Shown here: in pieces, positions 1 through 64,000 of the stretch | Position numbering within the stretch: the first letter of the stretch is position 1 | How the letters are laid out: the number at the start of each line of letters is the position of its first letter | From: a virus | IMG/VR virus record: IMGVR_UViG_3300006793_000017 | Coordinates: 27,814 to 91,813 of that record | Direction: 5' to 3' (one strand) | Length of the DNA stretch: 64,000 bases | Notes under the pieces: generated by a model | Databases searched by the model: none | The model's input: the letters and a program-made list of their open reading frames with translations, nothing else | What the model was told of the DNA's origin: nothing | Position numbers and translations under genes: made by a program

Positions 1-1
1 T

Positions 2-283
2 GAATGCTTAACACGACACGGACATGAATTTGATTGGCACGGATATATTAGCATTGATCCTAAAAGTACACAAACTATATTTGATAATTGGACTATTGAT
101 AACAAGCCAGGTCAAATATATTTAGGACCAGGACATGCTGAACACGAAGTTAAAGTACTAGAACCATATGAAGGTTATAGAACAACAATAGGGTTTGATG
201 TACATTCAATACCAAATAATTCTTTTATTAGAAATTATGAAGAAAGACCTTTTGGTAATATGGGGTTAATGCCATTACTATGA
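2..283 (+). CDS. 2OG-Fe(II) oxygenase-like protein, C-terminal part
   Basis: The reading frame is open from the window edge to a TGA at 281-283, so the N-terminus is missing. About 93 residues are visible. They contain a YLGPGHAEHEV stretch followed by RTTIGFDV, which fits the distal His ... Arg end of a double-stranded beta-helix as in phage 2-oxoglutarate/Fe(II) oxygenases. The stop overlaps the ATG of the next gene (ATGA), so the two are probably translationally coupled. The function is inferred from motif layout only; another cupin-fold protein is possible. Confidence 0.6.
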   Translation, partial: ECLTRHGHEFDWHGYISIDPKSTQTIFDNWTIDNKPGQIYLGPGHAEHEVKVLEPYEGYRTTIGFDVHSIPNNSFIRNYEERPFGNMGLMPLL

Positions 284-906
284 TAGAAGATTACAAAATT
301 ATACGAGGCGCAGTATCAACAGAACTCTGCGAATTTCTTGCATTAGAGTACGAACTGATGGAAGAAGTTTGTAAAGTATTGTATGCTGGTGCCGACTTAT
401 CTGACCTTGAAGAAAACACTTTTGCGAGATACGCTCCCTTGATGTTTGAAACATTGATGGTAAAACTAAATCCTTTGGTTGCAAAAGAATGGGGTCATGA
501 GTTGGTACCAGTGTACTCTTATGCTAGGATATATTATAAAGGATCGCAACTTAAAAAACACTTTGACAGACCTAGCTCTGAAGTATCGGTATCAGTTGCA
601 ATATCAAAAGAACCAGAATACAATTGGCCAATATACATTAAAAATGAAGATGGTGTTGAACACGAGATTAATTTAGATGTTGGTGATATTGTTATATACA
701 GTGGACGTAGGCACGAACACTGGAGAAACCCGTATGAGGGTAACAAAGTAGTACAAGCGTTTCTACAGTACGTAGAAGCCGATGGACCATATTCACATTT
801 AAAATGGGATACGAAACCAGCATTAGGACTTCCTGCAGAATTTGTTCGTCAAGAGATAAAAGACGAAGTGCAGAATGTTAAAGATATGCTTGGATTTAAG
901 CGTTAA
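280..906 (+). CDS. 2OG-Fe(II) oxygenase
   Basis: A 208-residue protein with a recognisable 2-oxoglutarate/Fe(II) dioxygenase core. It has an HxD iron motif (H94, D96 in KKHFDRP), a GDIVIYSGRRHEHWRNP segment carrying the distal histidine (H145 or H147), and a basic residue (K156) about ten positions later for 2-oxoglutarate binding. The family hydroxylates or otherwise oxidises C-H bonds; marine T4-like phages carry many with unknown substrates. Its ATG overlaps the stop of the preceding oxygenase-like gene by four bases. It converges with the minus-strand halogenase operon, whose last stop begins at the very next base. Confidence 0.8.
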   Translation: MIEDYKIIRGAVSTELCEFLALEYELMEEVCKVLYAGADLSDLEENTFARYAPLMFETLMVKLNPLVAKEWGHELVPVYSYARIYYKGSQLKKHFDRPSSEVSVSVAISKEPEYNWPIYIKNEDGVEHEINLDVGDIVIYSGRRHEHWRNPYEGNKVVQAFLQYVEADGPYSHLKWDTKPALGLPAEFVRQEIKDEVQNVKDMLGFKR

Positions 907-1065
907 TTAGTCGCTGACTTTAGTAGGGCCTGCAACGATTTTTGCTGGACCGTGACGCTCTTCAAAGATTTTTGCTGCTGCTTCTTTGCTTGATGCTTCA
1001 CAAGTGTCCTGAGTAATAGGCGCTTTACCTACCTCTTTTCTAATAATCATTTTGTAAGTTGCCAT
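907..1065 (-). CDS. 52-residue protein closing the halogenase operon
   Basis: An open frame of 52 codons starting MATYKMIIRKEV and ending TKVSD. A good ribosome site (AGGAGT on the minus strand, near 1075-1080) lies about nine bases before the ATG. It is the last gene of the minus-strand oxygenase/halogenase operon, 21 bases after the first halogenase gene ends. It has one Cys, no Trp and an Ala/Lys-rich helical middle. I recognise no family. It could be a small partner or simply an unrelated conserved phage protein. Confidence 0.7.
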   Translation of the reverse strand: MATYKMIIRKEVGKAPITQDTCEASSKEAAAKIFEERHGPAKIVAGPTKVSD

Positions 1066-1086
1066 ATTTGTATAACTCCTATATCT

Positions 1087-2631
1087 TTATTTATCAATAT
1101 TCTTAATCCATTCATCGATTGTCCAGAATGGAGCCACAAGCTCTTTGTAGCGTTTTACGTTAGTATTTAGCACGTTTCTGCCTGTTTCAAGTTTATCTTC
1201 AAACGCAGTGCTAAAGTATGTGTTAGAAAATATATGTAATCCCTGTATTACTTGCATCCATGCTGCTGGCGAATAACCGTTAAAAACAGGCTCTACACCA
1301 ACAAGTCCTTGCCAATAATGATCCCAGTCTTTTAGTTTCATTGCTAATGATTCTGGAATACGTTCTGGGTCATGTATATGACTTTTCCAGAAGTCTGTGT
1401 CATCTCTACGTCCTCTAAAATGTAATGCAATAAAGTCTTTAATATCTTCATAAACTGTATTAACTCTATGATTAAATCTATCTCTGTACAGCGTGTGATC
1501 TCTTCTAGTAGGATCCCACAAATCTTGCATAGCATAAAGTGACTCACAAATAACTGCAATACCGTTTGCTTCTAATGGTTCTAAGAAACCACTGCTTAAA
1601 CCAATTGCAAAAACATTATTTTTCCAACTTTCTTTTGCTACTTCGGGTGTGTATGTAAATGAAGCAATAGGTTCTATATGTTCACCACATACACTTCTTG
1701 CTTCCTCTAATGCTTGGTCTGCTGTAATATAATTGTTGTCATAAATGTAACCATTACCAGATCTGTGTTGCAAATTAATATTCCAACGCCAACCATATTT
1801 CATTGCTGTTGCATTTGTTGTTACTGAATACTTGGGTTCGTCCCACCATGCAATAACAGAGTTGTGTGTAAAATGATCTGAGTAATCAGAGTATTCTGCT
1901 CCTAATTTTTTTCTAATTAGTAACTGTGCAAATCCAGTACAATCAACAAACCATTCTCCTTCAATTTCTCTGTTATCATCTAAAATTAAAGTTGTTATAT
2001 CACCTTTATCATTTTGTTTGGCATCTACGTATGTGCCTTCGATCAATGTAATATCTCTTTTAAGAGCCACTTCTTTCAAGTATGCTGCCGTTGCTCTACT
2101 CTCATTGTGCCACATAGCAATAATTGGTAGTTCTGATTTAGAAGCACCAAACGGAACTTTATTTTCTTTAATAAAATAGTTTGCATAGAATGCATCTGCT
2201 AAAGGAACATCATTACCTAGCAGTGTAGCCTGATATAAATTCTTTTGCCTTTCAGCTGCTATTATACCGGTAAATTGTCCTAAGTTCATATTAAAGACAC
2301 TAGCGTCAGGATTGTCTGACCATCCATCTAACCAAGGTGCATAATCTGTTTGCAAACAATGAATAAATTCACTACCTACTCCTGACCAATCTTTAAAACG
2401 TCCACCTAGTTTTGGTGTAGCATTTGCTTTAGCAACAAAGTCATCAAAATCGATATCAAGATACTTTAACATATCAACAAATGTAGTTGTACCGCTTTCA
2501 CCAGCAATAATAGGTGGCTTATTAGGATCTTCAACAACAGTAATATTCATACTAGGTCTTGTCTTTTTTATTAGTAGTGCAGTTAACCAGCCTGCAACGC
2601 CACCGCCTAATATAACTGTATTAGAGTTCAT
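1087..2631 (-). CDS. Flavin-dependent tryptophan-halogenase-like enzyme A
   Basis: A 514-residue homologue of FADH2-dependent halogenases (PrnA/RebH family; the cyanophage Syn10 enzyme VirX1 is a characterised viral member). Visible are the N-terminal dinucleotide motif ILGGGVAG (residues 7-14), the lysine matching the catalytic Lys of PrnA (K74 in ATPKLGGRF) and the EPLEA glutamate (E354). The WxWxIP signature reads GWRWNINLQ (281-289), so its final Pro is Asn. This is the most divergent of the three copies and also lacks the GEGSTEHW motif shared by the other two. It overlaps the upstream halogenase gene by 11 bases. No flavin reductase gene is seen nearby, so FADH2 would have to come from the host. 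The substrate is unknown. Confidence 0.88.
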   Translation of the reverse strand: MNSNTVILGGGVAGWLTALLIKKTRPSMNITVVEDPNKPPIIAGESGTTTFVDMLKYLDIDFDDFVAKANATPKLGGRFKDWSGVGSEFIHCLQTDYAPWLDGWSDNPDASVFNMNLGQFTGIIAAERQKNLYQATLLGNDVPLADAFYANYFIKENKVPFGASKSELPIIAMWHNESRATAAYLKEVALKRDITLIEGTYVDAKQNDKGDITTLILDDNREIEGEWFVDCTGFAQLLIRKKLGAEYSDYSDHFTHNSVIAWWDEPKYSVTTNATAMKYGWRWNINLQHRSGNGYIYDNNYITADQALEEARSVCGEHIEPIASFTYTPEVAKESWKNNVFAIGLSSGFLEPLEANGIAVICESLYAMQDLWDPTRRDHTLYRDRFNHRVNTVYEDIKDFIALHFRGRRDDTDFWKSHIHDPERIPESLAMKLKDWDHYWQGLVGVEPVFNGYSPAAWMQVIQGLHIFSNTYFSTAFEDKLETGRNVLNTNVKRYKELVAPFWTIDEWIKNIDK

Positions 2632-4126
2632 GGTTTACCTCCAAGTAACGATCTTTTAATATGTTTAATGCTTCTCGATGTGTGTAAATTTTTTCATCTG
2701 GCCAATCTGCTAATTGTTTTTTCATTAAATTTGTTAAACTTTCATTGTGTCTTTCTGCAAAATTTTCTTCCCAAAACTTTTTACAAGCATCATAATCAAA
2801 AAGATGTAAGCCGTGCATAACTTGTATCCAATTAAGATAACTGAACATAAGAGACGGATCAACAAAGTGTCCTGAATTAGGATAAGCAGTTTTAAATGAC
2901 TGTAGTGTTTCTTCGTTGAATGGTGTTAGAACAATACCTTCATCACACCAACGCCAAAACTCTGAGTCGTTACGTTTTGTAAGATAATGTATCTGAATAA
3001 AGTCAATAATGTTAGTAGCAATTAAATTCATTCTTTCATTAAATCTTTTTGCAACAGTATCATCATTTTTTCTATAGTACAATAAATTACCTACAAGTAT
3101 ATTAACTTGTTGTATTGTTGAACCTATTGATGTTGCTTCTAAAGGTTCTACAAACATAGCACTAAGCCCTAATGATACACAATTCTTTGTCCAAAATTCG
3201 TTAACATATCCAGCATTAAATTTTACACGTTTACCTATTTCTAAATCTTTAATACCTAAATGCTTTTCATAGTGCTGCGATACTTCATCATATGCTTGTG
3301 TTTCGTTAATAAATTGATCACTAAACACATAACCATTTCCATATCTATCTTGTGTAGGAATTCTCCAACACCAACCACTGCTTAGTGCAGTTGCTTCTGT
3401 ATAAGATGGGATGTCTTCAGTTCTAGCAGTAGGAAACGCAATAGCACTATTCATAGGAAGTTGATGTCCACAGTCTATCCATTTTTGTCCTAGTTTACTT
3501 GATATAACTCTATTAAATCCACTACAGTCAATAAAGAAATCACTAGCATGTTTTGTTCCAGCTTCGTCAACTAGCTCTTTAACATTACCTGTTTCATCTA
3601 AAATTACATCTTCAATATCAACATCTAATACTTCGATTCCTCTTTCTACACATAATCGTGTAAAGAATTCATTTAATTTATTTGTATCAAAATGGTATTG
3701 AGCAAAACTATCATGAAAAGGTTCAGCATGTAAACTACTAGCAGTTCTTTTCCAAACAGTATCAATAGGATCCCAATTTTCAGCAATCATTCTCATCCAT
3801 TGAACAGGTGCTTCACTAAGTGGATCTAGTGCTGCAAACTGTTCTGTTAAACTATGAAAATAATGTTTCCCATCTCCTTGCCAATTAGTAAACTTAATAC
3901 CGATTTTAAATGTTGCTCCTGTTTCTCTAACAATCGTTGGAACATCAACATCAATGTGGTGCATAAATCTTTGCCAGTGTTCTGTACTACCTTCACCAAC
4001 ACCAATAATACCAATCTTACTTGATCTTAAAAGTTTTAATTTTAATAGAGGGTGAGATTTTCTAAGTGTTAGTGCTGCAACTAATCCACTTGTTCCGCCA
4101 CCTAATATTGTTAGAGATTTTATCAT
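2621..4126 (-). CDS. Flavin-dependent tryptophan-halogenase-like enzyme B
   Basis: A 501-residue member of the tryptophan halogenase family. It has the FAD motif LGGGTSG (8-14), GVGEGSTEHW (42-51), the catalytic-type lysine K74 in ATFKIGIKF, the complete WxWxIP signature (GWCWRIP, ending at P257) and the EPLEA glutamate E330. Every family hallmark is intact, so this is the copy most likely to be a conventional halogenase, placing Cl, Br or I on an electron-rich ring. Its start overlaps the stop of copy C by four bases (ATGA), and its end overlaps copy A by 11. Copies B and C resemble each other more than A. The substrate is unknown; free tryptophan is not implied. Confidence 0.9.
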   Translation of the reverse strand: MIKSLTILGGGTSGLVAALTLRKSHPLLKLKLLRSSKIGIIGVGEGSTEHWQRFMHHIDVDVPTIVRETGATFKIGIKFTNWQGDGKHYFHSLTEQFAALDPLSEAPVQWMRMIAENWDPIDTVWKRTASSLHAEPFHDSFAQYHFDTNKLNEFFTRLCVERGIEVLDVDIEDVILDETGNVKELVDEAGTKHASDFFIDCSGFNRVISSKLGQKWIDCGHQLPMNSAIAFPTARTEDIPSYTEATALSSGWCWRIPTQDRYGNGYVFSDQFINETQAYDEVSQHYEKHLGIKDLEIGKRVKFNAGYVNEFWTKNCVSLGLSAMFVEPLEATSIGSTIQQVNILVGNLLYYRKNDDTVAKRFNERMNLIATNIIDFIQIHYLTKRNDSEFWRWCDEGIVLTPFNEETLQSFKTAYPNSGHFVDPSLMFSYLNWIQVMHGLHLFDYDACKKFWEENFAERHNESLTNLMKKQLADWPDEKIYTHREALNILKDRYLEVNHEL

Positions 4127-5610
4127 AACTTATAGGTAGTCCTTCCTTTTAATGTTTCTATTGCTTCTCTACATTTCATCCAGCCGTTACCTGGAGTTTG
4201 TGGTAGCATAGATAATTGTGCTGTATCTTCTGCACGATATTTACTATAACGCTCATTATATAATTTTTTAATGCTAGGAATATCAAACATACGCAATCCA
4301 TGCATAATCTGTATCCAATTTAAATTATCGTAAATTCTAAAACTTCCGTGCATACCATCTTCGGGTAATAATATTTGATTTACAAATTGTTTTTTAAAAT
4401 TTTCTAAGTTTTGTTTATTAAAAGGAGTAACTTCTATTTCATTTTTACACCAACGCCAAAACTTTGAATCTTCTCTTTGTGTAAAATAATGCAATTGAAT
4501 AAAGTCTAACACATTACTTAAACAGTCATCAAATATCCTATTGTATTCATTTATAGTTGCTTGATCGCCACGTTCCCAAGATGCTAGTGCGCCAACTAAT
4601 GCTCTTGATTGTTGTATAGTTGTTGAAATACTACTTGCTTCTAAAGGCTCTACAAAGTTACTGCTAAGTCCAATGCTAACACAGTTCTTAATCCAAAACT
4701 TATTAACCTTACCTGAAACAAAATTAATTTTTCTACCTATATTAATTGTATCTGAAAATAAAGATTGTATTTCTGCTATGGCTTCGTCTTCAGAAATAAA
4801 TTGATCACTAAACACATAACCGTTACCAAAACGTTCTTGTACAGGACTACGCCAATGCCAACCAGCACTTAATGCTTTAGAAAGTGTGTAAGGTGGTATC
4901 TCTTCTTGGCGTGGTGTTTGAAAAGCAATAGCACTATTCATAGGTAAAAATGATGACCAGTCTACCCATTCAGCACCTAGTTTACTTGCAATAACTCTTT
5001 TGAATCCACTACTATCAATAAAAAAGTCTGCGGTGTGTGTTCGTCTTTCTATGTCGACTACTGAGTCTACAAAGCCCCCGTCACCAATGTTAACATCTAC
5101 AACTTCTGTAGTTATAACGTTAATACCTGCTTCAATGCATCTCTTTTCTAAAAATGCATTTAATTTTTCACTATCAAAATGGAACTGATAGTAATCTTCA
5201 AATGGCGGACTTACATATCCTTGCATAGGTAAATCCCAATGCAACGATTCAGAATCAACACCTTCTGAAATCAATCTCATCAATGTATGTGCATCACCTG
5301 TGTATGCATCTACAAATATATATGGTTCTGCTAAACTGTGATAGTAGCTGGTTTTGTCACCGTGCCAATCTTCAAACTTAATACCAATCTTAATAGTTGC
5401 ACCACATTCTCTTGCAAGATCAGTCATTGTAATACCTACTGCATCAGCGAATCTTCTCCAATGTTCAGTACTACCTTCGCCAACACCAATAGTTCCAATT
5501 TTATCAGATTTAATAAGTGTAATGTCTAAGTTGTCAATAGACTTTTTATGATATAGTGCAGTCATTAGTCCAGCATTACCGCCACCTAGCACAAGTAATT
5601 TTTTAATCAT
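4123..5610 (-). CDS. Flavin-dependent tryptophan-halogenase-like enzyme C
   Basis: A 495-residue member of the same family, closely patterned on copy B. It has the FAD motif LGGGNAG (8-14), GVGEGSTEHW (42-51), K74 in ATIKIGIKF and E324 in EPLEASSI. The WxWxIP signature is altered to GWHWRSP (250-256; Ile to Ser). It is the first halogenase of the operon and overlaps the preceding 2OG oxygenase gene by four bases (ATGA). Lys and Glu of the halogenase active site are kept, so it is probably active, but the altered signature near the flavin/halide tunnel could change halide or substrate choice. Confidence 0.9.
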   Translation of the reverse strand: MIKKLLVLGGGNAGLMTALYHKKSIDNLDITLIKSDKIGTIGVGEGSTEHWRRFADAVGITMTDLARECGATIKIGIKFEDWHGDKTSYYHSLAEPYIFVDAYTGDAHTLMRLISEGVDSESLHWDLPMQGYVSPPFEDYYQFHFDSEKLNAFLEKRCIEAGINVITTEVVDVNIGDGGFVDSVVDIERRTHTADFFIDSSGFKRVIASKLGAEWVDWSSFLPMNSAIAFQTPRQEEIPPYTLSKALSAGWHWRSPVQERFGNGYVFSDQFISEDEAIAEIQSLFSDTINIGRKINFVSGKVNKFWIKNCVSIGLSSNFVEPLEASSISTTIQQSRALVGALASWERGDQATINEYNRIFDDCLSNVLDFIQLHYFTQREDSKFWRWCKNEIEVTPFNKQNLENFKKQFVNQILLPEDGMHGSFRIYDNLNWIQIMHGLRMFDIPSIKKLYNERYSKYRAEDTAQLSMLPQTPGNGWMKCREAIETLKGRTTYKL

Positions 5611-6224
5611 TTCTTTTCCTTGGTATGTACTTCTAAACTTGCAACAGAGTCTGTTGCTAGATTAAAATTTATATCCCCATATGGCATTGTATTAAAACTT
5701 ATAATGTATCTATCTTTTTCTCCGAAGTGTGGAGTTGAACTATGAAATAACCAACTAGGAAATAAAACAAGTTTTCCAGCTTCAGCATCACTAAACCAAT
5801 GCGGACTATAATCATGTCTAAGTACTTCTAGTTGTGCTTCTGTTCTATGCTTAACAGGATCTTCAAATACTGTTGCAGCACCTTCAGTAACATAATACAC
5901 CCCACTCAAAAAACTCATAGAGTGTCTGTGATATTGTAAACGCATACCTTCTCTAGGCAATGCTCTATTAAACCAACTGCTTGTAATTTTAAAACCATCG
6001 CAGTCAAATTTTTGTTGTACGTGAACTTGCTTTATGCAATCATTAATCCATGTAAACAATGGATTCAATTCTTTTTTGTCATGTAAGTTTCTCATAGAAC
6101 TAATTGTATCAGAATGTTTTACATGATCTGCATACTGCTCACACAAAGGAATCAAAGCATCGTTGTCAAGCTCTGTGTTCTTAAATTCAAATAGTTCTGT
6201 TGGAAACGTAGGTATTACTTTCAT
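5607..6224 (-). CDS. 2OG-Fe(II) oxygenase (TIGR02466-like)
   Basis: A 205-residue protein. QYHRHSMSFLSGVYYV (about 97-112), FEDP, and LFPSWLFHSSTP...RYIISFN near the end match the pattern of the putative 2OG-Fe(II) oxygenase family TIGR02466/PF13759. Candidate iron ligands are H99 and/or H101 and the distal H161, with R172 for 2-oxoglutarate. It is the second gene of the minus-strand operon: its ATG overlaps the stop of the first oxygenase by one base, and its stop overlaps the start of halogenase C by four. Tight coupling suggests the oxidation and halogenation steps are made together. The substrate is unknown. Confidence 0.82.
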   Translation of the reverse strand: MKVIPTFPTELFEFKNTELDNDALIPLCEQYADHVKHSDTISSMRNLHDKKELNPLFTWINDCIKQVHVQQKFDCDGFKITSSWFNRALPREGMRLQYHRHSMSFLSGVYYVTEGAATVFEDPVKHRTEAQLEVLRHDYSPHWFSDAEAGKLVLFPSWLFHSSTPHFGEKDRYIISFNTMPYGDINFNLATDSVASLEVHTKEKK

Positions 6225-6802
6225 TAAAACTCAACCCAGCCTGTTAAAAGATATTTTTCACCACTTAATGGCGGATTGCCTCTGTGAGTATGCGTGTAAC
6301 TTGCGGGCCAAACAACTAAGGTTCCTTCAGTAGCAGCAATACGCTTCTTTTGGTACAACCATTCTGTTTCTCCGCCTTCGTCAACTGTATTAAGATACAT
6401 TCCCCACGCTGCAATTCTACCTGACCTTTCTTTTGTATCTGATTCAAAATGCCAAGTATGATATCCTTCTCCTGGAAGGGTTTTTTGAAGTTTCATAAAG
6501 TAAACTCTGTGATCGCCGCACTCGCCTAACACACTATAATGTGCAGTATATTGCTTCCAGCAATCAATAAATCTATTCATAAAAGTATGTATAGTAGGAT
6601 TGTCTGTTGACATATTCAATGCAGGTTGTTCAAGAAGAAACGCAGCATGATCTGCTTTATTATGTGCTGAATTATCTCCTAAAGTTTGACGACTAGCAGT
6701 TAAATGCAAGTCGTTCAATTTTTCATAATATTCAATAAGGGCTGCACATTCTTCGGGTCTCATAACGCCGGTCCATGTTGCAATATCGTTCTCTATAATC
6801 AT
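6224..6802 (-). CDS. 2OG-Fe(II) oxygenase (prolyl-hydroxylase-like), first gene of halogenase operon
   Basis: A 192-residue protein. I chose the ATG at 6802 because a late-promoter box (CATAAATA) ends exactly six bases before it. A longer open frame to 6895 would run into the divergent fibre gene and adds low-quality sequence. Motifs are GYHTWHFESD (H118, E120: an HxE rather than HxD pair), PASYTHTHRG (H171/H173) and K183 in GEKYLLTGW. It is paralogous to the gene at 53333-53869, which shares WHFE, a Y-L-N stretch, WP..(Y/F)THTH(R/K)G and TGW. Role inferred: oxidation of an unknown substrate in the same pathway as the downstream halogenases. Confidence 0.82.
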   Translation of the reverse strand: MIIENDIATWTGVMRPEECAALIEYYEKLNDLHLTASRQTLGDNSAHNKADHAAFLLEQPALNMSTDNPTIHTFMNRFIDCWKQYTAHYSVLGECGDHRVYFMKLQKTLPGEGYHTWHFESDTKERSGRIAAWGMYLNTVDEGGETEWLYQKKRIAATEGTLVVWPASYTHTHRGNPPLSGEKYLLTGWVEF

Positions 6803-6807
6803 ATTAC

Positions 6808-6815
6808 TATTTATG
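6808..6815 (-). promoter_or_regulatory. Late promoter of the oxygenase/halogenase operon
   Basis: CATAAATA on the minus strand, matching the NATAAATA late box of T4-like marine phages. It lies five bases before the ATG at 6802, so the predicted start of transcription coincides with the start codon. Confidence 0.7.
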
Positions 6816-6850
6816 GCCAGTTTATTAATGACATGAATAGTCTGAAAGCA

Positions 6851-6858
6851 GATAAATA
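6851..6858 (+). promoter_or_regulatory. Late promoter, fibre gene
   Basis: GATAAATA, diverging from the halogenase-operon promoter 35 bases away. The ATG at 6889 gives a short leader. It probably drives the fibre/protease/fibre group. Confidence 0.6.
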
Positions 6859-6888
6859 CTTTACAACAACAGTGGATGAACTCATAAT

Positions 6889-8622
6889 ATGGCAAATTTA
6901 CCTATCATTAATAACCTTCGTGTAGTACCTAGAGATGCAGAATTTCTGGATAGAAAAACAGGTGCTCGTGGAGAAATATTCTATGATAAAGACAATAATA
7001 CAATTAGACTGTACGATAGTCAGATTGTAGGTGGTTTACCATTAGCAAGAGGCGATTTAACTAACGTTACTAACGCAATATTTGCAGCAAAAGCAACAGC
7101 AGCAGGCGTTGGTGGCGGTAGCGGAAGTGGTAGTATCGAAGTTAGCCAATCTGCACCAAGTACGCCGGAAGAAGGTACAATTTGGTTTAACAGTACTAAT
7201 GGTACACTGTATGTCTATATCAATGATGGAGATAGTAACCAATGGGTACAACCAGTATTAGGTTACCCGGCTATTCCGTCAAATTTACAAGATTTATCAA
7301 ACGTAACTATTACATCACCAAGTGCTGATCAAGTTTTAAAATGGAACGGCAGCGCATGGATTAACGCAGCAGCACCAGCAGCTGGATTAGATCAAGCAGC
7401 AGTTAGGTCAAGTGTTTCAGTTGGCACAGAAGGAACTGCGGCAGGTGACGGAGCAGTTAGTTACGACAACGGAACAGGTGTGTTTACATATACACCACCA
7501 TTACTAAACAGTTTAACAGTCAGTGGTAACTTAGATATGGGTAGTAATGATATTACTACAACAGGCAAAGTTTACTACGCAAACGTATTTGCAACCGAAG
7601 GTGATTTACCTAGCGCCACAACTTATCATGGCATGTTTGCTCATGTACATGGAACAGGTAAAGGTTATTATGCTCATGCAGGTGCATGGTCTAAACTAGC
7701 AAACGAAGCAACAACACTTGCTGGGTACGGAATTACAGATGCTGCAACTTCAGCACAAGGTACTAAAGCAGACAGTGCATTACAAGATTTAACAACAACT
7801 TCTATTACAACACTTGCAGATGTTTCAACAAGTTCACCAAGTACTAACCAAGTACTTAAATGGGACGGCGCACAATGGTCGCCAGCATCAGACGCAGTTG
7901 GTAGTGGTGCTATAACTGCAACTATTGGTGGAGCAACACAGGCAAATCCAGTTGTAATTAGTACAACTTCTGCACATGGATTCTACGAAGGACAACCTGT
8001 AACTATTACAGGTGTTGTTGGTATGACAGAACTTAATGGTAACGAATACTATGCAAACATTACTAGCACATTAGAGTTTGCTTTGTATTCTGATAGTGGA
8101 TTAACATCAAGTGTTAACGGTACAGGATTTACAGCATACACATCAAGTGGTACAGCAACAGGTGGTGCAACGGCTGCTGAAGTTGGTAACTTTGTATTCA
8201 CAGGTTCAAACATTGACACTAGTGACAGTTCAGGAATAAACTTTACTCCAGGTGTGTTAATGCAAAGTGATCTAACTGTTGAAAACGATTTAACTGTCAA
8301 TAACTTGCTCACAGCAGCACAATTTTCAGTAACAGATTTCACAACAACAAATCATACAACAACTAACTTAACTGTTAGTGATACGCTATCAGTAAAAACT
8401 ATCGCTCAAACCGATACTGGAACGCCACAAATTACAAGTAGTTCAACTCTAGTTTTAGATACACAAGACGGTGTAAGAGTTACTGGTGCTCCGTTTAGAT
8501 TACCTAGTTTTACAACAACAGAGAAAAATGCATTGTCGCCTGGGAACGGTGATATGATATATGATTCTACGTTGAATAAAGCACAGGTATATGAAAACGG
8601 TGCTTGGGCGAGTCTAGTATAG
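6889..8622 (+). CDS. Virion structural protein, tail-fibre-like, with QVLKWNG repeats
   Basis: A 577-residue protein of low-complexity Thr/Ser/Gly/Ala sequence typical of phage fibres. An N-terminal domain contains RGEIFYDKDNNTIRLYDSQ, then PEEGTIWFNSTNGTLYVYINDG, then two repeats of the pattern LSNVT...PS..QVLKWNG..W (near nt 7290-7370 and 7810-7890), a long beta-rich stretch and a C-terminal GDMIYDSTLNKAQVYENGAW motif. The same QVLKWNG..W unit occurs in the fibre-like gene at 10259. Role inferred: tail fibre or baseplate-attached adhesin. It is the first gene of a plus-strand group with a subtilase and a second fibre. Confidence 0.8.
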   Translation: MANLPIINNLRVVPRDAEFLDRKTGARGEIFYDKDNNTIRLYDSQIVGGLPLARGDLTNVTNAIFAAKATAAGVGGGSGSGSIEVSQSAPSTPEEGTIWFNSTNGTLYVYINDGDSNQWVQPVLGYPAIPSNLQDLSNVTITSPSADQVLKWNGSAWINAAAPAAGLDQAAVRSSVSVGTEGTAAGDGAVSYDNGTGVFTYTPPLLNSLTVSGNLDMGSNDITTTGKVYYANVFATEGDLPSATTYHGMFAHVHGTGKGYYAHAGAWSKLANEATTLAGYGITDAATSAQGTKADSALQDLTTTSITTLADVSTSSPSTNQVLKWDGAQWSPASDAVGSGAITATIGGATQANPVVISTTSAHGFYEGQPVTITGVVGMTELNGNEYYANITSTLEFALYSDSGLTSSVNGTGFTAYTSSGTATGGATAAEVGNFVFTGSNIDTSDSSGINFTPGVLMQSDLTVENDLTVNNLLTAAQFSVTDFTTTNHTTTNLTVSDTLSVKTIAQTDTGTPQITSSSTLVLDTQDGVRVTGAPFRLPSFTTTEKNALSPGNGDMIYDSTLNKAQVYENGAWASLV

Positions 8623-8631
8623 GTATAAAGC

Positions 8632-10236
8632 ATGGCTGAAAAAGAATATATTGTCACAGTAAAAGCCGGTATTGATCTTAATGCATTTGATGCAGAAATG
8701 GTTGCATCATTTGGCGATGAAACTATTCCAAGCAGAAGCGTTGAAATTGCAAATGCACGTCCGGCCTCACAAAGAAACACACATTATTACTTGTCAGATG
8801 ATGAAGCAACTACACTTGCTAACGACAGCAGAGTAATAGCAGTTGAGATTCCACCAGAACAAAGAGATGATATTGAGATTACACTTAGAGCAAGGCAGTC
8901 AGGAACATTCTATAGAGGTTCCGGCAGCGCAGGTAACATTGATAACTGGGGACTTAAACGTTGTCAGAGTTTAACAGAAAACTATGGTAATGGTAGCACA
9001 CCTTCCGGCGAACAGATAGTTACACAAATAACAGAAGATTACTTGTATCCACTAGATGGTACAGGTGTTGATGTTGTTATTCAAGATTCGGGTATTGAAC
9101 CCTTGCATCCAGAATGGCAAGATGCTAACGGTGTTTCTAGATTAGTTGAGCTAGACTGGTATGATGGATTCAGCGGCGGTGGCTCAATGCCTGCAGAACA
9201 TTACACAGACTATCATGGCCATGGAACACACTGCGCTGGCACAGTTGCAGGTAAAACATTTGGTTGGGCAAAGAATGCAAAAATATATGCAGTAAAGATG
9301 ATTCCAGGAACAGCAGATCCTAATGGTGGTATTCCTATTTCAGATTGTTTTGATGTTATTAGAGAATGGCACAATAACAAACCAGTTACAAGCACAGGAT
9401 ATAAAAGACCAACTATTGTTAATATGAGTTGGGGATACGGAACTAATATTCCACAAGCAACAACGCCAGTAGGCGGAAGTTACAGAGGAACTAATTGGTT
9501 TTGGGGAACAACATACAATAATGTTTCCGACTTATGGGCAAACACAGGTGTTGTACCTTATGTAGGTTCAAGATGGAAAATACCTGTACAGGTTGCATCA
9601 GTTGATGCTGATGTAGAAGAACTTATTAATGCAGGAGTACATGTCTGTATTGCAGCAGGAAATGATTATTACAAAGTTACAACTTCAGGAGAAATTGATT
9701 ATAATAACACAGTTTCGTGGACTAGTTACGGAACACAGTTTTACAATAGACCTCCTTCTCCATATGCAACAGGAGCATTTAACGTAGGAAACATTGACAG
9801 TAGAATTCTTAACGATCAAGATGTAACAAAGCCAGACAGTATGAAAGGCCCAGCGGTAACAATATGGGCACCTGGTACAAATATTATTAGTGCATGTTCA
9901 CAGATATCAGAAATAGGTGGCCCAACACCATATAAATTAGATCCTGCATTTGGACAGCAATCTATTAGTGGTACAAGTATGGCATGTCCGCAAGTATGTG
10001 GTGTAGGAGCATTACATTTACAAGCAAAGCCTGAACTAACACCAGCACAATTAAAGCAAGAAATAGAAGCAAATTCGCCACAAGCAATGTATTCAACAGG
10101 GCTTTCAAATGATTATAATGCATATACTACTAGTATTATGGGGTCTGAAGGTAGAATATTATACAACAAATATAAGACAGATGAGTCACATAAAATTCAA
10201 GGTAGTGTTACTATCACAAACTTAGGTATCGCATAA
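8632..10236 (+). CDS. Subtilisin-like serine protease (peptidase S8)
   Basis: A 534-residue subtilase. The catalytic triad is visible: Asp152 in VVIQDSGIE, His197 in YHGHGTHCAGTVAG, Ser449 in ISGTSMACPQ, with the oxyanion Asn354 in AAGND. Residues 1-85 (EYIVTVKAG...; SRVIAVEIPP) resemble an I9-type inhibitory propeptide. No signal peptide is seen, as expected for a virion-borne or intracellular phage enzyme. It sits ten bases after one fibre-like gene and just before another, and shares their late transcription. It might cut fibres during maturation or host surface proteins at infection; the sequence does not decide between these. Confidence 0.92.
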   Translation: MAEKEYIVTVKAGIDLNAFDAEMVASFGDETIPSRSVEIANARPASQRNTHYYLSDDEATTLANDSRVIAVEIPPEQRDDIEITLRARQSGTFYRGSGSAGNIDNWGLKRCQSLTENYGNGSTPSGEQIVTQITEDYLYPLDGTGVDVVIQDSGIEPLHPEWQDANGVSRLVELDWYDGFSGGGSMPAEHYTDYHGHGTHCAGTVAGKTFGWAKNAKIYAVKMIPGTADPNGGIPISDCFDVIREWHNNKPVTSTGYKRPTIVNMSWGYGTNIPQATTPVGGSYRGTNWFWGTTYNNVSDLWANTGVVPYVGSRWKIPVQVASVDADVEELINAGVHVCIAAGNDYYKVTTSGEIDYNNTVSWTSYGTQFYNRPPSPYATGAFNVGNIDSRILNDQDVTKPDSMKGPAVTIWAPGTNIISACSQISEIGGPTPYKLDPAFGQQSISGTSMACPQVCGVGALHLQAKPELTPAQLKQEIEANSPQAMYSTGLSNDYNAYTTSIMGSEGRILYNKYKTDESHKIQGSVTITNLGIA

Positions 10237-10239
10237 ATA
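10232..10239 (+). promoter_or_regulatory. Late promoter before second fibre gene
   Basis: CATAAATA overlapping the stop codon of the protease gene. It is followed by AGTAGAGGAACAA, which holds a ribosome site, and the ATG at 10259. This gives a leader of about 12-15 bases. Confidence 0.6.
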
Positions 10240-10258
10240 CAGTAGAGGAACAAATATT

Positions 10259-11887
10259 ATGGCACTAGCATTTCCAAACAGTCCTTTAGTAGGAGACCAA
10301 TATACAAGCGGTGGCGTTACATGGCAATGGAACGGTACAACTTGGGATATCGTTATCTCTGGTGGAGGCGGTGGAGGCGGTGGTTCAAGCCTATCATTTG
10401 CTACTATTGCAGTATCAGGACAAGATAACGTTTCAGCAGATAGTGGAGCAGATACACTAACACTAGTTGCTGGTGCAGGAATGTCTATCACTACAAATGC
10501 TAGTACAGATACAGTTACACTAACATCAAGCGGCGGCGGAGCAGGCGGAAATATATTTTCAACTATTTCAACTGATACAGGTGCAGATGTTGTAGCAGAT
10601 GCTTCAACAGATACATTAACACTTACAGGTGGAACAAATATTCAATCAGTAGGTGATGCAGCATTAGATAAAGTAACGCTTGATATGATTCCTTTTTCAA
10701 TTGATTTTTTATCAGATGTAGATACTACAACAACAGTACCAACAACAGGACAAGTTCTAAAGTGGAACGGTACATCTTGGGTGCCAGGTGTTGATAGTAC
10801 AACAGGTGGCGCAGGTACTGATGCAGATACACTAGATGGTTTTGACAGTTCATACTTTTTAAATTATAATAACCTAAGTAACAAACCTAGTTTATTAGCA
10901 CTTACAGCCTTAAGCGTTGGTGCTAATGCAACAGCATCGGGTAACGGTGGACTTGCATATGATGATTCAACAGGTGTGTTTACTTACACACCACCTAATC
11001 TTACAAGTTTCTTAACAAGTGTAGCATTTACTGACATAACAAGTAAACCAACTACAATTGCAGGTTACGGAATTACAGATGCTTTCGATGGAGCATATAG
11101 CTCACTTACAGGTACACCAAGTATTCCATCAAATAACAATCAGTTAATTAACGGTGCAGGATACATTACAGGAATTGGTTCATTGTCTATTGATGCACTA
11201 AGTGATGTTGACACAACAACTGCTGCACCAACAAGCGGACAAGTACTTTCTTGGAACGGCAGTAACTGGGCACCTTCAGCATCCGGCGGTGGTGGAGATG
11301 TAAACCAAAATGCGTTCTCTACTATTATGGTAGCAGGACAAAGTGATGTTGTAGCAGACAATCCAACTGACACACTAACACTTACAGCCGGTACAAACAT
11401 TACACTTACAACAAACGCAAGTGGCGATAGTGTTACTATTACAGCATCAGGTGGCGGAGCAACAGACTTTGACGACTTAGGTGATGTAACATCAGCAGGA
11501 TTAAAAGTTTCAGATGTTTACTTGCCAGCAATTACACAATTGGTTGTTGGACACTCAGGTACTTCGTCATATAGTTTTGATCAATATTCTGGGGGCAATC
11601 CTACAATTTATGCAATTAGCGGAACAACTATTGCATTTAACTTACAGGGTGTTTCATCAAGTCATCCATTCCAAATTCAAAACGCAGCAGGTTCAGCATA
11701 CGATACAGGACTAGTACATGTAACAGATACTGGAACAGTAACTACAGGTTCTAGTGCAAATGCAAGAACTGGTGGAATATTATATTGGAAAGTTCCTGAA
11801 GGAATATCAGGTGGTTACAGATATCAGTGTACTAGCCACGCTGCTATGGTAGGTTCAATTAATATTAAGAGTTTTGGTTCAATCTAG
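10259..11887 (+). CDS. Fibre-like structural protein with C-terminal cupredoxin-like domain
   Basis: A 542-residue, Gly/Thr/Ser-rich protein. The N-terminus (LAFPNSPLVGDQYTSGGVTWQWNGTTWDI) is a common marine-phage fibre start. Three related blocks read FxTIxVxGQxxVxAD...DTLTL.AGxxI, and two blocks read LSDVDTTT..PT.GQVL.WNG..W. The last ~110 residues look like a small blue-copper fold: H469 in SSHPFQIQ, then C524, H527 and M530 in YQCTSHAAM (C-x2-H-x2-M, the ligand spacing of amicyanin). Copper binding is an inference. The gene converges on the minus-strand neck genes, overlapping the next stop by four bases. Confidence 0.8.
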   Translation: MALAFPNSPLVGDQYTSGGVTWQWNGTTWDIVISGGGGGGGGSSLSFATIAVSGQDNVSADSGADTLTLVAGAGMSITTNASTDTVTLTSSGGGAGGNIFSTISTDTGADVVADASTDTLTLTGGTNIQSVGDAALDKVTLDMIPFSIDFLSDVDTTTTVPTTGQVLKWNGTSWVPGVDSTTGGAGTDADTLDGFDSSYFLNYNNLSNKPSLLALTALSVGANATASGNGGLAYDDSTGVFTYTPPNLTSFLTSVAFTDITSKPTTIAGYGITDAFDGAYSSLTGTPSIPSNNNQLINGAGYITGIGSLSIDALSDVDTTTAAPTSGQVLSWNGSNWAPSASGGGGDVNQNAFSTIMVAGQSDVVADNPTDTLTLTAGTNITLTTNASGDSVTITASGGGATDFDDLGDVTSAGLKVSDVYLPAITQLVVGHSGTSSYSFDQYSGGNPTIYAISGTTIAFNLQGVSSSHPFQIQNAAGSAYDTGLVHVTDTGTVTTGSSANARTGGILYWKVPEGISGGYRYQCTSHAAMVGSINIKSFGSI

Positions 11888-12147
11888 CATTTAAGATCTT
11901 TCAATCTTTTATCAAGCATTTTTCTAACAACAGCAATGTCCTGACGTTGTTCTGTTGCTTGTGTCATAGCCTTTGCATCATATGCAAGGTTTGCATGAAC
12001 TTCATCTAATTTTTTTACTACATTAATAAGTTTTTCAAGCAGTCCGTTGCATTGCGCTTTCTCTGCTTCGTCGAGTACGTTTTGAATTCTTTCATGAAAA
12101 TCTCTAACGTCTTTTTGAAATCTAGGTTCTTCAGATAGTATTAGCAT
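11884..12147 (-). CDS. Helical protein of unknown function
   Basis: An 87-residue protein, almost wholly charged and helical (FQKDVRDFHERIQNVLDEAEKA ... LDEVHANL ... RKMLDKRLKDL), probably a coiled coil. It is the last gene of the minus-strand gp14-gp15-Nudix-like group. Its start overlaps the end of the Nudix-like gene by 17 bases and its stop overlaps the convergent fibre gene. No family recognised. Confidence 0.7.
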   Translation of the reverse strand: MLILSEEPRFQKDVRDFHERIQNVLDEAEKAQCNGLLEKLINVVKKLDEVHANLAYDAKAMTQATEQRQDIAVVRKMLDKRLKDLKC

Positions 12148-12520
12148 CTTTGTGTAACTCCAAAATAGTTTCTATTTTTGTTCTTATTAGATTATTATTT
12201 AATGTGTTTCTAAGTCCAGTATGTAAATTCTTGGGCAAGTAATTTAAATCACACCAACTCATTGTATTTGCTTTTGTAGTTAAAAATTCTTTCTTTACTA
12301 AACAAATATAAGTTCCGTATTCAAAACCTTTATCTTGGCTCAAATACAATTCAATAGGAACAATTTTACCTTTAGAAAAATCTTCTTGTAATTCTAAACT
12401 GTCATCAATTACAGAAGTTTTTCTTGCAAACGTAGGAACAGACCACTTTTCATTCTCTAAGATTAGTAGTATTCGTTGAGTGTCTGTTGACAGATATAGT
12501 ATTCCTGCTCTCTTTTGCAT
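12131..12520 (-). CDS. Degenerate Nudix-fold protein
   Basis: A 129-residue protein patterned on the small Nudix hydrolases found next to structural genes in T4-like cyanophages. The N-terminal AGILYLSTDTQRILLILEN...WSVPTF strand pair, the FEYGTYICLV middle and the C-terminal NLHTGLRNTLNN...KIETIL helix all fit. The catalytic Nudix box (GX5EX7REUXEEXGU) is not there: between VPTF and PIELY only about 30 residues without REXXEE are found. It is probably not an active hydrolase of the usual kind and may have a structural or binding role. The fold assignment is by pattern memory. Confidence 0.55.
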   Translation of the reverse strand: MQKRAGILYLSTDTQRILLILENEKWSVPTFARKTSVIDDSLELQEDFSKGKIVPIELYLSQDKGFEYGTYICLVKKEFLTTKANTMSWCDLNYLPKNLHTGLRNTLNNNLIRTKIETILELHKDANTI

Positions 12521-12528
12521 TAAAATAC

Positions 12529-14025
12529 TTATGCTGGGTTAGGGTCAATTCTCCAATAACCTGGCGAGTATTCACCTTCGAATGATTTAAGCCATTCAGT
12601 ACCCGTCCATTTATATTGGATGCCTGTTTTTAAATTTTGGAAATATGTTGGATTTGCTAGTGTGTTTGGATCAGCTAATGTAACCCAGTTTGTACCATTC
12701 CATTCAATAATAGCATTGGCTACAATAATAGGGTCTTCACCTGTTGTTCCTTTCCATGCATCAGGACCATCATACGCTTCATTGTATGGAGTTTCTCTAT
12801 AACTTTGTCCAACGTTATCACTATCGTTAATATTATCAAGAACTAGATATCGTGTACCTAGTGGTATTGCTGTATAACTTCCCCATTTCTCAATAGGATT
12901 AAACTTGTAAGGATCAATAATAGCATCAACAGTAGCACGGGCAGCAACGCCATTTACAGTTGAAGCAATAGTAGTATTAGTTGGAATAGTATCTTGATCA
13001 AATGTTATTAACAATACTTTAGGGTTAGAAGGATTAACAGCATACGATCCAACCATTTCAAATCCTGTAGGCTGTCTAAAGTATATTCTTGCTCCTGCTT
13101 TAAATCCGCCTAATCTATCTAACACAGCATTCCAATCAATTTCTGTAGTTTTACTTTTTTGTTCTTTAACATCAATTCCTAAAGCATTTACTGCTTCATC
13201 ATCGTCTACAATAGTTAAGTCATAATCGAATGGTTGATTGTTGTTTGATTTAAACAATAACACACCGTAACGTGCATTCATGTATTGAGTAGATTGTGCT
13301 GTTGTAGCATCATAAACTAAGTCATTTAAATTTGCTACATCACCAGTCTCTGTAAATATGTTTGCAATAACACTTCTAACAACTCCAAGTTTTTTAACTT
13401 TAGTTGGCGGAGAAATGTATATTGGCATTGTAAATTCTAGTGTGCATACATCAATGTCGTCGTCAACTCCTGTAGGCACGTTACGTGATGTAAAGTTAGT
13501 TGATTCTAAATTAATTACACTTAAACTGGTCCAGTCAATATAGTTGTCTGTTGTTTGAATAGCCATAGATGGATTAAACAACACTAATATTTGTTCTAGT
13601 ATTTGTAATTTTTGATCTGTATTAGAAGTCCAAATATCTGCTTTCATTGTTAAGATAAAAGGAGTAGGCATAAGTCTTTCAACAGTGTATGCGTTACCTT
13701 GTGCGCCTGTGTAGTTAGGCTCACCTGTGCTTTCGTCAAATGTAAAGTCTCTTTCTCTTACACTCATTTTACTAACAAATGAAGGATCAGTTAAACGATC
13801 TCTATCAATTTGCAATCCTGAAATGTAACAAGACATACGAGGAACAGTAGGTAACTTGTTCTCAGAATTTTCTCTGATAATTGAAGCAACCTGTCTTGTA
13901 AGATCACCATACATAACAGGAATTGTTTGCTGAGTTTTATCACCTGCTTCATATTTAAAGCCTATGAAAGCTCTCATAAACTGAGTTACGTATCTTCTTA
14001 TTTGTCCGTCGTAAAAGAAATCCAT
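12529..14025 (-). CDS. 15: Tail sheath stabiliser/completion protein, gp15-like
   Basis: A 498-residue protein whose N-terminal ~220 residues match T4 gp15 (272 aa). The start FFYDGQIRRYVTQFMRAF parallels gp15 FYNSSFRRYATLMGDLF, and ADIWTSNTDQKLQILEQILVLFNP parallels the gp15 FxRYEDDMFQIVEQILPYFQP segment. gp15 caps the sheath and tube at the head-proximal end. The protein is nearly twice the T4 length. The extra C-terminal half includes two W-rich units (WNGTNWVTLADP..., YKWTGTEWLK) like those in the fibres and the sheath insertion. Its start overlaps the gp14 stop by one base. Confidence 0.78.
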   Translation of the reverse strand: MDFFYDGQIRRYVTQFMRAFIGFKYEAGDKTQQTIPVMYGDLTRQVASIIRENSENKLPTVPRMSCYISGLQIDRDRLTDPSFVSKMSVRERDFTFDESTGEPNYTGAQGNAYTVERLMPTPFILTMKADIWTSNTDQKLQILEQILVLFNPSMAIQTTDNYIDWTSLSVINLESTNFTSRNVPTGVDDDIDVCTLEFTMPIYISPPTKVKKLGVVRSVIANIFTETGDVANLNDLVYDATTAQSTQYMNARYGVLLFKSNNNQPFDYDLTIVDDDEAVNALGIDVKEQKSKTTEIDWNAVLDRLGGFKAGARIYFRQPTGFEMVGSYAVNPSNPKVLLITFDQDTIPTNTTIASTVNGVAARATVDAIIDPYKFNPIEKWGSYTAIPLGTRYLVLDNINDSDNVGQSYRETPYNEAYDGPDAWKGTTGEDPIIVANAIIEWNGTNWVTLADPNTLANPTYFQNLKTGIQYKWTGTEWLKSFEGEYSPGYWRIDPNPA

Positions 14026-15404
14026 TAATCGTCTGCCTTGGGTCTAAGAGCTTTACTCAAACTCTGTTTCTCTTCAATTTGTTTACCACCTATATTATTA
14101 ACTGTTGTGTTGTTAATAAATGAATCCTTACCTTTACTTATTGCAGGATCGTGTCCAGCAAAATCTTTACCTGCACCTACTTGACTTGGACCTAAGTTAC
14201 TTCTTGTCATTCTTACATCATCTTCAGTTTTTCTCCAACGTATTCCGTCAAATCTAAACAAGCGTGTAGGTTTGTAATCAGTACGTAAGTGAAATTGTCC
14301 TTCAATAGGATTGAGAGGAAATGCTATACCTTGTGTAAACGGTGCACCATTTTCTGGTAACCCGTCACCAATTAGATAACCTTTATATGCATTACCTTCT
14401 GGTGTTTGGTATGCAGTGTCAGCAGTAACAGACATATAAACTTCGTTACCTTTGTCATCAAGTAATGTATTACCATCTTTGTCTGTACTAGGAATTAGTA
14501 AGTCATCACTGTCAGCTGTAACAAGTTCTGTGTTACCTTGATTGTCAGTTTGCATAGTATAAAATCTACTAGTGTCATAACCTGACTCTGGTGAATCTGC
14601 TTCAGCTTGATCAAGTACCGCTTGTGTAACTTGCATTTCTTTTTCATACGTACTCATAATATCTTTGAGTGTATCTGCAAGTTTGTAATAAGTTGAGTTA
14701 GGTGGTTCAACACCTGTAACTTCTGATATAACTTGATACTTTTCACCATTAGGAGCAATAACTATATCTCCTGGGAAGTAAGTTGACTCAGCATTCCAAG
14801 TACCTTTTAGTGCTTCTTGGTCTGCTATACCATCTAAAATTTGTTTGAATTCTTGTGAATCTACTAATGGTTTACACTTTGCTCTGTACAAGTGTGGATA
14901 CCATGTATTTGAAAATCCTTCTGCTGCACGATTAACATCTTCAATTACATAAAAACGTTTTAGTGCATAATTTAAATCATTAAGAGCATGTTCGTCATCT
15001 AAGTGAGGCAATTCAATAACATCGCCTGACATAATTTTTCTACCTAGTTTTTCGACAGTATCATTAATATGAAATGTAATAAACACTGTATCATTTTGTA
15101 GAAATAAGCCAAACTGACTTAGATTAAAATCAATGTCTTGTACATTATATACACCACGTAATCTGTAAACATCTGGATCATACTTGCGATCTCTATTTTC
15201 TAAGAACAGCATATCCTGAATATTTGTAGGATCATCTGTACTATATGTTGGTGTTGATGGTGTGTTTTCCTGTGAATTTCCTGGGCCTATGTACTTGTGT
15301 ACTAATACATCGGTACCGCCCACTTGGAACATTTCCCAAACGGTTTTATCTTGAAATTTGTAATCGTTCCCTTTTTCGGGTCTATATAAACTGAGTCTTG
15401 GCAT
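14025..15404 (-). CDS. 14: Neck protein, gp14-like
   Basis: A 459-residue protein next to gp13 and gp15, as expected for a T4 neck module. The segment DTVFITFHINDTVEKLGRKI followed by SGDVIELPHL and LKRFYVIEDVNRAAEGFS is the conserved core, comparable to T4 gp14 (DEVTLSINP, GDLIYFPM, LFEINWVEP). It is longer than T4 gp14 (256 aa). A late box on the minus strand nine bases before the ATG drives it. The assignment rests on motif pattern plus neighbourhood. Confidence 0.72.
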   Translation of the reverse strand: MPRLSLYRPEKGNDYKFQDKTVWEMFQVGGTDVLVHKYIGPGNSQENTPSTPTYSTDDPTNIQDMLFLENRDRKYDPDVYRLRGVYNVQDIDFNLSQFGLFLQNDTVFITFHINDTVEKLGRKIMSGDVIELPHLDDEHALNDLNYALKRFYVIEDVNRAAEGFSNTWYPHLYRAKCKPLVDSQEFKQILDGIADQEALKGTWNAESTYFPGDIVIAPNGEKYQVISEVTGVEPPNSTYYKLADTLKDIMSTYEKEMQVTQAVLDQAEADSPESGYDTSRFYTMQTDNQGNTELVTADSDDLLIPSTDKDGNTLLDDKGNEVYMSVTADTAYQTPEGNAYKGYLIGDGLPENGAPFTQGIAFPLNPIEGQFHLRTDYKPTRLFRFDGIRWRKTEDDVRMTRSNLGPSQVGAGKDFAGHDPAISKGKDSFINNTTVNNIGGKQIEEKQSLSKALRPKADD

Positions 15405-15412
15405 CGTATAAC

Positions 15413-15420
15413 TATTTACC
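15413..15420 (-). promoter_or_regulatory. Late promoter for gp14 group
   Basis: GGTAAATA on the minus strand, eight bases before the ATG at 15404. It is back to back with the gp13 promoter, with 15 bases between the boxes. Confidence 0.55.
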
Positions 15421-15435
15421 TAAAGTTGCGAAAGG

Positions 15436-15443
15436 CATAAATA
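15436..15443 (+). promoter_or_regulatory. Late promoter for gp13
   Basis: CATAAATA followed by CTTAT and the ATG at 15449. This is the recurrent box-N5-ATG arrangement that implies a leaderless message. Confidence 0.7.
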
Positions 15444-15448
15444 CTTAT

Positions 15449-16207
15449 ATGAGCCAAATAGAAACAGCAAAACAAGAAGTATTCGACTATTGTAAAGCAA
15501 TGCTAGGCGATGGAATGATCGATGTCGAGCTAGATCCTATTCACTATGATACAGGACTAAAACGTGCTTTAGGTGTTTTTCGACAGCGAAGCGACAATGC
15601 CGTTGAAGAAAGTTACATAACACTTACGCTAGAAAAAGATAAAAACGAATATATTTTGCCACATGAAATACAGCAAGTAAGGCAGATATATAGAAGAAGT
15701 GTTGGTAGTAGAACAGGTAACGGTACAGGCGGTACAGTGTTTGAACCTTTCAACTTAGCATACACTAATACATATTTGTTAAGCTCAACTAACATGGGCG
15801 GACTTGCAACTTATGAATTATTTGCACAGTATCAAGAACTTGTTGGAAAGATGTTTGGATCGTTTATCAATTTTACTTGGAATCCTCAAAGTAAAAAGTT
15901 AATTATTATGCAGCGTCCAAGAGGAGAAGAACAAGTACTTCTTTGGGCATATAATGAAAAGCCTGACTATACAATTTTACAAGATGTATATGCAGGGCAA
16001 TGGATTAAAGATTATACACTAGCAAACTGTAAAGTAATGTTAGGACAAGCAAGAGAGAAATTTGCAAGTATTGCAGGTCCACAGGGCGGTACAGCTCTAA
16101 ACGGACCATCGTTAAAAGCAGAAGGTACAGCAGATTTAGAAAGACTAACAATGGAACTTACAACTCAAGTTCCGGGTGGTCACGGTTATAGTTGGGTTAT
16201 AGGATAA
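15449..16207 (+). CDS. 13: Neck protein, gp13-like
   Basis: A 252-residue protein. I placed the start at the ATG in MSQIETAKQEVFDYCKAMLG because it sits immediately after a late-promoter box; the frame is open further upstream but through the promoter. The pattern F.DYC...LG...I.VE.D......L..AL..F....D....E.Y, the strand YILPHEIQQVRQIYRR and the C-terminal LGQAREKFASIAGPQGG..LNG fit T4-type gp13, which joins head and tail. It is divergent from gp14. Confidence 0.75.
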   Translation: MSQIETAKQEVFDYCKAMLGDGMIDVELDPIHYDTGLKRALGVFRQRSDNAVEESYITLTLEKDKNEYILPHEIQQVRQIYRRSVGSRTGNGTGGTVFEPFNLAYTNTYLLSSTNMGGLATYELFAQYQELVGKMFGSFINFTWNPQSKKLIIMQRPRGEEQVLLWAYNEKPDYTILQDVYAGQWIKDYTLANCKVMLGQAREKFASIAGPQGGTALNGPSLKAEGTADLERLTMELTTQVPGGHGYSWVIG

Positions 16208-16509
16208 TGAAAGCAGAAGAATTTATGTGGGAAGGCGAAGAACTATACGACGGTATGGTTTGGGGCAGAGGTAAGTCTACTGCAAGAGGCGGAACAGTTA
16301 AAATGAAGTTCCGTTGTCCATCAGGCCCACGCAAAAGCAGACAGGTATCACACCCGTCCAAATGTTGGGATCATCCTAACATTGCACAAGCACAACGTAT
16401 GAAAACTACTCGTGCTAGAACTGGCCCTCAACAGGCTAGACGTCAGTCACGTACCAAAAATATCAATACAGCAACTCGTTTGGTAAGAAGACTTAATAAA
16501 TTCAAATAA
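16207..16509 (+). CDS. Small basic protein, conserved type in marine T4-like phages
   Basis: A 100-residue protein starting MKAEEFMWEGEE. The ATG overlaps the gp13 stop by one base (TAATG), and I reject an in-frame start five codons upstream for that reason. The acidic N-terminus gives way to a strongly basic, Arg/Lys-rich C-terminal half (FRCPSGPRKSRQVSHPSKCW ... RRLNKFK) with two cysteines. It could bind nucleic acid or the neck. Function not recognised. Confidence 0.75.
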   Translation: MKAEEFMWEGEELYDGMVWGRGKSTARGGTVKMKFRCPSGPRKSRQVSHPSKCWDHPNIAQAQRMKTTRARTGPQQARRQSRTKNINTATRLVRRLNKFK

Positions 16510-16514
16510 AATAC

Positions 16515-16543
16515 TTGACATTCACTGTCTATCCTAGTATACT
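16515..16543 (+). promoter_or_regulatory. Sigma70-like promoter for dNMP kinase
   Basis: TTGACA (16515-16520), 17-base spacer, TATACT (16538-16543). It matches the bacterial housekeeping consensus, so it is probably used early by host polymerase. Confidence 0.8.
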
Positions 16544-16573
16544 GTAAAGTATATTAACTAGGAGAGTATATTT

Positions 16574-17194
16574 GTGATTATTGGTGTATGTGGTTTTATC
16601 GGTAGCGGCAAAGACACTGTCGCTGATTATCTAGTAAACTTTCACGAATTTAGAAGAGAAAGTTTTGCTGATACATTAAAAGATGCAGTTGCAGCAGTGT
16701 TTGGATGGGACCGAACTTTACTTGAAGGAAGAACAAAAGAAGCACGTGAATGGCGTGAAGAAGTAGATCCTTGGTGGGCAGAAAGACTTGGAATGCCAAC
16801 ATTAACACCAAGGTGGGTATTGCAATATTGGGGTACTGAAGTGTGCCGTAAGAGCTTTCATGATGATATTTGGATTGCTAGTTTAGAGAACAAAATACGT
16901 AATTCTAAAGATGATATTATTGTAAGTGATGTACGTTTTCCTAATGAAGTAAAAGCAATTAAGAATCAAAATGGTAAGATGATATGGGTACAACGTGGAC
17001 GTTTGCCTAAATGGTATGACACAGCACTTGAAGCAAATGCAGGTAGTAATATAGCAATTAATGATCTAAAAGTACAGAAAGTACATGCTTCAGAATGGGC
17101 TTGGGTAGGTACTAAATTTGACCATACTATTCACAATGATATGAAAATTGACGACTTATATAACGAAGTAAAAGCTCTAGTAGTCAGCAGTTAA
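16574..17194 (+). CDS. 1: Deoxynucleoside monophosphate kinase, gp1-like
   Basis: A 206-residue P-loop kinase starting at GTG, with ribosome site AGGAG nine to ten bases before. The N-terminus IIGVCGFIGSGKDTVADYL holds the Walker A motif GFIGSGKDT. Further on, WVLQYWGTEVCR and IIVSDVRFPNEVKAI match the lid and substrate region of T4 gp1-type dNMP kinases, which phosphorylate dTMP, dGMP and modified dCMP for DNA synthesis. A strong sigma70-like promoter precedes it, unlike the late promoters of the structural genes around it. Its 3' end overlaps the convergent HNH gene by 18 bases. Confidence 0.85.
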   Translation: MIIGVCGFIGSGKDTVADYLVNFHEFRRESFADTLKDAVAAVFGWDRTLLEGRTKEAREWREEVDPWWAERLGMPTLTPRWVLQYWGTEVCRKSFHDDIWIASLENKIRNSKDDIIVSDVRFPNEVKAIKNQNGKMIWVQRGRLPKWYDTALEANAGSNIAINDLKVQKVHASEWAWVGTKFDHTIHNDMKIDDLYNEVKALVVSS

Positions 17195-17512
17195 GTCGCC
17201 CTGTTTCCATTTAATACCTTCTTTAGAAAGCACAGAAATACAGTTAGCACACACTGTCTTTAGATTGCTGTGCCTACAGTTATCTAAGTTTCCATCTAAA
17301 TGAAGTACTCTAAATACTTCAGGATGTGGTGACTTAAATCCACATTTATCACATGCTGACTTTTGTTTATATCCAGCACGAGCCCATCTAGGTACACCTG
17401 TGTATTGTCCGTGATTATTACAAACTTCACACAGACTCCTATAGTAGGTACGCTTACCTTTCTTATAGTTAACAGCACGTGGCCGTAATCCGCACTTACA
17501 AAGAGGTCTCAT
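17177..17512 (-). CDS. HNH-endonuclease-like zinc protein
   Basis: A 111-residue protein with several Cys pairs (CKCG, CEVC, CDKCG, CANC) and a core VLHLDGNLDNCRHSNLKTVCANC resembling the His-Asn-His fold of phage HNH nucleases. Such genes are often free-standing homing endonucleases inserted between T4-type genes. It lies alone on the minus strand between dNMP kinase and the sheath, consistent with a mobile insertion. The usual second His is not obvious, so activity is uncertain. A late-type box stands five bases before its ATG. Confidence 0.7.
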   Translation of the reverse strand: MRPLCKCGLRPRAVNYKKGKRTYYRSLCEVCNNHGQYTGVPRWARAGYKQKSACDKCGFKSPHPEVFRVLHLDGNLDNCRHSNLKTVCANCISVLSKEGIKWKQGDLTADY

Positions 17513-17517
17513 GCTAG

Positions 17518-17525
17518 TATTTACA
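17518..17525 (-). promoter_or_regulatory. Late promoter for HNH gene
   Basis: TGTAAATA on the minus strand, then CTAGC and the ATG at 17512: the exact box-N5-ATG spacing seen elsewhere in this window. Confidence 0.65.
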
Positions 17526-17577
17526 CCTTTTCAACCCCTTTTTCTAATGGTTAAACCGGGTAAATTTTATAAGATGT

Positions 17578-17585
17578 GCTAAATA
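17578..17585 (+). promoter_or_regulatory. Late promoter for tail sheath
   Basis: GCTAAATA, 58 bases before the sheath ATG. The leader carries a clear ribosome site (CAGGAGAT, about nine bases before 17644), unlike the leaderless starts. Confidence 0.6.
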
Positions 17586-17643
17586 CAATTGCAACAAGTT
17601 TACGTAATAGACTGATACGAAAATATTACCAGGAGATAAAAAG

Positions 17644-20600
17644 ATGGCATTAACATCACCAGGCGTAGAAGTAACAGTAATAGACGAGTCGTTTTATACC
17701 CCAGCAGAGCCTGGTACAACTCCTCTAATTGTTATTGCTTCATCGCAAGATAAATTAAACGCAGCGGGAACGGCTACAGCAGCTGGAACGCTAAAAGCTA
17801 ACGCAGGTAAAGCGTACAAAGTTACCTCACAGAAAGAATTAGTAGATCTTTTTGGTGTACCAACATTCAAAAAGACAGCGAGCAACACTCCGATACACGG
17901 AAGCGAATTAAACGAATATGGATTGCTTTCAGCATATTCATTATTAGGCGTTTCAAATTCAGCTTTTGTTGTACGTGCAGATGTTGACTTAGACGAATTA
18001 GAAGGTTCTACAACTGCTCCGGGAGCGAATCCAGCAGACGGAAAGTGGTGGATCAACAGCGGTTCAAGTGCTTTTGGAATTCAAGAGTGGAACGGAGCAG
18101 CAGTTACCACAACAGGTGGTCAGAAGTTTGCTTCTAAAACACCTATCGTTTTAACAGACGATGATGCATCAAAAATTGATAATGGTGCACCTAAAACATC
18201 CGTTGGTGCTATTGGCGACTACGCAGTAGTATTTGAAACAGTTGACGGAAGCGGTTCATTTAGTGCAAGTAAAGAAAATGCAACTATGTGGTATAAATCC
18301 GCAGGTAACGGTTCAACTGTAACACAAGGTTCTTGGGTTAAAGTAGGTAGCAATGATTGGACAGCTAGCCATCCAACAATTATTGGTACTGCAATGACAG
18401 CAAGTTCAGGAAACTTTACTATTAACGGAACAAATTTCCAAATAACTGGCACATTAGATGACTTGGTAACAGCTATTAACGGTGCTATTACAGAAACACA
18501 AGGAATTGTTGCAAGAAATGTAAGCGGTAGACTTTATCTTTATTCAGATGGTAGTTTAGATGACGGTGTAGGTGATTCATCCAAGTCAAATGCTATTATT
18601 ATTGATGACGGTTTAAGTAGCCCACAAGTTACTTTTGCAGACTTAGGTGTTGCAAAAGGAACATACTACGGACCAGAACTACACATTGCACCACATACAA
18701 GTGTTCCAGAATTTAAAACTGGTGACTCAACACCACGTCCAACAGGAAGTGTATGGGTTAAAACAACTGAGCCAAACAACGGCGCACGTTGGAGAGCAAG
18801 TAAGTGGTCAGCAGCTACTCTTTCATGGGTATCATATACTGCACCATTATATGCTAACAACTCATCTGCACTTTATACATTAGATAGAGCAGGCGGTGGT
18901 GTTAACATTCCAACAGATAGTTTATATGTACAAACTAACGCAGAAGAAAATAGCGGATATGACGAAAGTCCAATGACTGCTTCTTTCAGAGTGTTTAGAA
19001 GAGCTGCAACTGGAGTAACAAAAATTACTTCAGCAGTAGTAGACGCAAGTACATTTACTGTAGGTGGAAACACATTTACAATTGCAGAAAGTGTTAAAAC
19101 TTCTGGAGCATTAGCAGCTGGTATAGCAGTGAACTTTACAGCAGCAGGTAATGCAGCAGATGCAGAATTAATGGCAGGTGCTATTAACAGCGCAGGCTTT
19201 ACTAACATTGAAGCAGCAGTAACAAGTTCAAACACAGTAGAAATTATGCACAAATTAGGCGGTGATTTTAGAATTACTGACGGAACTAATACTCCAGTAG
19301 GTGCTGCATTTACTGTATTCAATATTAACACAGGTTTAGGAACAGCAAACTTTTACACTGCACCAGCAGGCGCAAGTGAAAACTATGTTGCTTCTAACTG
19401 GAAGCCTTTAGCAGCAGATGATTTTGCAGCATCAAGTAACGCTCCATTAGCTGAACCAGCAGATGGACAACTTTGGTACAATCCAGAGTTTAGTGATGTT
19501 GACATGATGATCCACAATGGTACTACTTGGGTAGGTTACCATAACTTTAGTTCAGGATACGCTAACTGTTCACCAGATGGACCAATTGTTTCAGCAACTG
19601 AGCCAAAAGCATCATCAGGTCAAAGCGATGGTACTGCACTAGTAGATGGAGACCTTTGGATTTCAACTGCAAGTTTAGAAGACTTCCCAACAATTTACAG
19701 ATGGGACGGTAATAACCTAGCATGGGTACTTGTTGATAAAACAGATCAAACAACAGAAGACGGCGTATTGTTTGCAGATGCACGTTACGGTCTAGCAGGT
19801 TCTACTGGTAACACAGCAGCAACTATTAAAGACTTACTAACTAACAACTACTTAGATCCAGATGCTCCAGATCCAGCACTATATCCAAAAGGAATGTTGC
19901 TATGGAACTTACGTAGAAGTGGCGGTAACGTTAAGAAGTACAACAACAACTATATTGACTTAACAGCTGATAACACACGCTTTGGCGACGAAGCAATGAC
20001 AAGTTATGCTACAGACAGATGGTCAACACAATCAGGCAACCAAGAAGATGGTAGCGGATCATTTGGTAGACATGCACAGCGTATGGTAGTTGTACAAGCA
20101 CTTAAATCAGCAATTGATACAAGCTCAGAAATTAGAGATGAAGAAACAAGAAACTTTAACTTAATTTCATGTCCTGGATACACAGAAACAATGAGCAATC
20201 TTGTTAACTTAAACATTGACAGAGGCTTAACAGCATTTGTTATTGGTGACACACCATTAAGATTAGCAGCAGATGCAACTTCATTGTTAGCATACGGATC
20301 AAACAGTGCATTAGTTGTTGACAATAACGACAACGGACTTGTAACATACGATGAATACTTAGGTGCGTTTTATCCAAATGGATTTACAACTGACTTAGGT
20401 GGCGCAAACGCAGTTGTTCCAGCATCACACATGATGATGAGAACTATTGCACTAAGTGACCAAGTATCGTTTCCATGGTTTGCTCCAGCAGGAACAAGAC
20501 GTGGTGGAATTAGCAACGCTACATCAGTAGGATATATTGATTCAGCAACAGGCGAATTCCAAACAGTTGCACTTAATGAAGGTCAAAGAGATACACTGTA

Positions 20601-21000
20601 CGGATTAAAAATTAATCCAATTACATTCTTTAACGGTGTAGGACTTGTAAACTACGGTCAAAAAACTAGAGCAAGAAATGCAAGTGCTTTAGATAGAATT
20701 AACGTAGCACGTTTAGTTGTGTACTTAAGATCACAACTTAATAAACTTGCAAGACCATATATCTTTGAACCAAATGATAAGATCACGAGGGACGAAGTTA
20801 AACAAGCAGTTGAGTCATTATTACTCGAGCTTGTAGGCTTAAGAGCTTTATACGACTTTGCAGTTGTGTGTGATGAAACTAACAACACGCCAGCAAGAGT
20901 TGACAGAAATGAACTTTATGTTGACATTGCTATCGAACCGATTAAGGCGATTGAGTTTATTTACATTCCATTGCGTGTCAAGAACACAGGAGAAATATAA
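17644..21000 (+). CDS. 18: Tail sheath protein, gp18-like, with large insertion
   Basis: A 1118-residue protein, against 659 in T4 gp18. The N-terminus SPGVEVTVIDESFYTP and the C-terminal third (VARLVVYLRSQLNKLARPYIFEPND, then VVCDETNNTPARVDRNELYVDIAIEP) are typical of the contractile sheath. From roughly residue 120 to 720 there is an insertion built of repeated W-rich units such as DGKWWINSG, GSVWVKTTEP, DGQLWYNPEF and DGDLWISTAS, each followed by a second Trp after 20-30 residues. These resemble surface carbohydrate- or fibre-type domains and would decorate the outside of the tail. The gp19 start overlaps its stop by one base. Confidence 0.92.
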   Translation: MALTSPGVEVTVIDESFYTPAEPGTTPLIVIASSQDKLNAAGTATAAGTLKANAGKAYKVTSQKELVDLFGVPTFKKTASNTPIHGSELNEYGLLSAYSLLGVSNSAFVVRADVDLDELEGSTTAPGANPADGKWWINSGSSAFGIQEWNGAAVTTTGGQKFASKTPIVLTDDDASKIDNGAPKTSVGAIGDYAVVFETVDGSGSFSASKENATMWYKSAGNGSTVTQGSWVKVGSNDWTASHPTIIGTAMTASSGNFTINGTNFQITGTLDDLVTAINGAITETQGIVARNVSGRLYLYSDGSLDDGVGDSSKSNAIIIDDGLSSPQVTFADLGVAKGTYYGPELHIAPHTSVPEFKTGDSTPRPTGSVWVKTTEPNNGARWRASKWSAATLSWVSYTAPLYANNSSALYTLDRAGGGVNIPTDSLYVQTNAEENSGYDESPMTASFRVFRRAATGVTKITSAVVDASTFTVGGNTFTIAESVKTSGALAAGIAVNFTAAGNAADAELMAGAINSAGFTNIEAAVTSSNTVEIMHKLGGDFRITDGTNTPVGAAFTVFNINTGLGTANFYTAPAGASENYVASNWKPLAADDFAASSNAPLAEPADGQLWYNPEFSDVDMMIHNGTTWVGYHNFSSGYANCSPDGPIVSATEPKASSGQSDGTALVDGDLWISTASLEDFPTIYRWDGNNLAWVLVDKTDQTTEDGVLFADARYGLAGSTGNTAATIKDLLTNNYLDPDAPDPALYPKGMLLWNLRRSGGNVKKYNNNYIDLTADNTRFGDEAMTSYATDRWSTQSGNQEDGSGSFGRHAQRMVVVQALKSAIDTSSEIRDEETRNFNLISCPGYTETMSNLVNLNIDRGLTAFVIGDTPLRLAADATSLLAYGSNSALVVDNNDNGLVTYDEYLGAFYPNGFTTDLGGANAVVPASHMMMRTIALSDQVSFPWFAPAGTRRGGISNATSVGYIDSATGEFQTVALNEGQRDTLYGLKINPITFFNGVGLVNYGQKTRARNASALDRINVARLVVYLRSQLNKLARPYIFEPNDKITRDEVKQAVESLLLELVGLRALYDFAVVCDETNNTPARVDRNELYVDIAIEPIKAIEFIYIPLRVKNTGEI

Positions 21001-21641
21001 TGCCTATTACATCACTTAACAACTTTGGAGTACCAACAGACGCAGGCAACCAAGTGCTCTTGATGCCTAAACTAAAATATCGCTTTAGGGTGACACTTTT
21101 AGGATTTGGAGTTAGTGCTGCAACAGAACTTACTAAACAGGTTGTAGATGTTTCAAGACCAAAAGTAGGTTTTGAAGAAATGCAGTTAGACGTGTACAAC
21201 TCAAAGGTATTCTTAGCAGGTAAGTATACTTTTGAAACACTAACATTAAACTTACGTGACGATGCTAGTGGCTTTGTACAGAAACTAGTCGGCCAACAGG
21301 TCCAGAAGCAGTTCGACTTTGTTGAACAAGCATCTGCTAGATCAGGTATTGACTACAAATTCTCAACTAAAATTGAAGTACTAGACGGTGGTAACGGTGC
21401 TAGTGAAAACGGAGTAAGCGTATTAGAAACAGCAAACATGTATGGTTGTTTCCTAACTAACGTAGACTACGGTGACGCTAACTACGCTACTAACGAAGCT
21501 ATGCAAGTTGCACTTACTATACGTTTTGATAACATGGTACAGTGGGGCGCAGGCGAGCAAGGCGTTGGCGTTGGTATTGGCGCAAACGTTGGCAGAACAA
21601 TTGGTGAATCTACTACAGGTTCTTCAGGCGCTCAAGGCTAA
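21000..21641 (+). CDS. 19: Tail tube protein, gp19-like
   Basis: A 213-residue protein directly after the sheath, as in T4. The pattern MPITSLNNFGVPTDAGNQVLL, then FRVTLLGFG, then VSRPKVGFEE...NSKVFLAGKYTFETLTLNLRDD and LTIRFDNMVQW is that of T4-type tube subunits, which stack as hexamers inside the sheath. Residues after 180 are a Gly-rich tail (GVGVGIGANVG). A strong terminator follows. Confidence 0.92.
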   Translation: MPITSLNNFGVPTDAGNQVLLMPKLKYRFRVTLLGFGVSAATELTKQVVDVSRPKVGFEEMQLDVYNSKVFLAGKYTFETLTLNLRDDASGFVQKLVGQQVQKQFDFVEQASARSGIDYKFSTKIEVLDGGNGASENGVSVLETANMYGCFLTNVDYGDANYATNEAMQVALTIRFDNMVQWGAGEQGVGVGIGANVGRTIGESTTGSSGAQG

Positions 21642-21665
21642 GAGATTTTACAATCAAGTAGAAGA

Positions 21666-21693
21666 AGCCCGGTTTATTTTCCGGGCTTTTTTT
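21666..21693 (+). terminator. Factor-independent terminator after gp19
   Basis: AGCCCGG (21666-21672), an eight-base loop, CCGGGCT (21681-21687), followed by a T run to 21693. Confidence 0.9.
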
Positions 21694-21696
21694 ATG

Positions 21697-21704
21697 GCTA
21701 AATA
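21697..21704 (+). promoter_or_regulatory. Late promoter for tube-initiator gene
   Basis: GCTAAATA immediately after the terminator T run, then ATAGT and the ATG at 21710 (box-N5-ATG). Transcription is reset at this point. Confidence 0.7.
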
Positions 21705-21709
21705 ATAGT

Positions 21710-22813
21710 ATGGCAAATAAATTCACAAGATTCTTAGGCGATTTCGCAACAGGACTTACCCAACCTAAAGGTATTATGGGTAACTATACTCATGCCACAA
21801 GACTGTTCATTGATAACACAATGCGTCTTGCACCTAAGACTAAATTTAATTATTACGTTAGATTTGAAATGGATCCTATAGCAGTTAAGGCTGCTCACTT
21901 CAAAAGCAAACATGCTGAAGAAACAGGACTGTTAGTTAAAGGAGTAGACTTACCTAAGTTTACTTTCCAAATGGATACACTAAACCAGTATAATAAAAAG
22001 CATAACGTATATAAACGAATTCAATATGATCCTGTGCAGTTTACTATGCACGATGATAACCAAGGTGTTATAAGTGCTATGTGGGCTTTATACTATGGAT
22101 ACTACATTGCAGATAGATCTAATCCTACAGCAGCGTTTGATAGAGATCAATATAGAAATAAAGAAACAGGCAATTATGCATTTGGTTTTGATAACGGATC
22201 TACTGCGGACTTCTTTAAATCTGTTACTATCTTTACAATGGGACGTAGACGCTTTGTTGGCTACACACTAGTTAATCCAAAAATACAACAGTGGACAGCA
22301 GGTGGTATGGAAATGGCAGCAGGTTCTGAAACTGCTGAAAGCACAATGTCATTACAATACGAAGCAGTGCAATACACAGCAGGAACAGTCAGTCAAGGTT
22401 CGCCCAAAGGCTTTGCAAACTTACACTACGATACAGTTTCATCTCCACTAGGTATAGCAGGAGGAGGAACAGGATTACTACTAGGAGAAGGCGGCGTACT
22501 TGACGGACTCGAAGCAGTGTTTGGTGCTGTTGGTAACGGTAGTGCATTTGATAGTCCTAAGTCATTTTTAGGTACAGCAATTGCCGCAGTTAACACATAT
22601 AAAAATATTAGAGGATTAAGTAAAGAATCTATTATTAATGAAGGTGTTAATATTTTAACAAGCCCAGGTGGCATACAACAAATTTCAAATACAATATCAG
22701 GTGCAGCAGGAATATTCTTTCCGAAGAATGATGCAGCCAACGGAACTACTACTGCAAAGAAAAAAGTAACACGTGGCGGCACCGGCGTAGGAAGACAGGA
22801 TATAGGAACATAA
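21710..22813 (+). CDS. Baseplate tail-tube initiator/cap, gp54/gp48-like
   Basis: A 367-residue protein. The first 200 residues have the tube-like fold signature: KFNYYVRFEMDP, LLVKGVDLPKFTFQMDTLNQYNKKHNVYKR, IQYDPVQFTMHDDNQGVISAMWALYYGYYI. This resembles T4 gp54, on which tube polymerisation starts, and its relative gp48. The C-terminal third is Gly-rich with a hydrophobic segment, ending KKKVTRGGTGVGRQ. Its position after gp19 supports a tube-related role. I cannot say which of gp48 or gp54 it is. Confidence 0.65.
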   Translation: MANKFTRFLGDFATGLTQPKGIMGNYTHATRLFIDNTMRLAPKTKFNYYVRFEMDPIAVKAAHFKSKHAEETGLLVKGVDLPKFTFQMDTLNQYNKKHNVYKRIQYDPVQFTMHDDNQGVISAMWALYYGYYIADRSNPTAAFDRDQYRNKETGNYAFGFDNGSTADFFKSVTIFTMGRRRFVGYTLVNPKIQQWTAGGMEMAAGSETAESTMSLQYEAVQYTAGTVSQGSPKGFANLHYDTVSSPLGIAGGGTGLLLGEGGVLDGLEAVFGAVGNGSAFDSPKSFLGTAIAAVNTYKNIRGLSKESIINEGVNILTSPGGIQQISNTISGAAGIFFPKNDAANGTTTAKKKVTRGGTGVGRQDIGT

Positions 22814-22814
22814 C

Positions 22815-23180
22815 ATGCCTACTAATTTACCAGCAAAGGAAATACAAGATAGTGCAGCACGTACTAGACTTTACTTTGACCAATACGGTAAAGAACCTTT
22901 AGAATATAATGCTGTTGACTATGATGCAGCAATTGGATTTTTTAAATTAAAAGGTTTCGACGATAGTGCAGCATCAGTTGTTGCATCAGCATTATTAAAA
23001 CAGGCAAAGTTAGAAAACATGCCTATAACAAAAGTGTTAGATGATATTACAGGTTTAGAACAATTACAAATCAGTGCTTTGGTTGCTGAAATTCTAAATA
23101 ATAATAGACCATCAACTTCAACACTAGGCTATCGTACACCGGTAGAAGATGTCTCAAAACAACGTAATGTGAGTGCTTAA
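22815..23180 (+). CDS. Conserved structural-module protein, unknown role
   Basis: A 121-residue helical protein with RLYFDQYGKEPLEYNAVDYDAAIGFFKLKGFDDSAASVVASALLKQ split by a few turns, and a C-terminal ALVAEILNNNRPSTSTLGYR. I recognise this as a protein type that accompanies tail and head-completion genes in marine T4-like phages, but know of no assigned function. It is packed between the tube initiator and gp4 without a gap. Confidence 0.75.
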   Translation: MPTNLPAKEIQDSAARTRLYFDQYGKEPLEYNAVDYDAAIGFFKLKGFDDSAASVVASALLKQAKLENMPITKVLDDITGLEQLQISALVAEILNNNRPSTSTLGYRTPVEDVSKQRNVSA

Positions 23181-23181
23181 C

Positions 23182-23622
23182 ATGCCCAAGTTTGCTCAAG
23201 GCAAGTTTGAAATGAAAAACCCCAGTAAGTATATTGGTAATAAAACACCAATGGCTCGTTCAAGTTGGGAAACTGTTTTTATGAGAATGTTAGATGAGCA
23301 CCAAGGTGTTGCAAAGTGGGCAAGTGAAAGTATTCAAATACCTTATAGAAGTCCATTAACAGGCAAACATACAATTTACGTACCTGACTTCTTTATTGTT
23401 TACGCAGATAAAAAAGGTAAGCAACATGCAGAAGTAATAGAAGTTAAACCTAAAAATCAAACCATGAGAGAAAATGTTGGCAAAAGTAGATACAATCAAG
23501 AACAGTATGTGCTTAATATGGCAAAATGGGAAGCAGCTACAGCATGGTGTAAGCAAAAAGGAGTACGTTTTAGAGTTGTAACTGAAGAAGATATTTTTCA
23601 CACCGGACCGAAACGAAGATAA
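23182..23622 (+). CDS. 4: Head completion protein, gp4-like (nuclease fold)
   Basis: A 146-residue protein. GKFEMKNPSKYIGNKTPMARSSWETVFMRMLDEH, then WASESIQIPYRSPLTGK and YVPDFFIVYADKKGK...AEVIEVKPK match T4 gp4 (also called gp50), which has a PD-(D/E)xK nuclease-like fold and finishes the packaged head. The PD and E-x-K elements are intact. The ATG at 23182 is preferred over an upstream in-frame GTG at 23173, because only the ATG leaves the previous gene untouched. Confidence 0.85.
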   Translation: MPKFAQGKFEMKNPSKYIGNKTPMARSSWETVFMRMLDEHQGVAKWASESIQIPYRSPLTGKHTIYVPDFFIVYADKKGKQHAEVIEVKPKNQTMRENVGKSRYNQEQYVLNMAKWEAATAWCKQKGVRFRVVTEEDIFHTGPKRR

Positions 23623-23630
23623 GTAATAAT

Positions 23631-24137
23631 ATGACAAAGAAATTAGAGGAACTTTTTAATTTGGAAGAACAGGACAAAGAGCCTAAAATCGAAGAGCCAA
23701 CAGAGGTTGAAACTTCGGTAGTTAAGGCTGAAGAAATGGAAGCCGAAATAAAAAGTGTAGATCAAAGTTATCAAGCAATCCAAAACATTACTAAGGATTT
23801 ACCCGCAGTAAAAGAATTGGATACTCTAGGTGAATCAGACCTAGATCACTTAGCTGATAAAGCTGAGAAAGCATATGATGATCTTATGGATTTGGGTATG
23901 AATGTAGAGGTACGCTACAGTGGACGTATTTTTGAAGTTGCTGGAAGTATGCTTAAGAATGCAGTAGATGCTAAATCTGCTAAAATTGACAAAAAGTTAA
24001 AAGCAGTTGATTTGCAGATGAGAAAACTTAAACTTGACCAAGATTCACCCGAAGATCCCAATGAAATTGTTAATGGATCTGGGTATGTTATGCTAGATCG
24101 TAACGAACTTATGAAGAAATTAGGCGGAAAGGAATAA
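23631..24137 (+). CDS. 16: Terminase small subunit, gp16-like
   Basis: A 168-residue acidic, helical protein with a central segment LADKAEKAYDDLMDLGMNVEVRYSGRIFEVAGSMLKNAVDAKSAK, two helices that form the oligomerisation core of T4-type small terminases, and a C-terminal GSGYVMLDRNELMKKLG tail. It recognises the DNA concatemer and activates gp17. The large subunit gene lies 1.7 kb downstream with three unknown genes between. Confidence 0.8.
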   Translation: MTKKLEELFNLEEQDKEPKIEEPTEVETSVVKAEEMEAEIKSVDQSYQAIQNITKDLPAVKELDTLGESDLDHLADKAEKAYDDLMDLGMNVEVRYSGRIFEVAGSMLKNAVDAKSAKIDKKLKAVDLQMRKLKLDQDSPEDPNEIVNGSGYVMLDRNELMKKLGGKE

Positions 24138-24140
24138 ATA
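24133..24140 (+). promoter_or_regulatory. Late promoter, internal-protein candidate
   Basis: AATAAATA overlapping the gp16 stop codon, then CTAGT and the ATG at 24146 (box-N5-ATG). Confidence 0.7.
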
Positions 24141-24145
24141 CTAGT

Positions 24146-24727
24146 ATGAAAACGTTCAATGAATATTTGACAGAAAGCAAGAAAGTATACAGCTTCAACG
24201 TAAAAGTAGCAGGCGAAGTTCCTGAAGGCTTTTGCGATAGACTAAAGGCCTGCATGGCTTCTAGAGAAGTAGTAACTTGCGAGGAAATGAATAAGACACC
24301 AGTTACGGAAGTTCCTTTGGATTTTCCAGAGTTGTCTAATATGGAAGTAACTACATTTAATCTTGTTACAAACTATCCTATTACTCCATTAGAAGTACAT
24401 AAGGCATGTTGTGAAGATTGTGGTTGCGCAGCAGAACATTGTAAAGTAAGAAACAGTGCCAACCCAACTGAAGAGTATCAAGTTAATGATGACAAAAGAG
24501 AAGGCGCACTATTACACGACAACGAATATAAAGAAGCAGGCAAAGTCAAATACAAAGACTACTTTGGTGATGAGTTTAACAAATCATTTTTGAAAGACTT
24601 ATCTAAAACTGCTAAAGAACGTAAAAAGGAATTAGGACACGACAAACTAAAAGCAGACGTTTTTGCAGATGTTCCTAAGATTAAAACTGACAAAGCGGGT
24701 GCTAAGAGCCCTGTAGGGAGTAAATAA
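24146..24727 (+). CDS. Candidate internal head protein with capsid-targeting tag
   Basis: A 193-residue protein whose first residues, MKTFNEYLTES, closely resemble the capsid-targeting sequence of T4 internal proteins (MKTYQEFIAEA), which is cut after the Glu by the prohead protease. Behind it is a Cys-rich middle (CCEDCGCAAEHC) that could bind metal, then a Lys-rich C-terminus. If the analogy holds, it would be packed in the head and injected with DNA. It sits between the terminase subunits under its own leaderless late promoter. Confidence 0.75.
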   Translation: MKTFNEYLTESKKVYSFNVKVAGEVPEGFCDRLKACMASREVVTCEEMNKTPVTEVPLDFPELSNMEVTTFNLVTNYPITPLEVHKACCEDCGCAAEHCKVRNSANPTEEYQVNDDKREGALLHDNEYKEAGKVKYKDYFGDEFNKSFLKDLSKTAKERKKELGHDKLKADVFADVPKIKTDKAGAKSPVGSK

Positions 24728-25389
24728 TGAACTTTAATGAACTTATGCAAAGAATGCGTGAGCTTGATACAACTGATGCACCTGTCACAGAGATGCCAGT
24801 TCCAATGCCACAGGCTCCAATGACAGCACCAGAAGGTAAAGACAAAGCAAGAATGAATGTTAACATCAGTGCTGAAGGTGATGCTATCGAAGACGTATTA
24901 AAATTAATGACAAAGGTTAATCCAGATATGATTAACCAACCTGAAAAACCAGAAATGCCTGATATGCCAGACATGACTATTGCTATGCCAAAGCCAATCA
25001 ACAAATTGATTCCAGACTTTGATGGCGATAATGATGACAAGCCAGGCGGTGATATGGATATGGACATGGACAAAGATGACCATGATGCAGATCACGATAT
25101 GATCAAAGGTTTAGACAAAGACGACGATGGCGACCACGACATGGACGACCACGACGCAGAGAAAAAAGATAAAGAAGAAGCATATGCTAATGAGCCTGAT
25201 GAAGACCACAGAGACATTGACTATATGCAAAACAAATTAGCAGGTGGAATGAACCGTCCTAAAGGTACACATCCTAAAGTAGCTGACGGTGACAATCCTA
25301 TGAAAAAAGTAAAAGAAGGTGATGACCTAAGAGCTCAAATTAAAGCTGAACTTGCACAACGTTTAGCAGAAGCTAAGGGAGAGAAGTAA
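24727..25389 (+). CDS. Asp-rich protein with EF-hand-like loop
   Basis: A 220-residue, very acidic protein. After a Met/Pro-rich segment (PVPMPQAPMTAPEG, PEMPDMPDM) comes a D/H/M-rich stretch with DMDMDMDKDDHDADHDM and a DxDxDG loop, DKDDDGDHDMDD, at nt 25114-25149. This is Ca2+-loop-like. The C-terminal segment RAQIKAELAQRLAEAKGEK is helical. Its ATG overlaps the preceding stop by one base. No family recognised. Low-complexity acidic proteins of this type may sit in the prohead core, but that is a guess. Confidence 0.75.
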   Translation: MNFNELMQRMRELDTTDAPVTEMPVPMPQAPMTAPEGKDKARMNVNISAEGDAIEDVLKLMTKVNPDMINQPEKPEMPDMPDMTIAMPKPINKLIPDFDGDNDDKPGGDMDMDMDKDDHDADHDMIKGLDKDDDGDHDMDDHDAEKKDKEEAYANEPDEDHRDIDYMQNKLAGGMNRPKGTHPKVADGDNPMKKVKEGDDLRAQIKAELAQRLAEAKGEK

Positions 25390-25823
25390 TGGCAGATTTA
25401 ACACAATCAACAATCGGTGGCGGTAGCTCAGTAAAAGTTGCTGAAAACAGAAAACCATACGCTGACATGACAGCAATACATTACAACGGTAACAAAACTT
25501 TAACAGTTTTTGAAGTTGCATGTGGCGCAGCAGTAAATGCTCAAACAGGAAGCGGTTTAGCAATTGAAAGCATTATGCGTATTGTCGAAAAATATTGTAC
25601 TGTTGTTATTCGTGGCGCACTATATGGTACAAACCAAAAGTTTGCACTTGTAGTTGAGCAACCAAATGATTCATTAGATTATGATGGTGCAGGTGCTGAA
25701 ACACTTGTTGAGCAAATCGAAGATGAGATTATTGCACTAACTGATTTATCAGGTGCTACACCAGCACAAATTGACTTTACTGGTGTTACTTGTACAGTAA
25801 AAACTACACTAGAATTAGCATAA
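25389..25823 (+). CDS. Small virion-type protein, unknown
   Basis: A 144-residue protein beginning MADLTQSTIGGGSSVKV, with alternating beta pattern (TLTVFEVACGAAVN, CTVVIRGALYG, KFALVVEQPND) and an acidic helix (LVEQIEDEIIAL). Composition and place among packaging genes suggest a virion component such as a head decoration protein, but no homologue is recognised. It is the last gene before a strong terminator. Confidence 0.75.
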   Translation: MADLTQSTIGGGSSVKVAENRKPYADMTAIHYNGNKTLTVFEVACGAAVNAQTGSGLAIESIMRIVEKYCTVVIRGALYGTNQKFALVVEQPNDSLDYDGAGAETLVEQIEDEIIALTDLSGATPAQIDFTGVTCTVKTTLELA

Positions 25824-25842
25824 TACTGCTATTATAAGATTC

Positions 25843-25869
25843 AATAGCACCTTCGGGTGCTATTTTTTT
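25843..25869 (+). terminator. Factor-independent terminator before gp17
   Basis: A nine-base stem, AATAGCACC (25843-25851) with GGTGCTATT, closed by the stable loop TTCG, then a T run to 25869. Confidence 0.92.
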
Positions 25870-25870
25870 G

Positions 25871-25878
25871 AGTAAATA
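25871..25878 (+). promoter_or_regulatory. Late promoter for large terminase
   Basis: AGTAAATA directly after the terminator, then CTAGT and the ATG at 25884 (box-N5-ATG). Confidence 0.7.
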
Positions 25879-25883
25879 CTAGT

Positions 25884-27473
25884 ATGGCAAAGAGTTTAGA
25901 TGGCGTTCAGATTAAGAAGGCCCACAGCAAACAAAAATATACGTTAGAAGAAGTCAAGCACTTAGAGGCTTGTATGGATCCTATTACAGGACCTTTGTAT
26001 TTCTGCGAAAACTTTTTATCTATTCAACACCCAACAAAAGGCTCGATGAAGTTTGTTCCTTACGGATTTCAACGAGAGCTAATACAAGCATACGCAGAAA
26101 ATAGATACTGTGTTGCTATGTTACCAAGACAGATGGGTAAAACAACATGTGCTGCTGGATACTTATTATGGTATACTATGTTTACACCTGAAGCACAAGT
26201 ACTAATTGCTGCACACAAATATACAGGTGCGCAGGATATTATGAATAGATATAGATACGGTTATGAAACTTTGCCAGATTTTATTCGTGCAGGTATCTAC
26301 ACATACAACAGAAACACAATTGAATTTGATAACGGTAGTAGAATACAAGCAACTACCACAACAGAAGATACTGGACGTGGTAAATCACTTTCATTAATAT
26401 ACTGTGATGAGTTTGCATTTGTGCAACCCCCAGAGAAAGCCAAAGAGTTTTGGACTGCACTTTCTCCTACACTGTCAACAGGTGGTAAAGCGATTGTTAC
26501 AAGTACACCAAACTCAGACGAAGATCAGTTTGCTATGATTTGGACAGAAGCAAATAAAAAGTTTGACGATCATGGTAATGATATGGGAGTAGGTACTAAC
26601 GGATTTTTTCCTTACTTTGCTCCTTGGACAGAACATCCAGATAGAGATGACGACTGGGCAGCACAAGAAAAAGCAAAGATTGGTGACGAACGTTTTAGAC
26701 GTGAATTTGATTGTGAATTCTTAATCTTTGATGAAACACTTATTAATAGTGTTAAGTTGGCTGAACTAGAAGGATCAGAACCTGTTATGAATACAGGTCA
26801 AACACGCTGGTATAAGAAAATTAATCCTAAAGCAACATACTTAGTAAGTATGGATCCAAGTTTAGGTACAGGTGGTGACTATGGTGCTATTCAAATATTT
26901 GAAATGCCTAGTATGGAACAGGTAGGAGAATGGCGACATAATTTAACACCAATACAACAGCAAGTAAGAACATTAAGAGAAATATTACAGTACATTCAAA
27001 GCGAATGTGCAAATGGCGGTAATCCAAATCCTACTATATATTATAGTGTAGAAAACAATACCATTGGCGAAGCAGCACTTGTTGTTATTGCAGATATAGG
27101 CGAAGAAAACTTTAACGGCTTGTTCTTAAGTGAACCTATTAGAAAAGGACATGTTAGACGCTATAGGAAAGGATTTAACACTACACACAAAACAAAGATT
27201 ACTGCATGTAGCGGATTAAAGAACTTATTAGAAAAGAATAAGATGAAAATACACAGTAAACCGCTTATATCAGAGCTAAAAACATTCGTAGCACACGGTG
27301 TTGGGTACGGTGCAAAAACAGGTGAACATGACGATTTAGTGGCCGCAACGTTATTAATTGTACGTATGGCTAACGTATTATCTGATTGGGATCCTAAGAT
27401 TTACGATAAAATGACAGAAAGAATGACGGAAGATCAGTTCCCAATGCCGATCTTCGTAAGTACAGGATTTTGA
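25884..27473 (+). CDS. 17: Terminase large subunit, gp17
   Basis: A 529-residue packaging motor. The ATPase domain has Walker A LPRQMGKTT (80-88) and Walker B LIYCDEF (D175, E176). The C-terminal RNase-H-like nuclease has an acidic residue in VSMDPSLGTGGDYG (D324), YYSVENNTIGEA and a final HDDLVAATLL. Length and motif order match T4 gp17 (610 aa) and marine relatives. It pumps DNA into the prohead and cuts the concatemer. Expression starts from its own late promoter just after a terminator. Confidence 0.96.
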   Translation: MAKSLDGVQIKKAHSKQKYTLEEVKHLEACMDPITGPLYFCENFLSIQHPTKGSMKFVPYGFQRELIQAYAENRYCVAMLPRQMGKTTCAAGYLLWYTMFTPEAQVLIAAHKYTGAQDIMNRYRYGYETLPDFIRAGIYTYNRNTIEFDNGSRIQATTTTEDTGRGKSLSLIYCDEFAFVQPPEKAKEFWTALSPTLSTGGKAIVTSTPNSDEDQFAMIWTEANKKFDDHGNDMGVGTNGFFPYFAPWTEHPDRDDDWAAQEKAKIGDERFRREFDCEFLIFDETLINSVKLAELEGSEPVMNTGQTRWYKKINPKATYLVSMDPSLGTGGDYGAIQIFEMPSMEQVGEWRHNLTPIQQQVRTLREILQYIQSECANGGNPNPTIYYSVENNTIGEAALVVIADIGEENFNGLFLSEPIRKGHVRRYRKGFNTTHKTKITACSGLKNLLEKNKMKIHSKPLISELKTFVAHGVGYGAKTGEHDDLVAATLLIVRMANVLSDWDPKIYDKMTERMTEDQFPMPIFVSTGF

Positions 27474-27479
27474 TAAATA
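27472..27479 (+). promoter_or_regulatory. Late promoter after gp17
   Basis: GATAAATA overlapping the gp17 stop (TGATAAATA), then GTTAT and the ATG at 27485 (box-N5-ATG). Confidence 0.65.
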
Positions 27480-27484
27480 GTTAT

Positions 27485-29866
27485 ATGGACGCAACTAACA
27501 ACATAGCAACCGATCTGTTCTATAAAATTAGAAGCAGATTCAAAGGTTTAAAATTAGGAGATGCCGCTGGGTCAATTACTATAAACCCAGAGGAAGCCAG
27601 ATTCTTTGACTTCGATTATAATGAAGGAGATAAGAACATTGGACACGTGAGTATTAGTCTTGCTGAAGCAAATTCAATGAAAGTATACTTTTCAAATGGT
27701 ATTACTGAAGGCATGGATGATTCACAAAAAGACAATTGGTACGGATTTTTAAAAGAATTAAGAAAGTTTAGTAAGCGTCGACTACTAGCATTTGATACTA
27801 GAGACATTGCTAAAGACAATCTAGACCAAAGGGATTATGCATTCCTAAGTCAATATTCAAATCCTCAAGCAGATAATGACACTATAGTAAAACCAGTCGG
27901 AGAGAATAAAATGAACGAGAGCACCTTATACGGGACTAAGAAACAGAGCTTCCAAAAATTGGAAGATACAAGATTAATTATTAAGCACAGTAAAAAACTT
28001 GCTGATGATACAGAAATGAAGCCAGGTGATAGATCAAGAAATATTGCTGCTTTGTTTGTTGAAAACCAAGAAGGTGAAAGATTTAAATATCCTTTCATTC
28101 ACTTAGCAGGCGCAAGAGCTATGCAAAGACACGTTGCAAATGGTGGTGCTCCATATGATGCAATTGGTGAAAGCATTATTAAAATGAGTGAAGAGATTGC
28201 ACAATTAAAAAGTTTCACAGGCTATGTTGTACGTAACGACTTAATGAACTCCGACACAAATTCAGTTGTTGAACGTAGCAAAGGCCAACTTGATTCCCTT
28301 AGAGAAAGAATTGCAAAAATGTCTAAACAGGCTCACTACGAATCATATGTAGAAAGTTTCCAGGCACCAGAGGCAATGGAAGTTCCAGATGATGTAATGG
28401 AGCAATTTAAAGATCAATTTACAGTAAGAAATTTTAAAGAAGATTTAACATCAGTATTTCCTGTACTATACAGACTAATGAAAGAAGATGAAATTGTAGG
28501 CTATGACGACATAGTCGAAATGACAAAAACTGAATCAGACAAGTATCATTGTAAGGATTGTGGAGATGTAATGCACAAACCTACAACCGATTGTGATCAT
28601 GACTCACACGATGAGAATGGAGGACATTGGGTTGATGATAATGGTAACGGCATACATGACATGGATGAATCTAGTGATCCGTTTGCAGCATTTGAAAATT
28701 GGGCAATGGCATTAGGTGAAGATTCACCACTTACAGCAGGCAGCGACGAAGAAATTAAAGAGGCAGTTGCAAGTCTAAATGAATTAGTAAGCCAAGACTT
28801 TCCAGTAGGCGTAGATGGCACAAATGCTATTCAAAGTTTAAAAGGTATTATCGAAGACAACAGACTGTTTAACGATATTAAAATGAAGGCAAAGGAAGAT
28901 CCAAACGGCGATGCTCGTCCACTTGTTAAAGCATGGGTAGAAGAACATGCACCTGAGCAACTAGAAGCATTAGACTTTGGTGATATGGTTGATGAGCCAG
29001 CAGTAAGTGCTGATCAAGCAGAGCCACAACAAGAAGGTTTTATGCCAGACGAGTTCGAAGGCGAGTTTGAATGGGAAGGAACAGGCGATGACGGCGAAAT
29101 GACACCTTGCACTGTATCGTATAAAGCAAGTATTGAAGGCGATGACGGACCAGTAAGAATTGTAGTTGATCCTAAATCAATATCACTTGATTGCCAAATG
29201 GACGGTAACAGTAAATTAGGTTTTGATGCTGACATGGATCTTGAAATGCAAGACATGGACGAGTTAATGGCAGCATGTCAAGAGGACGCACAAGAAACAT
29301 ACGATAACGCAGATCATAAACAACACGAAGGAACACAAAAAGAAGGTAGAGTAAGTGATGCGTTAATTGGTGCTGAAGAAATTTTAGGTGACTTTACAGA
29401 CGAAGATCACAAATTAAAAATGCCAAAAGACAAAGTTAAAGATGCAATTAGAAATGGCAAGTATGACGCAGCTGATGCTATGTTTGCAATTGATATAGTT
29501 GACACAGACTTTGATGACGAAGGCAATCATATTGAAAAACAAGATGAGCCAGATTTTGGCGAAGGCAACAAGTTTTCAGGCGCAATGGATAAAGCCAAAA
29601 AAGCTGGTAAAAAGTCTTTCGAAGTTGATGGCAAGTCATATGATATTAACGAAGTAGCACAATTTATTGTAAGCATGTACGATAGACAAAGTGGTACTTT
29701 TCCAAAAGGTCCAGAAGGTGTTGCTACTATGGTAGACAAGAAGTTCGGCGAACATGCAGGACAAGTTGCTCGTAAAATGGTAGAGCGTATGGCACCGGCA
29801 CAAGAGCAAGGCGCAGAAGAAATCGAAGAACTCGAAAGAATCAAAACCTTAGCTGGTGCTTACTAA
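27485..29866 (+). CDS. Large acidic protein with EF-hand loop and Cys/His cluster
   Basis: A 793-residue protein. Residues up to ~330 contain KHSKKLADDTEMKPGDRSRNIAALFVEN and RYPFIHLAGARAMQRHVANGG-like text (the protein has FKYPFIHLAGARAMQRH), a recurring marine-phage domain I cannot name. Next comes a Cys/His cluster (CKDCGDVMHKPTTDCDHD), then a textbook EF-hand loop DDNGNGIHDMDE (nt 28634-28669). The C-terminal half is strongly acidic, with a final AQFIVSMYDRQSGTFPKGPEGV domain. The ATG at 27485 is chosen because the late box abuts it; an in-frame TTG 15 bases earlier would lie inside the box. Function unknown. Confidence 0.8.
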   Translation: MDATNNIATDLFYKIRSRFKGLKLGDAAGSITINPEEARFFDFDYNEGDKNIGHVSISLAEANSMKVYFSNGITEGMDDSQKDNWYGFLKELRKFSKRRLLAFDTRDIAKDNLDQRDYAFLSQYSNPQADNDTIVKPVGENKMNESTLYGTKKQSFQKLEDTRLIIKHSKKLADDTEMKPGDRSRNIAALFVENQEGERFKYPFIHLAGARAMQRHVANGGAPYDAIGESIIKMSEEIAQLKSFTGYVVRNDLMNSDTNSVVERSKGQLDSLRERIAKMSKQAHYESYVESFQAPEAMEVPDDVMEQFKDQFTVRNFKEDLTSVFPVLYRLMKEDEIVGYDDIVEMTKTESDKYHCKDCGDVMHKPTTDCDHDSHDENGGHWVDDNGNGIHDMDESSDPFAAFENWAMALGEDSPLTAGSDEEIKEAVASLNELVSQDFPVGVDGTNAIQSLKGIIEDNRLFNDIKMKAKEDPNGDARPLVKAWVEEHAPEQLEALDFGDMVDEPAVSADQAEPQQEGFMPDEFEGEFEWEGTGDDGEMTPCTVSYKASIEGDDGPVRIVVDPKSISLDCQMDGNSKLGFDADMDLEMQDMDELMAACQEDAQETYDNADHKQHEGTQKEGRVSDALIGAEEILGDFTDEDHKLKMPKDKVKDAIRNGKYDAADAMFAIDIVDTDFDDEGNHIEKQDEPDFGEGNKFSGAMDKAKKAGKKSFEVDGKSYDINEVAQFIVSMYDRQSGTFPKGPEGVATMVDKKFGEHAGQVARKMVERMAPAQEQGAEEIEELERIKTLAGAY

Positions 29867-29870
29867 AAGA

Positions 29871-29878
29871 CTTAAATA
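29871..29878 (+). promoter_or_regulatory. Possible late promoter
   Basis: CTTAAATA, a weaker match, 22 bases before the ATG of the next gene. The leader carries the ribosome site CGGAGA. Confidence 0.4.
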
Positions 29879-29900
29879 ATACTCATTAACGGAGACTAAT

Positions 29901-30137
29901 ATGTTTAACTGGATTAAAAAGCTATTCACTTCATCAGAAGCTCCCAAAGCAGAACCTTTGGTACTAAAGAACGAAGTGAAAGAAAAGGCCCCAGCGAAAG
30001 CTAAGAAACTAACTAAAGCTGAGTTATCAAAAATGACAAAAGCTAAGTTAGAAGAAATAGGTAGAGACAACGGCATTGAATTAGATAGAAGGCTGACTAA
30101 AGCAAAGCTAGTTGCTCAATTACACAAGGCACTATAA
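29901..30137 (+). CDS. Small basic protein with SAP/HeH-like C-terminus
   Basis: A 78-residue protein. After MFNWIKKLFTSSEAP and a Lys/Ala/Pro linker comes LSKMTKAKLEEIGRDNGIELDRRLTKAKLVAQL, a helix-extended-loop-helix of the SAP/HeH/Rho-N kind often used to bind nucleic acid. It lies between the large acidic protein and a terminator. DNA binding is inferred from the motif only. Confidence 0.75.
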   Translation: MFNWIKKLFTSSEAPKAEPLVLKNEVKEKAPAKAKKLTKAELSKMTKAKLEEIGRDNGIELDRRLTKAKLVAQLHKAL

Positions 30138-30160
30138 CAACAAAAAGTTATAATCTAAGT

Positions 30161-30187
30161 AAGGAGGCTACGGTCTCCTTTCTTTTT
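30161..30187 (+). terminator. Terminator before gp32 promoter
   Basis: AAGGAG (30161-30166), eight-base loop, CTCCTT (30175-30180), then TCTTTTT. A short stem but a clear T tract; it closes the packaging operon. Confidence 0.7.
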
Positions 30188-30221
30188 GGCTGAATAAAAC
30201 CACATTTAGTTAAAATAACAG

Positions 30222-30250
30222 TTGACAAGATAAATAAAGTTGCATATAAT
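30222..30250 (+). promoter_or_regulatory. Perfect-consensus sigma70 promoter for gp32
   Basis: TTGACA (30222-30227), exactly 17 bases, TATAAT (30245-30250). It should be read by unmodified host polymerase. The ATG is 58 bases on, behind the ribosome site AGGAGG. Confidence 0.9.
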
Positions 30251-30307
30251 ATAACATATGCTTAGGCATGAAAGTGAAAACATATAACAAGGCTATAGGA
30301 GGCACAA

Positions 30308-31315
30308 ATGGCATCACTCGCAGAAATAAGGGCTAAACTACAAGAGTCCAACAATCGTAACACTGGAAATTCTTCCGGTGGAGACAACGCAATTTACCCA
30401 CATTGGAATATGCAAGAAGGCAAAGAAGCAGTAATTCGTTTCTTACCTGACGCAGATCAATCTAATACGTTCTTTTGGGCAGAACGTGCAATGATTAAAC
30501 TTCCGTTTGCTGGAGTAAAAGGCGACACTGACTCACGTCAGGTTATTGTACAAGTTCCATGTATGGAAATGTATAATGATGGAACACCATGTCCGATCTT
30601 ATCAGAAGTTCGACCATGGTTTAAAGATAAATCTTTAGAAGATATGGGACGTAAGTATTGGAAAAAACGTTCGTATGTATTCCAAGGGTTTGTTACTGAA
30701 GACCCGCTAAACGAAGAAAGTTCTCCGGAAAACCCAATCCGTAGATTTATTATTGGACCACAGATCTTCCAGATCATTAAAGGTGCATTAATGGATCCTG
30801 AACTAGAAGAACTGCCAACAGATTATATGCGTGGCGTTGACTTTAGAGTTAAGAAAACTTCTAAAGGTGGCTATGCAGACTATTCTACATCATCTTGGTC
30901 ACGTAAAGAACGTGCATTAGATGACGCTGAAAAGGCAGCAATCGAAACGCATGGTCTTTACAACATGTCAGATTTCCTTCCAAAGAAACCTGGTGAGGTT
31001 GAGTTAAAGGTTATGAAAGAGATGTTCGAAGCGTCAGTAGACGGTGAGGCATATGATATGGACCGTTGGGGTCAGTACTTTAAGCCAGCAGGTATGGCGT
31101 CACGTACTGGAGATCCTAACAAGGCATATACTCCAACAACACCAGCGGCTCCGGCAACACCGGCAGCAACTCCTGCAACTCCAGCACCTGAAGCGGCTCC
31201 GGCAGCACCAGCGGCTGAGCCAGTAGCAGAAGCGGCACCAGCAGGTGAAGGCGATGGTTCTAACAGAGCGCAAGACATTCTTGCAATGATTAGAAGTAGA
31301 AACGCTAGTAACTAA
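30308..31315 (+). CDS. 32: Single-stranded DNA-binding protein, gp32
   Basis: A 335-residue protein. The N-terminus (MASLAEIRAKLQE) is followed by the oligonucleotide-binding core, with YPHWNMQEGKEAVIRFLPDAD, FAGVKGDTDSRQVIVQVPCMEMYNDGTPCPIL and RRFIIGPQIFQIIKGAL, as in T4-type gp32. The Cys pair in CMEMYNDGTPC may serve metal binding. The C-terminus differs from T4: instead of an acidic tail there is a long Ala/Pro linker (PATPAATPATPAPEAAP) and a short end helix AQDILAMIRSRN. gp32 coats replicating DNA and works with UvsX, UvsY, gp41 and gp61, all encoded here. Confidence 0.93.
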   Translation: MASLAEIRAKLQESNNRNTGNSSGGDNAIYPHWNMQEGKEAVIRFLPDADQSNTFFWAERAMIKLPFAGVKGDTDSRQVIVQVPCMEMYNDGTPCPILSEVRPWFKDKSLEDMGRKYWKKRSYVFQGFVTEDPLNEESSPENPIRRFIIGPQIFQIIKGALMDPELEELPTDYMRGVDFRVKKTSKGGYADYSTSSWSRKERALDDAEKAAIETHGLYNMSDFLPKKPGEVELKVMKEMFEASVDGEAYDMDRWGQYFKPAGMASRTGDPNKAYTPTTPAAPATPAATPATPAPEAAPAAPAAEPVAEAAPAGEGDGSNRAQDILAMIRSRNASN

Positions 31316-31322
31316 TTGTGTA

Positions 31323-31374
31323 TGTGGAAGTTCCGGCTAAAATCTCCGTTCGGTAACCAGCGAGATCTTCCACA
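31323..31374 (+). ncRNA. Structured leader between gp32 and uvsX
   Basis: TGTGGAAG (31323-31330) pairs perfectly with CTTCCACA (31367-31374). Directly inside, ATCTC (31342-31346) pairs with GAGAT (31362-31366), leaving an 11-base bulge on the 5' side and a 15-base apical loop. No run of T follows, so it is not a standard terminator. It ends 29 bases before the uvsX ATG. It could be a processing site, a translational control element or a partial attenuator. Confidence 0.55.
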
Positions 31375-31403
31375 CCACACTTTAACACATAGGAAAGGTA
31401 ATT

Positions 31404-32477
31404 ATGGCGAAAGCATTTGATATAAGTAAATTCAGAAAGACAATCACTAAGAGCATTGACGGACTTGGTATTGGCTTTAATGATCCAACTGATTGGGTCA
31501 GCACAGGAAACTATGCACTAAACTATCTTGTAAGTGGTGACTTTAATAAAGGTGTTCCACTTGGTAAGGTAACAGTGTTTGCAGGTGAATCAGGTAGTGG
31601 TAAGAGTTACTTCTGTTCAGCAAACATTGTAAAGGCTGCACAAGAACAAGGCATCTTTGTAGTTCTTATTGACTCAGAGAACGCACTTGACGAAGCGTGG
31701 CTACAAGCACTTGACGTAGATACTTCAGAAGATAAACTACTTAAACTTAACATGTCAATGATTGATGACGTTGCTAAAACAGTATCAGAGTTCATGAAAG
31801 AATATCGTGATATGACTGAAGAAGAACGTCCTAAAGTATTATTTGTAATTGATTCGTTAGGTATGTTATTAACACCTACTGACGTTGACCAATTCCAAAA
31901 AGGTGATATGAAAGGTGACATGGGTCGTAAGCCTAAGGCATTGACTGCACTTGTTCGTAACACAGTTAACATGATTGGTAGTTACAATGTAGGTATGGTA
32001 TGTACTAACCACACGTATGCATCACAGGATATGTTTGATCCAGATGATAAGATTAGCGGTGGACAAGGGTTTGTATATGCTTCTAGTATTGTTGTAGCTA
32101 TTAAGAAACTTAAACTTAAAGTAGACGCAGACGGTAACAAAACTTCACAAGTACATGGTATTAGAGCAGCGTGTAAGGTAATGAAAACACGTTACAACAA
32201 ACCATTTGAAAGTGTACAAGTTGAAATACCATACGAAACAGGCATGGATCCACACAGTGGGTTGATTGAATTGTTCGAAGCAAAAGGATATCTTAAAAAG
32301 TCAGGTAATAGACTTGAGTATACAAGTCCAGCAACTGGCGAAGTTATGCTAGAATATCGAAAAGCATGGACTGGAGATAAATTACAGATAATTATGGACG
32401 ATATCATAAATACACCTGTAACAGAGACACCTGTCGAGGTCGACGAGGAAGTCTTCGAAGAACAACCAACTGAATAA
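31404..32477 (+). CDS. uvsX: Recombinase UvsX (RecA family)
   Basis: A 357-residue strand-exchange protein. Walker A is GESGSGKS (61-68), with the Walker B region VLFVIDSLGML, NMIGSYNVGMVCTNHTY and KISGGQGFVYASSIVV, all as in T4 UvsX. The C-terminus is acidic (VEVDEEVFEEQPTE), as in RecA-type proteins. It drives recombination-dependent replication with gp32 and UvsY. A short hairpin leader and ribosome site AGGAAAGG precede it. Confidence 0.95.
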   Translation: MAKAFDISKFRKTITKSIDGLGIGFNDPTDWVSTGNYALNYLVSGDFNKGVPLGKVTVFAGESGSGKSYFCSANIVKAAQEQGIFVVLIDSENALDEAWLQALDVDTSEDKLLKLNMSMIDDVAKTVSEFMKEYRDMTEEERPKVLFVIDSLGMLLTPTDVDQFQKGDMKGDMGRKPKALTALVRNTVNMIGSYNVGMVCTNHTYASQDMFDPDDKISGGQGFVYASSIVVAIKKLKLKVDADGNKTSQVHGIRAACKVMKTRYNKPFESVQVEIPYETGMDPHSGLIELFEAKGYLKKSGNRLEYTSPATGEVMLEYRKAWTGDKLQIIMDDIINTPVTETPVEVDEEVFEEQPTE

Positions 32478-32491
32478 TGGAGTAGAAATCT

Positions 32492-32746
32492 ATGCAATCT
32501 GATCTTATTGCTGACATTTGGAACGTAGTGTCAGAACATGTTCCTGAGAAGGAAAAACAAGAAGTAGCAAAAAACTTTGTTACTGCTTTAGTGGACCACG
32601 GAGTATCTGAAATTGCAATCAACGAACTCTTTGGTATTGACACATACTTGGATACTGCAATTGAGTATGTAACTGAAGACGAAGATGACGGCGACACTAA
32701 TTACGATGAAGACGTCGAAGATGCAATTTGGGACGATGAGGATTAA
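32492..32746 (+). CDS. Small acidic protein between uvsX and uvsY
   Basis: An 84-residue protein: DLIADIWNVVSEHVPEKEKQ, then VTALVDHGVSEIAINELFGID, ending in an extremely acidic tail (TEDEDDGDTNYDEDVEDAIWDDED across two stretches). Proteins of this layout are conserved beside uvsX/uvsY in marine T4-like phages. The acid tail suggests binding to a basic partner or DNA mimicry. Function not established. Confidence 0.8.
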   Translation: MQSDLIADIWNVVSEHVPEKEKQEVAKNFVTALVDHGVSEIAINELFGIDTYLDTAIEYVTEDEDDGDTNYDEDVEDAIWDDED

Positions 32747-33202
32747 ATGAACTGGTACGATCAAGTTTCTAAAGATATTTCGAAGATACCTGCCGCTGTG
32801 CAGTACTACGAAGCAGAATTATTACAGGCTAAAAAAGAAACAAATGTTGTTGGACGTCTTGAAAAAGCATCAGCACAAATGCCTGCAATTGTAGAAACTA
32901 GATTTGGTCAGTTACAAGAGATCGAAGCAATACTCGAATATTTAAACATTGAGCTTCGCCGTTTACGTAGCACACACTTTAGAAAATATGTTGAAAATTA
33001 TCAACGTCAATTAAGTTCTAGAGATGCTGAAAAATTTGTAGATGGCGAAGCTGATGTTGTAGACTTTGAAAAAATTATTAACGAGTTTGCATTATTACGT
33101 AATAAATGGCTAGGCATTATCAAAGGACTAGACATTAAACAATGGCAAGTATCTAATATCGTCAAACTAAGAACAGCTGGTTTGGACGACGCAACCATTT
33201 AA
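32747..33202 (+). CDS. uvsY: Recombination mediator UvsY
   Basis: A 151-residue helical protein immediately after the acidic gene. YYEAELLQAKKE, MPAIVETRFGQLQEIEAILEYLN and YQRQLSSRDAEKFVDGE followed by RNKWLGIIKGLDIKQWQVSNIVKLRTAGLDDATI form the conserved UvsY pattern of marine T4-like phages. UvsY loads UvsX onto gp32-coated DNA. The order 32-uvsX-x-uvsY suggests one recombination operon. Confidence 0.85.
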   Translation: MNWYDQVSKDISKIPAAVQYYEAELLQAKKETNVVGRLEKASAQMPAIVETRFGQLQEIEAILEYLNIELRRLRSTHFRKYVENYQRQLSSRDAEKFVDGEADVVDFEKIINEFALLRNKWLGIIKGLDIKQWQVSNIVKLRTAGLDDATI

Positions 33203-33224
33203 TTTTCTTTACATAAACTGCGCA

Positions 33225-33232
33225 TATAAATA
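33225..33232 (+). promoter_or_regulatory. Consensus late promoter heading the sugar block
   Basis: TATAAATA, identical to the T4 late box, then CTAGT and the ATG at 33238 (box-N5-ATG). Confidence 0.8.
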
Positions 33233-33237
33233 CTAGT

Positions 33238-34020
33238 ATGAAAAGAATCGTACTAGTAACAGGCGGGTTTGATCCCTTACACAGTGGGCATATAGCCTAT
33301 TTCAAAGCAGCCAAAGAACTTGGTAACGAGTTATGGGTTGGTGTTAACAGTGACGAATGGTTAACAAACAAAAAAGGCATGCCGTTTATGCCTGTACAAG
33401 AAAGAATTGCTATTATTAAAGAACTTGCTGTAGTAGACAATGTTATTACATTTGATGATGATAAGGAAGGATCTGCATGTGGTGCAATAGAAGTAGCACT
33501 TAAAACATCTGAAACAATGCATGACATGATAGTGTTTGCTAATGGCGGTGATAGAGGTGAAGGCAATTCACCAGAAGTAACAAAATTTGCTGACAACAAA
33601 AGAGTAGAATTTAAATTTGGTGTTGGCGGAACAGACAAAAAGAACAGTTCAAGTTGGATTTTAGGAGAATGGAAAACACCTAAAACAAAACGCAAATGGG
33701 GTTGGTATAGAGTATTAGATCATCAACCTGAAAACAATTTTAAAATTAAAGAATTAGTAATTGAGCCAGGTGCATGTCTTTCTGATCAAAGACACTTTCA
33801 AAGATCAGAACATTGGTATGTACTAAAAGGCAAAGTTAAAATGCAAACAGAGTGGAACAACATTAGTGATACTGTAGAGCTTTTACCCTTAACAAAAGGA
33901 TATGATATTTCAGTAGGTACTTGGCATAAAGCAAGTAACCCCACAGATGATTTAACACACATACTAGAAGTTCAATACGGGGAAGCCTGTGTTGAAGAGG
34001 ATATTGAAAGACGTGACTAA
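33238..34020 (+). CDS. Fusion: nucleotidyltransferase (HldE/RfaE-C type) and sugar-phosphate cupin
   Basis: A 260-residue two-domain protein. Residues 1-130 are a cytidylyltransferase-fold domain: IVLVTGGFDPLHSGHIAYF with HxGH at 15-18 and VGVNSDEWLTNKKG, as in ADP-heptose or glycerol-phosphate nucleotidyltransferases. Residues ~140-255 are a cupin like type II mannose-6-phosphate isomerases: GWYRVLDHQ, SDQRHFQRSEHWYVLKG, GTWHKASNP. The pair would isomerise or bind and then activate a sugar phosphate. It is the first gene of the long sugar operon. The substrate is unknown. Confidence 0.82.
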   Translation: MKRIVLVTGGFDPLHSGHIAYFKAAKELGNELWVGVNSDEWLTNKKGMPFMPVQERIAIIKELAVVDNVITFDDDKEGSACGAIEVALKTSETMHDMIVFANGGDRGEGNSPEVTKFADNKRVEFKFGVGGTDKKNSSSWILGEWKTPKTKRKWGWYRVLDHQPENNFKIKELVIEPGACLSDQRHFQRSEHWYVLKGKVKMQTEWNNISDTVELLPLTKGYDISVGTWHKASNPTDDLTHILEVQYGEACVEEDIERRD

Positions 34021-34822
34021 TTGGATTTTTGTAAGCAAGGGTAAAAAAGACCCTTATATAAATCGCTTTGCTAGAGGATGTAATCAACCTGTTCAAGATT
34101 CAAACACGTTTGATTATGATGCTTCTGAAGATCCAATTGTATTACGAGGTATTCTAAAAAAGAAGTGGATGCATAGATGTTGGGAAGATGGCAGAGATTT
34201 TTATTATATGGATACAGGATACTTTGGTAATGAAGTAAGTCCTAGTAATCCTAATGGTTGGAAATTTTGGCATCGTATTGTAAAGAACAATCTACAACAT
34301 AATAAACTAATTGACAGACCATCTCAGAGATTTGAAGGCTTCGGCAAAAAGTTTAGGCCATGGAATAAGAAAGGTAGAAAGATTCTTATTGCAGCACCAG
34401 ACGAAAAGCCTATGAAGTTTTATGATCTTGATTTAGAAGAGTGGTTAGCAGAAACTGTTAATACACTAAAACAACACACTGACAGACCTATCGAAATTAG
34501 ACAACGTAATAAACAAAGAGTAGATAGAATGCTACACAACACGCTAGAAGAAGCCTTAGACGACGATGTGTACGCTCTTGTTACATTTAATAGTAATGCA
34601 GCAGTTGAGAGTGTATTTCAGGGTATTCCGGTATTTACGTTAGCGCCTGTTAGTGCAGCAAACCCAGTCGGACTACAAGACTTATCATTAATAGAAAAAC
34701 CGTATTATCCAAGCAGTGATAAATTATTTGCTTGGGGCTGTCATTTAGCAGCAGGTCAATTTCACGACAGTGAACTACGCACAGGAAAAGCAAGAGCGTA
34801 TTTGGAGGAACAATGGACTTAA
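34013..34822 (+). CDS. Glycosyltransferase-like paralogue 1
   Basis: About 270 residues. The probable start is GTG at 34013, overlapping the previous stop; GTG at 33989 is an alternative. It belongs to a family of five in this window. Shared elements: an N-terminal YYMDTGYFGNEVSPSN...FWHRIVKN, then RPWNKKGRKILIA, then EWLAETVNTLKQHTDRPIEIR, then a C-terminal VTFNSNAAVESVFQGIPVF...DLSLIEKP...AAGQF. The last block resembles the acceptor/donor part of capsule-type (KpsS-like) transferases, where a small residue cluster precedes G-(I/V)-P. Function inferred, not shown. Confidence 0.75.
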   Translation: MTNWIFVSKGKKDPYINRFARGCNQPVQDSNTFDYDASEDPIVLRGILKKKWMHRCWEDGRDFYYMDTGYFGNEVSPSNPNGWKFWHRIVKNNLQHNKLIDRPSQRFEGFGKKFRPWNKKGRKILIAAPDEKPMKFYDLDLEEWLAETVNTLKQHTDRPIEIRQRNKQRVDRMLHNTLEEALDDDVYALVTFNSNAAVESVFQGIPVFTLAPVSAANPVGLQDLSLIEKPYYPSSDKLFAWGCHLAAGQFHDSELRTGKARAYLEEQWT

Positions 34823-35511
34823 AAGTATTCGTAGGATACGATACTAGAGAAGATATTGCATATCAAGTTTGCAGACACAGTATCTTAACAAGAAATGAAA
34901 ACGTATCAGTAACACCGTTAAAACAAAATGAATTAAGAGAACAAGGTTGGTATCATCGACCTGTAGATAAATTAGCGTCAACAGAATTTACATTTACACG
35001 CTTTTTAGTACCAGAGCTTACAAACTTTGATGGCTGGGCATTGTTTTGTGATAGCGACATTATCTTTTTAACAGATATAAAAGAACTATTTGATCAAGCA
35101 GATGACAAGTATGCAGTTATGTGTGTGCAACATGATTATACACCTAAGGAAGGTGTAAAAATGGACGGACAAAAACAAACTATATACCCACGTAAAAATT
35201 GGTCAAGTGTAATTTTATACAACTGTGGACATCCTAGTAACAAAAAGATTACTATGGATCTTGTAAATGACCCTGCTATTACAGGTGCATACTTACATAG
35301 ATTTAGTTGGTTAGATGACAGTGAAATTGGTGAGCTAGGTAAAGAATGGAATTGGTTAGTTGACTGGTATGAAGAAACAGAAGATAGTAAACCAAAAGCA
35401 ATTCATTATACAGAAGGCGGACCTTGGTTTGACAATTATCGTAGATGCACTTACCATAAACAATGGAAAAGAGAATTATTTGAGATGATGAAATTTAAGG
35501 TTAATCTTTAA
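34813..35511 (+). CDS. GT-A glycosyltransferase
   Basis: A 232-residue protein: KVFVGYDTREDIAYQVCRHSI, a DxD motif in LFCDSDIIFL (D80, D82) for the metal-nucleotide sugar, KNWSSVILYNC, and an end motif AIHYTEGGPWFDNYR. This is the layout of GT8-like transferases. The ribosome site GGAGG is strong. It is embedded between paralogues 1 and 2 with overlapping ends, so co-expression is likely. Donor and acceptor are unknown. Confidence 0.82.
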   Translation: MDLKVFVGYDTREDIAYQVCRHSILTRNENVSVTPLKQNELREQGWYHRPVDKLASTEFTFTRFLVPELTNFDGWALFCDSDIIFLTDIKELFDQADDKYAVMCVQHDYTPKEGVKMDGQKQTIYPRKNWSSVILYNCGHPSNKKITMDLVNDPAITGAYLHRFSWLDDSEIGELGKEWNWLVDWYEETEDSKPKAIHYTEGGPWFDNYRRCTYHKQWKRELFEMMKFKVNL

Positions 35512-36290
35512 TGGACAAAATATCTCCTGAAGAAATATTGGTAGAAGGATCAGGCAACAAACTAACTGTTGAATCGTCTGAAACTGAAAAGCCAATGGTC
35601 ATCAGAGGGGTAATCAAAAAACAACATGCTGATAACTGTGTAAAAGAGAACAGAGATTATTGGTATATTGATACTGGATACTTTGGAAACTTTCCTAGTC
35701 CAGGTAATAAAAAAGGTGGAAAGAAATGGCATCGTATTGTTAAAAACGAAAACCAACTTTCTACTTTTAGACCCAACATACCAAACGATAGATGGAACAT
35801 GTTAGTTGAAGATGATCCAAGACTAGTGTGGAAAGGATGGAAAAATTACGATAAGAAAATTCTTTTAGTAATGCCTAATCCTAAAGCATGTGTTTGGTAT
35901 GACATTGATTACGATAAATGGGTCAAACAAACTACAAAGACTATTAAAAAATACTGCGACTTACCTATTGAAGTAAGAGTAAAAGGTTCACGTACAGAAC
36001 GTAACTTTGAATATTCAATATATGACGCATTTGAAACTGGTGTGTATGCTACTGTCGCAATGAATAGCATGGCAGCACTAGAATCAGTACTATACGGTGT
36101 ACCAGCATTTGTAAGTGTTCCTTGTGCAGCATCACCGTTAGCCTCAACCGATCTGAGTCAGCTTAGTAATCCTTACAAACCTGAAGCAGATAAAATATTA
36201 CAGCACTGTCATAGTTTAGCCTATGGACAATTTACATTTGATGAAGTAGAACAGGGCCGTGCATATAAACTAGTGGAGAAATACTCTTAA
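35511..36290 (+). CDS. Glycosyltransferase-like paralogue 2
   Basis: A 259-residue protein, closest to paralogue 1. It has YWYIDTGYFGNFPSPGNKKG then WHRIVKNENQ, KKILLVMPNPKACVWYDIDYDKWV, CDLPIEVRVKG, VAMNSMAALESVLYGVPAFVSVPCAASP and DLSQLSNPY...LAYGQFTFDEVEQGRA. Start and stop each overlap a neighbour by one base (TAATG). It is one of five diverged copies of a putative glycan-transferring family. Confidence 0.78.
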   Translation: MDKISPEEILVEGSGNKLTVESSETEKPMVIRGVIKKQHADNCVKENRDYWYIDTGYFGNFPSPGNKKGGKKWHRIVKNENQLSTFRPNIPNDRWNMLVEDDPRLVWKGWKNYDKKILLVMPNPKACVWYDIDYDKWVKQTTKTIKKYCDLPIEVRVKGSRTERNFEYSIYDAFETGVYATVAMNSMAALESVLYGVPAFVSVPCAASPLASTDLSQLSNPYKPEADKILQHCHSLAYGQFTFDEVEQGRAYKLVEKYS

Positions 36291-37396
36291 TGAAACTATT
36301 AATGAATGACAAAGAGATTGCAAACTATTTGTTATCGCTAGTGCCTGTTCCACAAGAACTTTACAAGTTTAATATTCAAGACAGGTATACAGCAACATAC
36401 ATTCAAGACCATATTAGTAAAAGAGCTAAATGGAAAGATCCTAGACGTGAACTTGATAAAGAAGAAAAGAAAAAGTTCAAAGATAAATTGTTTAAGGCTG
36501 TGCGTAGAGATTTAGATGAGTGGGTAGACGTAGTTAATACCAACAAAGGTCACATACGTAATGCTTACTTTGATGCTATTCATAATAACATAGAATATTT
36601 TATTGATGCGTTTGGTATTGAAAATATATTTGAATCGTATAAAAAGGCTCGTTATAAAAACTTTGTAAAAGGTACAGGGCAATGGGTAGGCGATGGTAAA
36701 GATAATACTTACGTTCGTAGAAGAGATTTTAACAGTTTAGAAGAAGATTGTTTAATTAGAAACACTGTAGGTAACGAAGATTTACTTGTTGGAAAAATTG
36801 ATAACAATTATCCTTTTTGGTTTATTGATAGTGGGTACACTAACTTTTTAGAAACAAGCAAAGTATGGCATAGAGTTGTACGTAGTCATTTGCACTACGG
36901 TAAGTCATTTGATGCGCCAGCAGATAGATTAGGTAATTTTAAGACGTTTCCTAATCCTTGGAGAAAGGACGGAGAAATTATTTACGTAATCGAACCTGGT
37001 CCTTTTGCAGCAAGTATTATGCACGTAGATCTAAAGACATGGAAGTATGATGTAGCAAAAGAGTTACGCAAGTATACAGACAAACGTATTAGATTTAGAA
37101 AGAAAGCACCTAAAAAGAAGAGAAGTAATTTACATAAAGAGCTCTTAAATGACGATTATTACTGTGTAGTGAACATCAATAGTAACGCAGCAACTGAAGC
37201 AATATGGGCTGGCGTACCTGCAATTACACTAGATAGACACATTACTAATCCAGTTACAAGAAACAAACTTTCAGATATTAATGATTTATATCGAGGTAAC
37301 TTAGGTTCTTGGTTATGTATGCTTTCATACTCTCAATACACAAAAGAAGAGCTTATGAATGGTGTAGCAATTAAGAATGTAAAGAGATTACCATGA
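36290..37396 (+). CDS. Glycosyltransferase-like paralogue 3, with N-terminal extension
   Basis: A 368-residue protein. An extra ~120-residue helical, basic N-terminal domain (MNDKEIANYLLSLVPVP...) precedes the family region: WFIDSGYTNF, KVWHRVVRSHLHYGK, PWRKDGEIIYVIEPGP, YTDKRIRFRKKAPKK, NINSNAATEAIWAGVPAITLD, SDINDLYRGN and SYSQYTKEEL. The extension resembles nothing I know. It sits without gaps between paralogues 2 and 4. Confidence 0.75.
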   Translation: MKLLMNDKEIANYLLSLVPVPQELYKFNIQDRYTATYIQDHISKRAKWKDPRRELDKEEKKKFKDKLFKAVRRDLDEWVDVVNTNKGHIRNAYFDAIHNNIEYFIDAFGIENIFESYKKARYKNFVKGTGQWVGDGKDNTYVRRRDFNSLEEDCLIRNTVGNEDLLVGKIDNNYPFWFIDSGYTNFLETSKVWHRVVRSHLHYGKSFDAPADRLGNFKTFPNPWRKDGEIIYVIEPGPFAASIMHVDLKTWKYDVAKELRKYTDKRIRFRKKAPKKKRSNLHKELLNDDYYCVVNINSNAATEAIWAGVPAITLDRHITNPVTRNKLSDINDLYRGNLGSWLCMLSYSQYTKEELMNGVAIKNVKRLP

Positions 37397-38307
37397 CAGT
37401 AGCAGTAGCATATTACGGAGGTATTCCACCGCATAATAATAATCTAGAGAAACCTATGATCCTAGATAATTTTTTAACTGGAGTACGAAATTCTGGCGAT
37501 ACTGCTATTGCACAAACAGCAATGCAAGTTGTACCAAATGCTGATGTTGCACTTATACAAGGCTTTGTACACGAGCATGGAAAAACTGCACCTCATTTAG
37601 TTTTAAGAAGAAATGCAGTTGAACAACAAATTAATAACGGTAAAAAAGCATTAATTGTAGACAGTAACTTATTCTTAGCATATGATAGCGGAAATGTAAA
37701 TCGTTATTTAAGATATAGTTTCAATGGTGTGTTTCCTACAACAGGATTTTACTTTGATACAGATGTTGATCCTAACAGATGGACAAAAATTAGTAGCAAA
37801 CTAGGTATACAAATGAAGCCATGGAGAACAAGTGGTAATCATATTCTAGTTTGTTTGCAACGTAACGGTGGTTGGAGTATGCGTGGGTATAACAGCGTAC
37901 AATGGGCAAACGATACTATTGCAACACTAAGAGAGATTACGGATAGACCAATAATTGTTAGAGGTCATCCAGGAGATAAAAAGACTAGATACTTCCCACA
38001 ACACAAAGACGTATTTTTAAGCAGTAACCCCAGTATATTACAAGATTTACAAGGTGCTTGGGCAACTGTGCTATATAATAGTAGTCCGAGTGTAGTTAGT
38101 GCTATCGAAGGCGTGCCTGTGTTCTTAACAGACCCACAACCTGAACACAGTCAAAGTCACGAAGTATCTAATACAAAAATAAAAAGAATAAACGATCCTA
38201 AACTTTTTGATAGAGAAGATTGGGTGCAAAAGTTAGCAATGTGTCATTGGAACTTTGAAGAATTAGCCTCAGGTGAGGCATGGCGACACTTTAGGAGATA
38301 CTTATGA
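37393..38307 (+). CDS. Glycosyltransferase-like paralogue 4
   Basis: A 304-residue protein with a different N-terminal half (MTVAVAYYGGIPPHNNN..., KKALIVDSNLFLAYDSGNVN) joined to the family core: MKPWRTSGNHILVCLQRNGGW, TDRPIIVRGHPGDKKTRYF, WATVLYNSSPSVVSAIEGVPVFLTD, INDPKLFDREDWVQKLAMCHWNFEELASGEA. This copy shows the family link to paralogue 5 most clearly. It overlaps its neighbours by four bases each. Confidence 0.78.
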   Translation: MTVAVAYYGGIPPHNNNLEKPMILDNFLTGVRNSGDTAIAQTAMQVVPNADVALIQGFVHEHGKTAPHLVLRRNAVEQQINNGKKALIVDSNLFLAYDSGNVNRYLRYSFNGVFPTTGFYFDTDVDPNRWTKISSKLGIQMKPWRTSGNHILVCLQRNGGWSMRGYNSVQWANDTIATLREITDRPIIVRGHPGDKKTRYFPQHKDVFLSSNPSILQDLQGAWATVLYNSSPSVVSAIEGVPVFLTDPQPEHSQSHEVSNTKIKRINDPKLFDREDWVQKLAMCHWNFEELASGEAWRHFRRYL

Positions 38308-39050
38308 TACAGTTAGACAACGGCTGGTACATGCCAGACAACGAAGTTAAAATGACAAGACATATTCAAGAAGATACCGACATGTCTAACCCTAATTATG
38401 AAAGAAAAATTAGACAAAGGATCATTGATACTATACCTTTGAAGCAAACATTTGTAGATGTAGGAGCAAATGTAGGTGTTTGGTCAATGGATATGAAAAA
38501 ACATTTTAAGAAAGTTGTATCTTATGAGCCTAGTACAAGAGTTCATGAATGTTTAATAAAAAATATAGGTGATGCTGCAAATGTTGAAGTTAGAGATTCA
38601 GCACTTGGTGATAAAGAAGTCGTTGTACAGTTTCATGACGGTATTAAGAACTGCGGAGACAGTAAAATTGCAATGTGGGAGTCACCTGACTTTTATACAG
38701 TGCAAGTAAAGAGATTAGATGACGAAAATCTTAAAAATATTTCATTAATTAAAATTGATGTACAAGGTTATGAACTTCCTGCAATTTTAGGCATGGAAAA
38801 GGTTATAGAAGAACAAAATCCTTGGGTATGTTTTGAAATTAATAACGATGTAGACACAGCAGTTGACTTTTTTATGAAAAGAAATTATGATCAAGTATAC
38901 ATGAAGTCAAAAAGGGTTATGATTATGGCTCCTAAGTCAGGATTTATGGCTCCTGCTAAAAATCACATGGGTAGATACCTAGGCGATGGACCGTATGAAA
39001 AATTTAGTGGTAAAAGTGGCAAGGTAATACCTTTACAGCAAGGAAGATGA
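38304..39050 (+). CDS. FkbM-family methyltransferase
   Basis: A 248-residue protein with the FkbM pattern: SAM-binding TFVDVGANVGVWSMDM, SYEPSTRVHECL, LIKIDVQGYELPAILG and WVCFEIN. The family O-methylates sugars or related hydroxyls. It is one of at least two FkbM genes in the window (see 48123) and is part of the sugar operon by four-base overlap. C-terminal residues 205-248 are a basic extension. Confidence 0.85.
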   Translation: MIQLDNGWYMPDNEVKMTRHIQEDTDMSNPNYERKIRQRIIDTIPLKQTFVDVGANVGVWSMDMKKHFKKVVSYEPSTRVHECLIKNIGDAANVEVRDSALGDKEVVVQFHDGIKNCGDSKIAMWESPDFYTVQVKRLDDENLKNISLIKIDVQGYELPAILGMEKVIEEQNPWVCFEINNDVDTAVDFFMKRNYDQVYMKSKRVMIMAPKSGFMAPAKNHMGRYLGDGPYEKFSGKSGKVIPLQQGR

Positions 39051-39051
39051 C

Positions 39052-39471
39052 GTGTCTAAAGCAACAAAAAGAATTTTAAAGAGTGCAGTTAAGACACCTT
39101 TTGTTGATTGCTTAGTTATAGGGCAAGGACTTGGTGTATTTGACGAATTATTTGATTTATTTGGCACTGTTTTTGTATATGACAAAGGTGCACCAAGAGT
39201 AAGACGTGCAAATGTTGTATATAAGTCAAAATTAAAGGATTGTTTTGTTCCAACTATAACAACAATCTTTATAGATAGAGATTTATTAAAAGTGTTGGAC
39301 CATATGGGTTCAATTTTAAGTAATCCAAGTCCAGATGTTTTCATTGAAGACGAGAAAGTGATAGATAGAGTACAAAGTGCTAATCTTTATAGACATAAGT
39401 ACAATGCAGTTGCACAGGCTGGCACTTTTCACGTTTGGACTTGCAAGAAAAACGGAGATTTTTTCCAATGA
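39052..39471 (+). CDS. Unknown protein in sugar operon
   Basis: A 139-residue protein starting at GTG, with ribosome site AGGAAG eight bases before. VDCLVIGQGLGVFDELFDLFGTVFVYD and TTIFIDRDLLKVLDHM suggest a Rossmann-like alpha/beta fold. No catalytic motif is recognisable. Its stop overlaps the ATG of the next glycosyltransferase. Confidence 0.7.
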   Translation: MSKATKRILKSAVKTPFVDCLVIGQGLGVFDELFDLFGTVFVYDKGAPRVRRANVVYKSKLKDCFVPTITTIFIDRDLLKVLDHMGSILSNPSPDVFIEDEKVIDRVQSANLYRHKYNAVAQAGTFHVWTCKKNGDFFQ

Positions 39472-40280
39472 CAATTAGTGTAGTAACAACATTCCACGCA
39501 AAAGGCTTACAACAGTACGGACAACGCATGATCGACAGTTTTATCGATAATTGGCCAGAAGAAGTGAAGCTACATGTATACGCAGAAGACTGTAATCCGC
39601 GAATTAAGGACCATAATAGAGTTGTATTGTACGATTTACACTCGTCAGTACCAGAACTTGTAGCATTTAAGAATACATGGAAAGATGTACCTAAAGCAAA
39701 CGGAGATGTTAGCGGAGATCCTATAAGAAGTAAAAGAAGAGACTCAGGTAAAGGATTTAAATGGGACGCAATTCGCTTTGCACACAAAGTTTACAGTATT
39801 TTTCACTGTGCAAAAGTGTGTGACACACAAAGATTAATGTGGATGGATGCTGATACGTTTTGTCATAGCCCAATTACGTATCAAAGACTAAATGAACTAA
39901 CACCTCCTAACTTTGATGTGTGTTTTCTTGGTAGAAAAGGCAAATTTAGTGAGTGCGGACTTTATTCTCTTACACTAGGTAACAAACAAACCAAAAGATT
40001 TATGAAAGAGTTTCAACGTGTTTACGATGAAGCAGAAAATGAAGGTATTTTTCAAATGGCAGAATGGCACGACAGTTTTGTATTTGATGTTGTTCGTCAA
40101 AGAGTTAAAATGCACGAATGGGATTGGGCAGCAGGACTTGTTACTGGTGAAGGACACCCACTAATTAACTCAATGTGGGGAGCATACCTTGATCATCTTA
40201 AAGGAGGTCGTAAGGCTCTTGGAAAAAGCAAACGTACAGACTTACTTGTACCAAGAACGGAACCATACTGGAACCAATAA
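39468..40280 (+). CDS. GT-A-like glycosyltransferase
   Basis: A 270-residue protein. The ATG overlaps the previous stop (AATGA); an upstream in-frame start would cut deep into that gene. It has ISVVTTFHAKGLQQYGQRMIDSF, VPELVAFKNTW, KWDAIRFAHKVYSIFHCA, a DxD in LMWMDADTFCHS (D127, D129) and a C-terminal YLDHLKGGRKALGKSKR. It is a paralogue of the gene at 45335, sharing the order and spacing of all these blocks. It probably transfers a sugar; the acceptor is unknown. Confidence 0.8.
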   Translation: MTISVVTTFHAKGLQQYGQRMIDSFIDNWPEEVKLHVYAEDCNPRIKDHNRVVLYDLHSSVPELVAFKNTWKDVPKANGDVSGDPIRSKRRDSGKGFKWDAIRFAHKVYSIFHCAKVCDTQRLMWMDADTFCHSPITYQRLNELTPPNFDVCFLGRKGKFSECGLYSLTLGNKQTKRFMKEFQRVYDEAENEGIFQMAEWHDSFVFDVVRQRVKMHEWDWAAGLVTGEGHPLINSMWGAYLDHLKGGRKALGKSKRTDLLVPRTEPYWNQ

Positions 40281-41131
40281 TGAAATTCAAACTGTGGAAG
40301 CAACATGGCGCACTTAACTCTAAACCTATTTTTGCTGCTTTTGAACGTAGCATTGTATCTTGTGGGCATAGTGTTACTGACTCCGATACTGATAGTGACG
40401 TTAATGTTATTTGGAGCGTATTGTTTAATGGAAGAATGGCGCCTAACAAAGCAGTCTGGGAGCAAAAGAAGCCAACAATAGTATTAGAAGTAGGTGGAAT
40501 TAAAAGAGGAACCACCTGGAAGGTAGGAATTAATGGAATCAATAGGGACGGTTATTTTGGTCCTGGTAATAATGATAATAGTCGTAGCAGGAATCTTGGG
40601 CTATTTTTAAAACCTTGGCGTAAAGAAGGCAAATACATTTTATTATGTGGACAGCATGATAAAAGTTTGCAATGGAAAGACATGCCTCGCATGAGTCAGT
40701 GGGTAATAGACATTGTAACTGAAATTAGAAAGTATTCAGATAGAATGATTAAGTTTAGACCGCATCCAAGGTGCCGTTTAGACTCAATTGAAGCATACCT
40801 CCCCAACGTACTTAGGCAAGAGCCCGTTCAATTGATCGGTACGTATGATGATTTCGACATGTCATTCGAAGATGTTTGGGCCACTATAAGCTGGTCAAGC
40901 AATCCAGGTATTCATAGCGTCATAAATGGTGTTCCTGCATATACAGGCCCATCAAGTTTAGCATACGATGTTAGTATGCAAGACTTATCTACAATCGAAG
41001 ATCCTATTTTGCCAGACAGAGAGCAATGGCTAAATGATTATGCATGGACTGAGTTTACTGTCGAAGAAATAGAACAAGGTCTACCACTAAAAAGATTAGA
41101 AAATTACCTAAAAACGCAAATTAACTCTTGA
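40280..41131 (+). CDS. Glycosyltransferase-like paralogue 5
   Basis: A 283-residue protein. The N-terminal half differs (MKFKLWKQHGALNSKPIFAAFERS, IVLEVGGIKRGTTWKVGI). The core matches the family: LKPWRKEGKYILLCGQHDKS, YSDRMIKFRPHPRCRL, VWATISWSSNPGIHSVINGVPAYTGP, DLSTIEDPILPDREQWLNDYAWTEFTVEEIEQG. It is the last gene of the first sugar block; a new promoter follows. Confidence 0.78.
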   Translation: MKFKLWKQHGALNSKPIFAAFERSIVSCGHSVTDSDTDSDVNVIWSVLFNGRMAPNKAVWEQKKPTIVLEVGGIKRGTTWKVGINGINRDGYFGPGNNDNSRSRNLGLFLKPWRKEGKYILLCGQHDKSLQWKDMPRMSQWVIDIVTEIRKYSDRMIKFRPHPRCRLDSIEAYLPNVLRQEPVQLIGTYDDFDMSFEDVWATISWSSNPGIHSVINGVPAYTGPSSLAYDVSMQDLSTIEDPILPDREQWLNDYAWTEFTVEEIEQGLPLKRLENYLKTQINS

Positions 41132-41156
41132 TCTCTGCGGCATTCTATTATATAAT
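41128..41156 (+). promoter_or_regulatory. Sigma70-like promoter abutting an ATG
   Basis: TTGATC (41128-41133), 17 bases, TATAAT (41151-41156), then AGTAGT and the ATG at 41163. The expected transcription start falls on or next to the start codon. Confidence 0.7.
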
Positions 41157-41162
41157 AGTAGT

Positions 41163-42353
41163 ATGAGATATCACACTTTTACAGAAGATCTATTCATAGA
41201 TTTCTTGGACACGCTTGAGAGAAAATATTACTCAATGCAATACCAAGACCGTTCTGCTGCTCATAGTTTTTATGATTCTATACATCAAGGAAAACAATTG
41301 ACTGAGAAACAGGCCCAATATGTACTAAAGTTACTGTTCAAGTACCGTAAAGCAGTTGCAGATGAAATTGATTATAGAGATCATATGGAGATGCCTCAGT
41401 GGAAACAACCTTTCCGTGTTGTTGATATGTCTAAGAAAGTATGGATTGAAGAAATTAATAAAAAGCATATGATTGTGCTAAAATTTCCGTTTCATTTTAA
41501 AACAGAATTTGATGAGTTTATCAAAGAAGTTCGGTATGACATGGATAATGAGAATCGATGGGACGGAGAAAGAAAAGTTAGAACACTTTCTTTGTATGGT
41601 TACAATCTTGTATTACTCAAAGAATTTTTAAAAGTTAATGATTTTGAAATTGACCATGAATTTAATGATGTTGTTGAACGTGTAGAAGAAATTTATTGGG
41701 ATGTAAAGGAGTACAGCAAACTTAGTAAAATTATTGAAGGTTCAGTTGAATTAAAAAACGCTAGTGACAGTGCCAAAGTATATTTTAGAAAACATAAGAC
41801 TGGTAAAATAAACTCTGACTTAGTGTTAGCAAAATCTATGGGTCATATCTTTGGTGGTAAAAATAAAAACATTAACTCATGGAATAAAAAGATTGCAAGT
41901 GAAACAGGAAATCACTTTTGGATTAAAGATTTGAGTGATTTTATCAAATTGGGTTATTCTGTTGATGGCAGAATTGCAATTATCCTTGATCGAACAGGTG
42001 ATGTAAATAGTTGGTTATATACATTATGCGATACTATTGATAATTGCGGGTTTGATAGGAGTGATTTTAGAGTATGCTTCAGAGCCAATAAACATGCAGA
42101 TGGTGATCATTTGAATACATGGGTTAGAGAACAAGGATTTGGAGGAAAAATTGAAGGTGCTAAGTTTTTAATTTTTAATCAAAAACCTGCAAAGTGGTTG
42201 TTCAAAGACGAAAAAGATGTTACAATACTAGCAAGTAATAATTTATTTGCAACAGGTACTAGTATGATGAGAAACTTATTTAAAAATCACCCGTGTATTG
42301 TATACATCGGCGATATCGAACCAACAATTCAGGAGCCTTTAATTGAACTGTAA
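41163..42353 (+). CDS. Unknown protein upstream of uvsW
   Basis: A 396-residue protein. Its end overlaps the uvsW start. The N-terminal region contains SAAHSFYDSIHQGKQLTEKQAQYVLKLLFKYRKAV, a helical segment of a sort seen in DNA-metabolism proteins of marine phages. The C-terminal ~130 residues alternate strands and helices (RIAIILDRTGDVNSWLYTL; DVTILASNNLFATGTSM). The pairing with UvsW suggests a replication-repair role. No catalytic motif is recognised. Confidence 0.75.
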   Translation: MRYHTFTEDLFIDFLDTLERKYYSMQYQDRSAAHSFYDSIHQGKQLTEKQAQYVLKLLFKYRKAVADEIDYRDHMEMPQWKQPFRVVDMSKKVWIEEINKKHMIVLKFPFHFKTEFDEFIKEVRYDMDNENRWDGERKVRTLSLYGYNLVLLKEFLKVNDFEIDHEFNDVVERVEEIYWDVKEYSKLSKIIEGSVELKNASDSAKVYFRKHKTGKINSDLVLAKSMGHIFGGKNKNINSWNKKIASETGNHFWIKDLSDFIKLGYSVDGRIAIILDRTGDVNSWLYTLCDTIDNCGFDRSDFRVCFRANKHADGDHLNTWVREQGFGGKIEGAKFLIFNQKPAKWLFKDEKDVTILASNNLFATGTSMMRNLFKNHPCIVYIGDIEPTIQEPLIEL

Positions 42354-43794
42354 ACTTGTTATTAAAGATGAAGTAAACATTAAACTGGAAGGTCTTGATG
42401 TTGCAACACGTCGAAAGATTGCAAACAAGCTCAAGTATGATTTACCGTATGCAAGGCACATGCCAGCATATAAATTAGGTAGATGGGATGGAACTGTTAG
42501 TTTCTTTGGTATTGGTGGTACAGGGTATGTTGCACACTTAGATGTTATTTTACCTGTTATTGACGAGTCTGGTTATGAGATAGAAGTTATTGATCAGCGT
42601 CAAACTACAGACTTAAAATTTGACAAAATTACAGAAAACTACTGGGCTGACAAAGGTAAAGTTTGGCCTAAAGGACATCAGCTCGAAGGACAACCAATTG
42701 TTCTAAGAGATTATCAATATGATGTTGTTAATAAATTTTTAGATAACCCACAAAGTTTACAAGAAGTAGCAACAGGTGCAGGTAAAACAATTACTACTGC
42801 AACACTTAGTCATTTGTGTGAGCCATATGGACGTACAATTGTAATTGTACCTAATAAAAGTCTTGTTGTACAAACAGAAGAAGATTATATTAACTTAGGA
42901 CTTGATGTAGGTGTATACTTCGGAGACAGAAAAGAACTAGGAAAAACACATACAGTATGTACATGGCAAAGTCTTAATGTTTTAGATAAAAAAGGCAAAT
43001 ATGACGAAGCTCTTACACTTGCAGAATTTTTAGAAGGCGTTAATGCAGTTATTATTGACGAAGTGCATCAAGCAAAAGCAGATGTACTTAAAAAACTGTT
43101 AACAATCAATTTAAAAAATGCTCCTATACGTTGGGGACTAACAGGAACTGTACCTAAACAAGCATGGGAATTTCAAGGTATACTTGCAGGCATTGGTCCT
43201 GTTATTAATCAAGTTACTGCCCACGATTTACAAGAAAAGGATGTACTTGCAAAACTAGATATACAAATTTTACAGACAAAAAACATTGAAGAATTTAGAA
43301 ACTATCAAGAAGAATATACTTGGTTAGTTACAGACCCAGATAGAATATCGTGGATGTCTTCTAAGATAAAAGAATTTTCGTTAACAGGTAATACACTGGT
43401 GCTAGTAAACAGAATTGATACAGGTAAAAAAATTATGGAACAAATACCTGAAGCAGTTTTTGTTGCTGGTGAAATGAAACTTGCTGATAGAAAGGAAGAG
43501 TATGACGAAATTAAAACATCTGATGGAAAGGTTATCATTGCTACATATGGTGTGGCTGCTGTCGGGATTAATATCCCTAGGATATTTAATTTGGTGCTTA
43601 TTGAACCTGGTAAAAGTTTTGTTAGGGTAATTCAAAGTATCGGTAGAGGCATACGTAAGGCAGAAGATAAAGATTTTGTACAAATATGGGATATTACGTC
43701 AACATGTAAATATGCAAAACGTCACTTAACAGAACGTAAGAAGTTTTACAGAGAAGCGAAATATCCTTTCCAAATAACTAAAATAGACACATGA
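42343..43794 (+). CDS. uvsW: UvsW-type helicase
   Basis: A 483-residue superfamily 2 helicase. The start is TTG at 42343, supported by AGGAGC a few bases before and an 11-base overlap with the previous gene. Motifs: Walker A EVATGAGKTITTA (from residue 141), DEVH box in VIIDEVHQAK, WGLTGTVPK (motif III) and IQSIGRGIRKAEDKD (motif VI). The N-terminal PYARHMPAYKLGRWDGTVSFF domain is typical of T4 UvsW. It unwinds R-loops and branched DNA, switching origin-primed to recombination-driven replication. Confidence 0.94.
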   Translation: MNCKLVIKDEVNIKLEGLDVATRRKIANKLKYDLPYARHMPAYKLGRWDGTVSFFGIGGTGYVAHLDVILPVIDESGYEIEVIDQRQTTDLKFDKITENYWADKGKVWPKGHQLEGQPIVLRDYQYDVVNKFLDNPQSLQEVATGAGKTITTATLSHLCEPYGRTIVIVPNKSLVVQTEEDYINLGLDVGVYFGDRKELGKTHTVCTWQSLNVLDKKGKYDEALTLAEFLEGVNAVIIDEVHQAKADVLKKLLTINLKNAPIRWGLTGTVPKQAWEFQGILAGIGPVINQVTAHDLQEKDVLAKLDIQILQTKNIEEFRNYQEEYTWLVTDPDRISWMSSKIKEFSLTGNTLVLVNRIDTGKKIMEQIPEAVFVAGEMKLADRKEEYDEIKTSDGKVIIATYGVAAVGINIPRIFNLVLIEPGKSFVRVIQSIGRGIRKAEDKDFVQIWDITSTCKYAKRHLTERKKFYREAKYPFQITKIDT

Positions 43795-43970
43795 ATGAAG
43801 TAAAAAATTATAAGGAAGCAACGCCAGAGCAAATACAAAAATGGCACGAAACAGAAGGTAAATGGTGGGCTGACAGAAGCCTATCAATAGTGACAATAGC
43901 ATCTATAATGCAGTTTGGTAGTATAGGTTTTATGCTGTTGTCTTTTTATATCATAGGCAAAATATTTTAA
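43791..43970 (+). CDS. 59-residue single-span membrane protein
   Basis: The ATG overlaps the uvsW stop (ATGA). A hydrophilic start (MNEVKNYKEATPEQIQKWHE) is followed by one transmembrane helix (IVTIASIMQFGSIGFMLLSF) and a short tail. Too small to assign; a lysis or membrane role is possible. Confidence 0.6.
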   Translation: MNEVKNYKEATPEQIQKWHETEGKWWADRSLSIVTIASIMQFGSIGFMLLSFYIIGKIF

Positions 43971-43973
43971 GGC

Positions 43974-44252
43974 ATGACATCAAATTGTATTACACATCAA
44001 GAACTAGCACGGTTGGATAACGGAGAAGATGTATATGGCACTTACGAAGAAGTAGAGGCATATGCAGAAAAGTCGGACACATGGGTTATTAGATATTATG
44101 ACCATGTTAATCCTAGCACAGTTTACAATACTTTTAAATGGGTAGGTAAAGGATTGTCAGACCCATTTAGCGTAAGTGTTCCTTTTGATTATCGAGAAAG
44201 TAGAGCAAAAGGCACATTCAATACTAGAGGGGTAAATTTAGACAAATGGTAG
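43974..44252 (+). CDS. Unknown 92-residue protein
   Basis: A soluble, aromatic-rich protein: ELARLDNGEDVYGTYEEVEAYA, TWVIRYYDHVNPSTVYNTFKWVGKG. It is packed between two tiny genes downstream of uvsW. No recognised family. Confidence 0.65.
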   Translation: MTSNCITHQELARLDNGEDVYGTYEEVEAYAEKSDTWVIRYYDHVNPSTVYNTFKWVGKGLSDPFSVSVPFDYRESRAKGTFNTRGVNLDKW

Positions 44253-44380
44253 GTAGTATTGAAAATAAAATATTAAAGTTAAAAGAAAGCATAGAAGTAT
44301 GCAAAGCAGAGAAAGTTAATTATAAGATTATCGAAAGATTACAACAACGCCTAAAGGAATTAGAAGATAAGATTTCTTGA
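44246..44380 (+). CDS. 44-residue coiled-coil peptide
   Basis: MVGSIENKILKLKESIEVCK... ends LQQRLKELEDKIS; heptad-like Leu/Ile spacing throughout. The ATG overlaps the end of the previous gene by seven bases. Its stop codon is part of the next promoter's TTGACA. Confidence 0.55.
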   Translation: MVGSIENKILKLKESIEVCKAEKVNYKIIERLQQRLKELEDKIS

Positions 44381-44405
44381 CAAATCGCATGTAATCGTAT
44401 ATAAT
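44377..44405 (+). promoter_or_regulatory. Perfect-consensus sigma70 promoter
   Basis: TTGACA (44377-44382), 17 bases, TATAAT (44400-44405). The spacer and flank contain a direct repeat, TAATCGTATATA/TAATCGTATATAC. The leader includes AAGGAAAAATAA before the ATG at 44431. Confidence 0.88.
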
Positions 44406-44430
44406 CGTATATACAAATAAGGAAAAATAA

Positions 44431-44940
44431 ATGAGTAGAATTTTGACATTAGATAACAAGGCGTTCAATTTAAATGAACTACCCGAAGAAGTGGAAGAGG
44501 ACGCAAGATTTAGTGTGCTTGATAATAGTGAACCAGGCAATCCAGATTTCTTCTTCATGCCACTTATATTTTTAGAAAGTTTTAATAGTCCAGCAATCTT
44601 AATGAATATTGGAGGATATGAAATACAAATGCCGCTAGATTGGTGTATGTTAATTGGAGATAGCGATTGTGCTACAGATCCAGAAGTATTACCGTTAACT
44701 AGTATTAACGAAAGAGGATTTGAAGCATTCTGTATGAATCCAATTAAAGGTTATAGGGCTGATTTTCAACCAGTAGAAATAGTAAACATCTACCAAGACG
44801 TAAGATGGTTTTTTCCAAAGATGAAAAACGGACAACTATTATCAGTTCCATTGCATGACGGTGATAATCCGCCATGTGTTTACTTTGTTAAAGAAATTAG
44901 TAGACAGTCAGAACAAGTCGAATTGGCTAACTTACTCTGA
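44431..44940 (+). CDS. Unknown protein under a strong early-type promoter
   Basis: A 169-residue protein, acidic. FMPLIFLESFNSPAILMNIGGYEIQMPLDWCMLIGD is followed by a mixed alpha/beta C-terminus (MKNGQLLSVPLHDGDNPPCVYFVKEIS). I have the impression of a conserved marine T4-like phage protein but cannot name it. The strong sigma70-like promoter suggests early or middle expression. Confidence 0.75.
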   Translation: MSRILTLDNKAFNLNELPEEVEEDARFSVLDNSEPGNPDFFFMPLIFLESFNSPAILMNIGGYEIQMPLDWCMLIGDSDCATDPEVLPLTSINERGFEAFCMNPIKGYRADFQPVEIVNIYQDVRWFFPKMKNGQLLSVPLHDGDNPPCVYFVKEISRQSEQVELANLL

Positions 44941-44978
44941 TAATTAAGTATGTATATTAAAATATCTAGGAGTATAAA

Positions 44979-45335
44979 ATGGGTATCAAAGCAGGAAAGA
45001 TTTGGGGTAACACAGAACTAGTACATGCAAATGGTGTACTAGAGTTTCACCGCATTGAGTATAATAAAGGTTTCAAATGTTCTGAACACGAACATCAATT
45101 TAAATGGAATGGCTTCTTTGTTGAGTCGGGCAAAATGTTAATTCGTGTTTGGCAGGACGGAGAACAAAAAGGACTAGTTGATGAAACTATCCTTGAAGCA
45201 GGCGACTTTACACAAGTTAAGCCTGGTAAGATCCATCAGTTCGAAGGACTCGAAGATGGTGTAGCGTTTGAGCTATATTGGGCAGAGTTCAATCATGACG
45301 ACATTGTGCGTAGAACTGTTGGAACTAAAACATAA
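44979..45335 (+). CDS. Cupin-fold protein
   Basis: A 118-residue single cupin: KCSEHEHQFKWNGFFVESGKMLIRV, ILEAGDFTQVKPGKIHQFEG, FELYWAEF. The H-x-H and the later His of the metal site are present. It is first in a second sugar block and its stop overlaps a glycosyltransferase start. It could be a sugar epimerase/isomerase or a binding protein. Confidence 0.78.
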   Translation: MGIKAGKIWGNTELVHANGVLEFHRIEYNKGFKCSEHEHQFKWNGFFVESGKMLIRVWQDGEQKGLVDETILEAGDFTQVKPGKIHQFEGLEDGVAFELYWAEFNHDDIVRRTVGTKT

Positions 45336-46087
45336 TGCAGAAACTTGGTATTGTATCAACGTTTAGTGACAAAGGGTATCACGAATATGGAAAACACTTT
45401 GTAGAAAGTGTAAGAAAATTTGTTTCACCTAATATCACTGTTTACATCTATGTAGACAACATTGAAATTGAAAATCCACCACCTAACTTTGTTATTAGAA
45501 AGTTAGAGCCGTCAGTACCAGAACTTACAGAATTTAAAAAACGTAATGCACACAGAGTGCCTGGTAAGTTTATATATGACGGTGTAAGGTTTAGTCACAA
45601 GAGTTATTGTATTTGGCATTGTGCAAATAATGCTGATGTAGATACACTATACTGGATTGACAGCGATGCCGAGATTTACAATAGTATTACCGAAGAATAT
45701 CTTAAAGGATTTTTACCTGAGGGATTATTCACAAGTTACTTAGGAAGACCTCATTATACAGAAACAGGTTTTCTTGCGTTTGACTTGAACCACAAACATG
45801 CTAAAGAATTTTTTGATGTGTGGAAGGAATACTATACGCACGATACAATTTATGATCTAGCAGGGCAATTAGATTGCCATGCATTTGATGCTGCAAGAGA
45901 AAGACTTGAGAAAGAAGGCAAGATACACAACTATGATATTGCACGTATACGCTTTCCTGGTCTTGGCAAAAATCATTTTAATGCAGCTCTTGAACATCAC
46001 ATTATACACTACAAAGGAGATCGTAAGTTGAAAAGGGACGAGCAATTAGCTCGAGCAATAAAACGTATGAAGAAAGGAAAAAGGTGA
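45335..46087 (+). CDS. GT-A-like glycosyltransferase
   Basis: A 250-residue paralogue of the gene at 39468: LGIVSTFSDKGYHEYGKHFVESV, VPELTEFKKRNAHRVPGKF, YDGVRFSHKSYCIWHCA, DxD in LYWIDSDAEIYN (D109, D111), GLGKNHFNAALEHHIIHYKGDRKLKRDEQ. Metal-dependent transfer of an unknown sugar is inferred. Confidence 0.8.
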   Translation: MQKLGIVSTFSDKGYHEYGKHFVESVRKFVSPNITVYIYVDNIEIENPPPNFVIRKLEPSVPELTEFKKRNAHRVPGKFIYDGVRFSHKSYCIWHCANNADVDTLYWIDSDAEIYNSITEEYLKGFLPEGLFTSYLGRPHYTETGFLAFDLNHKHAKEFFDVWKEYYTHDTIYDLAGQLDCHAFDAARERLEKEGKIHNYDIARIRFPGLGKNHFNAALEHHIIHYKGDRKLKRDEQLARAIKRMKKGKR

Positions 46088-46314
46088 TTAAATTGGCAAC
46101 AAAAGGACTCAATGGACTTAAGAATAAAAAAGAAAAAGAGTTCATTCAAGACATGGTTAGTAACAGAAGTGCTAACGTAAGAGAAGAATCTCATTACGTA
46201 GTAGATATGTACGAAAATGGTGAACTAGTTGAAAGCAGACCCATTGTTGGACATAGCAAAGCATATGCTAACGACTGTGCAAGAAATTGGAATAGTGGCG
46301 TAATTAAAAGATGA
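46084..46314 (+). CDS. Small basic protein in second sugar block
   Basis: A 76-residue protein starting at GTG and overlapping the previous stop by four bases. GLNGLKNKKEKEFIQDMVSN is followed by HYVVDMYENGELVESRPIVGHSKAYANDCARNW, which looks like a small beta domain. Not recognised. Confidence 0.65.
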   Translation: MIKLATKGLNGLKNKKEKEFIQDMVSNRSANVREESHYVVDMYENGELVESRPIVGHSKAYANDCARNWNSGVIKR

Positions 46315-47168
46315 AAATTTTACTAACTGGACACAAAGGTTTTATAGGTAGTCATTACTACGACTATGTTAAAGATTCACATGACGTAACTGCTTATGAT
46401 CTAGTGAACGAACAAGACCTTTGTAAGACAGAAATAGTAGATCAAATGCCACAGGGTGATGTAGTAGTGCATATGGCAGCAACTAATGGAACACGTTTAT
46501 TTTACGAAACTCCTACACAAGTTGCATTTAATAATACACTACCAACATTTAATTTAATTAAAAAATATCAAAACACAGACACAAAATTTGTATTCACAAG
46601 TACTTGTGAAATATTTAACGGTGCAATAGATAAAGGTATATATGGCGTGCCAACAGATGAAAATGTTCCTATACATTTTGAGGACATTATAAATCCACGT
46701 TGGAGTTACAGTATACCTAAAGCACTGGGTGAAAACTTAGTAGCAAATGCAGGACTTGAATATCTTATTATTAGATACTTCAATGTTTACGGACCAAGAC
46801 AGAAAGATCATTTTATCAGTGAGTTCGTAGAGCGAGTAGCAAAAGGTGAATACTTTATTAAGGGCGATGACACACGCAGTTTCTGTTATATAGACGATGC
46901 AGTAAAACTAACACACGAACTTGTAAAAAATACAAGCAACGAAATTGTAAACGTAGGCAGAGAAGAAGAAAGTCAAATATCAGATGTAGCAAAATGCATC
47001 ATGGATATTATGGGTGTAGACCCAACTAAACTAGAGATATTACCTGGACTAAAAGGCAGTGCAAAACGCCGTTGTCCTGATACAAAGAAACTTTTATCAA
47101 TTACCGAACCTTTTGAGTATACACCACTCAGGGAAGGATTAAAACTAACAGTGGAGTCACTATTATGA
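46311..47168 (+). CDS. NAD-dependent sugar epimerase/dehydratase
   Basis: A 285-residue extended short-chain dehydrogenase: N-terminal GHKGFIGSHYYDYV, VVVHMAATNG, a Ser/Thr site FTSTCEIF, the catalytic YxxxK in WSYSIPKALGE, and YFNVYGPRQ. It acts on a nucleotide sugar, probably with the dehydrogenase encoded next. Flanked by four-base overlaps. Confidence 0.9.
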   Translation: MKILLTGHKGFIGSHYYDYVKDSHDVTAYDLVNEQDLCKTEIVDQMPQGDVVVHMAATNGTRLFYETPTQVAFNNTLPTFNLIKKYQNTDTKFVFTSTCEIFNGAIDKGIYGVPTDENVPIHFEDIINPRWSYSIPKALGENLVANAGLEYLIIRYFNVYGPRQKDHFISEFVERVAKGEYFIKGDDTRSFCYIDDAVKLTHELVKNTSNEIVNVGREEESQISDVAKCIMDIMGVDPTKLEILPGLKGSAKRRCPDTKKLLSITEPFEYTPLREGLKLTVESLL

Positions 47169-47962
47169 AACTAGGAATCATTGGACTTGGTACAGTAGGT
47201 TCAGCAAACAAAGCAGGATTTGAACATATCGGTCATGAAATTATCGGACACGATATTACACTTGATACACAAATTACAGATATCTTTAATACAGAAATTA
47301 CTTTTGTTTGTGTACCAACACCAAGCAAAGAAAACGGTGATTGTGACACAACTATTATTGAAAGTGTAATAGACGAACTTGCAGATATTAATTATAAAGG
47401 TATTATTGCTATTAGAAGTACAGCAGTACCTGGCTTTACACAAAGCATGATTGATAAACACAAGAACTTAACTATTGCATTTGTACCAGAATTTTTACGT
47501 GAACGCTGTGCATTAGATGACTTCTTAAACAATCATAAACTACTTGCAGTAGGTACACATGATATTTGGGTGCATAGAAAAGTTGTTGCAGCACACGGTG
47601 ATTTACCACAAAATATCGAGCATCTAACACCTAACGAAGCAGAAGTACTTAAATACTATAATAACGTATATGCTGCTGTAAGAGTAACATTTGCTAACGT
47701 AATGTACGAAATCTGTGAGAAGTTAGACTGTGATTACAATACAATTAAGAACGCATATATTAAAACAGGAAAAGCAATTGATATGTACTTAGACGTTTAT
47801 CCTGAGCTACGAGGTTACGGCGGTATGTGTTTACCTAAAGATACAAAAGCTCTTGCATCATTAATTAAAAAACTTGACTTACCATTTGACTTGTTAGACG
47901 TTGTTACGGAGGACAACTCCAAAGTAAAAAAGACCGTGTTTAATGGGATGAGAGAGAATTAA
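47165..47962 (+). CDS. Short UDP-glucose/GDP-mannose dehydrogenase-like protein
   Basis: A 265-residue protein. The N-terminal NAD domain (MKLGIIGLGTVGSANKAGF, FVCVPTPS, IAIRSTAVPG) and the central domain with the catalytic cysteine motif GYGGMCLPKDTKAL are present. The family is normally 390-450 residues and has a C-terminal UDP-binding domain that is absent here. It ends cleanly, with the stop overlapping the next ATG, so it is a compact form rather than an obvious frameshift. Confidence 0.85.
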   Translation: MKLGIIGLGTVGSANKAGFEHIGHEIIGHDITLDTQITDIFNTEITFVCVPTPSKENGDCDTTIIESVIDELADINYKGIIAIRSTAVPGFTQSMIDKHKNLTIAFVPEFLRERCALDDFLNNHKLLAVGTHDIWVHRKVVAAHGDLPQNIEHLTPNEAEVLKYYNNVYAAVRVTFANVMYEICEKLDCDYNTIKNAYIKTGKAIDMYLDVYPELRGYGGMCLPKDTKALASLIKKLDLPFDLLDVVTEDNSKVKKTVFNGMREN

Positions 47963-48123
47963 TGCTTAGTAAAGTAAAGCATTGGGCTGATGTATGTAAA
48001 ATACATTGGAAAGAGATTATATCTCTTGCTATTGCTTTACATTGGATTATGGACTTATTAATTATTATACCATTGTCATTAGCATTAGGCTTTTTCTTTG
48101 GTATTCAATTCGGAGAACATTAA
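47962..48123 (+). CDS. 53-residue membrane protein
   Basis: MLSKVKHWADVCKIHWKEII leads into a long hydrophobic stretch (MDLLIIIPLSLALGFFFGI). The start overlaps the dehydrogenase stop by one base and its own stop overlaps the next ATG by one base. Probably a single-span inner-membrane peptide of unknown role. Confidence 0.65.
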   Translation: MLSKVKHWADVCKIHWKEIISLAIALHWIMDLLIIIPLSLALGFFFGIQFGEH

Positions 48124-48791
48124 TGGATCATCCTATTGTCGACAAACTTGTTAGTTTAGTAGTCTGGCCTAAAGGCACCAAGCCGCATATTTTAGATATA
48201 GGTGCAAATCAAGGTCAGTTTGCAAGAGAGATGAGAGAGTGGTTCGGCAATGCATACATATATTCTATCGAAGCAAATCCTTATTGCGAAAAGAAACTAG
48301 GTAAACAAAAAGGTAGCGGTCAACTTAACGAGTATGAAATTGTTGCACTTGGAAAACAAGAAGGCGTATTAGATTTTTTTTATTCTGAAAGAAAGCCTGC
48401 AGGCAAAGGTGCTAGTTTTTATCCAGAGATAGAGCAAGGTGATTTATTATCTATGCAAGTGCCTGTAAGAAGATTAGATGATGTAATGTTAGGTAAACAC
48501 TTTCATTTAATTAAAATTGATGTACAAGGTGCAGAAAAAGATGTTATCGAAGGCGGAAGAACAATAATTGATAAAGCAAAATATGTTATACTTGAACTTG
48601 CAATTAAACCTTATAACGAAGGTGCTCCAACAGGAGTAGAGATGATAGAATTAATGAATAGTTTAGGATTTGGTTTGACCAATTGTATTACTGAACATAG
48701 AAGTTCAAACAAACAAGTATTACAGATAGACGGATTGTTTGAAAAAGGAATTGAGAACGCTACACAACCAATGGAGTATTTTAGTGTATAA
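48123..48791 (+). CDS. FkbM-family methyltransferase
   Basis: A 222-residue protein starting MDHPIVDKLVSLVV. An upstream in-frame extension is rejected because the small membrane gene occupies it and the ATG is coupled to its stop. SAM motif ILDIGANQGQFAREM, YSIEANPYCEKKL, LIKIDVQGAEKDVIEGG, YVILELAI. Likely O-methylation of a glycan. Confidence 0.87.
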   Translation: MDHPIVDKLVSLVVWPKGTKPHILDIGANQGQFAREMREWFGNAYIYSIEANPYCEKKLGKQKGSGQLNEYEIVALGKQEGVLDFFYSERKPAGKGASFYPEIEQGDLLSMQVPVRRLDDVMLGKHFHLIKIDVQGAEKDVIEGGRTIIDKAKYVILELAIKPYNEGAPTGVEMIELMNSLGFGLTNCITEHRSSNKQVLQIDGLFEKGIENATQPMEYFSV

Positions 48792-49530
48792 ATTGCATTA
48801 CGAAAAGCAAGTTCATTCACAGAACGGTGAAGACGGTATTATTGAAATGATGACTAATTCTATCATTAATCCAGACAAAACATTTTTAGAAATTGGTTGG
48901 GGTGATGGCGGAACAAATATGACCAACTACTTACAATATGAAAAAGATTGGAGCGGTGTAGGTGTTGATGCCAAAGAAGATCCTAAAGGTAAAGAGCGAT
49001 TTACAGATAAATTTAAGCACATAGCGTCTAAAGTTTATCCACACAACGCACAAGAATTTATGAAAGAAGTCCCTTATAACTGCGACTTTTTTAGTTTAGA
49101 TATAGATAGTTTCGACTATGCTATTGCACACGAATTATTTTTAAACGGCGGTTTTAGACCCAAAACAGTATGTGTAGAGTTTACAGATCAGTTTGGTCCT
49201 GACGTTGTTGCAAGTTTTCCATACGTATCTAGTATGCCTTGGAAGATACTTAGGAAAGGAAAGTTAACCACATCAGGCTGTAGTTTACAGAAGTGGAAAC
49301 TATTCTTTGAACATTTTAACTACTCGTACTTTGGGTTTGACTCGAGCAGCACTAACTGTTTCTTTTATAATCCACAAGAACTTGTTCCGGCACACTTAGA
49401 GAATTTGCCTATATTGGCAAATGCAGAAATGCAATATACCGATGACAGCAAAATGGTTGAAAATATTAATCAATCAGCTGCATGGAAACCGTTAGTGAAA
49501 CAGATTTACACTGACGACTTAGGACTATGA
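48784..49530 (+). CDS. Methyltransferase-like protein (SQNGEDGI type)
   Basis: About 248 residues. The start GTG at 48784 is chosen for the GGAG seven bases before and the short overlap with the FkbM gene. HSQNGEDGIIEMM, FLEIGWGDGGTNMTNYLQ, GVGVDAKEDP and FFSLDIDSFDY are typical of a SAM-binding family found in polysaccharide clusters. Catalytic details are not visible. Confidence 0.75.
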   Translation: MYKLHYEKQVHSQNGEDGIIEMMTNSIINPDKTFLEIGWGDGGTNMTNYLQYEKDWSGVGVDAKEDPKGKERFTDKFKHIASKVYPHNAQEFMKEVPYNCDFFSLDIDSFDYAIAHELFLNGGFRPKTVCVEFTDQFGPDVVASFPYVSSMPWKILRKGKLTTSGCSLQKWKLFFEHFNYSYFGFDSSSTNCFFYNPQELVPAHLENLPILANAEMQYTDDSKMVENINQSAAWKPLVKQIYTDDLGL

Positions 49531-49555
49531 AAACACAACAACAAAGGAAAACTAT

Positions 49556-49744
49556 ATGTTACACAAAATTAGTGATATGTGCAACAAAGTTGACGTCATA
49601 CACAGAAAATCTGAAGAGCTAAGAAAACTAAAGTATGACACACCAAAAGATGCACGAGACAACACACAGATTGACTTCCTCATTCAAGACATTCAAACAC
49701 TGTGTCGAGAAATTGCATACGATCGCGGCGAGTACAACAAATGA
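49556..49744 (+). CDS. Small helical protein
   Basis: A 62-residue protein: MLHKISDMCNKVDVIHRKSEELRKL..., all helix, two Cys. Ribosome site AAAGGAAAA. Its stop overlaps the ATG of the next methyltransferase. Unknown function. Confidence 0.65.
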   Translation: MLHKISDMCNKVDVIHRKSEELRKLKYDTPKDARDNTQIDFLIQDIQTLCREIAYDRGEYNK

Positions 49745-50292
49745 TATCAACTGATTATCAAGAAATGCTTTCGCTTATTCATAGCGGAACAAAGTTTGGA
49801 AAGCGTTCTAAAATACCAGAACATTTAAAAAAGTTTATATCCAAACAAGCAATTAGATCTATGATTGATTTTGGTTGTGGTAAAGGACAATTAATTGACG
49901 TGTTAAAACACAACTACCCTAGTATAGATATTATGGGGTATGATCCTGCCAATCCAAAATTTGATGTACCTTTAAAGAAAGTTGATTTAATATTTTCAAC
50001 TGATGTACTAGAACATATTGAGCCCGAACATCTTGATGCAACACTAGAAGAAATAAAAGAACACAGCACATACATATACCATTTGATCAGCTGTGCGCCT
50101 GCCAAACTTATACTGCCAGATGGGCGCAATGCTCATCTAATACAACAACCTCCAGAATGGTGGAAACAGAAGCATTTGGCTATGGGCTACGAAGTAATTA
50201 AAGAAGAATATAGAGAATTTAACAAATATTCAAAACAACTTGGCAAAAATATACCAGTTAAAAATTACTTCATTATGGCTAGGTTATCATAA
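49741..50292 (+). CDS. Class I SAM-dependent methyltransferase
   Basis: A 183-residue protein starting MISTDYQEMLSL; this ATG is coupled to the previous stop, so a longer frame is rejected. Motif I SMIDFGCGKGQLIDVL, IMGYDPANP, VDLIFSTDVLEHIEP. A Ubi/Cyp-type small-molecule methyltransferase. Last gene of the second sugar block. Confidence 0.85.
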   Translation: MISTDYQEMLSLIHSGTKFGKRSKIPEHLKKFISKQAIRSMIDFGCGKGQLIDVLKHNYPSIDIMGYDPANPKFDVPLKKVDLIFSTDVLEHIEPEHLDATLEEIKEHSTYIYHLISCAPAKLILPDGRNAHLIQQPPEWWKQKHLAMGYEVIKEEYREFNKYSKQLGKNIPVKNYFIMARLS

Positions 50293-50299
50293 AAAACAC

Positions 50300-50328
50300 T
50301 TGCATTTATTTGCTAAAGATAGTACAAT
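50300..50328 (+). promoter_or_regulatory. Sigma70-like promoter abutting an ATG
   Basis: TTGCAT (50300-50305), 17 bases, TACAAT (50323-50328), then ATAACT and the ATG at 50335. The predicted message is leaderless. Confidence 0.6.
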
Positions 50329-50334
50329 ATAACT

Positions 50335-50493
50335 ATGATTAGACTTTTATTTGTAGCCATTATTCTATTACTTCCGGCTTGTAGCACAACTGTAGCAGTT
50401 TTGGATGTTACAGCAAGTACTGCCATTTATGCAGGAAAGACAGTAGTAAATACAATAGATATAGTTACGCCAGATATTGTTAACAAGGACTAG
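50335..50493 (+). CDS. Small lipoprotein
   Basis: 52 residues. Signal peptide MIRLLFVAIILLLPACSTT with lipobox LPAC (Cys16). The mature part is short (VLDVTASTAIYAGKTVVNTIDIV). It would be anchored to the inner or outer membrane. A phage lipoprotein of this size could be an outer-membrane spanin or an immunity protein; neither is shown. Confidence 0.75.
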   Translation: MIRLLFVAIILLLPACSTTVAVLDVTASTAIYAGKTVVNTIDIVTPDIVNKD

Positions 50494-50494
50494 A

Positions 50495-50956
50495 ATGTCA
50501 AAATTAAAACTAAATGAAATACTAGCATCTGTGGATATGAATGCAAAACATATCTGGGATGAGCTTACAGAAGAACAACGTAAGAGTGTTGTTTTCTTCA
50601 CGCTTAATCGCTATATAAGCAACGTACAAGGGTCTAGAGAACTAAAGGAGCATTATGTACTGCTAGGCAATGAACGCTTTAATAAGAACCTTTTCCTGCT
50701 GTTAAACAAGCATAATAAATTACTATGGCAACTAGCATGTAGTTGTGGTCATGAAGAAAAGAATATTCATAGACACGAATGGTTAGGACTTAAAAGAGAA
50801 AAGAATAAGAAAGAAGAATTTTTAAAGAAGATATTTCCTGACATGAAAAGTGCAGACATTTCTGCATTAGCAGTAATGACAGATAACAAAGAAATTAAAG
50901 ATCACTGTAGAGGTCTTGGTTGGGATAAGAAACAGATCGATGCAATTAAATTATAA
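50495..50956 (+). CDS. 62: Clamp loader small subunit, gp62-like
   Basis: A 153-residue helical protein: LKLNEILASVDMNAKHIWDELTEEQRKS, then FFTLNRYISNVQGSRELKEHYVLLGNERFNKNLFLL, then KHNKLLWQLACSCG and HRHEWLGLKREKNK. This order (LNRY/QGS/NE..N..F/KH..L.W/H.WLG) is the gp62 pattern of marine T4-like phages. gp62 with gp44 loads the sliding clamp; gp44 is not in the window. Start at 50495; an in-frame start 18 bases upstream would overlap the lipoprotein. Confidence 0.72.
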   Translation: MSKLKLNEILASVDMNAKHIWDELTEEQRKSVVFFTLNRYISNVQGSRELKEHYVLLGNERFNKNLFLLLNKHNKLLWQLACSCGHEEKNIHRHEWLGLKREKNKKEEFLKKIFPDMKSADISALAVMTDNKEIKDHCRGLGWDKKQIDAIKL

Positions 50957-51623
50957 ATGTGATTACTGCGGCAAAGCATTTGCAAAGGAGAAAACTTTGT
51001 TTGTGCATGTGTGCGAGCCTAAAAGGAGGCACTTAGCAAAGAATGAAAAGCATGTGCAGTATGGCTTACTGACATTTAAAAAGTTTTACGAATTTAATCA
51101 ACCAAGTGCAAAACCTAAAACGTTTGATGACTTTGTTGGTAGTCCTTATTACAATGCATTTGTTAAGTTTGGTAGTTTTATGGTTAATACAAATCCTATA
51201 TACCCAGAAAGGTTTTTAGAGTTTGTAGTTAAGAGTGGCATCAAATTAGATCATTGGTGTAGAGATGAATTGTATGACACATACATAAAGGAATTATTAA
51301 AAATAGAACCAGCTGATGGTGCTATACAACGTAGTGTAAAAACTATGATGGACTGGGCAGATAACAACGAAGCGGAATGGAATCATTACTTTAGTTACTG
51401 TAATTTAAATAGAGCAACACATGATATTAAAGAAGGAAAGATTAGTCCTTGGATATTATTAAATTCAAAGGCAGCTAAGGACATGATGCAAAACATGTCA
51501 GATGAACAATTAAATATTATTGGGCCTGTTCTAGATCCTAAGTACTGGATGATTAGATTTAAGAAACTTCCAGCAGATGTAGAACTAGTAAAAGAAGTAA
51601 TCAAAGAAGGTAACATATCGTGA
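50940..51623 (+). CDS. C2H2-type zinc-finger protein
   Basis: A 227-residue protein. The N-terminal KCDYCGKAFAKEKTLFVHVC is a zinc finger (C-x2-C ... H-x-C). A basic linker and an all-helical domain follow (YPERFLEFVVKSGIKLDHWCRDELYDTYIKELLK, split by short loops). The start overlaps the gp62 end by 17 bases. It lies in the replication module, so a DNA-related role is plausible. No family known to me. Confidence 0.75.
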   Translation: MQLNYKCDYCGKAFAKEKTLFVHVCEPKRRHLAKNEKHVQYGLLTFKKFYEFNQPSAKPKTFDDFVGSPYYNAFVKFGSFMVNTNPIYPERFLEFVVKSGIKLDHWCRDELYDTYIKELLKIEPADGAIQRSVKTMMDWADNNEAEWNHYFSYCNLNRATHDIKEGKISPWILLNSKAAKDMMQNMSDEQLNIIGPVLDPKYWMIRFKKLPADVELVKEVIKEGNIS

Positions 51624-51799
51624 CAAAGACTAGAAAATTATTAAGCGGAAAAGAAGTACCACAACTTGAAAGAGTTGCTAACCTTAGTATAATAACAAAG
51701 TGTCCTGAGAAGTGGAAAATTGTTGATATGGAAACAGGACAAGAATACGTTGCTAGTGGAACACTTGAACTCTACAAGCAATGGAAAAGGATAAAATGA
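51620..51799 (+). CDS. Small protein, unknown
   Basis: 59 residues from a GTG that overlaps the previous stop: MTKTRKLLSGKEVPQLERV, then CPEKWKIVDMETGQEYVASG, a strand-turn-strand pattern, and a basic end. Coupled by overlap on both sides. Not recognised. Confidence 0.6.
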   Translation: MTKTRKLLSGKEVPQLERVANLSIITKCPEKWKIVDMETGQEYVASGTLELYKQWKRIK

Positions 51800-51882
51800 T
51801 AATAGCAATCTTATTTTTACTATCATGCTACGCATTGCCGATATATATGTTAGTAAAAATGAATAACGAAGAACCAAAGTAA
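51796..51882 (+). CDS. 28-residue hydrophobic peptide
   Basis: MIIAILFLLSCYALPIYMLV then a charged end. The ATG and stop both overlap neighbours by one to four bases (ATGA, TAATG), which argues for translation. A single membrane helix; function unknown. Confidence 0.45.
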   Translation: MIIAILFLLSCYALPIYMLVKMNNEEPK

Positions 51883-52448
51883 TGCCAGATATAGATATAG
51901 ATTTTGTAGACAGACAGAAAGCTCTAAAACATTTTAAGCATATTAGAGCAAGTCGTGTTGAAAACGGTAAACTAGTAAAACACAATACTGGTGTGTATAT
52001 GCATGAGGTTCCTGTTAGTGCTGAATTAAATTTGTGTAGTGTTCCGCATAAAGAAGCAGAAGATAAAGGTTATTTTAAATTAGACTTTCTTAATGTAAGT
52101 ATGTACAAAGATGTACGTAATGAAGAACACTTGCAACAACTAATAGATAAAGAACCTATATGGGATCTATTACAGCATGACGATTTCACAGATTTATTGT
52201 TCCATGTTAACGGTCATGGCGATATATTACGTAAGTTAAAGCCAACAAGTGTAGAGCAACTAGCAGCCGTACTTGCCATTATAAGACCTGCTAAACGCCA
52301 TTTAGTAGATGAGAGTTGGAATACTATTATGCAAGAAGTGTGGGAAAAGCCAACAGATGGTGCATACTTCTTTAAGAAATCACATGCTACTGCATACGCA
52401 GTTGCAGTTAAAGTGCAAATGAATTTGCTGTCAGAAGTAAAAGAATGA
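51882..52448 (+). CDS. Miniature DnaE-like (DNA polymerase III alpha) protein
   Basis: A 188-residue protein colinear with the catalytic core of bacterial DnaE but with long deletions. PDIDIDFVDRQKAL (DnaE: DxDxDF...R), KHNTGVYMHE (KHAGGVVIA), YFKLDFLNVSMYKDV (KFDFLGL), DILRKLKPTSVEQLAAVLAIIRP and FFKKSHATAYAVAV (FNKSHSAAYAL) occur in the right order. The three catalytic-type aspartates are kept (D5, D7, D68). PHP, most finger, beta-binding and OB parts are missing. Active polymerisation is doubtful at this size; it may be a regulatory or decoy relic. It sits between clamp loader and membrane genes. Confidence 0.78.
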   Translation: MPDIDIDFVDRQKALKHFKHIRASRVENGKLVKHNTGVYMHEVPVSAELNLCSVPHKEAEDKGYFKLDFLNVSMYKDVRNEEHLQQLIDKEPIWDLLQHDDFTDLLFHVNGHGDILRKLKPTSVEQLAAVLAIIRPAKRHLVDESWNTIMQEVWEKPTDGAYFFKKSHATAYAVAVKVQMNLLSEVKE

Positions 52449-52561
52449 AATATTTGATTATATTAATACTGTTATCAGGTTGTGCTGCAAAGGATATTAA
52501 TTTCAATCCATGGACAACTGTATTAAATCAAATCATAAAGGCAGAGGGAGACAAAAAATGA
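52445..52561 (+). CDS. 38-residue lipoprotein
   Basis: MKYLIILILLSGCAAKD: signal peptide with lipobox LSGC (Cys13), mature part of about 26 residues. The ATG overlaps the DnaE-like stop, and its stop overlaps the next gene's ATG. The size and pairing with the membrane protein that follows recall Rz1/Rz-type spanin pairs, but the neighbour is multi-span, so this is only a possibility. Confidence 0.7.
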   Translation: MKYLIILILLSGCAAKDINFNPWTTVLNQIIKAEGDKK

Positions 52562-53004
52562 AACACGTAATAGCATGGTTTGGATTAGCGTTACCTTGGT
52601 TGCTTATGTGGCAATTTGGTTTTGCATACGAAACTTGCTTTGGCGATAGTTGTTATTATATTGTAGATATAATTATGATGACTTCGTTGGTTGTTGGTGT
52701 AATCTATTTCCTTTGGGTATACAGAGAACAGTATAGAATTTTTCACAAGTATGCAAGTATGGTAAAAGATTGGTTAACGCCAAATTGGTGGGCCGCAGAA
52801 GCCGCACAAAAGATTTCAGACAAAACAGGTATGCAAGATAAAGCTGAAAACTCTAGATTTAGAAAATGGCTAGACAAGAAAGAAGCGTCACTAACAGGTT
52901 GGAAATGGTTACTGTTTCAAGTTGTTCGTGCTGTAGTTGCAATAGGATTAATAGAATTAGTTTTCAATTTAATGGGAATGACTATTTTACCTTGGAGGAT
53001 GTAA
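52558..53004 (+). CDS. Multi-span membrane protein
   Basis: 148 residues: helix 1 VIAWFGLALPWLLMWQFGF, helix 2 IVDIIMMTSLVVGVIYFLW, a soluble helical stretch with WLTPNWWAAEAAQKI, and helix 3 LFQVVRAVVAIGLIELVFN. The ATG overlaps the lipoprotein stop by four bases. It could be a holin-like or spanin-related membrane protein; no motif decides. Confidence 0.7.
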   Translation: MKHVIAWFGLALPWLLMWQFGFAYETCFGDSCYYIVDIIMMTSLVVGVIYFLWVYREQYRIFHKYASMVKDWLTPNWWAAEAAQKISDKTGMQDKAENSRFRKWLDKKEASLTGWKWLLFQVVRAVVAIGLIELVFNLMGMTILPWRM

Positions 53005-53333
53005 TGAGAGTAAGTATAGATGATATAGGTGGTGTAATTGCAAAACAGGACGATCGTTATATTGTAAAGGACAATACGACACTAAAGAACTTAATTTTAA
53101 GTAGTACGTTCTTAGAAGCAAACAAAAGCACAAGCGGACACTTGCATAAAGGACAAGAAGAAGTTTACTTTTTTATTAAAGGTAAAGGTAAAATGGAATT
53201 AGATGACGACACTATTACTGTACAAGAAGGTGATGTTGTATTAATTGAAGATGGTGTATTTCATAGAGTACACAACACAGGCGATTACGGTTTGTATTTT
53301 GTTTGTGTGTTTGACGGGAAAAGGAATCATTAA
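53004..53333 (+). CDS. Cupin-fold protein
   Basis: A 109-residue single cupin: HLHKGQEEVYFFIKGKGKMELDD, VQEGDVVLIEDGVFHRVHNTG. The His-x-His, Glu and distal His metal ligands are present. The ATG (TAATG) and ribosome site GGAGG define the start. Its stop overlaps the next gene, a 2OG oxygenase, so the two probably act together, for example on a sugar or small molecule. Confidence 0.8.
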   Translation: MRVSIDDIGGVIAKQDDRYIVKDNTTLKNLILSSTFLEANKSTSGHLHKGQEEVYFFIKGKGKMELDDDTITVQEGDVVLIEDGVFHRVHNTGDYGLYFVCVFDGKRNH

Positions 53334-53869
53334 TGGAAAACTTTATTCATACATTTCAGATAGGCGAAAAGGTTTGTGATGATCTAATTGCATATCATGC
53401 TGAAAAAGATGAATACAAGTCTGCAGGAGTTGCAGGTGGTATTGTAGATCATAATATTAAAGAATCTACAGATGTAATTTTTTACAATAGTAGTACTGAT
53501 CCAAGAATACAACGATACTTTCAACAATTGCAAATGGGTTATGATCAATATATTGAAAAGTATAATTTACAACAGTTGTATCTTAAGACAGAGGATCATA
53601 ATTTAATTCAACACTATCCAGTCGGAGGCGGATTTAAAGTTTGGCACTTCGAAAGAGATAGAGGTGACGAAGCACGTCAGTTAGTTTATATGACATATCT
53701 TAATGATGTACCAGACGGCGGTACAGTATGGAAGTATCAAAACTTTGAGTGTGAAGCAAAGAAAGGCTTGTCAGTTATTTGGCCAAGCGACTTTACACAT
53801 ACACACAAAGGAATTGTATCTGAAACATCTGAGAAGTGGATTGCAACCGGATGGTTCAATTATTCATAA
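53333..53869 (+). CDS. 2OG-Fe(II) oxygenase with HxE motif
   Basis: A 178-residue paralogue of the oxygenase at 6224-6802. GGFKVWHFERDR (H105, E107), VYMTYLNDVPDGGTVWKYQ, IWPSDFTHTHKG (H156/H158) and K168 in SEKWIATGW. The first iron motif is HxE, not the common HxD, in both copies. Last gene of a run that ends at an intergenic hairpin. Confidence 0.82.
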   Translation: MENFIHTFQIGEKVCDDLIAYHAEKDEYKSAGVAGGIVDHNIKESTDVIFYNSSTDPRIQRYFQQLQMGYDQYIEKYNLQQLYLKTEDHNLIQHYPVGGGFKVWHFERDRGDEARQLVYMTYLNDVPDGGTVWKYQNFECEAKKGLSVIWPSDFTHTHKGIVSETSEKWIATGWFNYS

Positions 53870-53892
53870 AATAAACATTTTTTATAATCTTT

Positions 53893-53900
53893 TATAAATA
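53893..53900 (+). promoter_or_regulatory. Consensus late promoter
   Basis: TATAAATA in an AT-rich gap. The ATG of the next small gene is 63 bases beyond the box, with a hairpin in between. Confidence 0.65.
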
Positions 53901-53920
53901 GCACGTATAGAACACAAAAT

Positions 53921-53944
53921 GCATAAAAAAATAATTTTTTATGC
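53921..53944 (+). terminator. AT-rich hairpin, terminator-like or attenuator
   Basis: A perfect ten-base inverted repeat, GCATAAAAAA/TTTTTTATGC, with loop ATAA. It lies inside the predicted leader of the next gene, about 14 bases after the expected transcription start. It can act in either direction. Confidence 0.5.
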
Positions 53945-53963
53945 CCTAATTTTTCAGGAGATA

Positions 53964-54092
53964 ATGGTGGTAAGATTTATCAATGAGTTGAGAGCTCGTT
54001 GTACAGGCGAAACGTGCGATCGCATCGCAGAAGTAGTACTCATGTTGGGGACATTGATCACAATGTATGTGGCAATGCTTCCGATTATTTAA
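53964..54092 (+). CDS. 42-residue membrane peptide
   Basis: MVVRFINELRARCTGETCDRIAEVV then one hydrophobic helix (LMLGTLITMYVAMLPII) reaching the C-terminus. Ribosome site CAGGAGA is excellent. It converges with the minus-strand gene next to it, overlapping by four bases. Function unknown. Confidence 0.6.
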   Translation: MVVRFINELRARCTGETCDRIAEVVLMLGTLITMYVAMLPII

Positions 54093-54463
54093 CTAGAAGG
54101 TTTTCTAACTAGCGTAATTGATTTACGCTTAATCCTCTTTGTAATGATAGCATTAAGACTAGTAACAGGGCCTAGTATGACCTGGACGTCCTTGCTGGTA
54201 AAGTTTCTAATAGCGTACTTAAAAGGTTGGATTTCATTTGATAAAAAGATATTAATAGGAATTTGTCTGTTGCTTTCCCACCACCATGCTTCGCCCAGTT
54301 CAATAAATTTTTCCTGATCTTTCTTGGATTTTAAATTTTCGTAGTCGTAGAATGATGTAACGTTATTATCTTGATTTATAATGATTCCGACGTACTCTTT
54401 TTCGGCGTGTTTTAGAACGCTTATAAACGGAAAGTTCTCTTGTAAATTGTCAGTTATTCTCAT
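54089..54463 (-). CDS. Conserved T4-like phage protein, unknown
   Basis: 124 residues, start MRITDNLQENFPFISVLKH; an upstream extension runs into the divergent structural gene and is rejected. YVGIIINQDNNVTSFYDYENL, FIELGEAWWWESNRQIPINIFL, IRNFTSKDVQVILGPVTSLN and RIKRKSITLVRK are strong conserved-looking blocks I associate with a small T4-like marine phage protein of unknown role. It stands alone on the minus strand. Confidence 0.75.
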   Translation of the reverse strand: MRITDNLQENFPFISVLKHAEKEYVGIIINQDNNVTSFYDYENLKSKKDQEKFIELGEAWWWESNRQIPINIFLSNEIQPFKYAIRNFTSKDVQVILGPVTSLNAIITKRIKRKSITLVRKPSS

Positions 54464-54476
54464 TTGTTCTCGTTTC

Positions 54477-54484
54477 GATAAATA
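54477..54484 (+). promoter_or_regulatory. Late promoter for structural protein
   Basis: GATAAATA, then TACAT and the ATG at 54490 (box-N5-ATG). Confidence 0.7.
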
Positions 54485-54489
54485 TACAT

Positions 54490-55395
54490 ATGCAAAGTCA
54501 TTCAATATATTTATATCCAAATCTACTCGACGTCTATGATAATGGCGTTGCAGGTGCTTGGAAAGTGGAGAGAAAACGTATGGTATACAATAGAGGGCTG
54601 ATGGCTTATCGTAGTGTCGATAATAGAATTGATCTACAGGTAAGAAACAGCGATGAAAAGAAATATAATATAACAGGATCAACAATCGTGTTTAATATTA
54701 TAAACAAAGAAAATAGCGATTTAGTGCTTAGTAAAGATTGTTCAGTAGACGACTTAACACTTGGTAGAGTGTATGTTGTACTAACAGCAGCTGAACTACA
54801 AGAACTAGAGCCAGGATTTTATAACTATAGCATCACTAAAGAAGTAAGACAAACAGTTGACTCCACCGACTATAAAGTTACTTCGAGAACTCCGCTATAC
54901 TTTGATCCACACTACGGTGCAATGGGTAACTTAGAAATTATGGGTGACGTGCTAGGTACTCCTTATAACACTATAGAAGTTTATAAGTTTAAGAAAGATA
55001 TTGATTGGGATTCTGTAGCAACACTACCAAGCGACACACCACAGTTTAACAATCCAAGACCAAACTATAATCAAACTAATACTTCTAATCAAATATATGA
55101 TGAGTATCATTACAGCAGTATTGTAGATCTTAAGCCAAATATGCAAAGTCCAAATAGTTTACACACTCTACAGTTTTATTTCAAAAACTATGAAGGGCAA
55201 GTAATTATTCAAGGCAGTTTGGCTGATGGCGGCTCGCCAAGTGCAGACAGTTGGTATGATTTACAAACATTTGACGTCACAACAACAGATGGCAATTTGT
55301 TTAAAAACCAAACTGGAAAGCATAATTGGTTTAGAGTTAAACACGAACCAACCCAAGATAATACAGGTTCTTTGGATAAAATCTTAGTAAGATAG
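54490..55395 (+). CDS. Probable virion protein with BppU-like N-terminus
   Basis: A 301-residue protein. MAYRSVDNRIDLQVRN, GSTIVFNIIN..., GRVYVVLTAAELQELEPGFYNYSI resembles the N-terminal domain of phage baseplate upper proteins. The C-terminal half (LHTLQFYFKNYEGQVIIQGSL...SWYDLQTFDV...NWFRVKHEP) looks like a beta-sandwich. A leaderless late promoter supports a structural role, although replication genes surround it. Exact place in the virion unknown. Confidence 0.7.
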   Translation: MQSHSIYLYPNLLDVYDNGVAGAWKVERKRMVYNRGLMAYRSVDNRIDLQVRNSDEKKYNITGSTIVFNIINKENSDLVLSKDCSVDDLTLGRVYVVLTAAELQELEPGFYNYSITKEVRQTVDSTDYKVTSRTPLYFDPHYGAMGNLEIMGDVLGTPYNTIEVYKFKKDIDWDSVATLPSDTPQFNNPRPNYNQTNTSNQIYDEYHYSSIVDLKPNMQSPNSLHTLQFYFKNYEGQVIIQGSLADGGSPSADSWYDLQTFDVTTTDGNLFKNQTGKHNWFRVKHEPTQDNTGSLDKILVR

Positions 55396-55396
55396 G

Positions 55397-55424
55397 TTGA
55401 CATTACCCACAAAGATGTTATACT
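55397..55424 (+). promoter_or_regulatory. Sigma70-like promoter abutting primase ATG
   Basis: TTGACA (55397-55402), 16 bases, TATACT (55419-55424), then AATACT and the ATG at 55431. No room for a ribosome site. Confidence 0.7.
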
Positions 55425-55430
55425 AATACT

Positions 55431-56441
55431 ATGACTCTGGTATTAGATAAATTTCGAACACTCGTGCCTTCACGTGCTAAAGCTAGTCCTTCAGGTTGGA
55501 CAAGTTTTAACGCACCGTGTTGTTCTCATCGAGGTCATTCTCCAGACAAACGTAAGCGTGGCGGTTTGAAATTTGATATGGGTGTAGTGTATAACTGCTT
55601 TAACTGTAAGTACAGTGCAAGTTGGGAACCAGGTAGACCTTTATCAAATAAGTTCAAAAATTTATGTAGATGGTTAGGTGCTAACGAAGATGATATCAAT
55701 CAAATGATATTTGAAGCACTTAAAACTGAATCACCAGAGTACACTCCGCGAGAAGTTTCTAGCACAGTTACGTTTACGCCTAAAACATTACCAGAGGGTG
55801 CTTTAGCAATACGTGATTGGTTAGAAGCTGATCTCAACGAGGATGAAGAAGCTAGTCTAGCAGAAGTAGTTAAGTATCTACTAGAAAGAGATTGTGATCC
55901 TGTTAGCAAACACTTTTATTGGACACCACTTGAAGGATACAAAGATAGAGTCATTATCCCATTTTGGTACAAAGGAAGTATTGTAGGATCAACTGCTAGG
56001 AAAGTTAAAGATGGCAGACCTAAATACATTTCCGATCATCATCCACACTTTGTCTATAACGTTGACGAACAAAAGGAAGATCAGAAATATATATTTGTAA
56101 CAGAAGGACCGTTTGATGCACAAGCCATTGGCGGTGTAGCGTTGCTTACTAATAATATTCACGAGCAACAAGCAAGGATTATTAATAGTTTAGGTCAAGA
56201 AGTTGTCGTTATCCCAGATCAGGATAGTGCAGGTGTCGAGCTCATTAACAAGGCTGATGAGTGTGGTTGGCATGTTGCTTTTCCTAACTGGGGTAGTGAT
56301 GTAAAAGATGTTGCTGATGCAGTTAAACGTTACGGTAAGTTGTTTGTACTAGTAGACGCAATGAAAACAGCAGTGCAAGGCTCTATTAAGTTGAGTGTTG
56401 CTAAAAATAACTTTGAACATAAGTTGGAGAATATGCAATGA
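55431..56441 (+). CDS. 61: DNA primase, gp61-like
   Basis: A 336-residue primase. Zinc-binding residues near the N-terminus are CCSH (30-33) and CFNC (56-59). The TOPRIM domain has FVTEGPFDAQAIGG and VVIPDQDSAGVELI, the Glu and DxD metal sites. Length equals T4 gp61 (342 aa). It makes RNA primers with helicase gp41, encoded 2 kb on. Expression probably begins from a host-type promoter with almost no leader. Confidence 0.92.
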   Translation: MTLVLDKFRTLVPSRAKASPSGWTSFNAPCCSHRGHSPDKRKRGGLKFDMGVVYNCFNCKYSASWEPGRPLSNKFKNLCRWLGANEDDINQMIFEALKTESPEYTPREVSSTVTFTPKTLPEGALAIRDWLEADLNEDEEASLAEVVKYLLERDCDPVSKHFYWTPLEGYKDRVIIPFWYKGSIVGSTARKVKDGRPKYISDHHPHFVYNVDEQKEDQKYIFVTEGPFDAQAIGGVALLTNNIHEQQARIINSLGQEVVVIPDQDSAGVELINKADECGWHVAFPNWGSDVKDVADAVKRYGKLFVLVDAMKTAVQGSIKLSVAKNNFEHKLENMQ

Positions 56442-56560
56442 AGCGTGTTAAACAATGGTTCATACAGAAATGGGATTGGCTTGTTGACAAGTACTATGCT
56501 TGGAAACTTAAACGTATGAATAAAAAGAACAAGAACAAAGACCCGTTTATCTACAAGTAG
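56438..56560 (+). CDS. 40-residue cationic, Trp-rich peptide
   Basis: MKRVKQWFIQKWDWLVDKYYAWKLKRMNKK...; ATG overlaps the primase stop (ATGA). Amphipathic and strongly basic with four Trp, so it may lie on a membrane or nucleic acid. Unknown. Confidence 0.55.
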   Translation: MKRVKQWFIQKWDWLVDKYYAWKLKRMNKKNKNKDPFIYK

Positions 56561-56582
56561 TATGGTAGAAAGGATAATAACA

Positions 56583-56819
56583 ATGAAGAATGAATTTCAA
56601 ATAGGGATGTTTGAACTACTCAAGAATCTACTAAAAGGAAACAGTGCTGTATTAGCGTTAATTTATACACTAGGACACATTGTAATAGCCATGACGGTAG
56701 TCAGTTTACTAACTGGCGCAAGTATTTGGGAAGCAGGATTAGTTGCTCTGGTTGAGCCAACTATTAATGGTTTCTGGTTTTATATTTTACATTCACTATG
56801 GAAAAAATATAACACATGA
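56583..56819 (+). CDS. DUF2061-like membrane protein
   Basis: 78 residues from the ATG at 56583, which has GAAAGGA before it; an ATG at 56562 is an alternative with no ribosome site. Two hydrophobic helices (LALIYTLGHIVIAMTVVSLLTG; EAGLVALVEPTINGFWFYILHSLW) match the DUF2061 pattern of HI..A....LTG then EP..N...(Y/F)..H..W. Function of the family is unknown. Confidence 0.7.
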   Translation: MKNEFQIGMFELLKNLLKGNSAVLALIYTLGHIVIAMTVVSLLTGASIWEAGLVALVEPTINGFWFYILHSLWKKYNT

Positions 56820-58282
56820 TAAGTTGGGGTATTTCTGCTAATAGTCACGATGCGGCACTTGCTGTATTCAAGAACAAAGAACTTTTGTTTGCGAGTCACA
56901 GTGAGCGTTTTAGTGGCATTAAGAATGATCCTCATCTTGATAAAAATTTATTAAACTACGCTCTTCACTATGGAGAGCCTAATGAGGTACATTGGTATGA
57001 AAACCCAACTAAAAAATCTTTACGACAACTTTATGCAGGTCAAGGATGGAACTTTCGAGAGAATAACGTTCGACAATATCTTGACCGGTATGGAGTGGAT
57101 TGTGATGTCCGTTATAATAGCCATCATCGCAGTCACGCTGCTGCTGGTTATTTTACCAGTGGCTTTAATAACGCTACTGTTTTATGTATCGATGCGATTG
57201 GAGAATTTGAGACGTTAACTGTCTGGGAAGCACAAGGCAACGATATGAAACAAGTGTGGAGTCAAAAGTATCCACACAGCATTGGACTTTGGTATAGTGC
57301 AATGACTCAACGTATTGGTCTTAAGCCTAACGAAGATGAATATATTTTAATGGGTATGGCTGCATACGGTGATAAAGGAAGATTGTATCACGCTATACTA
57401 GATGAATTTATTGATGTTAAATTTAAGAACAATAAACTAACTGTAAGACTAAAACAAAACTTGCATAGAGGTTGTAAAAATTGGAGACCTGATCTTAAAA
57501 CAGAACAAGACATGTACGACATTGCAGCCGCTACGCAATTAATATATGAACAATCATTACTTGAAATATTGTTGTATTGTAAATACAAGTGCAAAAGCAA
57601 AAACTTAGTTCTAATGGGAGGCTGTGCATTAAACTGTAGTGCAAACGGACAAGCACAAAGATTGTTTGATAACGTTTGGATTATGCCTAATCCTAGCGAT
57701 GCAGGTAGTGCAGTAGGTGCTGTTCTTTCAACTTATAACGAACATATAGAATTTAAATCGCCTTACTTAGGCTATAATATAGAAGGGAAGTATCCAGTTG
57801 AAAAAACACTCAACGCATTATTATCCTCCGGTATATGTGGAGTTGCTAACGGTCGTGCTGAATACGGTCCTCGTGCTCTTGGCAATCGTAGCCTTTTTGC
57901 TGACCCCAGAGGAGAGCATACTAAAGACAGAGTTAATGACATTAAAAAACGACAAAAATTTAGGCCATTTGCACCAGTCGTCCTCGAAGAACATGCCAGC
58001 GAATTGTTTGATGGACCAATGGGGCCTTATATGCAGTATACCGCCCGTTGTAAAGATACAGACAAGTATCCTGCAATAGCACATGTTGATGGTACATCAA
58101 GAGTTCAAGTAGTTAATAAGAAGCTGCACACGGGCTTGTATGAGCTTCTAAGACGGTGGAAAAGCGCCACAGGATGCCCTATGTTATTAAACACAAGTTT
58201 AAACATTAAAGGAAAACCTATGGTAAATGACAAAGTGGACGCAAAAGAGTTTGCTCTAAAGTATGGAGTGAGTGTATACTAA
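56816..58282 (+). CDS. Carbamoyltransferase (NodU/CmcH/TobZ family)
   Basis: A 488-residue protein. ISWGISANSHDAALAVF (H11, D12), NSHHRSHAAAGYF (101-113), VLCIDAIGEFET, LVLMGGCALNCSANGQ, then the C-terminal YrdC-like part with EYGPRALGNRSLFADPR and KFRPFAPVVLEE. It transfers a carbamoyl group from carbamoyl phosphate to a hydroxyl of a sugar or natural product. The ATG overlaps the DUF2061 gene stop. Its neighbours are replication genes, so the target cannot be read from context; the sugar blocks are the likely source. Confidence 0.92.
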   Translation: MISWGISANSHDAALAVFKNKELLFASHSERFSGIKNDPHLDKNLLNYALHYGEPNEVHWYENPTKKSLRQLYAGQGWNFRENNVRQYLDRYGVDCDVRYNSHHRSHAAAGYFTSGFNNATVLCIDAIGEFETLTVWEAQGNDMKQVWSQKYPHSIGLWYSAMTQRIGLKPNEDEYILMGMAAYGDKGRLYHAILDEFIDVKFKNNKLTVRLKQNLHRGCKNWRPDLKTEQDMYDIAAATQLIYEQSLLEILLYCKYKCKSKNLVLMGGCALNCSANGQAQRLFDNVWIMPNPSDAGSAVGAVLSTYNEHIEFKSPYLGYNIEGKYPVEKTLNALLSSGICGVANGRAEYGPRALGNRSLFADPRGEHTKDRVNDIKKRQKFRPFAPVVLEEHASELFDGPMGPYMQYTARCKDTDKYPAIAHVDGTSRVQVVNKKLHTGLYELLRRWKSATGCPMLLNTSLNIKGKPMVNDKVDAKEFALKYGVSVY

Positions 58283-58312
58283 TAACATAATTACGTATGA
58301 GAGAAGATAATA

Positions 58313-58444
58313 ATGAGTAAGAAAAGAAACAAATTTGAAAGAAAGCTAGACGAATATAATCATACAATGGAATTGATTAGAACTATCGTTCCAATTATTG
58401 TACTAGGCTTACAAATTTATATTATAATAGAGTTAATAAAGTAA
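58313..58444 (+). CDS. 43-residue single-span membrane peptide
   Basis: A basic N-terminus (MSKKRNKFERKLDEYNHTME), then one hydrophobic helix (TIVPIIVLGLQIYIIIELI). Stop overlaps the helicase ATG by one base (TAATG), so it is probably translationally coupled to gp41. Confidence 0.6.
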   Translation: MSKKRNKFERKLDEYNHTMELIRTIVPIIVLGLQIYIIIELIK

Positions 58445-59877
58445 TGGCAAAAAATTACGATTACGAAGTACAAAAAGTTTATCTAGAAATGATGTTAGCA
58501 GATGCTGAGACATTTGTTAGATGTCAAGGTATATTTGATAGTACTTTGTTTGATAGAAAATTGCAAGAAGCGGCTGAGTTTGTAAACATGTATACTAAAG
58601 AGTATAACGTGTTGCCTGACTATGACATGGTTAATGCAAGTTGCAAAACAGATTTAAAACATCCAGGTGAAGTTAAAGAAGGACACACAAATTGGTTAAT
58701 GGATGAGTTTGAAAGTTTTACAAGACATAAAAGTTTAGAACGTGCAATTTTAAAAAGTGCTGACTTACTAGAACAAAACGAATATGGTGAAGTCGAAGGA
58801 CTTGTAAAAGAAGCAGTACAAATTGGACTAGCACGTGACATGGGTACAGATTACTTTTTAGATCCTAAAGCAAGACTTATGGGACTTAAAGATAAGAACG
58901 GACAAGTTACAACTGGTTGGGATAGTTTAGATAGAAAACTGTTCGGCGGATTTAACAGAGGCGAACTGAATATATTTGCAGGTGGTTCAGGTGCAGGTAA
59001 AAGTTTGTTCTTAGCAAACTTAGGTGTTAACTTTGCATTAGAAGGTCTTAACGTTGTTTACTTAACACTAGAACTTAGTGAAGCACTTGTTAGTATGCGT
59101 GTTGATAGTATGGTAACAGGTATTAGCACAAGAAACATTTTTAAAGATCTTGATGATGTAGAAATGAAAGTTAAGATGATTGGCAAGAAAGCAGGCATGA
59201 TGCAGATCAAATATATGCCTAGTGGAAAGACTGCTAATGATATTAGAGCGTATCTAAAAGAATATGAAATTAAAGCAGGCAAAAAAGTAGATGTATTATT
59301 AGTAGACTACTTAGACTTGCTTATGCCAATAGGTAAAAAGATTAGTGCAGAGAACTTGTTTGTAAAAGACAAGTATGTATCTGAAGAGCTACGTAACTTA
59401 GCAATGGAACTGCAAACTGTATTTGTTACAGCGGCACAGTTGAATAGAGGTGCAGTAGAAGAAGTAGAGTTTGATCATTCACACATCAGTGGTGGACTTA
59501 GTAAGATTCAAACAGCAGATAACGTATTTGGTATTTTTACAAGTAGAGCAATGCGTGAAAGAGGCAGATATCAAATACAATTAATGAAAACACGTTCAAG
59601 TAGTGGTGTAGGACAAAAAGTCGATTTAGGCTTTGACATTGACACGCTACGTATTGTAGACATAGATGAAGATGAACAAGAGTCTACAAACGGAGAACGT
59701 TCAGGCAATTCAAGTATTATAGATTCAATTAAAAGAAAAACAGCAACCACAGGCGAAAGCAACACACCCACTGATGATCCAACAGATGGCGCATCGGTCG
59801 GTAAGATTAGAGGCAAGGTAGAATCAACCAAGCTGAGAGAAATTTTATCGAACATGGGTAGTGATGAAGAATACTAA
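58444..59877 (+). CDS. 41: Replicative DNA helicase, gp41-like
   Basis: A 477-residue DnaB-family helicase. TGWDSLDRKLFGGFNRGELNIF leads to Walker A GGSGAGKS (180-187). VVYLTLELSEALVSMR, VDVLLVDYLDLLMP (Walker B), QTVFVTAAQLNRGAV and HISGGLSKIQTADNVFGI follow in family order. The C-terminal tail is Ser/Thr/Gly-rich. Works with primase gp61 as the primosome. Confidence 0.95.
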   Translation: MAKNYDYEVQKVYLEMMLADAETFVRCQGIFDSTLFDRKLQEAAEFVNMYTKEYNVLPDYDMVNASCKTDLKHPGEVKEGHTNWLMDEFESFTRHKSLERAILKSADLLEQNEYGEVEGLVKEAVQIGLARDMGTDYFLDPKARLMGLKDKNGQVTTGWDSLDRKLFGGFNRGELNIFAGGSGAGKSLFLANLGVNFALEGLNVVYLTLELSEALVSMRVDSMVTGISTRNIFKDLDDVEMKVKMIGKKAGMMQIKYMPSGKTANDIRAYLKEYEIKAGKKVDVLLVDYLDLLMPIGKKISAENLFVKDKYVSEELRNLAMELQTVFVTAAQLNRGAVEEVEFDHSHISGGLSKIQTADNVFGIFTSRAMRERGRYQIQLMKTRSSSGVGQKVDLGFDIDTLRIVDIDEDEQESTNGERSGNSSIIDSIKRKTATTGESNTPTDDPTDGASVGKIRGKVESTKLREILSNMGSDEEY

Positions 59878-60115
59878 AGTAAAAATACACGAGTGGCGCA
59901 CCTATGCTGACCAAACCGCCGATGCACAATACGACATTGATTGGCCTGATGTACAAAAAGCAATTGGCAAAGATCATTGTGCTTGGTTATTAGCACAAGA
60001 CCCCGAAGACGTTCAACTCATGTTAGAAGTAAAAGGCAGTGGTCAGAAACGTCTTGTCGCAGATTTCTATAACAATAAGACACTTGTTACATATCACCTA
60101 ATGTGGGCTAAATAG
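59864..60115 (+). CDS. Small protein after gp41
   Basis: 83 residues: MKNTKVKIHEWRTYADQTADAQYDIDWPDVQKAIGKDHCAW in pieces, then VKGSGQKRLVADFYNNKTLVTYHLMW. The ATG at 59864 lies inside the end of gp41. A mixed alpha/beta small domain; not recognised. Confidence 0.65.
   Translation: MKNTKVKIHEWRTYADQTADAQYDIDWPDVQKAIGKDHCAWLLAQDPEDVQLMLEVKGSGQKRLVADFYNNKTLVTYHLMWAK
60107..60114 (+). promoter_or_regulatory. Late promoter for nucleotidyltransferase-like gene
   Basis: GCTAAATA ending inside the previous stop codon, then GTAGT and the ATG at 60120 (box-N5-ATG). Confidence 0.65.
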
Positions 60116-60119
60116 TAGT

Positions 60120-60827
60120 ATGCGCATTGTAGAACTACTCAACGAAGAAGTCATGACCGTTAACAAGAAGTTAAACCCAGTCTTATGGGAAGGCGGTTCT
60201 CTTAAACCTGAAATAAGAGAAAAACTTATTGAGATTGCAAAAGTGTTCCAAGAGTTTATAGGTGTAGAACTAGATGTAGCAGACTATACACTAACAGGTT
60301 CAAACGCAAACTTTACATGGACAGAGTACAGTGATTTAGATTTACATATCATTGTTCGCGGCATGCCTAGTGATGAACAAAGAGAACTGTATAATGCAAA
60401 GAAAGCATTGTGGGCAGAAGAACATAACATACGCATTAAGAACTTACCCGTAGAGTGTTATGTGCAAGGTGCTAAAGAACCACATCATTCAACGGGTGTT
60501 TACAGTTTAAGTGGTAACAAATGGCTTGTTGAGCCTAAGAAAGTTAAGCCAAACATTAATGACGCTGCTGTAAGTGCAAAGAAAGACAGCATACAGCACG
60601 ACATAGAAGCAGCATTAATATCTAAAGACTTACCTAAGATGCGTATAGCAAAACAAAAGCTGACCAAGATGCGCAAAGCAGGACTTGAAAGAGCAGGCGA
60701 ATTCAGTGTAGAAAATATTGTATTCAAACAACTGCGTAACCTAGGAATGATTGATCAACTCAGTGATGAAATACGTGACCTAGAAGATGCACAGTTAAGC
60801 CTAGAACAAGCACCAGAATTAGTATAA
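60120..60827 (+). CDS. Nucleotidyltransferase-fold protein with possible head-targeting tag
   Basis: A 235-residue protein. LTGSNANFTWTEYSDLDLHIIV has the GS-x9-DxD active-site pattern of the polymerase-beta nucleotidyltransferase superfamily. The middle (EEHNIRIKNLPVECYVQGAKEPH) would complete the fold and the C-terminal half is helical. Residues 1-10, MRIVELLNEE, resemble a T4-type capsid-targeting tag cut after L-x-E. The late promoter fits a virion-packed protein. Whether it adenylates a protein, RNA or antibiotic-like substrate is unknown. Confidence 0.75.
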   Translation: MRIVELLNEEVMTVNKKLNPVLWEGGSLKPEIREKLIEIAKVFQEFIGVELDVADYTLTGSNANFTWTEYSDLDLHIIVRGMPSDEQRELYNAKKALWAEEHNIRIKNLPVECYVQGAKEPHHSTGVYSLSGNKWLVEPKKVKPNINDAAVSAKKDSIQHDIEAALISKDLPKMRIAKQKLTKMRKAGLERAGEFSVENIVFKQLRNLGMIDQLSDEIRDLEDAQLSLEQAPELV

Positions 60828-60842
60828 CTCTATACTAAAAAA

Positions 60843-60850
60843 ATTAAATA
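60843..60850 (+). promoter_or_regulatory. Late promoter
   Basis: ATTAAATA, 28 bases before the ATG at 60879. The leader has AAAGGA as ribosome site. Confidence 0.5.
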
Positions 60851-60878
60851 GTAGTAACAGAATAAAGGACAGAGCGCA

Positions 60879-61325
60879 ATGCTTAAGGTTATTAATACCT
60901 GTGACGAATGGGTATCACAAATCATAAAAGACGATCCAGTAAGACCACATTTAACGGCTGATTATCGAATCAACGAAGTAGCAGAAATGTTTGGTCTTTA
61001 CGATGATAAAGAATATTTAGGTAGTGTTTGTTGTGTACGTTATACCGATGGTATTCCTAACAGTGTAAACGATATGACAGAGCGCAGTAGCATGTTCAGT
61101 GACACTGCTGTATTCTATACTATTTGGAGTTACAGTAAAGGAAGTGGTAGACAGTTAATCATTGACGCTTCTAACTGGATCATTGAAAATAGACCACAGA
61201 TTAAAAACCTAGTTACACTAAGTCCTACAACTGAAATGGCTGAACGCTTTCATTTACGCAATGGTGCTGTTAAATGGCGTATCAATGAAGATTCAGTTAA
61301 TTACGCCTATCAATTAAAAGCCTAG
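60879..61325 (+). CDS. GNAT-like acetyltransferase-fold protein
   Basis: 148 residues. YDDKEYLGSVCCVRYTDGIP, AVFYTIWSYSKGSGRQLIIDASNWI, NLVTLSPTTEMAERFHLRNGAVKW follows the strand-loop-helix order of GNAT proteins, with SKGSGRQL in place of the acetyl-CoA loop. It is a recurrent small protein in marine T4-like phages. Catalysis is unproven. Confidence 0.65.
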   Translation: MLKVINTCDEWVSQIIKDDPVRPHLTADYRINEVAEMFGLYDDKEYLGSVCCVRYTDGIPNSVNDMTERSSMFSDTAVFYTIWSYSKGSGRQLIIDASNWIIENRPQIKNLVTLSPTTEMAERFHLRNGAVKWRINEDSVNYAYQLKA

Positions 61326-61349
61326 GGATAACTACAGTCAAAGGAATTT

Positions 61350-61538
61350 ATGGCTGGAATAAAAAAGCGTGGGCTTGTTACTAGACATCATATCAGAACA
61401 CATGACGACCGTGAAGTTGTACCTTGCAGACTTGTAGGATCTAATGGCGGTAAAGGTGTTATGGTAGCACAGTACAAAGACACAAGAGACCTTGTACTAG
61501 ATGCAGAACAAAAACCCGTTATGTATAATCGCTGTTAG
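61350..61538 (+). CDS. Small basic protein, unknown
   Basis: 62 residues: MAGIKKRGLVTRHHIRTHDDREVVPCRLVGSNGGKG in pieces; a likely small beta-barrel. Ribosome site AAAGGAATTT. Unknown role. Confidence 0.65.
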   Translation: MAGIKKRGLVTRHHIRTHDDREVVPCRLVGSNGGKGVMVAQYKDTRDLVLDAEQKPVMYNRC

Positions 61539-61557
61539 TTACATTAGGCTTATAGAA

Positions 61558-61695
61558 TTACTTGTTCTTGCGTAGCTTACGCAATCGCCCCCATCGACGT
61601 GTAGTAACTCCTTCTACAATATTTTTTGTGAGTTTTCTTCTTTTACGAGCTTGTGTGCTGCGATGCAGTCTAAGAGACTTACCAACTTTTTTCAT
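61558..61695 (-). CDS. 45-residue strongly basic peptide downstream of tRNA
   Basis: MKKVGKSLRLHRSTQARKRRKL...TTRRWGRLRKLRKNK; nearly half of the residues are Lys or Arg. Ribosome site AGAGGGAA on the minus strand lies nine bases before the ATG. It follows the tRNA by 26 bases on the same strand. It could bind RNA or DNA (a ribosomal-protein-like or DNA-condensing peptide). Unrecognised. Confidence 0.6.
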   Translation of the reverse strand: MKKVGKSLRLHRSTQARKRRKLTKNIVEGVTTRRWGRLRKLRKNK

Positions 61696-61721
61696 AACTA
61701 GTTCCCTCTATAATACAATTC

Positions 61722-61798
61722 TGGCGCGGCTAAAGAGATTCGAACTCCTGACCTTAGGTTCCGCAAACCTACGCTCTATCCAGCTGAGCTATAGCCGC
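61722..61798 (-). tRNA. tRNA-Arg (anticodon GCG)
   Basis: A full cloverleaf on the minus strand. Acceptor GCGGCTA/TAGCCGC, D stem GCTC/GAGC, anticodon stem TAGGT/ACCTA with loop TTGCGGA, T stem AGGAG/CTCTT with loop TTCGAAT, discriminator G and an encoded CCA. The anticodon is GCG (codons CGC/CGU). Most bacteria read these with an ACG anticodon edited to ICG, so GCG is uncommon. Confidence 0.95.
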
Positions 61799-61845
61799 CT
61801 ATATTAATAATTATACCACATTTACGCAAAGAAGTCAACTGTTAT

Positions 61846-61853
61846 TTTAAATA
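61846..61853 (+). promoter_or_regulatory. Late promoter for membrane-protein pair
   Basis: TTTAAATA, then CTAGC and the ATG at 61859 (box-N5-ATG). Confidence 0.6.
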
Positions 61854-61858
61854 CTAGC

Positions 61859-62212
61859 ATGACACAAGAACAGGTCTTATTTGCCATTATATCTTGGATA
61901 GTGCTTACAACTGTAGTGTATACGGTGGTAGGTTGGAAGAACATACGCAACTGTTATGCTATGTGGTTCACTCGAGAGTATTGGACAAACTATAATATAA
62001 TCGAAGCAGCAAGTTGGATAGCCAAGGCCATCATAATCATACCGGGTCTGATATTTGGCATTCAAATTTGGCAGTTCTATTTTGTAGCACTTTTTACAAG
62101 CCTAACGTTAATTTGGGCCAGTAACAAGAAGCTGCTGCCCACGCTGGTTGGATTCAACACACTATGGATATGGCTGAGCATGATGGTTATAGCACAGCAG
62201 GTAATACAATGA
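61859..62212 (+). CDS. Multi-span membrane protein
   Basis: 117 residues with about four hydrophobic helices (LFAIISWIVLTTVVYTVVGW; ASWIAKAIIIIPGLIFGI; FYFVALFTSLTLIWA; FNTLWIWLSMMVIAQQ). Leaderless late promoter. Its stop overlaps the next membrane gene's ATG by four bases. Late timing would allow a holin role, but no family motif is visible. Confidence 0.7.
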   Translation: MTQEQVLFAIISWIVLTTVVYTVVGWKNIRNCYAMWFTREYWTNYNIIEAASWIAKAIIIIPGLIFGIQIWQFYFVALFTSLTLIWASNKKLLPTLVGFNTLWIWLSMMVIAQQVIQ

Positions 62213-62511
62213 ATATAGTATTTTGGACGGGCTTCGCAGTAATGGTATTAAACGAAGGGTTTGTGATCATGCGACACGTACACCCTTGGTTTGCATGGCA
62301 AAGAGAACGATTAATCAGAACATACGGTGCAAAATGGAAACGTTTTCATGCCACACTGGACTATGTATGGATAGGTGGTGTAACTGTAGGCGTAGCACTT
62401 GACTACACCAATTGGAAGTTCTATGCTACTGTACTAGGTGTGTTCTGGGGATTTGTTGCTGTAAGTGTGTATCTCCCTCTGCTCATCAAAAAGATAGCCG
62501 CGAAGCGGTAA
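62209..62511 (+). CDS. Membrane protein, partner of the preceding gene
   Basis: 100 residues: MNIVFWTGFAVMVLNEGFVIMR, a basic loop, then YVWIGGVTVGVALDY and FWGFVAVSVYLPLLI helices. Start fixed by the ATGA overlap; a longer in-frame start is rejected. Its last codons contain the first of three GCGAAGC mini-hairpins. Confidence 0.7.
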   Translation: MNIVFWTGFAVMVLNEGFVIMRHVHPWFAWQRERLIRTYGAKWKRFHATLDYVWIGGVTVGVALDYTNWKFYATVLGVFWGFVAVSVYLPLLIKKIAAKR

Positions 62512-62562
62512 GCTCAAAAAGCTGCGAAGCAGTTCGCGATTTTTAAAGAAGCTGCGAAGCAG
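62498..62562. repeat. Three iterated GCGAAGC mini-hairpins
   Basis: CCGCGAAGCGG at 62498-62508, and CTGCGAAGCAG at 62522-62532 and 62552-62562. Each is a four-base stem closed by the GAA loop. d(GCGAAGC) is known to form an unusually stable DNA mini-hairpin. The rest of the 139-base gap up to 62650 holds related GC-rich text (AGCGTAGCGATAGCGCAGC) but no gene. Confidence 0.7.
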
Positions 62563-62650
62563 CGTAGCGATAGCGCAGCAAAACGGTAGCGACATCACTG
62601 ACCCCGTGACTGTTCACTAGAGTTTCACCTAGTGTAATCCCTGTCTGAAA

Positions 62651-62905
62651 TTATTTTGTTTTGAATCTACGTGTGTTGTTTAACACGTTCTTGCCTGGTG
62701 TGTAAGGTACTATACGTGCTTCCCAACCACCTGGTACACGATTGTCCATACGTGCTGCTAGTTTGTCCGCTGCCTGTTGACACCAATCTCTTTGCTTTAG
62801 ATTGTTAAGGTACCTGTGACCAGTAAGATCCTGCTCTTTGACAGTTTGCCCTGTAGTTAAGTTACGAGCCATTGCTAATACATGAGTATGTGTAATTGTA
62901 GCCAT
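62651..62905 (-). CDS. Unknown 84-residue protein
   Basis: MATITHTHVLAMARNLTTG..., then QRDWCQQAADKLAARMDNRVPGGWEARIVPYTPGKN across a short turn, ending basic. A clear ribosome site (AGGAGAAC on the minus strand) stands before the ATG. Not recognised. The 163 bases between it and the next gene hold no further frame I can support. Confidence 0.65.
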   Translation of the reverse strand: MATITHTHVLAMARNLTTGQTVKEQDLTGHRYLNNLKQRDWCQQAADKLAARMDNRVPGGWEARIVPYTPGKNVLNNTRRFKTK

Positions 62906-63068
62906 TTGTTATGTTCTCCTAGTCTTATAAAGTGTAACAAGCTGAATGTTCTATCATGCACAGTTTATAATATAGCTTACTCTTCGAAGCACAATGCACC
63001 TACGTGATTACATGTGATCCATATTCATTTGTTACAGTATTATTTAGCATGTAAACGATTATAGCGTA

Positions 63069-63296
63069 CTATTTAGGTGTCTTAGAAGCGCATACAGCGT
63101 CATACAACGGTGAGTTACTCAGTAGCAGCAGTGTTTGTACCAGTTGTGTACTGTCGTGTAATATAAGCGTGTTATGCGTGTTTTGCGATGTGTGTATGCC
63201 CTTTAACAGTAGATCTATGCTGGCACTATGCGTTATAGCATCTTGGAACTGTGGTGTTTTGGATGGATCCTTGAACTGTAGCGTTACTGTGTGCAT
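63069..63296 (-). CDS. Unknown 75-residue protein
   Basis: MHTVTLQFKDPSKTPQFQDAI, then SIDLLLKGIHTSQNTHNTLILHDSTQ across a turn, ending CASKTPK. No ribosome site, but a late box lies exactly five bases before the ATG, the arrangement found at many real genes here; that is the main support. Function unknown. Confidence 0.55.
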   Translation of the reverse strand: MHTVTLQFKDPSKTPQFQDAITHSASIDLLLKGIHTSQNTHNTLILHDSTQLVQTLLLLSNSPLYDAVCASKTPK

Positions 63297-63301
63297 AACT
63301 G

Positions 63302-63309
63302 TATTTACA
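63302..63309 (-). promoter_or_regulatory. Late promoter on minus strand
   Basis: TGTAAATA, then CAGTT and the ATG at 63296 (box-N5-ATG). Confidence 0.55.
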
Positions 63310-63449
63310 GAGTGAATTGCAGTGTACAGCCCAAAATGGGTCTACAGGTCAAAAAATTTGCTGCGCAAAAAATTGTGGTGAAGTACTTATCATTTCTGGG
63401 TGGTGATTTTAGACCACTAGCCTCTAAAAAACAGCTACGCTACGTATAG

Positions 63450-63650
63450 CTATATACCGGTCGCCTCTTGCATGACCACCGCCTCATCATCGATGACAAA
63501 AATAATATTATCAAAACGATCTCGAACCTCAACACGTTCAGGCTCATAGTCATCGCTTACACACACTGCCACCTCCTCGGCTTCTTCTTGTGTTTCGTAG
63601 AAGCCTTCGAGCTGCTCTACTGTGTCCTGTGTATAGTAGACCCTGTACAC
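63450..63650 (-). CDS. 66-residue acidic protein coupled to lipoprotein gene
   Basis: Start GTG at 63650, one base after the lipoprotein stop, with AGGTAGG before it. A longer frame to 63743 would overlap the lipoprotein by about 90 bases and is less likely. MYRVYYTQDTVEQLEGFYETQ, then EEAEEVAVCVSDDYEPERVEV; acidic, probably a small alpha/beta domain. No family known. Confidence 0.6.
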   Translation of the reverse strand: MYRVYYTQDTVEQLEGFYETQEEAEEVAVCVSDDYEPERVEVRDRFDNIIFVIDDEAVVMQEATGI

Positions 63651-63651
63651 T

Positions 63652-63846
63652 CTAGCACCTACCTGTCTGCCAGCTCTTACGCTCAGCTTCTGGCAAGTGT
63701 CCTGCACAGTGATCATTGGAAGTGTTGTTTGGGATCTGTTCAAACAGTGTTTGGCCCTTGCTTATGTCGGGATCATAAGGTGCGTCCAATGTAGTACACG
63801 CACCTAGGGCTAGTGTTAATAGAAGTACGGGTAATACCTTACGCAT
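63652..63846 (-). CDS. Small lipoprotein
   Basis: 64 residues: signal MRKVLPVLLLTLALGACTT with lipobox LGAC (Cys17); mature part LDAPYDPDISKGQTLFEQIPN..., ending in a Cys. Outer-membrane spanin, superinfection exclusion or surface roles are possible. It overlaps the end of the next gene upstream by eight bases. Base composition is richer in GC than most of the window. Confidence 0.75.
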   Translation of the reverse strand: MRKVLPVLLLTLALGACTTLDAPYDPDISKGQTLFEQIPNNTSNDHCAGHLPEAERKSWQTGRC

Positions 63847-63991
63847 TCTCTTCGCCGTTTACTAATAGGATCATGCCACCAAATAGTGTCATTGCTAGGC
63901 CTACGCCTGCTACTACTAGCATCTCACCCAGTGTGTTAGCTGTCTCCATACATGCACCATCACAGTCATTAGCACTACCGGCCATAGCCAT
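63839..63991 (-). CDS. Small membrane protein (start may lie beyond the window)
   Basis: About 50 residues from the ATG at 63991: MAMAGSANDCDGACMETANTL, then a hydrophobic helix (MLVVAGVGLAMTLFGGMILLV). The frame stays open to the window edge, so the real start may be further upstream. It is followed by the lipoprotein, overlapping it, which suggests a membrane-protein/lipoprotein pair. Confidence 0.6.
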   Translation of the reverse strand: MAMAGSANDCDGACMETANTLGEMLVVAGVGLAMTLFGGMILLVNGEENA

Positions 63992-64000
63992 AATGCCTAC

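Follow-up and report, generated by a model that had tools for sequence, protein, structure and literature searches.

A phage gene for the C-terminal half of a predicted two-protein polymerase related to DNA polymerase III alpha

The window analyzed here, a 64,000-nucleotide stretch of a 91,813 bp (91.8 kb) record derived from an uncultured phage, carries on its plus strand an ORF of 188 residues (51882-52448) which, on the basis of the reading frame itself, profile matches and fold matches, is assigned to PHROG 11778 as the C-terminal half (hereafter the C-half) of a minimal DNA polymerase III alpha divided into two proteins. Its product begins MPDIDIDF, and its start codon overlaps the stop codon of a 28-residue leader-like ORF (51796-51883, plus strand; taATG), an arrangement that suggests coupled translation. 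The ORF is a real gene: relatives of similar length were found by tblastn in 90 phage records, a scan confirmed relatives in at least 547 IMG/VR stretches, and comparison with a 93%-identical relative gave a dN/dS of ~0.07, indicating purifying selection. The low dN/dS together with the wide conservation rules out a pseudogene.

The gene lies within a conserved replication cluster, the order of which is UvsW, a 150-residue gene, a 225/235-residue gene (PHROG 11058), the C-half, a structural gene, a primase and a DnaB/gp41 helicase. All members with assigned coordinates in the window are on the plus strand, i.e. the UvsW-like helicase (42343-43794; upstream in 42 of 80 IMG/VR loci), the 150-residue gene (50504-50956; 80/80), the PHROG 11058 gene, which encodes a C2H2-like finger (50946-51623; upstream in 80/80), the DNA primase (55431-56441; downstream in 73/80) and the DnaB/gp41-like replicative helicase (58444-59877; downstream in 60/80). 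The two genes immediately upstream (50504-51623) have no assigned function, and their presence at every locus makes them candidate functional partners of the C-half. A first-pass annotation of this DNA had described the C-half as sitting beside the phage clamp loader gene, a placement that our results do not confirm: neither upstream gene matched T4 gp62, gp44, gp45 or gp43 in hhalign comparisons, which had limited power because single-sequence templates were used, and no gp44 homolog was found in the 91.8-kb record. In relatives it is the gene for the second half of the split enzyme, described below, and not the C-half gene, that neighbors gp44.

Other genes were noted in this T4-like phage fragment. 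Three tandem tryptophan-halogenase-like genes occupy 1087-5610 on the minus strand (Pfam Trp_halogenase, E 2e-86 to 3e-104), and on the plus strand there are a cytidylyltransferase with a fused cupin domain of the mannose-6-phosphate isomerase type (33238-34020), an FkbM-type methyltransferase (48126-48791) among several methyltransferase-like ORFs at 48006-50292, and, between the primase and helicase genes, a NodU/CmcH-like carbamoyltransferase with both the N and C Carbam_trans domains (56816-58282).

The resemblance of the C-half to DnaE exceeds chance. The profile of PHROG 11778, annotated as 'DNA polymerase', matches it over its full length (residues 3-186 of 188, E 8.5e-67), and phrog_405, a profile of full-length phage Pol III, matches with an E value of 6.8e-9. 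Single-sequence searches gave a best E value of 0.036 against the PDB and, against Pfam, a DNA_pol3_finger match (E 0.007) below the cut-off. When a 50-sequence C-half profile was aligned with a small DnaE profile, residues 32-137 fell on residues 509-641 of E. coli DnaE (EcDnaE; E 1.8e-7), with residues 1-17 on 399-417 and residues 153-175 on 744-767, the latter two blocks each being weak alone, but colinear with the first. The best 13 PDB matches of an AlphaFold model of the C-half (pLDDT 86, pTM 0.71) are all Pol III alpha, several with probabilities of 0.98-1.00, and other matches were unconvincing. The TM score normalized by the query is only ~0.46, a low value that would be expected from the large deletions relative to Pol III alpha. 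The first-pass claims of a kinship with DnaE and of a preserved order of its palm motifs are upheld, and the finger motifs keep their order as well. In a separate observation on full-length phage DnaE, an HNH endonuclease ORF interrupts the genes of Bacillus phage KLEB27-3 (L207, 3298-7668) and Thomasclavelia phage TR-TP2 (L211, 3547-8172), which suggests mobile introns.

The C-half shares with E. coli DnaE (1160 residues) the DxD palm strand, the KxDFL motif bearing the third aspartate, the finger RP motif and the KSH motif with the steric gate, all following one another as in the E. coli enzyme, but does not have the single-chain, full-length Pol III alpha architecture, since only palm and finger parts align over its 188 residues. 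The profile alignment reveals no counterpart in the C-half of EcDnaE 642-743, nor of the PHP, beta-binding, OB and C-terminal regions; most of the fingers are missing, and the thumb is cut down to a few residues. The active site of E. coli Pol III alpha comprises D401, D403 and D555, with H760 as the steric gate (PMC8485763). On alignment, the corresponding catalytic residues of the C-half are D3, D5 and D68, and H168 corresponds to the steric-gate histidine. The claim that three catalytic aspartates are preserved therefore holds with respect to the presence of the trio, but not to its assignment as D5, D7 and D68; D7 aligns with E. coli D405 and, although invariant, lies outside the catalytic trio. 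In the window, the codons for D3, I4 and D5 (the catalytic DxD) are at 51888-51896, those for K66, L67 and D68 (EcDnaE K553 to D555) at 52077-52085, those for R135, P136, A137 and K138 (the IRPxK finger motif, with RPGP at 639 in EcDnaE) at 52284-52295 and those for K166, S167 and H168 (the KSH motif) at 52377-52385, all on the plus strand. In a family-wide alignment of 15 C-halves, with 33-65% identity to that of the window, D3, D5, D7, H34, K66, D68, R135, P136, K138, H168 and Y172 are invariant in all 15.

The presence of all three catalytic aspartates in a compact, confidently predicted fold could be taken to indicate a free-standing minimal nucleotidyltransferase acting as a single 188-residue chain, as had been suggested. 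We regard this as highly improbable, because a palm of the Pol-beta-like type found in DnaE requires a GS motif as well, which in the E. coli enzyme (GPGRGS at 359) lies upstream of the DxD. The C-half starts at the DxD strand and so is without the GRGS nucleotide-binding element of the palm, which in its family is carried by another protein. Moreover, pLDDT is at its lowest (65) in the first 10 residues of the model, among which are D3 and D5, as is expected if a neighboring part of the fold is missing.

In relatives, the GRGS element is present on a second protein of ~170 residues encoded elsewhere in the genome (hereafter the N-half; PHROG 11127), such that the palm is distributed over two genes. 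The N-half was located in phages CBB (gp328), 121Q, Atu_ph07, Phosso, PA5oct and XacN1, and those N-halves tested match Pfam PF07733 above the cut-off. All of the ~110 N-halves retrieved have the GRGS motif, and nearly all terminate at EF(L/F)(K/R), i.e. just before the point at which DnaE continues with PDxDxDF. Profile alignment places residues 75-172 of the N-half on EcDnaE 274-392, so that in E. coli numbering the N-half extends to 392 and the C-half runs from 399; profile searches of PDB sequences gave the same two-part tiling and seam with the Taq and Mtb DnaE enzymes. The AlphaFold model of the N-half has a pLDDT of 92, and its best 13 PDB matches are Pol III alpha. The statement that everything else of DnaE is gone is thus not upheld, because relatives encode the GRGS portion of the palm elsewhere in their genomes, as a protein of its own.

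In all 10 of the named genomes that were tested, those of phages CBB, 121Q, Atu_ph07, Phosso, PA5oct, SCTP-2, Vibrio 2.275, XacN1, CM1 and Slicko01, both halves are present, as is a family-B polymerase (PolB), which was also found in six IMG/VR relatives. Among 16 IMG/VR records with a C-half (a count that includes the window's record and leaves out G011, which was searched for the N-half only), five have an N-half, and these are exactly the five with gp44, from which the N-half gene is 1.2-2.6 kb distant. The N-half was found neither in the window, using a regular expression for the GS motif, nor in the whole 91.8-kb record. The same record has no homolog of gp44 or of PolB/gp43, which marks it as a fragment; the missing N-half is therefore expected and uninformative, and the phage itself may well encode one. 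The first-pass expectation that a T4-like phage should encode its own gp43 holds for the 10 named relatives, in that each has PolB. A 280-kb relative (G006) has PolB and no N-half that we could find, the position of which, judging from the spacing in other records, would fall at or beyond the end of the contig.

In the reverse direction, 13 of 17 long records with an N-half have a C-half, and none was found in the other four (G017, G018, G019 and G031), even with a broader profile; one of these, G019 (L124), is 543 kb long. Pairing of the halves is hence not proven to be universal. Evolutionary distances among the N-halves track those among the C-halves (distance-matrix r = 0.81 for n = 15; p 2e-4 by permutation), a result inseparable from shared phage ancestry, which alone could explain it. 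No fused N-C gene was found in IMG/VR with two DNA patterns beginning GAATTY, which returned only C-halves and one chance match. A DnaQ-type exonuclease was also considered as a constant companion of the C-half and rejected, because it scored above the cut-off in only 8 of 17 records, the window's record not being among them.

The first-pass annotation raised the possibility that the protein interferes with host replication, for example by binding the tau, clamp or primed template of the host. Such a protein would be a DnaE mimic, competing for these targets in the manner of a dominant-negative fragment. In favor of this reading, the C-half does look like a fragment of a host enzyme and the phages carry a PolB replicase of their own. 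The regions of DnaE that bind the clamp and tau, and the PHP region, however, all lie outside of the matched blocks, and a decoy would have no need of the catalytic residues and steric gate that are invariant in the family. Further points against interference, which we consider very unlikely, are that every named genome tested has the N-half too, that the C-half gene lies within the phage replication cluster and that relatives infect very diverse hosts. The retention of nucleotide-binding and catalytic residues by the two halves, along with the replication cluster, makes a function in phage DNA synthesis the better reading.

We therefore propose that the ORF probably encodes the C-half of a minimal, two-protein Pol III alpha-like polymerase, a putative accessory enzyme working beside the PolB replicase. 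The C-half would supply the three catalytic aspartates, reduced fingers and the steric-gate histidine, and the N-half (~170 residues), from a gene tens of kb or more away and near to gp44, would supply palm helices and a GRGS corresponding to the DnaE motif that lies beside the triphosphate. The Pol-beta-like palm would thus be shared by two chains, with the cut falling after the GS motif and before the DxD strand; the halves are predicted to reassemble non-covalently to give one active site, formed only on assembly, which adds dNTPs to a primed template. Because the thumb is lacking, as are the PHP, beta-binding, OB and C-terminal domains, the core formed by the two halves is expected to be poorly processive alone. 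Its most likely role is an accessory one, in filling gaps, in repair or in extending primers and handing them off. Primer extension and hand-off would also fit the primase-helicase neighborhood, and are a task that B. subtilis DnaE performs for PolC (PMC5627055).

Against a two-chain polymerase are the missing thumb, which may be needed for holding the primer-template, the N-half not being seen in this phage's record, the four N-half records in which no C-half was found and the lack of a fusion among the sequences searched. Given that the thumb, much of the fingers and clamp binding are missing, and that the C-half gene adjoins two conserved genes without assigned function, the halves might assemble but act in vivo other than as an accessory DNA polymerase, i.e. 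as a catalytically weak replisome scaffold or as a nucleotidyltransferase acting on an RNA end, a protein or a modified nucleotide. We consider this unlikely, because neither the steric gate that selects dNTPs nor the RPxK motif of the fingers varies in the family, which favors a template-directed DNA polymerase.

Our results are consistent with those of Iyer et al., who in 2021 predicted that group 2.2 jumbo phages having a family-B polymerase encode, at distant loci, the two parts of a minimal Pol III alpha, an N-terminal NTP-binding protein and a C-terminal Mg2+/template-binding protein, and who proposed for it a role in the synthesis of one strand or in repair (PMC7824862). The window's ORF is a clear member of that family, with the same length, split and (in relatives) PolB companionship, the difference being that the only source of it is a 91.8-kb fragment, where no N-half is seen. 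What we add to the earlier work is the precise position of the seam, a mapping of residues that extends to the steric gate, a co-occurrence test in which gp44 serves to gauge how complete a record is, and the conserved neighborhood; our searches of open-access papers found no experimental study of the split enzyme. Proteins annotated earlier that we identify as GRGS N-halves are CBB_328 (gp328; noted as a 172-residue 'truncated' Pol III alpha subunit, PMC5259590), Atu_ph07 gp316 (PMC6102473) and, by family name only, PF07733 in the marine jumbo phage cluster PGC_A (PMC9123017); these had been read as truncated alpha subunits or a domain hit. In that marine survey, PF07733 was the only common distinguishing gene of the largest jumbo cluster, being present in 51.9% of members.

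On balance, we favor the view that the active site is built from two distantly encoded proteins, neither of which would be active alone, and that T4-like jumbo phages have in it a specialized second polymerase beside the family-B replicase; its core would be the smallest known in the C-family. Because the two genes are small, reconstitution is directly testable. If the halves, which together comprise ~360 residues, do work together, they would define a minimal C-family core that can be divided through its active site. Iyer et al. further proposed that the split enzyme might be similar to an ancestral form of Pol III (PMC7824862). If the halves do form a working enzyme, hundreds of jumbo phages would gain a second, as yet unstudied, DNA polymerase.
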